Of a stretch of DNA of 24,160 bases, positions 1 to 24,160 are shown in pieces (position 1 is the first letter of the stretch; each line of letters begins with the position of its first letter). The stretch is taken from the IMG/VR virus record IMGVR_UViG_3300028025_003953, positions 1-24,160 of that record; one strand, given 5' to 3'. The stretch is from a virus. The notes beneath the pieces were generated by a model. It made no database searches, had not been told where the DNA came from, and was given only the letters and a program-made list of their open reading frames with translations. The translations under genes and the position numbers were made by a program.

Positions 1-165
1 TCGCCAAGCATTGAAACGTACTACTCGTTTAGTGCAGAGGCTGCGTCGTGGCTCGACAATATTTTGTTCGAACACTTTAATAAGCAGTCGCTGGACAAGG
101 TTGAAGAGGGAAAGCCTTCGACCTCGCCAAAGGAGCAGCCGAAGGTTACAGCCGATCCTCAGTGA
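1..165 (+). CDS. Tail assembly chaperone, G-like (partial, 5' end outside window)
   Basis: The first frame is open from base 1 to a TGA at 163-165 and gives the last 54 residues of a protein that begins upstream. The visible part has an acidic, amphipathic stretch followed by a Pro/Ser/Lys-rich tail. I assign it as the first of the two tail assembly chaperones (lambda G equivalent) because it sits directly before the tape measure gene, is followed by an overlapping -1 frame, and carries a canonical slippery site at 108-114. In the family these proteins coat the tape measure protein during tail assembly and are absent from the virion. No sequence motif by itself proves the family; position and frameshift architecture carry the call. 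Confidence 0.72.
   Translation, partial: SPSIETYYSFSAEAASWLDNILFEHFNKQSLDKVEEGKPSTSPKEQPKVTADPQ
108..114 (+). other. Programmed -1 frameshift slippery site GGGAAAG
   Basis: The heptamer G GGA AAG lies in the zero frame of the upstream chaperone, with codons GAG-GGA-AAG, and fits X XXY YYZ. It is the same heptamer used by lambda G/GT. The -1 frame is open from 105 onward, so a slip here continues without a stop to 416. A 6-base inverted repeat (115-120 with 140-145) follows immediately. The spacing is shorter than usual for a stimulatory stem, so its role is doubtful. Confidence 0.85.
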
Positions 166-416
166 TCGAAGCGTATCCAAGGCTTGGCGAGGCATACGCG
201 CTCTACGACCAGTGCCGATCGCGGCAAATGGTTATCCACGAAGTACCAAAGCAGGGAGGCAAGCAGACTGAGATCCGTATGGTAAACATACCTACTGGAT
301 ACTCCTGCTTGCCATACCCTGGCGGACTGTTGGATCAGCCTTCATATATCGTCGATGCGTTCTTGCAGTTTTCACTGGGAGAGCGAACCGTAGCGATGAA
401 GCAACTGACTAAATAG
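114..416 (+). CDS. Tail assembly chaperone, T-like extension made by -1 frameshift
   Basis: The -1 frame continues for 100 codons after the slippery site to a TAG at 414-416. The segment between the slip and base 162 reads as plausible protein (begins A-F-D-L-A-K-G), which favours a fused product over an independent gene. An in-frame GTG at 162 overlaps the upstream TGA by 4 bases (GTGA), so reinitiation could also give an 84-residue stand-alone protein. There is no good Shine-Dalgarno before that GTG. By analogy with lambda gpGT, the extension would bind tail tube subunits while the G part binds the tape measure protein. The next gene is the tape measure, as expected. Confidence 0.72.
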   Translation, partial: AFDLAKGAAEGYSRSSVIEAYPRLGEAYALYDQCRSRQMVIHEVPKQGGKQTEIRMVNIPTGYSCLPYPGGLLDQPSYIVDAFLQFSLGERTVAMKQLTK

Positions 417-425
417 CCCGCAGAC

Positions 426-464
426 ACGCCCGTCCCTGTCTGTTCAGGGGCGGGCGTATTTTTT
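426..464 (+). terminator. Rho-independent terminator between chaperones and tape measure gene
   Basis: A 13-pair stem (426-438 with 445-457, one G-T wobble), a 6-base loop and six T residues at 459-464 form a textbook intrinsic terminator. It ends 14 bases before the tape measure ATG, so it lies inside the late transcription unit. It would be expected to reduce read-through into the tape measure gene rather than end the operon. Confidence 0.85.
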
Positions 465-478
465 ATTGAGGTATATTT

Positions 479-3400
479 ATGGCAGAACAAGGTGGACATC
501 TTAAAATTACTGCGTCACTTGACAGCAGAGGTGTCAAGGCTGGAACGCAGCAACTAAATAAAGACCTCAATAGCGTTGGCTCAGGCACCGCTGGTGCTGG
601 GGCTGCAGCCGTTGCTGGTAGTACTAATGCTCAGAACAAGCATAATGCCGCCGTTAACGCTGGTAATAAGGCTCTTAAGACTAACAACGAAATGAGCCAG
701 CGGCAGATCGATACGGCTCGCAGGCAGGCGTATGCCCTATCGGTCGCTGGATATCAGGCTCAGGCTCTTGGTCAGCAGGCTCTTGCCGCCGTAAGCGGCT
801 GGATTAACGCCTTTGCCAAGATCGACTATCAAGCAAGACGAGCAGTAGCCTCATTTGACATGGCTGCTGGAAGCGCAGAAGAAACGGCGAAATCCGTCGA
901 TATGGTTATCGCTGCGTCAAACGATCTTGCCCGATCGTTCGGTATGTTCGACGCGACTACCATCTCGCAGGGTCTTTACTTCTACGCATCTACTACTGGT
1001 ACGGTAGTCAAGAATCAAGACGACCTTAACGAAGTTATGCGCCAGTTCACGCCTATTCTTCAGGCTGCTGGTATTACCTCCACGAACCTTGAAACCGCTA
1101 TCAAGGGCGTAAACGGTATTGTTCAGGAATTCGGCATGAGTATGTCCGATATTCCAACCATCATGGAAAAACTCTATTCAGTAACGCAGAAGTCTGCTGC
1201 TGAAATGACGAACTACTTCGAAGCGTTTAAGATGGTCGGTCCTATCGCTAAGCAGATGGGCGCATCTTTCGACGATGCTTTGATCATTCTCTCCGAGTTC
1301 TCGGACGAGCAGATCAAGGGCGGTATGGCTGGTCGCGCATTGCGACAGACACTCACCAAGATGGTCGATCCGAGCAATGAGGCGAGGATTGCGCTTGATG
1401 GGCTGTTCGCTTCGACTGTTGGAGTCGGCACATCATTTAACTCCCTGATGAAAAAGGACGGGGACTTTGTTGGCTACAGGCAATACATTGACCAACTAAC
1501 TCAGTCTCTCGCCAAGGTAACGCCAGCACGACGCAAGGAAATCCTTGCGATCATGACGACTCAGAACGAAATGGCTCCTTTGGTCACGACCATCGAGCAG
1601 GGTATTGATTCTTATGAGCGATATGGCAAGAGCCTTTTTGAAACAAGCAAGTATGTAGATGTTCTAAAGAACGCTCATGAGGACTTCCAAAAAGACCTAG
1701 AGACTATTGCTCGATCGGCTGAAGCCTCACGCGGAAGAATCACCGCATCGTTCGAGGCGATTAAGATTTCGCTTGGTAACGCTATGGCTCCAGCACTTGC
1801 AACTTCTGCAGATGCAATGGAAGCATTCTCCAAGGGTCTTGAAAAAGTTATTACTAGCAATAAGTTGGTCGCTGGCGCTATCGGCGGATTCACAGCCCTA
1901 AGCGGAGTAATCCTTACGCTTGTTGGATCTTTGCTTGTCCTTTCTGGTACATTCGCACTTTTGCGAGTGGGCTACAAGGAAGTTCGACTCATGTCGAGCG
2001 AGATGTCAAAGAATGCAGGCTGGATGGCTATGCGTAAGCAGGCTGGCTTGTATCTTCGCCAACTAAAAGAAATTCTTACTACACAGAATCAATGGCTTTC
2101 TGCTAGGCAGTCATTCGTTGACCCGCTTATGAGCGGCTTCTCAAAACTTAAAAGTGCCTGGGTTTCGCTTACAAAGTTTATGAAAGTCACACTTGCAAAA
2201 GTGTGGGATTTCAGTAAGCCAGTACGAACTCCAGTACGAAACGCAGTCCTTGGCTCCATCCGTAGTGCAAGCGACGCAGTAGGAAGCGGTATCACTAGAG
2301 CATCTGGATATGCTGAGAGGATTACTGCCCCAATTCGGGGTAGGATCTCTCAAGCAACGGCTCTACCTGGTCGCGCAATGGATTACCTTCAGCGCAGAGT
2401 AACCGCTGCTCGAAGAGTGCAGCCTTCGATTATTCAGCGCGGCATCGACTTCGTTGAGCAGCGCCCAAGCGTCCAGAAATTCTACGGTGCAATTAGCGAA
2501 CAGGGTACAATGACCCCATCGCAAGCAATCCCTAAGGCATTGATGCGTAAAGCAACTGCCGCATGGGAGTCTTTCGTCCTTAAGGGCGGAAATGCAATGA
2601 TTCGCGCTCTCCAATCTGGAGAGAAGTTGCTTGTTGACACGCTTCCTGGATTCAAAAATAAGATTATTAGGGGATGGGAATCTTTCATCGTCAAGGGTGG
2701 AGATGCCATGATCCGCGCCCTCGATGGGCTATTCAACGGTGTAAATCGTGTAGTAGTTGGCATTGAGAGCGGATATAACCGCGCCATCGTATCGGGCTAT
2801 AAGGCTATGATGCGGATTGGCGATGCTTACCTATCGATGGGCGATAGGATTGCAAAGACTATTATCGACTCAGTTGAGAAGACAAAATCTATTGCAAACT
2901 CTCTAAAGATTAGCATTAAGAATATCTTTGCAAGAACCAAAAAGTTCTTCTCAAAGGATATCGCTGCTGCTGCTGCTCGATACCGAGACGCATTCAGGGC
3001 ATTCATTAAAGACACACCAAACATGCTGCGGGCTGCGCTAGATCGCACAAAGCAGTTCTTTAGTAGTGATCTTGGACAGTTCCTTTCTAAGGCTAAGTCA
3101 ACGACAGTTCGCTTTGCCAATAATACCTCAACGGCTCTTGTCAATTCTGTAAACAGCCTTAGGGCAACGATCACAAAGAATGTTGTCGGTCCGTTTACTC
3201 GTCTTGGGGAGTCGTTGCGTTCGCTTAATATCGCCAAGGGCGTAAGTGGCTTCTTCACAAAGATGAAGACTTCGCTAATCGACTTTGGTAAAATGGCAAT
3301 GCAGCGAGTCAAGGCGCTAAACCTTTCGGCTGCTCCTATTACTAGGGGCGGTGGTCGCGCTGTTGCAGCGCTGGAGACTGTGAGTTCTGCCGCTGGTACG

Positions 3401-5974
3401 CCAATGGGTAAGAACGCAGCGGTTGCCGCAATTGCAGCAATGAAGCCAGCACTTGCCATTGCCCTACAAACCGTTAAGAAGTGGGCAGGAACAGCGCTTT
3501 CATTGTTCAAGTCATTTGGATCAAAACTTCTTAAACTTACAAAAGCAATCTTTAGTCCGTTCGCCGTTATTATTGAGTTCACTATTGGCTTCATCACTGG
3601 ACTCTTTAAGGGTTTCAGCACAGATGTCAACAAGAAACTTGAAGATGCTGGTTATACGGCAAAGAAAACTGGCGAAAATTTCAATATTCTAAAGTCGATC
3701 TTTGAAGTTCTTATCCTTCCAATCAAGGCAATCATCTTCGTTTTTGATTTGATTCGTTTGACTGGCGAGGCTCTAGGAATTCTCACCGCAAAACTCGTCC
3801 AAGGCTTTATGTCTCTTGGGGATTCAATCCCATTTATCAAGGGCATTGGCGAAGCATTCGGCTTCGTAGGCGATGTTGCTGGCAATGTTGGCGACTTCTT
3901 TGGTGACATTATTACTAAATACCAAGTCATGATTGATGACCTTGGCAATGGTAATACAGAGATGCGAGCAAAACTTCGTGATAACGAAGACGAGATTGCT
4001 CGGCTCACTGCTCAGCGCAAAGGTGCTAGCGGTGAAGAACTTAAAACTATTAACGCGGCTATCTTGGCTCTTGAAGAGAAAAACAGGGTTCTCCGAGAGC
4101 AACTACAACTTAACTATGATCTCGACCCTAAAAATTACGCAGGCGATGTTGTTGCATGGCTTGATGCTGCTGGAAACGAAATCGGCAAGCGTCGTATCAA
4201 TATGGGCGAGAACATCTTTAACGAGTGGAAAAGAAAATGGGAAAAGTGGAAAGAGTTAAGTGCTAATGTAGTTATTCCAGAAGAGTTCAAGGGAAGTTAT
4301 TCTGACTACCTTAACTGGAGTAGTGACATGTCTGACCAGGCAGCAACTGCTGCTGAGGCTGCAGAAAATGCACTAGGGAATGCTGTAGATGTTGCCCAGC
4401 AGGGCGCAGCGCTTGTCAAGGCTCTTAAAGAAATTGGAAATCAAAACATTGAAGCCCTTGTTGAGAAGACAATGGGCAAAGTTGCTAAGGCTGTAGCCCG
4501 CGCTACCGAGATTGTTGCAGAGGCTTCATCTGGTATTAGCAGCACTGACCTTGACGCGGCATCGAAATTCGGTGGCGCTGCGAATACAGTGCTAGGGGCA
4601 ATTAGTGCCGCAGTAACCGCTTTCAATGGTTTGAAGAACGTTTCGCTGCCAACCAGCAGCAAAATTACCAATGTAATTGTTAAAATGCAACAGATTGTTT
4701 CTGCGTTCATCGCTAAACTTTCTGGTTTTAATGATACAAAACTAGGTAACGCATCTGTTATTGCAGAGTCTGTTGCGAATATTGTTGATGCCGTCGGCTC
4801 AGCAGTAAGCGGATTTAAGGACCTGCAAGAGGTTGTAACATTCAATCCTGCGCCGTACATCACGACGTTGATTGCCAACATCAATATGGTTGTCAAGGCA
4901 TTTATTGCTGGAACAACAAAGATTGGCAAGGCAGCAGTAGTCGCGGCTGCGGCAAAGATGGCTGAGGCTGCTGACTCGATTGTTTCGGCAATCGGTAGTA
5001 CAGCCAACGCATTCAAGGACCTTAGCGGTGAGATCTCAATTCCTACTTCGGTAGTAGTTGGTCGAGTCATCGACTCAATGGGAAGCATCGTAAAGCAGTT
5101 CATTACTGCATCTAAGAACTTTGCAACATTGGCAAGCAGCGAGGCTGCTGCCAAGTTCGCTGAGCCGTTTGATTCAATCCTTTCGGCGATTGGCGCAACG
5201 GCTCAAACATTCCAAGATATGCTGTCATTCAGCGCTCCAATGGAGAGCACTGTTGACCAGATCATTTCCACGATGGAGATGGTGCTCAACAAGATGGTTG
5301 CCCTTAGCAATAAGATGGCAATCAGCGATGCGAAACTGCTTGCGATCACCTCATTTAGCAATACTATTGAGGCTGTAGCATCTGCAGTTACCGCGACGTA
5401 TGAAGCATTCTTTAAGGACCTTGCCGCACTCGATGAGTTTAGGCAGGTTATCGATATCGATCAGGTCTTTGGCTGGATGGAAGATTCTCTTTCGAGGATG
5501 TTCAATTTGACAAAGGCATACACTGGTACTAATATTGAGCAGATCGCAAGTGCTGCTGACGCTGCGTCGAAGGTTGCAGAGGCGATCTCTTCGTTCTTCG
5601 GCATTGCAAGCGAAGCATCAGATGACCCAACAAGGCTGTCTGACGCGATCAAGTACTCAATCGAATCAATCATTGAAGGCATTAATCAGTTCAATGTCGG
5701 TGTCCAAAGCACTGGTGCGAACTTTGTCGATCAATTGATTCTTGGCATGCAGTCTAGGGAAGATGCCCTAGCCGCCCAGACTGGTCGGCTAACGGCAATT
5801 CTCAGTGGAGTTGGGAACTCTACATCGACTGGCGAGTCGCAAAAGTTGGAGATCACGCATGTGATCAGCGATCCAACGGGTGCGCTCAAGAACGCTTCAG
5901 CCAGCGAGGTTGCAGCGATTCTCAGCGGCGATCAGTTCATCACGAACCTTCGCCAAAGCATCAAGACCCAGTAA
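479..5974 (+). CDS. Tail tape measure protein
   Basis: This 1831-residue protein sets tail length and is threaded inside the tail tube. Residues about 110-310 match the TP901-type tape measure core in character (helical, with conserved-looking Q-G-L-Y-F-Y and G-G-M-A-G-R-A-L stretches). Long hydrophobic segments lie at about 463-500, 1020-1045 and 1070-1095, as usual in tape measures that insert into the host membrane. A coiled-coil stretch lies at about 1153-1216. A W-E-S-F-x-x-K-G-G motif is duplicated at 696 and 733, and five helical repeats of about 65 residues occupy about 1388-1710. No lysozyme or peptidase motif was seen. With the usual rule of about 0.15 nm per residue, the tail would be about 270 nm. 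ATG 479 is preceded by GAGG at 468-471. Confidence 0.95.
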   Translation: MAEQGGHLKITASLDSRGVKAGTQQLNKDLNSVGSGTAGAGAAAVAGSTNAQNKHNAAVNAGNKALKTNNEMSQRQIDTARRQAYALSVAGYQAQALGQQALAAVSGWINAFAKIDYQARRAVASFDMAAGSAEETAKSVDMVIAASNDLARSFGMFDATTISQGLYFYASTTGTVVKNQDDLNEVMRQFTPILQAAGITSTNLETAIKGVNGIVQEFGMSMSDIPTIMEKLYSVTQKSAAEMTNYFEAFKMVGPIAKQMGASFDDALIILSEFSDEQIKGGMAGRALRQTLTKMVDPSNEARIALDGLFASTVGVGTSFNSLMKKDGDFVGYRQYIDQLTQSLAKVTPARRKEILAIMTTQNEMAPLVTTIEQGIDSYERYGKSLFETSKYVDVLKNAHEDFQKDLETIARSAEASRGRITASFEAIKISLGNAMAPALATSADAMEAFSKGLEKVITSNKLVAGAIGGFTALSGVILTLVGSLLVLSGTFALLRVGYKEVRLMSSEMSKNAGWMAMRKQAGLYLRQLKEILTTQNQWLSARQSFVDPLMSGFSKLKSAWVSLTKFMKVTLAKVWDFSKPVRTPVRNAVLGSIRSASDAVGSGITRASGYAERITAPIRGRISQATALPGRAMDYLQRRVTAARRVQPSIIQRGIDFVEQRPSVQKFYGAISEQGTMTPSQAIPKALMRKATAAWESFVLKGGNAMIRALQSGEKLLVDTLPGFKNKIIRGWESFIVKGGDAMIRALDGLFNGVNRVVVGIESGYNRAIVSGYKAMMRIGDAYLSMGDRIAKTIIDSVEKTKSIANSLKISIKNIFARTKKFFSKDIAAAAARYRDAFRAFIKDTPNMLRAALDRTKQFFSSDLGQFLSKAKSTTVRFANNTSTALVNSVNSLRATITKNVVGPFTRLGESLRSLNIAKGVSGFFTKMKTSLIDFGKMAMQRVKALNLSAAPITRGGGRAVAALETVSSAAGTPMGKNAAVAAIAAMKPALAIALQTVKKWAGTALSLFKSFGSKLLKLTKAIFSPFAVIIEFTIGFITGLFKGFSTDVNKKLEDAGYTAKKTGENFNILKSIFEVLILPIKAIIFVFDLIRLTGEALGILTAKLVQGFMSLGDSIPFIKGIGEAFGFVGDVAGNVGDFFGDIITKYQVMIDDLGNGNTEMRAKLRDNEDEIARLTAQRKGASGEELKTINAAILALEEKNRVLREQLQLNYDLDPKNYAGDVVAWLDAAGNEIGKRRINMGENIFNEWKRKWEKWKELSANVVIPEEFKGSYSDYLNWSSDMSDQAATAAEAAENALGNAVDVAQQGAALVKALKEIGNQNIEALVEKTMGKVAKAVARATEIVAEASSGISSTDLDAASKFGGAANTVLGAISAAVTAFNGLKNVSLPTSSKITNVIVKMQQIVSAFIAKLSGFNDTKLGNASVIAESVANIVDAVGSAVSGFKDLQEVVTFNPAPYITTLIANINMVVKAFIAGTTKIGKAAVVAAAAKMAEAADSIVSAIGSTANAFKDLSGEISIPTSVVVGRVIDSMGSIVKQFITASKNFATLASSEAAAKFAEPFDSILSAIGATAQTFQDMLSFSAPMESTVDQIISTMEMVLNKMVALSNKMAISDAKLLAITSFSNTIEAVASAVTATYEAFFKDLAALDEFRQVIDIDQVFGWMEDSLSRMFNLTKAYTGTNIEQIASAADAASKVAEAISSFFGIASEASDDPTRLSDAIKYSIESIIEGINQFNVGVQSTGANFVDQLILGMQSREDALAAQTGRLTAILSGVGNSTSTGESQKLEITHVISDPTGALKNASASEVAAILSGDQFITNLRQSIKTQ
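4640..5620 (+). repeat. Five tandem ~65-residue repeats in the tape measure protein
   Basis: Units begin near nucleotides 4640, 4841, 5036, 5231 and 5434, a period of 195-203 bases. Each unit has a P-containing turn, a helix with a pattern like V-x-x-I-x-x-M-x-x-I-V-x-x-F, a second turn, and a second helix resembling A-x-S-I-V-S-A-I-G-x-x-A-x-A-F-K-D-L. The fifth unit is more diverged. The repeats are clear in protein but weak in DNA, so they are old. Confidence 0.7.
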
Positions 5975-5979
5975 TAGTG

Positions 5980-6009
5980 GGGGGGCGGGGAAATCCCGCC
6001 CCGCCCCCC
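5980..6009 (+). other. Strong GC hairpin after the tape measure gene
   Basis: Eleven perfect G-C pairs (5980-5990 with 5999-6009) enclose an 8-base loop, starting a few bases after the TAA of the tape measure gene. There is no T-run after it (only TTCT), so it does not look like a standard intrinsic terminator. It could be a 3'-end stabiliser, a processing site or a weak terminator. The next gene's Shine-Dalgarno (GAGAGG, 6021-6026) lies just downstream. Confidence 0.6.
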
Positions 6010-6031
6010 TTCTACAGTCCGAGAGGTCAAC

Positions 6032-8950
6032 ATGGCAACTGTTTCAATCAAGAGCACCAAAGACGCAAGCACTATCGCAGTCGGATCGACAGGGGCAACT
6101 TTCGATTCTGACTGGAATGGATTTGACCAGCATCACCCTGTTGGTAATTTCGGATCTGGCGCATACCGAGCGCGTTCGCTGGTCTACTTCCCAATTTCTT
6201 TTGCTGGCATCTCCAGCATCACGTCGGCGCAGTTGGTGCTTACGACAAGTACTGCGCACAATAGTTGGGGGAGTGCAACAAAGACGCTGAACGTCGCACG
6301 GAGCCTTGTGCCGTGGACCGAAGAGGCTGGCGCTGAGAATAGTTGGACCAAGAATACTTCCAATACCTACAACAACTATGTCTACCACAATAATGCTGGC
6401 ACAGACTATGCAACTACTGACCAAACATCTGTATCCGTTAGCGGCACAAGACCGTCTACCGTTACTGTCGATGTAACTAATCAGGTCAGGACCTGGTTCG
6501 GCGGGGCTACCAATAATGGGTTTATTCTTTATTTGAGCACCGAGACGCTGGATACTCACTATGCAGAATTCTATTCGCGAGAGTTTGCCACGTCCGCTTC
6601 TCGACCAACGCTAAACATTACTTACGAAACCAATACCGCACCAACCGCTCCGACGGTGATCGCGCCGACTAGCGCTGCACGTCAGGACGGTGGAGTGACG
6701 TTTAACTTTACGCAGAACGACGCGGACGCTGCTGACTATATTAGCAGTTATCAGATCGATGTATCTGCAGGCGACTTTTCGACTATCGCATTCACCGATA
6801 CTGTAACCTCAGTACCTGGAAATATTTCCACGGTATCGAAGTTCTACCCTGGGGCTAATGGTCTTACCCCAGCAACGACGTACAATTGGCGCGTTCGAAC
6901 TAGGGACAGTGCTGGAGCATGGAGTCCATACTCTGTTACCAATACGAGTCCATACTCTACATTTGTCCTTAACCTTGCACCATCCACACCGTCTGGTCTA
7001 AGCCCAAGCAACACGATTGTTACAACGCTTTCGCCAACCTTCACGGCTACGTCATCAGATACGGACTCTGGTGATAGGATTGCGTATGCAAATGTAAAAG
7101 TCTATCTTTCAAGCAATAACTCGCTTGTCTGGGATAGCGGGGAAGTATCTGTCGCTGCAAATGGAGCCTTCGCTATCGCCTCTGGCGTAACGCTGTCTCC
7201 TTCAACGTCATACTATTGGACATCCTACACCAAGGATACCTATGGCTACACGTCCAATGTATCTTCGTCAGCCCCGTTTACGACCTTCGCTGGAGGTGTC
7301 ACCCTTGATACTCCAAATGACGATACGAATACTGGCTGGGTAAAGACGCTAACGCCGACACTTACGTTTAGCGCAACGTCAAACATCACGGCTTATACTA
7401 TCAAGATCTACGACACCAGCGGTGGTGTCTATGCCACGATTGGTCCAGTAAGCCCGACGGCAGCGACAACCATCTCGTATGTTTACGCATCTACTGCATT
7501 GCAGTGGAACAACCGATATTTCTGGACTGTTACGGCAACGGTCGGTGGCATCGCTCTTGATGAATCAAGCCAGGCGATGTTCCACACGAACTCTAAGCCA
7601 GTAGCAAATCCACTCAGCCCATCAGATGGCGCTGCTGTAACAACGGTAGACCCAACCTTTGATATCCAGTTCTCTGACGCAGACCTATCATATGGTCTGG
7701 CTGACTCTCCAACTTCACTAGAGGTAGAAGTCAGTTCAGTCGCAGGTACTGCGATGTACACGCTAACAAAGACATCTGGTCTAAGCGTTACGTCGAATGC
7801 AATCAATCGATCTAACTCAACCGTTAGCGGTCCTGGAACTACGCTTTCTAATGATACACAGTATAAGTACCGTGCTCGCTATAAGGATAATTCTGGCAGC
7901 CCAAGCACCAATAATACTGGTGACTGGAGTGCCTATCGGGTATTCAAGCCGACTGCCGCACCAACTGTTGCTTCTGTTCAGCCAATTACTACGGACGTAA
8001 CAAGCGGTTCTATCAATAAGCCTTCTCCAACAATCCAGTATTCATATACTGGTTCGGCAAGTAAGGCTCAGAGTCAGCGAAGAATTGTTGCAAAGGGTCC
8101 AACTTCAGGTCTTGTCTTTTATGACAGCGGATTTGTTGTTGCCACTGCAGCAAGCGGTACTACACCAACCGTAACAATCCCAACAGGGTATCTTACCCAA
8201 GGATTGTCGGTCGAATTCAATGTAACTGTTAAAGACGCTGATTCCGTCGACTCTTCAACGGTAGCAAGTAGTTCCTATAACGCTTCATGGACACCACCTT
8301 CAGATGTTGAAGGTGTTTCAGCGACCTCAGAGAATGGCTCTGTTGTTGTTCGATGGGATGCGGTAACCACTGCAGATTTTGTGAAGTATGAAGTGTTCAA
8401 GAGAGATTATGGCACAATTGATTGGACAAGTGTTGCAGTTATTTCCAACAAGTTGACCACTTCATTTGTTGACTATTCTTCTGGAATCGGCAAGCAATAC
8501 GATTATCAGGTTATTCAATACGCAACTGTTTCTGGCACTGTTCTTGGGTCAGACCCAGAAACTTCAACGATTGTTACATCTTCGTCTAACGAAGATAACT
8601 GGTTTATCGTTCCGCAAAATAATTACTCTCTCTCGCTTGAGTTGTATGCTCAGAGCGAAAGCCGATCGAACCCGTTCCAAGAGGAAATCTTTGAGCCATT
8701 CGGTCGTGGCAGAAAAGTTGTTGTGCGAACAGCAAGATACGGTTCAGAAGGAACCTTTGAAGCATTTATCCCAAGCGATGAAGTGCCTTCGAAACTTGCT
8801 AAGTTGAATGAGATTCTTTCTTACAATGCGCCTGTGTATCTGAAAGACCCATACGGCGCAGTTCTAAGGGTATACCTTGGAGCGCCAGAACTGTCGTATC
8901 AGCCAACTGGTCATCTTGTAGCAAACATTAATTACATCGAGGTAGATTAG
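6032..8950 (+). CDS. Tail protein with DNRLRE domain, FN3-like repeats and Dit-like C-terminus
   Basis: A 972-residue beta-rich tail protein. Residues about 1-203 look like a DNRLRE/CBM96-type beta sandwich: a repeated A-R-S-L-V pattern, a V-T-V-D-V-T-x-x-V-x-x-W segment and a final F-x-S-R-E-x-A-x-S-x-x-P-x-L-x-I-x-Y. That domain is mostly known from secreted surface and carbohydrate-binding proteins. Residues about 205-750 contain five Ig/FN3-like units with recurrent Y-x-W-x-V/R motifs, and about 755-850 is a more canonical FN3 domain. Residues about 851-972 resemble the C-terminal beta domain of distal-tail or minor-tail proteins (an F-G-R-G-R stretch, then a Y-L-K-D-P-Y-G turn). The position right after the tape measure supports a distal-tail or tail-tip role, probably with glycan contact. 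ATG 6032 has GAGAGG upstream. Confidence 0.8.
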   Translation: MATVSIKSTKDASTIAVGSTGATFDSDWNGFDQHHPVGNFGSGAYRARSLVYFPISFAGISSITSAQLVLTTSTAHNSWGSATKTLNVARSLVPWTEEAGAENSWTKNTSNTYNNYVYHNNAGTDYATTDQTSVSVSGTRPSTVTVDVTNQVRTWFGGATNNGFILYLSTETLDTHYAEFYSREFATSASRPTLNITYETNTAPTAPTVIAPTSAARQDGGVTFNFTQNDADAADYISSYQIDVSAGDFSTIAFTDTVTSVPGNISTVSKFYPGANGLTPATTYNWRVRTRDSAGAWSPYSVTNTSPYSTFVLNLAPSTPSGLSPSNTIVTTLSPTFTATSSDTDSGDRIAYANVKVYLSSNNSLVWDSGEVSVAANGAFAIASGVTLSPSTSYYWTSYTKDTYGYTSNVSSSAPFTTFAGGVTLDTPNDDTNTGWVKTLTPTLTFSATSNITAYTIKIYDTSGGVYATIGPVSPTAATTISYVYASTALQWNNRYFWTVTATVGGIALDESSQAMFHTNSKPVANPLSPSDGAAVTTVDPTFDIQFSDADLSYGLADSPTSLEVEVSSVAGTAMYTLTKTSGLSVTSNAINRSNSTVSGPGTTLSNDTQYKYRARYKDNSGSPSTNNTGDWSAYRVFKPTAAPTVASVQPITTDVTSGSINKPSPTIQYSYTGSASKAQSQRRIVAKGPTSGLVFYDSGFVVATAASGTTPTVTIPTGYLTQGLSVEFNVTVKDADSVDSSTVASSSYNASWTPPSDVEGVSATSENGSVVVRWDAVTTADFVKYEVFKRDYGTIDWTSVAVISNKLTTSFVDYSSGIGKQYDYQVIQYATVSGTVLGSDPETSTIVTSSSNEDNWFIVPQNNYSLSLELYAQSESRSNPFQEEIFEPFGRGRKVVVRTARYGSEGTFEAFIPSDEVPSKLAKLNEILSYNAPVYLKDPYGAVLRVYLGAPELSYQPTGHLVANINYIEVD

Positions 8951-8951
8951 T

Positions 8952-10157
8952 ATGTATAGCGTATCTGGATTTGATTCATCCGCGTTCAATGCGGCGCTAA
9001 CTGCACCTATTCGAGAAGTAAAAATGCGCGTAACAGCCCTCGACGGTAGCACGCTTCTCCCACTTGAGGAGATCACAAATGCTACCGTCGAAGGCAGTGT
9101 CTACGTTGATGCCGATCGAGCAACTCGCAGAACATGTCAGATTCGCGTCATTGACAAAGATGGCGAGTACACACCAAAGGGTTCTTCCTATGCTTCATAT
9201 GGAAAGAACGCTCTATTCTATTGGGACAAACTTCTCAAGGTAGAATATGGTCTAAAGGTCAACGGTTCATACGTTTATGTGCAACTTGGTATCTTTATGA
9301 TTGACCGAGTTGAGGTAGTTGCCGAGCGTGGCGCTGCGGTCATTAACGTAGACGGTATCGACCTTTGGAAGAAGTTCACATTCTCAGATTTTGCCGCGCC
9401 AGAATTTTGGACAAAAGGCACTCTGATCAAGACGGTTATTACCGATCTTGCCACTGATGCTGGGATTAGTTCCAGCCGTCTAAACCTTACTGCACTTGAC
9501 GAGAAGACCAATAACACTACTGCGGTAAGACTGGCAGCCGAGATGGGCGACAACAGAGGTGAGAAACTTCTGGAATGGGCTGAAACCTGGGCTGTCGATC
9601 TCTACTTTGATCGGAACGGCTACTTGGTAGCACGGGATAAGACTCAGTATCCATACAATGGTCTTGGCGGCGGTGCCGTTCATGAGTTTGTTGCGGGACA
9701 GAGTGCTGTGATGCTCGGAATTGTAAAATCCCAAACAGGGGATACAATTAAGAATCATATCCTTGTTATCGGAGAAGATCCAGACGGTAACAACGTTGCA
9801 AGAGCAGAGGCTCTTGATGGCAACGGAACGACCACATCAGCAAAATACTATACGAACTCTAATAGCCCAACCTCAATTGAGAGCATTGGAGATAGGGTCC
9901 TAGTTATCCGACAACGAACATCCGTTGTATCTCGGTGCCTAGAGCGCGCAAAAGCAGAACTTGCTAAAAACGTTCTAGTTGAGGAAGAGATTCGCCTGCC
10001 AGCAATCGTCAACCCGCTATTCGATGAATACGATGTTATTTCTATTGTCGAAAATAACAGCGGAACTAATGACTCGTATCAACTGAAAGCCTTTGATATC
10101 CCAATGCAAGGAAGTAGGCAGGAGTTGATCGTACGGAAGTCAAGGAGTATTTACTAA
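8952..10157 (+). CDS. Tail-tip hub-like protein
   Basis: A 401-residue protein following the Dit-like protein, where the tail hub or tail-associated protein (gp27-like fold) is normally encoded. Visible features are a beta-rich N-terminal half with a G-I-F-M-I-D-R segment, a central W-A-E-T-W-A-V-D-L-Y-F-D-R-N-G segment typical of hub second domains, and a C-terminal segment rich in V and E that ends in a basic tail. No peptidase or lysozyme domain is present. The call rests on position and overall character. ATG 8952 follows the previous TAG by one base, with GAGGT at 8939-8943. The stop shares one base with the next ATG (TAATG). Confidence 0.72.
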   Translation: MYSVSGFDSSAFNAALTAPIREVKMRVTALDGSTLLPLEEITNATVEGSVYVDADRATRRTCQIRVIDKDGEYTPKGSSYASYGKNALFYWDKLLKVEYGLKVNGSYVYVQLGIFMIDRVEVVAERGAAVINVDGIDLWKKFTFSDFAAPEFWTKGTLIKTVITDLATDAGISSSRLNLTALDEKTNNTTAVRLAAEMGDNRGEKLLEWAETWAVDLYFDRNGYLVARDKTQYPYNGLGGGAVHEFVAGQSAVMLGIVKSQTGDTIKNHILVIGEDPDGNNVARAEALDGNGTTTSAKYYTNSNSPTSIESIGDRVLVIRQRTSVVSRCLERAKAELAKNVLVEEEIRLPAIVNPLFDEYDVISIVENNSGTNDSYQLKAFDIPMQGSRQELIVRKSRSIY

Positions 10158-11098
10158 TGGCAAACCTTGGTGATAAGTCATTTGCTAAAGAACTGGCTCG
10201 ATCCATTGGTAACATTGTTGACCAAAGCGTTGGCAATGCTTCTGCTATTGATCGCTACCAGGCGAAAGTAATCTCTGTAGACACTACAGAGCACACTGCA
10301 TCCGTGTACATTGGTGGCTCTACCGACGCATCTACTGGCTTTAAGGTCCGTGGCATGCAGTTCCCATCTGCGAACGACCTTGTAATGGTCTGCATCGATG
10401 GAGACGATCGATGGATCGAGTCGGTAGTCCGACCAGTAGGCACTGGTGCTTACCCTTCCGTGACATTGGACTGGACAAATAACGAAGTCGATTTCACTGG
10501 AACTATTAGGCAAAATGGGGCTACGCTGCCACCTACTGGTTCAATCATTATGTGGGCAACTGCAACTGCGCCTACTGGATGGCTGTTCCTTAACGGAGCA
10601 ACCGTAAATCAGGCAGACTACCCAGCGTTGGCTTTGGTCTTTGGAGTGACCAGCGGAACTCTTACTCTTCCAGATATGCGCGATAGGTTTGTCGGAGGTC
10701 GGTCAGATACTGCACTAGGTTGGGCAAACAACACTGGTACAAGTGGTCCAAATGCACCGCACTCTCATACGACAAACATTGCCCACGGTCACGCTGATAA
10801 CTTCTCTGTTGGTAGCCACGCATCACACACGCATACTGTCGACCCAGCGCAAGTCACTAGCGGATACGCAGTATCTGACACAAGCGGCAATGGATCTACA
10901 TTTGCCTTTATTGTCAGCGGTGCAACATACCGAGCGCACACACACCTAGTTAACCCTTCATCAACAGTGTCGGGCGGACCAAGTGCTACGCTTTCTCATA
11001 CCGTTAGCGGTGCAGTTACAGCGCTGGGCGCTACGTCGGTAACGTCATCAGAGAACGCGCCGAAATCAACACTCTTAAACTTCATTATCAAAACCTAA
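10157..11098 (+). CDS. Tail protein with OB-like N-terminus and phage tail-collar domain
   Basis: 313 residues. Residues about 1-95 look like a small beta domain of the gpV/puncturing-device OB type (V-I-S-V-D-x-x-x-H-T-A-S-V-Y-I-G pattern). Residues about 126-185 match the phage tail-collar family well, with the G-S-I-I-M-W...A-P-x-G-W-L-F-L-N-G core and an L-P-D-M-R-D-R-F-V-G-G ending. The C-terminal third is rich in HxH pairs (near residues 200-225, 258 and 278), as in fibre tips that bind metal, such as T4 gp12. This suggests a receptor-contacting spike or short fibre built on the hub gene before it. The start is coupled to the upstream stop by one shared base. Confidence 0.85.
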   Translation: MANLGDKSFAKELARSIGNIVDQSVGNASAIDRYQAKVISVDTTEHTASVYIGGSTDASTGFKVRGMQFPSANDLVMVCIDGDDRWIESVVRPVGTGAYPSVTLDWTNNEVDFTGTIRQNGATLPPTGSIIMWATATAPTGWLFLNGATVNQADYPALALVFGVTSGTLTLPDMRDRFVGGRSDTALGWANNTGTSGPNAPHSHTTNIAHGHADNFSVGSHASHTHTVDPAQVTSGYAVSDTSGNGSTFAFIVSGATYRAHTHLVNPSSTVSGGPSATLSHTVSGAVTALGATSVTSSENAPKSTLLNFIIKT

Positions 11099-11107
11099 GG
11101 AGGTTGC

Positions 11108-11458
11108 ATGTCTGCATCGATTTACAACATTAATATTGAGCAGGGTGCGACCTTTACCAGGACAATTACCTGGAAAGATTCGGCTGGTGCTGCAATCAAT
11201 CTGACTGGCTACACCGCTCGGATGCAAATCCGTGAGCGAGTTGAGTCTTCAACTGCGCTAGTCAGCCTAACCCATGCAAGCGGAATCACGCTTGGTGGGG
11301 CTGCTGGAACTGTAGTGATTACCATTACAGCAACGCAGACAGACGCACTTCCTAATATGAAGAAGGGTGTCTACGATCTCGAGTTGGTAAGTAGCGGTGG
11401 AATCGTAACTCGCCTACTTCAGGGAGAGGTAGTGGTTAGCCCACAGGTTACGCGATGA
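11108..11458 (+). CDS. Small beta-sandwich tail/baseplate protein
   Basis: 116 residues, beta-rich, with a W-K-D-S-A-G-A-x-I-N-L-T-G-Y segment and an L-G-G-A-A-G-T-V-V-I-T-I segment that recur in small proteins beside phage fibre genes, similar in character to N-terminal domains of upper baseplate proteins. It is probably an adaptor between the tail tip and fibre. A perfect AAGGAGG lies at 11097-11103. Its stop overlaps the next start by 4 bases (ATGA), indicating translational coupling. The exact role is not known. Confidence 0.65.
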   Translation: MSASIYNINIEQGATFTRTITWKDSAGAAINLTGYTARMQIRERVESSTALVSLTHASGITLGGAAGTVVITITATQTDALPNMKKGVYDLELVSSGGIVTRLLQGEVVVSPQVTR

Positions 11459-11868
11459 GCGACCTGACGGTACAGAATAGCACTACCGTCGTAGAGGTCG
11501 TCGAAAATAATCCGATTATCTCTGTCGCTGAGTCCGTGGCAACGATCTCTGTATCGAGTATCGATAACTCGGTCGTTGTTCAGGACCAGCCAGCAGCATC
11601 GATTATCCTTAGCGCATCTGGTCCCCAAGGTCCTCAGGGTCCTGCTGGAACACCAGGTCTCGACGGCGACGCTCACCAGACGTATGTGTATAACCAGAAC
11701 ACTCCAAGCGCTACTTGGACGATCACGCATAATCTTACTGCATATCCTTCAGTAACTGTCATCGATAGTGCTGGAACCTATGTTATTGGCAATATTGAAT
11801 ACATCTCAAATAATGTATTGCAATTAACGTTTTCAGCAGCGTTTGCTGGACAAGCACTATTGAACTAA
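11455..11868 (+). CDS. Short fibre protein with collagen-like segment and beta head domain
   Basis: 137 residues. The N-terminal 50 residues are V/S-rich beta. A short collagen-like G-P-Q-G-P-Q-G-P-A-G run lies at about 55-70, a usual trimerising linker in phage fibres. The C-terminal domain (about 75-137) has the W-T-I-T-H-N-L ... V-x-V-I-D-S pattern common at phage fibre ends. A similar C-terminal domain ends the next gene. It is probably a trimeric fibre or a decoration tip. The start overlaps the upstream gene by 4 bases. Confidence 0.75.
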   Translation: MSDLTVQNSTTVVEVVENNPIISVAESVATISVSSIDNSVVVQDQPAASIILSASGPQGPQGPAGTPGLDGDAHQTYVYNQNTPSATWTITHNLTAYPSVTVIDSAGTYVIGNIEYISNNVLQLTFSAAFAGQALLN

Positions 11869-11877
11869 GGAGCAATC

Positions 11878-13215
11878 ATGGCTACAAAGTTTCTAACTAA
11901 TATTAACCTGAGCCAGAACGAACTGCAGAATGCCCGTGTTCAGAACCTTGCTTCTGATCCTGCTTCTCCAGTGGCAGGTCAGGTCTACTACAATACGACA
12001 AGCAATGCGCTCAAGTATTACAATGGCAGCGCGTGGACCACGCTCTCTACTGGCTCTGGAACTGTTACTTCAGTATCTGGAACTGGCGCAATCTCATCGA
12101 CTGGCGGGACTACCCCAACGATCAGCATTGCCGACGCATCCACAACGGTCAAGGGTGCTGTGCAACTCAGCGATTCTACCAGCACGACGAGCAGCATTCT
12201 TGCCGCTACGCCGACTGCGGTAAAGTCTGCGTATGACCTTGCAAACAGCAAGGCAAGCGCATCTGATGTTCATTACATTGGTACGACCAGCGTCGCTCTT
12301 AACCGAGCCTCTGGCAACCTCGCTCTTACGGGCATCTCAAGCGTCACGCTCCCTGGCTCAAGTTCTGGCAGCGCCCAGATCGTCCCAACCGCTGCTGCTG
12401 GAACTGGCACGGTCATTACCCTGCCAGCATCGAGCGGTACCGTAGCCCTTACTACGAGCAAGATCTCTGACTTTGCTTCTACCACTTCTGCAGAACTTGC
12501 TGGCGCAATCTCTGACGAGACTGGCACTGGAGCATTGGTCTTTGCAAATACGCCAACCCTTGTTACGCCAAACATTGGCGCAGCGACTGGTACGAGCCTT
12601 GTGCTTTCTGGCGACCTTACGGTCAACGGAACGACAACTACCGTCAACTCCACGACGCTATCGGTTGACGACAAGAACATCGAACTTGGTTCTGTTGAGA
12701 CACCAACCGATGTGACCGCAGACGGCGGCGGTATTACCCTTCGCGGCACGACCAACAAGACCCTCAACTGGGTTGACGCAACTGATTCTTGGACCTCCTC
12801 TGAGCACATGGCTCTTGCCTCTGGCAAAGACTTCAAGATCAATGGCGCAAGCGTGCTTAGCGCAACGACTCTCGGCAGCGGCGTAAGTGCCTCTAGCCTT
12901 ACCTCGGTCGGAACTATCACGACTGGCGTTTGGAACGGCACGGACATTGCCATCGCCGACGGCGGTACTGGTGCCAGCACTGCTGCTGGTGCAAAGACCA
13001 ACCTAGGATTTATGACCCGCTATGTAAGCACGGCAACGTGGACTGCTGGCGAAACGAAGACGATCACGCACTCGCTCGGGACGAAAGATGTTATTGTTAA
13101 CGTCTATGACTCGACCGATGCCATGGTTATCACAGACGTGGTTACAACGACCACCAGCGCAATTACGGTATACTGCAGCGTTGCTGGCGACTACCGAGTC
13201 GTCGTCATCGGGTAA
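11878..13215 (+). CDS. Tail fibre protein
   Basis: 445 residues, rich in Ser, Thr, Gly and Ala. Residues about 1-55 carry a Q-N-A-R-V-Q-N-L-A...P-V-x-G-Q-V-Y-Y-N-T segment typical of phage fibre N-termini. Residues about 88-121 match the short fibre repeat T-V-K-G-A-V-Q-L-S...A-T-P-T-A-V-K-S-A-Y-D-L. The middle holds beta-helix-like repeats (L-T-V-N-G-T-T-T-x-V-N and L-S-V-D-D-K-N-I-E-L). The C-terminal 60 residues form a beta domain with T-I-T-H-S-L and V-x-V-Y-D-S motifs like those of the preceding gene. It is likely a main host-recognition fibre. The start is preceded by AAGGAG. Confidence 0.85.
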   Translation: MATKFLTNINLSQNELQNARVQNLASDPASPVAGQVYYNTTSNALKYYNGSAWTTLSTGSGTVTSVSGTGAISSTGGTTPTISIADASTTVKGAVQLSDSTSTTSSILAATPTAVKSAYDLANSKASASDVHYIGTTSVALNRASGNLALTGISSVTLPGSSSGSAQIVPTAAAGTGTVITLPASSGTVALTTSKISDFASTTSAELAGAISDETGTGALVFANTPTLVTPNIGAATGTSLVLSGDLTVNGTTTTVNSTTLSVDDKNIELGSVETPTDVTADGGGITLRGTTNKTLNWVDATDSWTSSEHMALASGKDFKINGASVLSATTLGSGVSASSLTSVGTITTGVWNGTDIAIADGGTGASTAAGAKTNLGFMTRYVSTATWTAGETKTITHSLGTKDVIVNVYDSTDAMVITDVVTTTTSAITVYCSVAGDYRVVVIG

Positions 13216-13224
13216 GGTACCGCC

Positions 13225-13713
13225 ATGGTGAGAATCCTTAGCGACCTAAAACTAGACGCAGCCACAGACGACCTAACGGTTGACGGAAATATCACTTCTG
13301 CTGGATACATTACTAGCGGAAATCCATATGGGAGCGGAGCATCTAACTCTTCGGTTTCAGTTGGTTCAGTTGGTATCACGCCGCTAAATACTGGCATTTC
13401 CGTAACTGTTAGCCCCTCTTTTGTTGGTCAGAAGTTTCTTGTATCTTACTATGGGTCTTCAGTAACAAATACGTCAACAGTTCAGTATCTAATCCATAGC
13501 ATTACAGATACTGCAGGAAACACACTGAACTCTGGTAGAAACTTTTCAAACGGAAGCGGTGTCACTTTTACTAATGGATTTTTTATGCAGACTGTTTGGG
13601 TTGCCGACGCACTCGGGTCTAAAACATTCCAAGGTCGCGTACGAATGCAAAGTTCGACAGGCATTACAGTCACAATCTACAGTTATGGCATGACGTTTAT
13701 TCCATTTCCATAA
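13225..13713 (+). CDS. Putative fibre-associated protein, function unknown
   Basis: 162 residues, Ser/Thr/Gly-rich and beta-predicted. The first 30 residues (L-K-L-D-A-A-T-D-D-L-T-V-D-G-N-I-T-S-A-G-Y-I) repeat the beta-helix style found in the middle of the preceding fibre gene. The rest alternates hydrophobic and polar residues, ending in an aromatic/proline tail. It is most likely another fibre or receptor-binding component. It begins 9 bases after the fibre gene with only a weak TAAGG site upstream. Confidence 0.6.
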   Translation: MVRILSDLKLDAATDDLTVDGNITSAGYITSGNPYGSGASNSSVSVGSVGITPLNTGISVTVSPSFVGQKFLVSYYGSSVTNTSTVQYLIHSITDTAGNTLNSGRNFSNGSGVTFTNGFFMQTVWVADALGSKTFQGRVRMQSSTGITVTIYSYGMTFIPFP

Positions 13714-13720
13714 GGATCAT

Positions 13721-13873
13721 ATGATTTACAATATAATTGCAATCTGTAGAAATGAAGTATGCGAAGCAAAAGGCTTTGAAAATAGGTTTGAAGCCGAAGA
13801 CGTGGAAAACATGAAAATTATTTGTGGACCATGCTCGGTTGTAATTACTGACGTAAAAGTAAATGAGGAATAA
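13721..13873 (+). CDS. Small zinc-ribbon-like protein
   Basis: A 50-residue reading frame that I translated directly. It starts at ATG 13721 with AAGGAT upstream and ends at TAA 13871-13873. It contains C9-x4-C14 and C35-x2-C38, a spacing suited to one zinc ion, separated by an acidic middle. It fits without gaps between the fibre gene and the following small gene, which supports a real gene. Such small Zn ribbons are common in phages and have no settled function. Confidence 0.65.
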   Translation: MIYNIIAICRNEVCEAKGFENRFEAEDVENMKIICGPCSVVITDVKVNEE

Positions 13874-13874
13874 A

Positions 13875-14060
13875 ATGACCAAGAGTCAAGTAGATCTCAT
13901 CCTAGAGCGGCTTGACCGAATCGAGGGTGAACTAAACGAAATCAAACTAGAGTTAGCAGAAACGCGCGGAGCGTATCGTCTTGCAAAGTTTGTTATCGCC
14001 CTCCTGGGCTTAAGCGGACTTGGCGCTATCACTGCGTGGCTTTCTGGGCAAGGTAAATAA
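13875..14060 (+). CDS. XhlA/holin-like small membrane protein
   Basis: 61 residues when started at ATG 13875, which has GAGG at 13865-13868; an in-frame ATG at 13863 would add four residues but lies over that site. Residues 1-37 form a charged heptad helix (L-E-R-L-D-R-I-E-G-E-L-N-E-I-K), followed by one hydrophobic segment at about 40-57 and a short polar tail. This coiled coil plus single membrane helix is the layout of XhlA-type hemolysin/holin accessory proteins. It could assist lysis. The stop overlaps the next ATG by one base. Confidence 0.6.
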   Translation: MTKSQVDLILERLDRIEGELNEIKLELAETRGAYRLAKFVIALLGLSGLGAITAWLSGQGK

Positions 14061-14329
14061 TGTCTGAGCCGACGATTCATTATTTTGTTACTTACGCTAG
14101 TGACTACCCAGGCACCAATGGAGTTGACCATGCGTTCTTCTTGAACGCGATAACTTCTATCGATGGCGTGGGATACGCAAATGACTTTATCGATTCTCAT
14201 GACGCAAGCAATTGCAGTGTCGACCATGCTGCTACTTTGCAGGATTACCCAGTAACGGACGCGATGAAACTAAAAGTTCGTCGTAGCGTCTGGTCAGTAA
14301 TGAAAGCGATCGAAGAGAGAATGATCTAA
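14060..14329 (+). CDS. Hypothetical protein
   Basis: 89 residues, soluble, with an acidic middle and a basic helical C-terminus. I do not recognise it. It has no membrane segment or clear motif. Its start shares one base with the preceding stop and is helped by AAGG upstream, so it is probably co-translated with the holin-like gene. Confidence 0.6.
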   Translation: MSEPTIHYFVTYASDYPGTNGVDHAFFLNAITSIDGVGYANDFIDSHDASNCSVDHAATLQDYPVTDAMKLKVRRSVWSVMKAIEERMI

Positions 14330-14350
14330 TAATAGACTGAGGAGGTAAGT

Positions 14351-15514
14351 ATGAACCTACTCAGAGTTACTATAGTAACCGCGATGATCTTTACTGCCGC
14401 ATTCGTTGCGGCACTTTACTCAGCAAATCCAACGCTCGGCTCGGAGGGTGAGCCGCCATATTTTGTGAATCAAACACAAGATTACTGGATTGAACTCAGC
14501 GAACCTGGGACTTTGGAAATCTGGACAGATCTCTGCCCAGATTCCACAAGCGCTTGGTGCGACAATCTTGTGGACTCCATGCTCTGGCTTTACGACAATC
14601 AGGGAAACTTGATTGCCGCAAATGACGATGCTTGGACCGAACATACTGGGAACTACTCACTGGCTTCCTACATCATTATGAGGGACTTGCCAGCATCTGA
14701 GTATAGGCTACGGGCTGGTCGTTGCTGCGGCAACCCAGAGGCGCAGTTCTACAACAATGGTTCGTATTGGCTTTGGACAAATGTGGGTGCCACGATTGAT
14801 CCAAATCCACCTGATCCAGAGTGGACACCGACTCCGCCGCCACCGCCAACCCCTGAGCCGACACCGACTCCAGAGCCGACCATTGAGCCGACTCCAGAGC
14901 CTACCCCTACCGAGACACCAGAACCGCCTGCACCAAGCCCTAGCGTGGCTCCTAGCCCTACGCCAGAGCCTTCTGTAGAGCCATCCCCGACACCCCAACC
15001 GACTCCAGAGCCGACACCTGAGCCGACCCCTGAGCCAACGCCAGAGCCTACGCCAGAGCCAACGCCTGAGCCGACGCTGCCGCCAACGCCGCAGCCAAGC
15101 ATGGAGCCGTCAATTGAACCAACACCGAACCCGACTTCCACACCCGAGCCGTCGCCCGAAGCGACCGATTCGCCCGAGCCTGTGGTATCTCCTGATCCCA
15201 CTAGCGTTCCTTCTCCTGAGCCAGAGCAGCCCACTCTGCCGTCTCCCGTAGAGATTGCAAGTGCTGCTGTTGAGGCTGTCGGTGAAGCAGTCGCTGCTGT
15301 AGGCGAGGCTGTCAGTGAGGCAGTCGAAGTAGTTTCAAATCTTGGTAAAGACCTATCACCAGTTGAAAGGGAAAAGGCTCGCGAAGCCGTGCTACCAGCA
15401 ATCATTATTACTCAGGTAGCGCAGGCTGCTGTTGCTGCTGCTTCAATGGCAGCGCGACCGACACCTCCGCCTTCTGGGTCTAGCACGACCTCAAGGAGTA
15501 AGAGCAATGTTTAA
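14351..15514 (+). CDS. Secreted proline-rich protein with N-terminal beta domain
   Basis: 387 residues. Residues 1-25 form a signal peptide or membrane anchor (N-L-L-R, then a hydrophobic stretch). Residues about 35-145 look like a pre-peptidase/DVUA0089-type beta sandwich, with a D-S-M-L-W-L-Y-D-N-Q-G core followed by A-A-N-D-D, and four cysteines (62, 70, 125, 126) fitting disulfides outside the cell. Residues about 150-302 are a Pro-Thr-Glu-Ser linker containing six exact-period PTPE units. Residues about 305-340 form an Ala/Val/Glu amphipathic helix, and 350-375 a hydrophobic Ala-rich helix that could be membrane-bound. A phage protein that is exported and spans a cell wall could act in lysis, attachment or superinfection exclusion, but the role is unknown. 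A GAGGAGG site precedes ATG. Confidence 0.7.
   Translation: MNLLRVTIVTAMIFTAAFVAALYSANPTLGSEGEPPYFVNQTQDYWIELSEPGTLEIWTDLCPDSTSAWCDNLVDSMLWLYDNQGNLIAANDDAWTEHTGNYSLASYIIMRDLPASEYRLRAGRCCGNPEAQFYNNGSYWLWTNVGATIDPNPPDPEWTPTPPPPPTPEPTPTPEPTIEPTPEPTPTETPEPPAPSPSVAPSPTPEPSVEPSPTPQPTPEPTPEPTPEPTPEPTPEPTPEPTLPPTPQPSMEPSIEPTPNPTSTPEPSPEATDSPEPVVSPDPTSVPSPEPEQPTLPSPVEIASAAVEAVGEAVAAVGEAVSEAVEVVSNLGKDLSPVEREKAREAVLPAIIITQVAQAAVAAASMAARPTPPPSGSSTTSRSKSNV
14999..15070 (+). repeat. Six tandem 12-base repeats encoding PTPE
   Basis: Six consecutive 12-base units with consensus CCNACNCCNGAG are in frame with the secreted protein (residues 217-240). They differ mainly at third codon positions, so the array is held by protein selection and is not a very recent expansion. 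Further imperfect units flank it on both sides. Confidence 0.85.
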
Positions 15515-15677
15515 GAAGGCAGTAAACGATATCGTCGCCGCTGGCTGGACCATCTTTGGTCTTGCTATTGCATGGGCAGTTCTGCCCGACGGATCAACTC
15601 GTGACTTTGTTGGCACGACTCTGTTGATTCTAACAGTTCTCTGGGCAGCGACAATGCCGCTCAGGATCAAGGAGTAA
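15507..15677 (+). CDS. Small two-helix membrane protein, holin candidate
   Basis: 56 residues from ATG 15507, chosen because AAGGAG lies at 15493-15498; a longer in-frame ATG would overlap the upstream gene much more. Two hydrophobic segments (about 8-27 and 34-50) are joined by a short polar turn, with positive charges at both ends. This is the size and layout of small class II holins. It overlaps the secreted-protein gene by 8 bases and lies two genes before the endolysin, which supports a lysis or membrane role. Confidence 0.6.
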   Translation: MFKKAVNDIVAAGWTIFGLAIAWAVLPDGSTRDFVGTTLLILTVLWAATMPLRIKE

Positions 15678-15679
15678 TC

Positions 15680-15949
15680 ATGGCAGTAACGTCAAAGCAA
15701 GTATCAGTTGGAACTACCGCAACCGAGATTTTCACTGCAGACACTGATGGCAATCTGATTTACCTGACGATGGCTGATAGTGGCAATGTTCATCTTGGTG
15801 GCTCAGGTGTAACTACAAGCACTGGGATGCGCGTTGAACATTCTAATGGCATGCAGCCAATCGAAATCAAACTAAGTGCTGGAGAAGCACTTTATGGTGT
15901 CACTGGAACTGGCACAGAAGTTGTAACAGTTCTTATCACCCACTTTTAA
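15680..15949 (+). CDS. Small beta-rich phage protein
   Basis: 89 residues, almost entirely short beta strands and Gly/Thr turns, no signal or membrane segment. Its layout (T-A-T-E-I-F-T-A-D near the N-terminus, then a pseudo-repeat of strand-turn-strand) resembles small decoration or fibre-associated proteins found near phage tail and lysis genes. The function is not known. The start follows the previous stop by two bases, with GGAG at 15671-15674. Confidence 0.55.
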   Translation: MAVTSKQVSVGTTATEIFTADTDGNLIYLTMADSGNVHLGGSGVTTSTGMRVEHSNGMQPIEIKLSAGEALYGVTGTGTEVVTVLITHF

Positions 15950-15959
15950 GGAGAGACTC

Positions 15960-16595
15960 ATGAAGTTTAAGGTCAAGTCACAACTAGACCACGTTGAAAA
16001 GGGCGGAATTCTGGATGACTGCGGTCCTTCCAGCGTGGCTGCCCTAGTCGCTTGGGCATCAAAGTACAAGGTTGATCCCTCTGCTGCAGATGGAATCAAC
16101 GCAAAGGCAAAGGCAACTGGCTTTGTAGAGAAGCAGGGCGTATCCGATAACGGATCATCTCTTGCTGATCTTATTAAGACGGCAAAGGTCCTCGGCGCTA
16201 CCGCTCGATGGGCTAAGTCTTGGGATGATGTTGTCGCCTCTGCTACTCGCGGCGCTGGTATTGGCGTTTGGGTGCAGCAGCCTGTTGGCTATCCAGTAGG
16301 TCTAGAGATCTCTGAGTGGCACAAGCGCTGGGAGAAGTGGTGGGGTCCTAAGGGTGGCGGCGGGAAGAAAGACCCGAAGCACCTGAAGCAGGGCTACGGT
16401 CACATGACCGCTGCTGGTTGGGATGCCGTTGATGGCTGGCAGTGGGCTTGCCCAACTCGCTCAGGCAAAGGCAAGGAGCAGTTCGCCGTTAAGGTGACTG
16501 AGGCACAACTCAAGCAGATCGCCGACTCCAAGCGTATTGCTGGCAAGGACAAGGCTCTACCGCACAAGCACGTCATTATTGTTGAATGGAAGTAG
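15960..16595 (+). CDS. C39-like cysteine peptidase, probable endolysin
   Basis: 211 residues. A D-D-C-G-P-S-S motif places the likely catalytic Cys at 21, and Y-G-H-M-T places the catalytic His at 148 with Asp at 155 or 158 nearby. This is the Cys-His-Asp arrangement of C39/papain-like peptidases. Length and position, directly before a holin-like gene, fit an endolysin cleaving the peptide part of the cell wall. No signal peptide and no separate wall-binding domain were seen, so it would need a holin for export. An AAGGAGAG site precedes ATG. A C39-like peptidase acting on a protein instead cannot be excluded. Confidence 0.72.
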   Translation: MKFKVKSQLDHVEKGGILDDCGPSSVAALVAWASKYKVDPSAADGINAKAKATGFVEKQGVSDNGSSLADLIKTAKVLGATARWAKSWDDVVASATRGAGIGVWVQQPVGYPVGLEISEWHKRWEKWWGPKGGGGKKDPKHLKQGYGHMTAAGWDAVDGWQWACPTRSGKGKEQFAVKVTEAQLKQIADSKRIAGKDKALPHKHVIIVEWK

Positions 16596-16603
16596 GAGTA
16601 AAT

Positions 16604-16897
16604 ATGTACGCAGATCTTAAGGCATGGCTCAAGCATATCAAGGACAACACGGGCATCGATGAGGCGCTCGTTGAGTTCCTTCGCACCTTTGTGACGGTTG
16701 CAATCTCCGTCGCTCTTGGTCTTGGCATCCCGCTTCTGGACATTCAGGGCGGCGACTTCCGAACCATTCTGTCGGCTGGACTCGCTTCTGGTCTTCAGGT
16801 TCTGGTCAAGTACCTAGACCCAAAGAACAGCGCTTACGGCGTTAAGGAGAAGGCTCCTGAAGATCCTGATGCTGACAACGTTCAGTACGGTATCTAA
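16604..16897 (+). CDS. r1t-like holin
   Basis: 97 residues from ATG 16604, preceded by TAGGAGT. One segment (about 26-47) is hydrophobic, then a polar G-G-D-F turn leads to a second (about 53-69), followed by an acidic soluble tail. The order F-L-R-T-F-V...hydrophobic...D-x-R-T-I-L-S-A-G-L-A-S-G resembles r1t-type holins of phages of Gram-positive hosts. Its place directly after the endolysin and before the terminator supports this. It would form the membrane lesion that releases the endolysin. Confidence 0.75.
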   Translation: MYADLKAWLKHIKDNTGIDEALVEFLRTFVTVAISVALGLGIPLLDIQGGDFRTILSAGLASGLQVLVKYLDPKNSAYGVKEKAPEDPDADNVQYGI

Positions 16898-16912
16898 TCG
16901 TTAAATAAAACT

Positions 16913-16957
16913 CGCCCCCTTCAGGCTTCGTGCCTGTTGGGGGCGGTTTTTACTTTT
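16913..16957. terminator. Bidirectional terminator between convergent units
   Basis: A 7-pair outer stem (16913-16919 with 16939-16945) and 5-pair inner stem (16922-16926 with 16932-16936) with a 2x2 internal loop are followed by TTTTT at 16947-16951 on the plus strand. On the minus strand the hairpin is followed by a TTTT-rich stretch, so it can end both converging transcription units. The TAA of the minus-strand gene ending at 16950 lies inside the plus-strand T-run. Confidence 0.85.
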
Positions 16958-17120
16958 GCCAGAGAACGTAAGTTGCCGTCAAGTTGAAGAGCAATGTGAG
17001 GAATACAAGAGCCTTAAACTTTAGTTTCTTTTCTGCCTCAACCTTCTCTGCTCGATTGATCATTCCGACGGCTCCGATCAGCCATCCAAGGAACAGGTAC
17101 GCAAACGCGACGTTTTCCAT
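16950..17120 (-). CDS. Small membrane protein with two hydrophobic segments
   Basis: 56 residues, translated directly from the minus strand, starting at ATG 17120 with AAGGAG upstream and ending at TAA 16950-16952. Two hydrophobic segments (about 4-21 and 36-53) flank a strongly charged middle (R-A-E-K-V-E-A-E-K-K-L-K). It overlaps the end of the preceding metallopeptidase-like gene by 43 bases and is the last gene of the minus-strand unit. It could be a holin-like or membrane-modifying peptide; the role is not known. Confidence 0.6.
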   Translation of the reverse strand: MENVAFAYLFLGWLIGAVGMINRAEKVEAEKKLKFKALVFLTLLFNLTATYVLWQK

Positions 17121-17524
17121 GCTCGGTTCTCCTTCTTTGTCTTGAGGCGAGCATTGCGATACTCGCGTGAGGTTGTCTTCTTGAGTTCTGCCGCTTGCTC
17201 TGGCAGATACCAGTCATACAGCCTATAAAGTGCGCGCGCCCACTTCGTTGTGTGCGCATCGCCAGTCCAGATGTGGGCTAGTTCGTGCAGCGCAGTGTCA
17301 AAGTCATTAGAGCACAGGACGATCTGGTTCTTATCGAAGTCAGTCACTCCCATTGCGTGATCAGTCCGCATGCCATTGGGATGGTAATGCAGTTTGATGC
17401 TCTTTAACTTGATGCTTCGCTCCCTGACGACCCTATCCATCAGTTCCAACGTGGCAAGCCACGGAATCAATGACTCTTCAGTCATGTCCTTGTGCCTGAT
17501 CACTCGGAATATGTAGTCAGCCAC
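17078..17524 (-). CDS. HExxH metallopeptidase-like protein
   Basis: 148 residues. H80-E81-x-x-H84 within A-L-H-E-L-A-H-I-W, followed by H91, matches a zinc-metallopeptidase site (HExxH-x6-H, third ligand possibly H91). The rest of the protein is helical with a basic C-terminus. Similar SprT/WLM-like small proteins occur in phages, and what they cut is unknown. The start is a GTG one base after the methyltransferase stop, with GGAG upstream; an in-frame ATG at codon 14 is an alternative. No signal peptide, so it acts in the cytoplasm if active. Confidence 0.65.
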   Translation of the reverse strand: MADYIFRVIRHKDMTEESLIPWLATLELMDRVVRERSIKLKSIKLHYHPNGMRTDHAMGVTDFDKNQIVLCSNDFDTALHELAHIWTGDAHTTKWARALYRLYDWYLPEQAAELKKTTSREYRNARLKTKKENRAWKTSRLRTCSLDG

Positions 17525-17525
17525 G

Positions 17526-18206
17526 TCACTCCACCTTTCGGTACACGAAGAATCGACCCTTCCAGTCAGTGCCGTCGAACATTCGGTTTAGGACAGTCTC
17601 GTTGTTTAGGATCGGCACAAGCATCGGTTGACGCTCGCCAATCCGCTTCTCCCACCAAGAGCGTTCCTTCATGGTCACATGGGTAACGTCTACATCGGTC
17701 TCTGCAGATGCGCCATCGGACAGCGCAATGCGCAGCCAGAGTTCGCCTCCTACCTTGAGAACACGGTACATATCGTCAATGATCTGGTCAACCTTTGACT
17801 CATCAATGTGCTCAAAGAACTCCCATGACGTGACGATATCAAAGACGCTCGATGCGTATGGCAGACCGTACTCAACATTGGCAAGGGTCAAAGCGCCCTT
17901 TGCCATTGGAGCGCAGTTCTCTACGGCATACTTGCTGATGTCCACGCCGAGAGCCTCATGACCACGGACGTTGCAGTGATGCACGAACCAACCCTTTGCC
18001 GCGCCAACGTCGAGCATAGTCAAGCCACGATTGCCGTGTGGCGACTCGATCAGGCTAATGATCTCGTTCCAGCGCGGGTCGTCGGCGTAGTTGCGGTAGT
18101 TCGATCCCTCAGCGCGCTCGAAGTAGCCTTCGTTGTAGCGAGCGTCAAGCACCTCATCCAGCGAGGCGTTGTGGTGCTGTATGTCTAAGTCCTTCATGTA
18201 TCCCAT
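17526..18206 (-). CDS. Class I SAM-dependent methyltransferase
   Basis: 226 residues. Motif I, L-D-V-G-A-A-K-G-W-F, lies at 65-74, an acidic end of strand 2 is D89 in G-V-D-I-S, and F-D-I-V-T-S-W-E-F-F-E-H-I at about 122-134 is the post-motif segment of Methyltransf_11-type enzymes. The substrate is not evident: no DNA-methylase D/NPPY motif is present, so a small molecule, sugar or protein substrate is more likely. It starts at ATG 18206, immediately after the stop of the zinc-ribbon gene, with GAGAGG upstream. Confidence 0.85.
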   Translation of the reverse strand: MGYMKDLDIQHHNASLDEVLDARYNEGYFERAEGSNYRNYADDPRWNEIISLIESPHGNRGLTMLDVGAAKGWFVHHCNVRGHEALGVDISKYAVENCAPMAKGALTLANVEYGLPYASSVFDIVTSWEFFEHIDESKVDQIIDDMYRVLKVGGELWLRIALSDGASAETDVDVTHVTMKERSWWEKRIGERQPMLVPILNNETVLNRMFDGTDWKGRFFVYRKVE

Positions 18207-18398
18207 CTATTTCCTCTCAGCCTTTCGATCCTTTTTAGCCCAGCCTTTGCCCTTGTAGGTGAGGCTCGCTGGGAAGACAAATTGCTTCCGCATTGTACCA
18301 CCACATTCACAGGTCAATACAGGAGTCTCCGCGTCAATGGGGAACTTGTGCTCTTCGGTCTTCTTACAGGTACTGCAGGTAAAATCGTAAGTTGGCAT
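18207..18398 (-). CDS. FmdB-like zinc ribbon protein
   Basis: 63 residues with C8-x2-C11 and C30-x-C32 in the layout M-P-T-Y-x-F-x-C-x-x-C...C-x-C-G-G-x-M, typical of FmdB-family putative regulatory zinc ribbons. The second pair is C-x-C instead of C-x2-C, as often seen in the family. The C-terminal 20 residues are strongly basic, suggesting nucleic acid contact. It overlaps the preceding stop by one base and abuts the methyltransferase. Confidence 0.8.
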   Translation of the reverse strand: MPTYDFTCSTCKKTEEHKFPIDAETPVLTCECGGTMRKQFVFPASLTYKGKGWAKKDRKAERK

Positions 18399-18913
18399 CA
18401 GTTTTTACCAGCAACTCGTTCTATCTTTACCCTGATAACCCCAACCCCGAGGCTGGCAAACTTCAGGAAGATTACTGGGCTAAGGTCAATGATGCCGCCG
18501 CCGACGCAGCCGCAGTAATCCCTGACCTTGCACAGTGCAGTCTTGCCGCTCTTGATTTCAGTAATCCTAACCCAGAACGGTTTCTGGTGGTACTTGAACC
18601 CAGGAACTGCGCAGTAGTTGACGACCTCATCTTCCCATCCGCCTTGAGCCAGCGTCCTGTACGGGGTGCAGGTATACCTATAACCGCCGTAGCAGAACTG
18701 GTAGTTCTTATTGCTAGAAGTTGAGCCATACCACGTCGCCTTTCCGATCTGAGGGTCTGGAACAAGGCTCGGCTTAGGGGTCGGCTCTGGCGTACGTTGT
18801 GGAGTTGGAGTGACTACGATAACTGGCTGGTCAATGGCAGTGTCGAACGGTCGGAACGCAAATCCGATAGAGCCGACGACAAGAGCCAATGAGATAACCA
18901 TCAGTCGCTTCAT
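18398..18913 (-). CDS. Secreted RlpA-like (double-psi beta-barrel) protein
   Basis: 171 residues. Residues 1-20 form a signal peptide or N-terminal anchor, 35-54 a proline-rich linker (T-P-T-P-Q-R-T-P-E-P-T-P), and about 57-167 a double-psi barrel: G-K-A-T-W-Y-G, V-R-I-T-E, D132, and a final I-I-D-L-S-P with D143. Six cysteines (74, 82, 101, 128, 134, 136) suggest disulfides outside the cytoplasm. RlpA-like enzymes cut peptidoglycan glycan strands. Whether this one is active or only binds is not clear. It starts with an ATGA overlap with the preceding gene, so it is coupled to it. Phage copies are unusual outside lysis cassettes. Confidence 0.75.
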   Translation of the reverse strand: MKRLMVISLALVVGSIGFAFRPFDTAIDQPVIVVTPTPQRTPEPTPKPSLVPDPQIGKATWYGSTSSNKNYQFCYGGYRYTCTPYRTLAQGGWEDEVVNYCAVPGFKYHQKPFWVRITEIKSGKTALCKVRDYCGCVGGGIIDLSPVIFLKFASLGVGVIRVKIERVAGKN

Positions 18914-19425
18914 GCTTCCTCCTTTTTTGGGATTGGCTTTAGGTCTGGCTGCGGAACTCGCTTGTAGCCTCGCCCCGTGTCATCGCCAATCTTCCAGCCT
19001 TCTTCAGCCGTGATCCAGCCGATGACATCTACCATCTTAAAGCCGCTCTCTGGCGTTGGATGCGCAAGGACAACGAAACGCTTGAGCGCAACGTCCTTCT
19101 CTCGGACAACCAAGCCGTTGTGCGGCTCTCGGATTCGCTTTACCTCAATGTGCTGCCCACAATCAGGCTCATCAGCGTGCTTCCAATGCTCGGACGCAGC
19201 CCACACTTTGGCGTGCCACTTCACTCCGAACACCTTCGCCACCGCGCATTCAGCCGCTGCTGCGGCGAATGAAGCGACCGAATCATCTTCCATCAGAGCG
19301 CGGTCGTAGTAGGGCTTGTCTTTGCTGTTGACATTCGCAGCATTGCGACCGTCGCCTACCTGCTTAGCCTGACGGAGTTCCTCATCCGTGAGTTCCACCA
19401 TCAAGCCGCGTGGCTTGTACTCCAC
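18910..19425 (-). CDS. PD-(D/E)XK-like nuclease candidate
   Basis: 171 residues. A D88...E94-V-K96 arrangement (P-D-C-G-Q-H-I-E-V-K) plus E59 on an upstream helix fits a minimal PD-(D/E)XK core. The rest shows V-V-L-A-H and V-I-G-W-I-T-A strands and a Pro/Lys-rich tail. A DNA-processing or host-DNA-degrading role would fit, but the fold is inferred from a short motif. The GTG at 19425 overlaps the preceding TAG by one base and has only a weak Shine-Dalgarno; an in-frame ATG nine codons in is an alternative. Confidence 0.55.
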   Translation of the reverse strand: MEYKPRGLMVELTDEELRQAKQVGDGRNAANVNSKDKPYYDRALMEDDSVASFAAAAAECAVAKVFGVKWHAKVWAASEHWKHADEPDCGQHIEVKRIREPHNGLVVREKDVALKRFVVLAHPTPESGFKMVDVIGWITAEEGWKIGDDTGRGYKRVPQPDLKPIPKKEEA

Positions 19426-19799
19426 TAGTCAGTACCTGCGTATGGTGCGTACTCCGCTTCTTTCTTTTGCATGAGAATGATCGGCATGCAATGACCCTTC
19501 TCTGCGGCGTACATACCCATGATGTTAAAGTCGACCCACTCGATTGCTTCTGTGTGGTGATCGCCGCCGCAATCTCCGTCCCCAGCATCTTGACAATCGT
19601 CAACGAACTGCGTGAAGAAGTGGTCTACAAGCAACTCGTAGTCATAGACTGGGAGTTCCTCATGGTGACCGCTGGCATTGAAGTGTGTAGAAACGCCAAT
19701 GATGCAATCGTCTAGACCGCTGAACAGCAGGGTTCCAACTTCTACATCGAAGCCGTTGACCTCAATCGGATCGTTTGTTTCAATAATGCTAGACACCAT
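19425..19799 (-). CDS. Hypothetical acidic protein
   Basis: 124 residues, very acidic, with a D-x-C...D-C-G-G-D-H-H cluster around residues 67-82 that could bind metal. I do not recognise the family. GGAGGATC precedes ATG 19799. The start overlaps the regulator gene by 11 bases, so it is likely co-translated. Confidence 0.6.
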   Translation of the reverse strand: MVSSIIETNDPIEVNGFDVEVGTLLFSGLDDCIIGVSTHFNASGHHEELPVYDYELLVDHFFTQFVDDCQDAGDGDCGGDHHTEAIEWVDFNIMGMYAAEKGHCMPIILMQKKEAEYAPYAGTD

Positions 19800-20208
19800 A
19801 GAGATCCTCCACGCTGATAGACAGCAACTTTACGAGATGTGGAATTCGCCAAGATCTTGGAGAACGGATACCCCGCTCCCACATGCTGACCGTGACTGCT
19901 CTCACGCCCAGTGCCTCGCCGAACTTTTCTTGGCTCATGTTAGATGCCTGTCGGAACTTGCGGATATTCCGCGCCATTGCCCCGACGTTCTCCACGAAGT
20001 CCTGATCTCGGACCTTGTAGACAGATTTCTCAAACGGTCGGATTGCCTCTGAGTTGACGACGACAGCGCTGCCGCTGCCTTCGATCTTCAGGACGTAGTA
20101 ATCCAGTTGCGCGCCGTCTGCCGTAGCAGCCTTGACGCGAGACTTCATTACCTCACCGACAACCAAGACCTTCTGACCCTGCTTGTACGAGAAATCTACA
20201 TCGCTCAT
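19789..20208 (-). CDS. XRE-type helix-turn-helix regulator with N-terminal beta domain
   Basis: 139 residues. Residues about 1-60 form a small beta domain (SH3/KOW-like alternation, unusual for a classic repressor). Residues about 78-137 form a Cro/CI-type HTH: R-N-I-R-K-F-R-Q...M-S-Q-E-K-F-G-E-A-L-G-V...V-S-M-W-E-R-G. The domain is complete. It is a candidate to act on the divergent operator region at 21.7-21.9 kb, but no direct link is visible. The start has an ATGA overlap with the upstream gene. Confidence 0.8.
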   Translation of the reverse strand: MSDVDFSYKQGQKVLVVGEVMKSRVKAATADGAQLDYYVLKIEGSGSAVVVNSEAIRPFEKSVYKVRDQDFVENVGAMARNIRKFRQASNMSQEKFGEALGVRAVTVSMWERGIRSPRSWRIPHLVKLLSISVEDLYGV

Positions 20209-20861
20209 CGTGGGGTAACTCCGCCGCTATAGATCCTGAACCAAGAGGCTTTTGCCTTCTGGAATTCATCGTACTCGTTGCGACCAACCGTTTCAGATGC
20301 AAGCATCTTCACGAAATCAACTGGGTCAACTTCGGCATCCTCGCGAGTGAAGCAATCATGATTCAACTTGTAGTGCTCCATCTCTTCGGACTTAGCATCT
20401 TCGCAGTTGTCTTCGCACGGGTCCCAAGCGGTTGCAATCTCCCAACTTTGCGAATACAGAATCTCTCCGTCCTTTGGGACAGTATGACGAGATCCGAATC
20501 CGTATAGGTCGCGATGCTTGCTTGCGCTTCTAGGGTATGCGAACGCTAGGTTCACAAACTCAGTCGCTAGAAACTTCTGACCGTTGAACGACTCTGCTAC
20601 CGCCATCAGTTCATCGATAGTCGTGTGACCATCGCGAACGGCATTCGGAGCAGTAGCGTCCTTAGATCCCGTATACCCGAAGGTACGCTTCAGATAAAAG
20701 TTCCCAACGTCCGTCTGAACCTTCTCTGGGATCGCAAGATTTTCTAGGACACCAAGTTCGATCTGGTCTGCCATTGTTTTCTCCGAAGATGTATGTGGCA
20801 TCTCCGCAGACGGCACAAGGAGGACCGTTTCCAACCGTTCTGCCTGTACGCTTCCGCTCAT
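20205..20861 (-). CDS. Hypothetical protein (start uncertain)
   Basis: Up to 218 residues from ATG 20861, which overlaps the preceding TAA by one base and has a strong AAGGAGG upstream. The first 29 residues look weak, and ATG 20774, with GGAG before it, would give 189 residues beginning M-A-D-Q-I-E-L. The body has an F-A-Y-P-R-S segment and an acidic C-D-N-C-E-D stretch. No family was recognised. Bases 20662 to about 20886 also carry a second protein-like frame with a C-A-V-C-G zinc-finger-like segment, so the true gene structure of the 5' end is unclear. Confidence 0.6.
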   Translation of the reverse strand: MSGSVQAERLETVLLVPSAEMPHTSSEKTMADQIELGVLENLAIPEKVQTDVGNFYLKRTFGYTGSKDATAPNAVRDGHTTIDELMAVAESFNGQKFLATEFVNLAFAYPRSASKHRDLYGFGSRHTVPKDGEILYSQSWEIATAWDPCEDNCEDAKSEEMEHYKLNHDCFTREDAEVDPVDFVKMLASETVGRNEYDEFQKAKASWFRIYSGGVTPR

Positions 20862-21019
20862 TAGACTTCCTCCTTCCCTTCTTCAACGCAGGTTCCACAT
20901 TCGCACTCGTCGCAGCACTCTGAGAGATCAGAGCACTTGAGGCAGTCGCAGGAGTCGCATTCTCCTGCAATTGCCGCGACGAAGATAAGCGTTTCTGCCT
21001 CATCGTCTAACTCAAACAT
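20861..21019 (-). CDS. Cysteine-rich mini-protein
   Basis: 52 residues, translated directly from ATG 21019 to TAA 20861-20863. The first 20 residues are acidic and hydrophobic. Residues 21-44 hold nine cysteines (21, 24, 26, 29, 35, 36, 39, 41, 44) in C-x2-C and C-x-C pairs. The pattern is suited to metal binding (metallothionein- or Zn/Fe-S-like). It starts two bases after the SSB-candidate stop without its own strong ribosome site, so it depends on coupling. The stop overlaps the next ATG. Confidence 0.7.
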   Translation of the reverse strand: MFELDDEAETLIFVAAIAGECDSCDCLKCSDLSECCDECECGTCVEEGKEEV

Positions 21020-21021
21020 TC

Positions 21022-21645
21022 TTAGAAGGGAATGTTCTCAACAGGGGCGGTCGACTTAGCGTCAGCCCCAAAAAGATCATTAACCTTCTGCATGTACTCG
21101 CTATTAGGGTCAACCTGCTGCGTCTCTACGCGGACAGGCTCCTGCGTCGCTGGACTTGACACGACAGGGCGGCGGCGTGAGCCGAGAGCCTTAATCGTGA
21201 CGATGCGGTTGCGCTGCTTGCCGTCCTTGCCGACGTACACGATCAGCGAAACATTGACTTCCTTACCAATCAGGTCATCAGTGTTGCTGTTCGGAACACG
21301 CGACTGAAGGTCGGAGATACCGTTAGCAGCAAGGAAGAACTGACGAGCAATGCTTGCCGTGCCGTCCTTCTTGAAGCCCATACGGGTTGGGTCAACGTCC
21401 TTCCACGACCAGCGGCTCTCCACAGGAGTTCCATCGATGTCGGTAAGCGGCTCGTTGTCCGCGAACGACACGATGTCGAACTTGATTGTAAAGACATTGA
21501 TCGGCTTGCCCTCAAAGTTCGGCTTTACCGCTTCCTTGATCTCGATGATCCGAGCGCGGTAATCCTCATTTCCTGGCAATGGCTTTCGATCAGCCAATTC
21601 GCCGCCGCCCAACTCTTCTGGGCTAGGTACTGTGTACTCTGGCAT
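21022..21645 (-). CDS. Single-stranded DNA-binding protein candidate
   Basis: 207 residues. The middle (about 25-155) is beta-rich and OB-fold-like, with R-x-R-I-I-E-I, N-V-F-T-I-K-F-D-I and G-K-E-V-N-V-S-L-I-V-Y strands. The C-terminal 50 residues are disordered, ending in E-N-I-P-F, close to the D-D-I-P-F tip that SSB proteins use to recruit replication partners. This tip and its place as first gene of the early minus-strand unit, divergent from helicase, support the call. The OB domain is not the standard bacterial SSB type, so it may be a phage-type SSB. AAGGAGT precedes ATG 21645. Confidence 0.65.
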   Translation of the reverse strand: MPEYTVPSPEELGGGELADRKPLPGNEDYRARIIEIKEAVKPNFEGKPINVFTIKFDIVSFADNEPLTDIDGTPVESRWSWKDVDPTRMGFKKDGTASIARQFFLAANGISDLQSRVPNSNTDDLIGKEVNVSLIVYVGKDGKQRNRIVTIKALGSRRRPVVSSPATQEPVRVETQQVDPNSEYMQKVNDLFGADAKSTAPVENIPF

Positions 21646-21732
21646 TTGCCACTCCTTCTACTTCGCCAGCAGCCATCTGGCTGGCTGGTCTTCCACTATC
21701 AACCCTAACCATTACGTACTTGGTATTCTATT

Positions 21733-21741
21733 ACTATACCA
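21733..21741 (-). promoter_or_regulatory. Extended -10 promoter candidate (minus strand)
   Basis: On the minus strand the sequence reads TGGTATAGT, an extended -10, with no good -35 at the usual distance. It overlaps the CATATG word at 21740-21745, so a protein bound there could block it. Confidence 0.4.
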
Positions 21742-21782
21742 TATGTACTGGTCTAGGCTGGCTTCCCTATCTGGGTAGTGTC

Positions 21783-21810
21783 AGTATACACACCAGTCCA
21801 GCCTGTGCAA
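21783..21810 (-). promoter_or_regulatory. Promoter for the minus-strand early unit
   Basis: Minus strand: -35 TTGCAC (21810-21805), 16-base spacer, -10 TATACT (21788-21783). The leader to the SSB-candidate ATG is about 130 bases. Confidence 0.5.
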
Positions 21811-21811
21811 C

Positions 21812-21874
21812 TGTAACAATAGAACATATGTTATAACGCTGGGATCATACTAGCACATATGTTATTGTAACAAT
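21812..21874. repeat. Operator-like repeat cluster
   Basis: ACATATGTTAT occurs at 21824-21834 and 21855-21865, 31 bases apart (about three helical turns, same face of DNA). TGTAACAAT occurs at 21812-21820 and 21866-21874. Each ACATATGT is a palindrome. The right TGTAACAAT abuts the -35 of the rightward promoter and the left one abuts the -35 of the leftward promoter. Confidence 0.65.
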
Positions 21875-21902
21875 TGAACTAGCCTCACGGACCTGTTATA
21901 GT
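21874..21902 (+). promoter_or_regulatory. Promoter for the replication operon
   Basis: -35 TTGAAC (21874-21879), a 17-base spacer, -10 TATAGT (21897-21902) and an extended TG at 21894-21895. The start would be about 21909, giving a short leader to ATG 21944, which has AAAGGAG upstream. It is the best promoter match seen in the window. Confidence 0.65.
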
Positions 21903-21943
21903 TCCCCAGTCAAAGCAATATAGCCTCCCGAAAGGAGACACAC

Positions 21944-22864
21944 ATGCCACTGGTAGGACTTATTAGCGCCGATGGAACTTCAGACCAGCCTGAGGGTCAG
22001 GGTCACTGTTCTTTTGATTTTGCGTTGCAACTAGCACAGGATCGCCACGAGGCATTTCCCTATCCTTACCCGCTAGTCAAAGGAATCGTAGACGGCGTTC
22101 AGAATCGTGGAGAATACATCAGCGCCACAAGCATTCTTCACTGCCTTCGCGGTGACTTCCTAAAGCGCCGCACGCCGTTCTATCAGAGCATTGAGTCTTT
22201 GTACCCAATGTTCCGTGGCACTCTGTTCCACTCGCTGATGGAAAAAAATGTGCCAGAGAACGGCAGGATTGAAGAGAAGGTTAAGCGCACGCATCGTGGC
22301 ATTGAAATCGGCGGCACATTTGATTCGCTGCTGACATTCCGCGACAACAACGACAACGAGCGATTCATTCTGCAGGACTGGAAGACTACGGATAGCCTGC
22401 CAAAGTATGGCGCGTACCCGTCGCACGTTGCTCAGGTAAACATCTATCGCTGGCTGCTCGGGCTTGACCCAGAGAAGACCACGATGGAAGTCCATTACTT
22501 CTCGATGAAGGGTCACAAGGCATGCCCGCTCCGAGAGTCAACTACTCGTGGAGGTCGAACGTCAAACAGCCAGTACTGGACTGACGCTGAGGTCGAAGCG
22601 TATCTCGACGACCGACTTATCAAATTGAAGGCAAGCCTTGATAGCAGCATCCCTATGCCCTACGCAATGGTCACCGAGGAAGAGAAGTGGGAGTGTACTT
22701 ATTGCCCAGTCCGCCAAGAGTGTGCGACTGGAGCAACGCAGGAGAATGAGGCAATGTGGCGCAAGTCTGCTGGTCTACCCCCAACGGGAGCCGCTGGCGA
22801 AGAGTCGACCGCATGGCTTGCGCTCACTGAATCCGTCGGCGCACGACTTCTGGTGTCCAAGTGA
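21944..22864 (+). CDS. Cas4/RecB-like PD-(D/E)XK exonuclease with Fe-S cysteines
   Basis: 306 residues. The nuclease core is H96 (F-H-S-L), D127 (G-T-F-D-S), D145-W-K147 (L-Q-D-W-K-T-T) and Q164...Y168 (Q-V-N-I-Y-R), the usual order of the RecB/Cas4 family. C67 plus C251-x2-C254-x5-C260 would bind a 4Fe-4S cluster, as in AddB, Dna2 and Cas4. No cas1 or cas2 gene is near, so a role in phage DNA replication or recombination is more likely than CRISPR adaptation. It is the first gene of the rightward operon and overlaps the helicase start by 4 bases (GTGA). Confidence 0.85.
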   Translation: MPLVGLISADGTSDQPEGQGHCSFDFALQLAQDRHEAFPYPYPLVKGIVDGVQNRGEYISATSILHCLRGDFLKRRTPFYQSIESLYPMFRGTLFHSLMEKNVPENGRIEEKVKRTHRGIEIGGTFDSLLTFRDNNDNERFILQDWKTTDSLPKYGAYPSHVAQVNIYRWLLGLDPEKTTMEVHYFSMKGHKACPLRESTTRGGRTSNSQYWTDAEVEAYLDDRLIKLKASLDSSIPMPYAMVTEEEKWECTYCPVRQECATGATQENEAMWRKSAGLPPTGAAGEESTAWLALTESVGARLLVSK

Positions 22865-24160
22865 TCGGCGGGGCGAGCGGTCTTCCGCAATCGATTGAGG
22901 CTGAGAGTTCGCTACTCGGCTCAATCCTTGTAGATGACAATGCCTTTGATACTGTCAGCGATCTCAATATCGTTGCGGACGATTTCTACTCAGACGATCA
23001 CCGTGATGTCTGGCGCGCAATGGTTAAGGTCCGAGAGCGCAAGCAGCGCATCGAGAGCCTGACGGTTGTTGACGAACTCCGCAACTCATCACGCATTGAG
23101 GGACCAGCCCTGTTCTGCCACGATCTTGTCGCGGCTAGTGCTGGGCTTTCCTACAATGTCATGCAGTATGCGCAAATCGTAAAGACAAAGGCAGCGCGTC
23201 GCGCTGTGGTTGAGGCTGCATCGCAGATTGCCTCTATGGGCTATGACGAAAGCCAGACCATCGAAGTACTGATGGACAAGGTGGAGTCAACCGTCCGCAG
23301 GACAGTCTCACGCGCACCGCTGAGCGGAGTAGACCCTTCAGCCTCTGCGGTCATGGATCGCATGGAGCAGGTCAAGTCTGCTGGTGTGCCGACGCGATTC
23401 CCGCGCCTCAACCAGATTACTGGCGGCTTGGTGAAGGGTCACCTTTGGGTAATCGGCGGATTCTCCTCAACGGGTAAGTCAGCAGTTGCTGTGAACCTCG
23501 TTCAGGACATTATCGATGCCAACAAATCTGTAGTGGTCTTCTCAACTGAGATGTCATCTGAGCAGTACATGCAGCGCCTCATGGCGATTACGGCTGGGAT
23601 TCCTACCCGTGTTCTCCGTCAGGGTGGCATGACCCTTGACCAGAGCGCGAACTACAAGATTGCTCGTGACCTCTGGACAAGCGCACGAATCCTCTTCTAC
23701 GACGACCTGTACACGCTGCCACGAATCCGAAGAGCCGCAAAGAAGGCTAAGGAGAAGATGGGCATCGACGTAATCATCGTGGACTTTATTCAGAATCTTT
23801 CCGAGACTGGGGATGAGGTCAAGGATGCACGCCTTGCCGCTATCCAACTACAGGCAATGGCGAAGGAACTGGATGTCTGTGTTGTAGCACTCAGCCAGAT
23901 TTCCAATGCTATGGCTCAGCAGCAATCCGAAGGCACGATGGGATTGACGAACTACTATGCCTTCAAGGGCAGCGGGGCAATCAAGGACGCTGCAGACGTA
24001 GCAATCATGCTTGATCGCGACCGAGTGAACAATCCAGAAGTTCTCTGGCTGAACGTTGTTAAGAATCGACATGATAGTATTGACCGAATCGGAGCAAAGT
24101 TCTTCTTGGACTATGGCGGTATCCTGCCAATGACAACAGAAGAACAAACAATGGCTGACC
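22861..24160 (+). CDS. Replicative DNA helicase, DnaB-like (partial, runs off window)
   Basis: 433 codons visible without a stop. Residues about 7-100 match the DnaB N-terminal domain (L-P-Q-S-I-E-A-E-S-S-L-L-G-S-I-L). Walker A is G-F-S-S-T-G-K-S at 200-207 (Lys 206), and Walker B is I-I-V-D-F near 308, followed by V-V-A-L-S-Q-I-S and the G-S-G-A-I-K-D-A-A-D arginine-finger region. It unwinds DNA at the fork. The GTG start overlaps the nuclease stop (GTGA) with no separate ribosome site, so translation is coupled. Starting at a later ATG would remove much of the N-terminal domain. Confidence 0.92.
   Translation, partial: MIGGASGLPQSIEAESSLLGSILVDDNAFDTVSDLNIVADDFYSDDHRDVWRAMVKVRERKQRIESLTVVDELRNSSRIEGPALFCHDLVAASAGLSYNVMQYAQIVKTKAARRAVVEAASQIASMGYDESQTIEVLMDKVESTVRRTVSRAPLSGVDPSASAVMDRMEQVKSAGVPTRFPRLNQITGGLVKGHLWVIGGFSSTGKSAVAVNLVQDIIDANKSVVVFSTEMSSEQYMQRLMAITAGIPTRVLRQGGMTLDQSANYKIARDLWTSARILFYDDLYTLPRIRRAAKKAKEKMGIDVIIVDFIQNLSETGDEVKDARLAAIQLQAMAKELDVCVVALSQISNAMAQQQSEGTMGLTNYYAFKGSGAIKDAADVAIMLDRDRVNNPEVLWLNVVKNRHDSIDRIGAKFFLDYGGILPMTTEEQTMAD

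Follow-up and report, generated by a model that had tools for sequence, protein, structure and literature searches.

In bacteriophage lambda, the G/GT pair of tail assembly chaperones arises through a -1 shift at the heptamer GGGAAAG, which is read in the phase G GGA AAG and lies some 8 codons short of the stop of G, close to the gene's 3' end; the tail gene order is V-G-T-H. The sequence G_GGA_AAG is described as highly shift-prone in E. coli, with a molar ratio of 30:1 between the two lambda products; the binding partner of G is the tape measure protein and that of T the major tail protein (PMC5009743). The slip site GGGAAAG is likewise reported for gpG-gpT of TP901-1, where its disruption yields capsids without tails (PMC4493119), and it is found in phase in gpG-gpT of Tuc2009; in both phages the pair sits before the tape measure gene. 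In Rhodococcus phage ReqiDocB7, too, a tail assembly chaperone in two pieces is annotated ahead of the tape measure gene (pre-TMP frameshift protein). As a class, such G/GT pairs are recognised by position and frameshift rather than by sequence identity; a pair of this class is also expected to make little GT relative to G during infection and to leave neither product in the virion.

A comparable arrangement lies at the left end of the IMG/VR virus record IMGVR_UViG_3300028025_003953. The whole stretch analysed here, positions 1 to 24,160 of that record (24,160 bases), is referred to as the window, and the record itself is probably a fragment. Very probably, the G/T pair of the window uses a programmed lambda-type -1 ribosomal frameshift within a tail assembly chaperone gene of the siphovirus type. 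We infer both the occurrence and the rate of frameshifting.

Coding layout and gene order

The features of the locus are as follows.

1 to 165, plus strand: 3' part of gene G, a putative tail assembly chaperone read in the zero frame; the 5' end is beyond the window start, and the stop is TGA at 163-165
102 to 104, plus strand: TGA stop in the -1 frame (frame 3), directly 5' of the slip site
108 to 114, plus strand: slippery heptamer GGGAAAG in the phase G GGA AAG, based on sequence and homologues
108 to 416, plus strand: T extension in the -1 frame, the C-terminal part of the predicted GT product; counted from the slip site it has 102 residues and ends at TAG 414-416
162 to 164, plus strand: GTG overlapping the G stop TGA at 163-165 (GTGA); probably unused as a start
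426 to 457, plus strand: terminator-like hairpin with a T run, located 3' of T and 5' of the tape measure gene; kept in relatives with changed stems
479 to 5974, plus strand: tape measure protein by sequence match, the presumed client of G

Only the last 54 codons of G (frame 1) fall within the window, whose start cuts the gene; their translation is ...DKVEEGKPSTSPKEQPKVTADPQ followed by the stop, and in complete homologues G occupies open frames of 132-148 codons. At the heptamer the zero-frame codons are GAG GGA AAG, which correspond to X XXY YYZ. The original prediction, that GGGAAAG stands in zero-frame phase and that an open -1 frame spans 105 to 416, is correct on both counts, with the heptamer at 108-114 and the open frame, which reads RGKAFDLAKGAAEGYSRSSVIEAYPRL... 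from 105, delimited by TGA at 102-104 and TAG at 414-416. Since the former stop closes the -1 frame, T is unreadable from farther upstream. The second ORF is thus placed -1 to the first, overlaps its 3' end and is without a start of its own, and the X XXY YYZ heptamer lies in phase in the overlap and is conserved in homologues.

Pairs of the lambda type stand directly before the tape measure gene and after the gene for the major tail protein, and the locus agrees with this order. T is followed directly by the tape measure protein gene in the window and in 5/5 relatives scanned; the gene for the tail protein phrog_290, named 'minor tail protein' in PHROGs, precedes G in 4/4 relatives scanned, the upstream gene of the window itself lying beyond its edge. 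The presumed chaperone role of G and T, originally proposed from position, is supported by this gene order and by the homologues. The accompanying remark that the phage has little lambda-like gene content is true of sequence, as no relative of G or T was found in known phages; the gene order, by contrast, resembles that of lambda.

At the sequence level, the extension of the window begins GKAFD where that of lambda begins GKVFD, and beyond this start no relation to lambda G or T is detectable. Unlike lambda T, the T part of the window, 102 residues long from the slip site, contains the motif LPYxGGLLDQP, and whereas lambda T and H overlap, the hairpin at 426-457 separates T from the tape measure gene here. 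No sequence relation to the G/T proteins of TP901-1 or Tuc2009 was seen either, and Tuc2009 is without GGLLDQP. The T part of ReqiDocB7 holds LPWAGGLMDQ and gives a weak tblastn match (E 0.4); however, a scan of its overlap found no XXXYYYZ heptamer, and the remainder of its G and T is dissimilar.

The hairpin is equally strong in the relatives, with z values of -3.2 to -7.2 in 6/6 sequences folded, and its stems differ among them, 5/15 consensus pairs showing changes on both sides. It may lower expression of the tape measure protein. A putative terminator is also annotated just before the tape measure gene of HK97. No clear stimulatory RNA structure was found 3' of the slip site: folding was only moderately better than in shuffled sequences (z -1.2 to -2.4), and the alignment gave no covariation gain. 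Elsewhere in the window, the ORF at 14351-15514 encodes a long proline/threonine/glutamate repeat (PEPTPEPT...) with no PHROGs match, and a methyltransferase (phrog_27380, E 1e-37) is encoded on the minus strand at 17526-18206, amid small unknown genes.

Homologous loci and the change of reading frame

Peptide scans of IMG/VR based on T returned 15 loci and then 19, using patterns that partly overlap the heptamer codons. Two further scans used patterns free of such overlap: G sequence upstream of the heptamer recovered the identical 19 loci plus one cut-off contig, and T residues beyond the heptamer recovered the 19 again together with four further full homologues (L072, L073, L077 and L078) and three loci where a motif is all that is shared. 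The resulting set comprises 24 loci with a readable junction, the window included. Duplicate contigs (L017-L028, L033-L051, L053-L071 and L074-L076) were excluded before counting, as was L052, whose contig ends before the junction; L079-L081, with only the motif in common, are not among the 24. Two scans of bacterial genomes found no relative.

T in the -1 frame aligns from one common place in 24/24 loci. The slip site, whose conservation in homologues had been put forward as a check on the prediction, is exactly GGGAAAG in 22 of the 24, with GGGAAAA in L077 and GGGAAAT in L078. Relatives that keep the site, exactly or with the last base changed, reach down to 55-56% T identity. In L078, the variant at L078:3902-3908 would need either re-pairing of Asn-tRNA with AAA or slipping of Gly-tRNA alone, and by the usual rules we take it to be a weaker slip site.

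The sharpest localization comes from half of the set (12/24; L006-L013 and L029-L032), in which a stop in the -1 frame ends 6 nt upstream of the heptamer and one in the zero frame begins 10 nt downstream of the heptamer's first base (GKQ or GKR, then the stop), so that G terminates two codons past the slip site. These closely spaced stops confine the transition to a stretch little longer than the heptamer, and slippage at or next to it is therefore the only straightforward connection between G and T in these loci.

The pattern of substitutions changes frame at the same place. Over the junction region, 20 of the 24 loci represent 16 distinct sequences, of which 15 were compared pairwise (L014 was dropped and its near twin L015 kept). 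Upstream of the slip site the third position of the zero frame is the most variable (0.53 vs 0.25 and 0.18), and downstream it is the third position of the T frame (0.37 vs 0.16 and 0.10). A change-point fit on 14 sequences, leaving out duplicates as well as L014-L016, L072, L073, L077 and L078 because of gaps or distance, placed the best switch 1 nt before the heptamer, with an interval of -14 to +6 (within 2 log units). Its log-likelihood of -141.7, compared with -189.2 and -211.2 for models without a switch, makes the phase-switch model better than either single frame by at least 47 log units. The G/GT arrangement originally proposed is thereby supported by the 24 loci, the phase switch and the adjacent tape measure gene.

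Under the proposed mechanism, most ribosomes would read G to its stop at 163-165. In a minority, with Gly-tRNA on GGA in the P site and Lys-tRNA on AAG in the A site, a tandem slip of one base back (GGA AAG to GGG AAA) would allow translation to continue in the T frame to 416 and yield GT as a fusion protein. If the roles are as in lambda, G would coat the tape measure protein, the T part would bring the major tail protein to it, and the slip rate would set the G:GT ratio.

Alternative origins of the T frame

It is conceivable that T is a small gene in its own right, with initiation at GTG 162-164 through translational coupling to the G stop with which this codon overlaps (GTGA), and some Microbacterium phages are indeed described with the two ORFs expressed separately (PMC7302621). 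The GTG, however, which lies at +54, is kept in only 5/24 loci (the window and L002-L005) and missing from the other 19; five other loci have a TTG at +75, and 14/24 contain none of ATG, GTG and TTG within the initial 90 nt of T following the slip site. Sequence resembling a ribosome site at normal spacing precedes neither the GTG at +54 nor the TTG at +75 in any locus that has one of them, the window included, and an independent T gene provided with a ribosome site of its own, the observation named beforehand as refuting a frameshift, was encountered in 0/24. The 12 loci with tightly spaced stops are among those without a start codon in these 90 nt, which, combined with the early end of G, makes a separately started T untenable there.

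The protein encoded before the GTG points in the same direction. The original prediction regarded the -1 frame 5' of position 162 as plausible protein, and its residues proved to be conserved: G1, K2, K8, E12, G13 and Y14, located after the slip and before the GTG, are invariant in 12 sequences. An AlphaFold2 model of T (102 residues, from a 12-sequence alignment) predicts one domain with mean pLDDT 88.7 and pTM 0.79, in which residues 2-12, likewise encoded 5' of the GTG, form a helix. A separate T start at GTG 162 was rejected on the start-codon survey of the 24 loci; the codon is probably not a used start, and independent initiation of T is very improbable.

Besides ribosomal frameshifting, transcriptional slippage or a sequencing error can each join two frames in general, and an origin of the shift in either of these rather than in the ribosome is equally improbable here. 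The identical frame relation in 24 records excludes a chance error. Transcriptional slippage usually needs runs longer than three bases, and at the slip site neither the G run nor the A run exceeds three.

A single GGGAAAG is present in the window, counting both strands, compared with 2.5 occurrences expected by chance, and the match alone therefore carries no weight. Within a 20-codon overlap, codon shuffling gives an expectation of about 0.003 for GGGAAAG in the right phase, and about 0.04 is expected for any in-phase XXXYYYZ at the rate observed across 28 ORFs; the homologues constitute far stronger evidence than these figures. That the heptamer is fortuitous and the open -1 frame untranslated is the least probable reading of all; against it stand conservation, the switch in codon phase and the confidently modelled fold of the protein read in the -1 frame.

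The G/T family and the T motif

Both the mechanism and the gene order of the frameshifted pair are already known, and it is the sequence family that is unmatched in the libraries searched. Neither G nor T has a significant match in PHROGs, Pfam, NCBIfam, PDB sequences or 50,697 phage records, and no profile match to the described chaperone families of Pfam, PHROGs and NCBIfam was obtained. Searches with the T model in BFVD and PDB returned no matching fold; the G model was too poor (pLDDT 47) for its fold to be searched. Judged by sequence, the G/T protein family is new to these libraries. Erwinia phages (E 8) and Synechococcus phage MinM1 (E 3) were not accepted as relatives on score.

MinM1 was examined because of a common motif. 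Its region L083:2-403 encodes a 'hypothetical protein' with LPGAGGLNDQP and an in-phase AAAAAAC upstream, at the end of a linear record, and is possibly an unannotated frameshifted chaperone cut by the ends of the record.

The motif LPYxGGLLDQP of T recurs in L079, L080 and L081 (near 4001-4054), each time within an ORF shifted by -1 relative to its predecessor and directly 5' of an apparent tape measure protein start, as read from the DNA by eye. In-phase heptamers near the end of the preceding ORF are CCCAAAG or AAACCCA in L079, CCCAAAC in L080 and AAAAAAC in L081. A pattern search of lambda, X29, Tuc2009, PT9.1, MissC and Listeria 188 found the motif in 0/6, so it is not general, and GGLLDQP was not found in the open-access literature. 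A tentative interpretation, to which we give somewhat less than an even chance, is that the locus belongs to an undescribed G/T lineage whose T part folds into a small domain of helices, a beta hairpin and a long C-terminal helix, with the signature LPxxGGLLDQP; recurring in -1 extensions of otherwise unrelated phages, this signature would mark a widespread class of T domains and perhaps the surface contacting the major tail protein.

The G/T pair of the window represents a chaperone family that is isolated in sequence and has retained the lambda slip site. The 12 loci in which the frames overlap little beyond the heptamer provide a sharp comparative case, and the T motif, present in the frameshift protein of ReqiDocB7 and in three distant loci, could be useful for annotating T extensions that escape profile libraries.

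Follow-up and report, generated by a model that had tools for sequence, protein, structure and literature searches.

A putatively exported double-psi beta-barrel protein encoded outside the lysis block of a phage genome

Phages whose hosts are unrelated repeatedly encode small RlpA-like proteins, and such proteins have been noted in cyanophages (PMC4916379; PMC7431792). The phage products called 'rare lipoprotein A' (those of S-CRM01, S-PM2, S-CBP4, Sinorhizobium phiM12 and RcRudolph), several of them annotated as lipoprotein precursors, are likewise small double-psi beta-barrel (DPBB) proteins, and the placement of their genes varies. That of S-CBP4 is found among structural genes. In the Rhodobacter phage RcRudolph, the gene (L060 3057-3389) immediately precedes that for the terminase small subunit, an arrangement resembling the one in the 36-38-kb phages described below. 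The similarity of these products to the protein studied here is weak (32%, E=0.2 for that of RcRudolph). When one phage RlpA-like protein was used for comparison, 65 isolate records matched it. A much closer homologue is A0A6J7X0K2 from an uncultured Caudovirales phage (UniProt/BFVD), a protein of 169 aa with the same domain and 82% identity over 171 columns; its name, 'RlpA-like protein double-psi beta-barrel domain-containing protein', is a database annotation only.

Here, we analyzed the gene for such a protein in a 24,160-bp stretch of DNA (the window), which comprises an entire IMG/VR record, is without terminal repeats, and is likely a fragment of a phage genome. Table 1 lists the features discussed. 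The open reading frame proposed in a preliminary description of this DNA proved to be real; it shares 4 nt at its start with the upstream gene and 1 nt at its stop with the start of the next one. Between 20861 and 17078, neighbouring genes of this minus-strand unit overlap or abut, with gaps of 1 nt at most, and are therefore likely co-transcribed. The unit also contains DNA-related genes and encodes a zinc-ribbon protein and a methyltransferase. The product of 17078-17524 contains a zinc-peptidase-like HELAH motif, and its Pfam matches were weak. The protein encoded by the overlapping upstream gene showed 69% identity to its counterpart in a 36-kb phage with the same DPBB type, and no match to it was found in the synteny relatives G003 and G004. 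It was also observed that the phrog_13182-family gene adjoins the DPBB gene, or lies one gene off, in the window and in G001 and G003-G007, in either order. On the plus strand, the tape measure, tail and collar genes are followed by those for a PTP-rich exported protein (14351), a lysin-like protein (15960) and a holin-like protein (16586), and from 21944 this strand encodes a PD-(D/E)XK nuclease and DnaB. The unit with the DPBB gene is convergent with the late operon. Promoter and terminator matches around the DPBB gene were not clearly above chance. The gene layout suggests that the DPBB gene is expressed early or in the middle of infection, and this suggestion of early timing is stronger for the window's own arrangement than for the other phage groups.

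Table 1. Features of the window considered in this work, with positions in the 24,160-bp stretch.
Feature	Coordinates	Strand	Description or basis
DPBB protein gene	18398..18913	-	171 aa, ATG start; ORF, and DPBB by Pfam, PDB profile and fold
Minus-strand unit	17078..21645	-	ORF coordinates
Upstream overlapping gene, phrog_18407	18910..19425	-	Sequence comparison
phrog_13182-family gene	19425..19799	-	Neighbourhood of the DPBB gene in phages of the window type and of 36-38 kb
HTH regulator, same minus-strand unit as the DPBB gene	19789..20208	-	Pfam HTH_3, 8.5e-10
Lysin-like (C39-like cysteine peptidase motifs) and holin-like genes, presumed lysis block	15960..16897	+	Sequence, conservation
N-terminal export segment MKRLMVISLALVVGSIGFAF..., no lipobox	18824..18913	-	Hydrophobicity scan
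Proline/threonine-rich linker VVTPTPQRTPEPTPKPSLVPDP and flanks	18749..18823	-	Sequence
DPBB domain: T60 (TWY), D132 (VRD), C134/C136, D143 (IDLSP)	18401..18748	-	Conservation

The cell-wall-type domain attributed to this protein beforehand was recovered by several routes. Pfam DPBB_1 (PF03330) matched residues 85-164 with E=7.9e-5 and 23.3 bits, under the curated cut-off of 28.8, and the homologue L018 passed this cut-off (31.2 vs 28.8 bits). The family profile, compared with solved structures, found kiwellin (2.5e-6) and loosenin (7.7e-6), and not RlpA, as the nearest. AlphaFold models matched expansins, PA4485, kiwellin, loosenin and the Streptomyces papain inhibitor SPI over nearly the whole domain, with rmsd values of 2.1-3.4 and Z scores of 10-12, on a scale where Z of 7-8 can be chance. 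The second half of the AlphaFold model was confident, and residues 66-95, close to the putative groove, mostly had pLDDT values <50. Collectively, these models and profiles predict a DPBB fold for the window protein.

The protein had also been described as secreted, and its N-terminus is of the export type: a hydrophobic segment (12-residue Kyte-Doolittle mean of 2.57) is followed by VVTPTPQRTPEPTPKPSLVPDP, suggesting that it is exported. A hydrophobic N-terminal segment was present in all the family members examined, and a lipobox in none of them. Cysteine counts were even (2, 4 or 6) in 80/80 distinct DPBB cores, as expected of disulphides outside the cytoplasm. The six homologues nearest to the window protein, each of 138 aa (L002, L007-L010, L012), lack the linker, and several other relatives carry PSP/PTP linkers. 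The likeness of this linker to that of the 14351 protein, pointed out in the preliminary description, is real but generic, and we rejected it as a sign of shared function because family members can do without the linker.

Next, the conserved residues of the barrel were considered. T60 and D143 were invariant in 24/24 members of A2; the T60 position is Ser in some wider relatives, and of the 80 distinct wider cores, 76 retained D-x-C-x(1,2)-C together with D-[LI]-[SA]-P. In BsEXLX1, the pair is Thr12/Asp82, and Asp82 is the counterpart of the catalytic Asp in MltA (PMC9888185). T60 and D143 were matched to this pair by motif and not by residue-level structure alignment. This correspondence supports a glycan-directed protein and is neutral between cleavage and loosening.

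Since the DPBB protein would be made outside the late lysis operon, its most likely role is remodelling of the host wall before lysis by a Sec-exported, non-late protein, rather than that of the main lysin; we consider the chances of this reading about evenly balanced. We infer the export, disulphides, timing, glycan ligand and role as follows. The small protein would be exported by the host Sec pathway, and the proline/threonine linker would position the disulphide-stabilised DPBB domain outside the membrane. There, the domain may bind host cell-wall glycan by the groove that Thr60 and Asp143 mark, and would loosen or locally trim it. Being encoded in a non-structural unit (presumably early or middle) and not in the late lysis operon, the DPBB protein would remodel the envelope of the infected cell before lysis and would not be the main lysin.

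One point against remodelling is that the same fold serves non-wall roles, as in SPI and kiwellin. RsRlpA acts as a protease inhibitor (PMC7662947), and loosenins showed no lytic activity, peptidoglycan included (PMC9888185). Because SPI and RsRlpA share the DPBB fold, a secreted inhibitor of their type, which would shield the phage or its exported proteins from host proteases, is conceivable, and we regard it as quite improbable. The Papain_Inhib model (NF041659) was the best NCBIfam family for the window protein (E=4.9e-4), and SPI matched the domain model with a Z score of 10.6 and 26% identity in the structural alignment. The NCBIfam score of 20.1 bits is, however, far under the equivalog cut-off of 150, the rlpA model TIGR00413 matched more members (17/24 at E up to 1, the best at 1.6e-5, with no match for the window protein itself), and a common fold proves no function.

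The DPBB gene lies outside the lysis block. The claim that it is located away from the lysis cassette stood as far as strand and transcription unit are concerned, the two being convergent, but just three genes lie between it and the holin-like gene, which is 1.5 kb away. The lysin-like and holin-like genes gave no Pfam or PHROG match. The lysin family (15960-16595) was present in at least 517 IMG/VR stretches, and no match to it was found among isolated phages. The two genes are separate in the window and fused into a single ORF (about 377-508 aa) in the 36-38-kb phages and G010. The PTP-rich exported protein (14351-15514) and a tiny gene downstream of it (15507-15677) adjoin the lysin in several phage groups that otherwise differ.

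The proximity to the holin-like gene would suit an accessory lysis factor, i.e., a lytic-transglycosylase-like DPBB protein that aids the C39-like lysin and the holin in late wall breakage. RlpA has the DPBB (PF03330) as its catalytic domain (PMC6895207), and an RlpA-family protein was proposed as the lysis gene of cyanophage PA-SR01 (PMC7431792). In the literature searched, lysis in this one cyanophage is the sole role put forward for phage RlpA-like proteins. We nevertheless consider this reading rather unlikely. The DPBB unit is separate and convergent, both in the window and among its synteny relatives: in L004, L005, L069, L071, L072 and L073 the DPBB gene is on the strand opposite to the lysin and 1.3-1.8 kb off, as in the window. 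Furthermore, the DPBB gene is kept despite the presence of a lysin/holin block, and it lies 1.3-8.7 kb from the lysin in the 23 loci with both genes. In the other groups, the DPBB gene is mostly on the same strand as the lysin, 3-9 kb away. In some of the 36-38-kb phages it is placed between the replication genes and the terminase side, and in G006 and G007, two of these phages, it precedes the terminase and shares a 4-nt overlap with a RusA-like gene. In the 36-38-kb phages it is co-directional with the late genes, so that late expression could also occur there.

The DPBB gene was found in 125/186 IMG/VR loci examined, with 80 distinct cores; many of the loci were recruited via the DPBB gene itself, and some are overlapping pieces of one contig, so this proportion is not a prevalence. 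When recruitment was by the lysin alone, 19 loci extended ~9.5 kb or more downstream, and 11 of these have a DPBB gene there. L070 and L074, which share the lysin, have no DPBB gene in the stretch covered, and their gene order there differs. Viral contigs searched with the single window protein gave no match, and the relatives were retrieved with alignment queries. Among isolated phages, the window protein had distant matches only, the other family members had no match, and there was no near match to the DNA of the region. Plasmids searched for DPBB relatives contained none. The median dN/dS values were 0.11 and 0.20 in two groups of relatives, showing purifying selection. The tail protein of the window was nearest to Gordonia/Tsukamurella/Rhodococcus and Geobacillus phages (23-27%), and the terminase of a related phage to Streptomyces and Pontimonas phages (about 30%); this hints at a host among the Actinomycetota, and the likeness is too weak to assert it.

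Secreted bacterial proteins commonly have PTP linkers and DPBB domains. Capture of a host-like secreted protein by the phage, as suggested previously, fits the fold and the linker style, but recent capture is not supported, since two scans of 84,980 prokaryote genomes for short exact patterns, which distant relatives could escape, found no cellular relative. That the gene is a mere passenger of this kind, with no role in infection, is very improbable: the lack of a cellular relative in these scans, the low dN/dS, the occurrence of the gene in >100 loci and the conserved slot all stand against it.

Most window genes with relatives were closest to those of G003/G004 (lysin 93%, nuclease 70%, methyltransferase 76%). 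The window DPBB protein, however, had 57-61% identity to those of the 36-38-kb phages and just 31% to that of G003. In the tree, it grouped with the 36-38-kb phage proteins (99/99), and a tree constrained to place it with the same-slot proteins was rejected (p-AU 1.2e-6); the tree had 121 columns and one long branch, and the tested group was named after the identities had been seen. Because the window DPBB protein groups with a different phage lineage though the slot is kept, it looks as if the slot holds a DPBB gene in the window relatives and the window copy was exchanged from another lineage. This kept slot with a swapped occupant is the less expected point and worth following. It might reflect superinfection exclusion, where an exported protein of a non-late unit coats or modifies the envelope and blocks the adsorption or DNA entry of competing phages, as swapping between lineages may be expected under phage-phage competition. 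Occupant swapping has other causes, though, and no match to the known or candidate defence models listed in PADLOC was found at E 0.01; we think exclusion unlikely. Tentatively, with the odds well against it, one non-late slot kept for an exported DPBB protein with an exchanged occupant may be a dedicated wall-acting infection module, for remodelling or exclusion, that is distinct from lysis.

Compared with the septal lytic transglycosylase RlpA, the window protein has the PF03330 DPBB domain in common. RlpA has a lipobox and a SPOR domain, whereas the window protein has neither, so 'RlpA' in the earlier label is just loosely right; the window protein also falls under the DPBB_1 cut-off. Strict RlpA membership was rejected, as the lipobox is absent in all members, Pfam shows DPBB_1 only, and the barrel is the end of the protein. 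Loosenins and expansin D1 (9ce9, BsEXLX1) are also single exported DPBB domains with the TWY Thr and the DLSP Asp, and Cys replaces the expansin Tyr in the window protein, as in loosenins (PMC9888185); loosenins are fungal, whereas the window protein is from a phage, and its substrate is putative. Expansin D2 (CBM63) is absent, since the Pfam scan found nothing after the barrel of the window protein. SPI (5ntb) is a small secreted DPBB protein too, and inhibition is putative here. With the 82%-identical homologue already named RlpA-like and many annotated isolates, this kind of protein is already known; small phage RlpA-like proteins are widely annotated, and the window protein is mostly a well-supported further example. 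Its >100 loci, conserved slot outside the lysis block and defined Thr/Asp pair make it a concrete system in which to ask whether the host wall is reshaped by phages before lysis.
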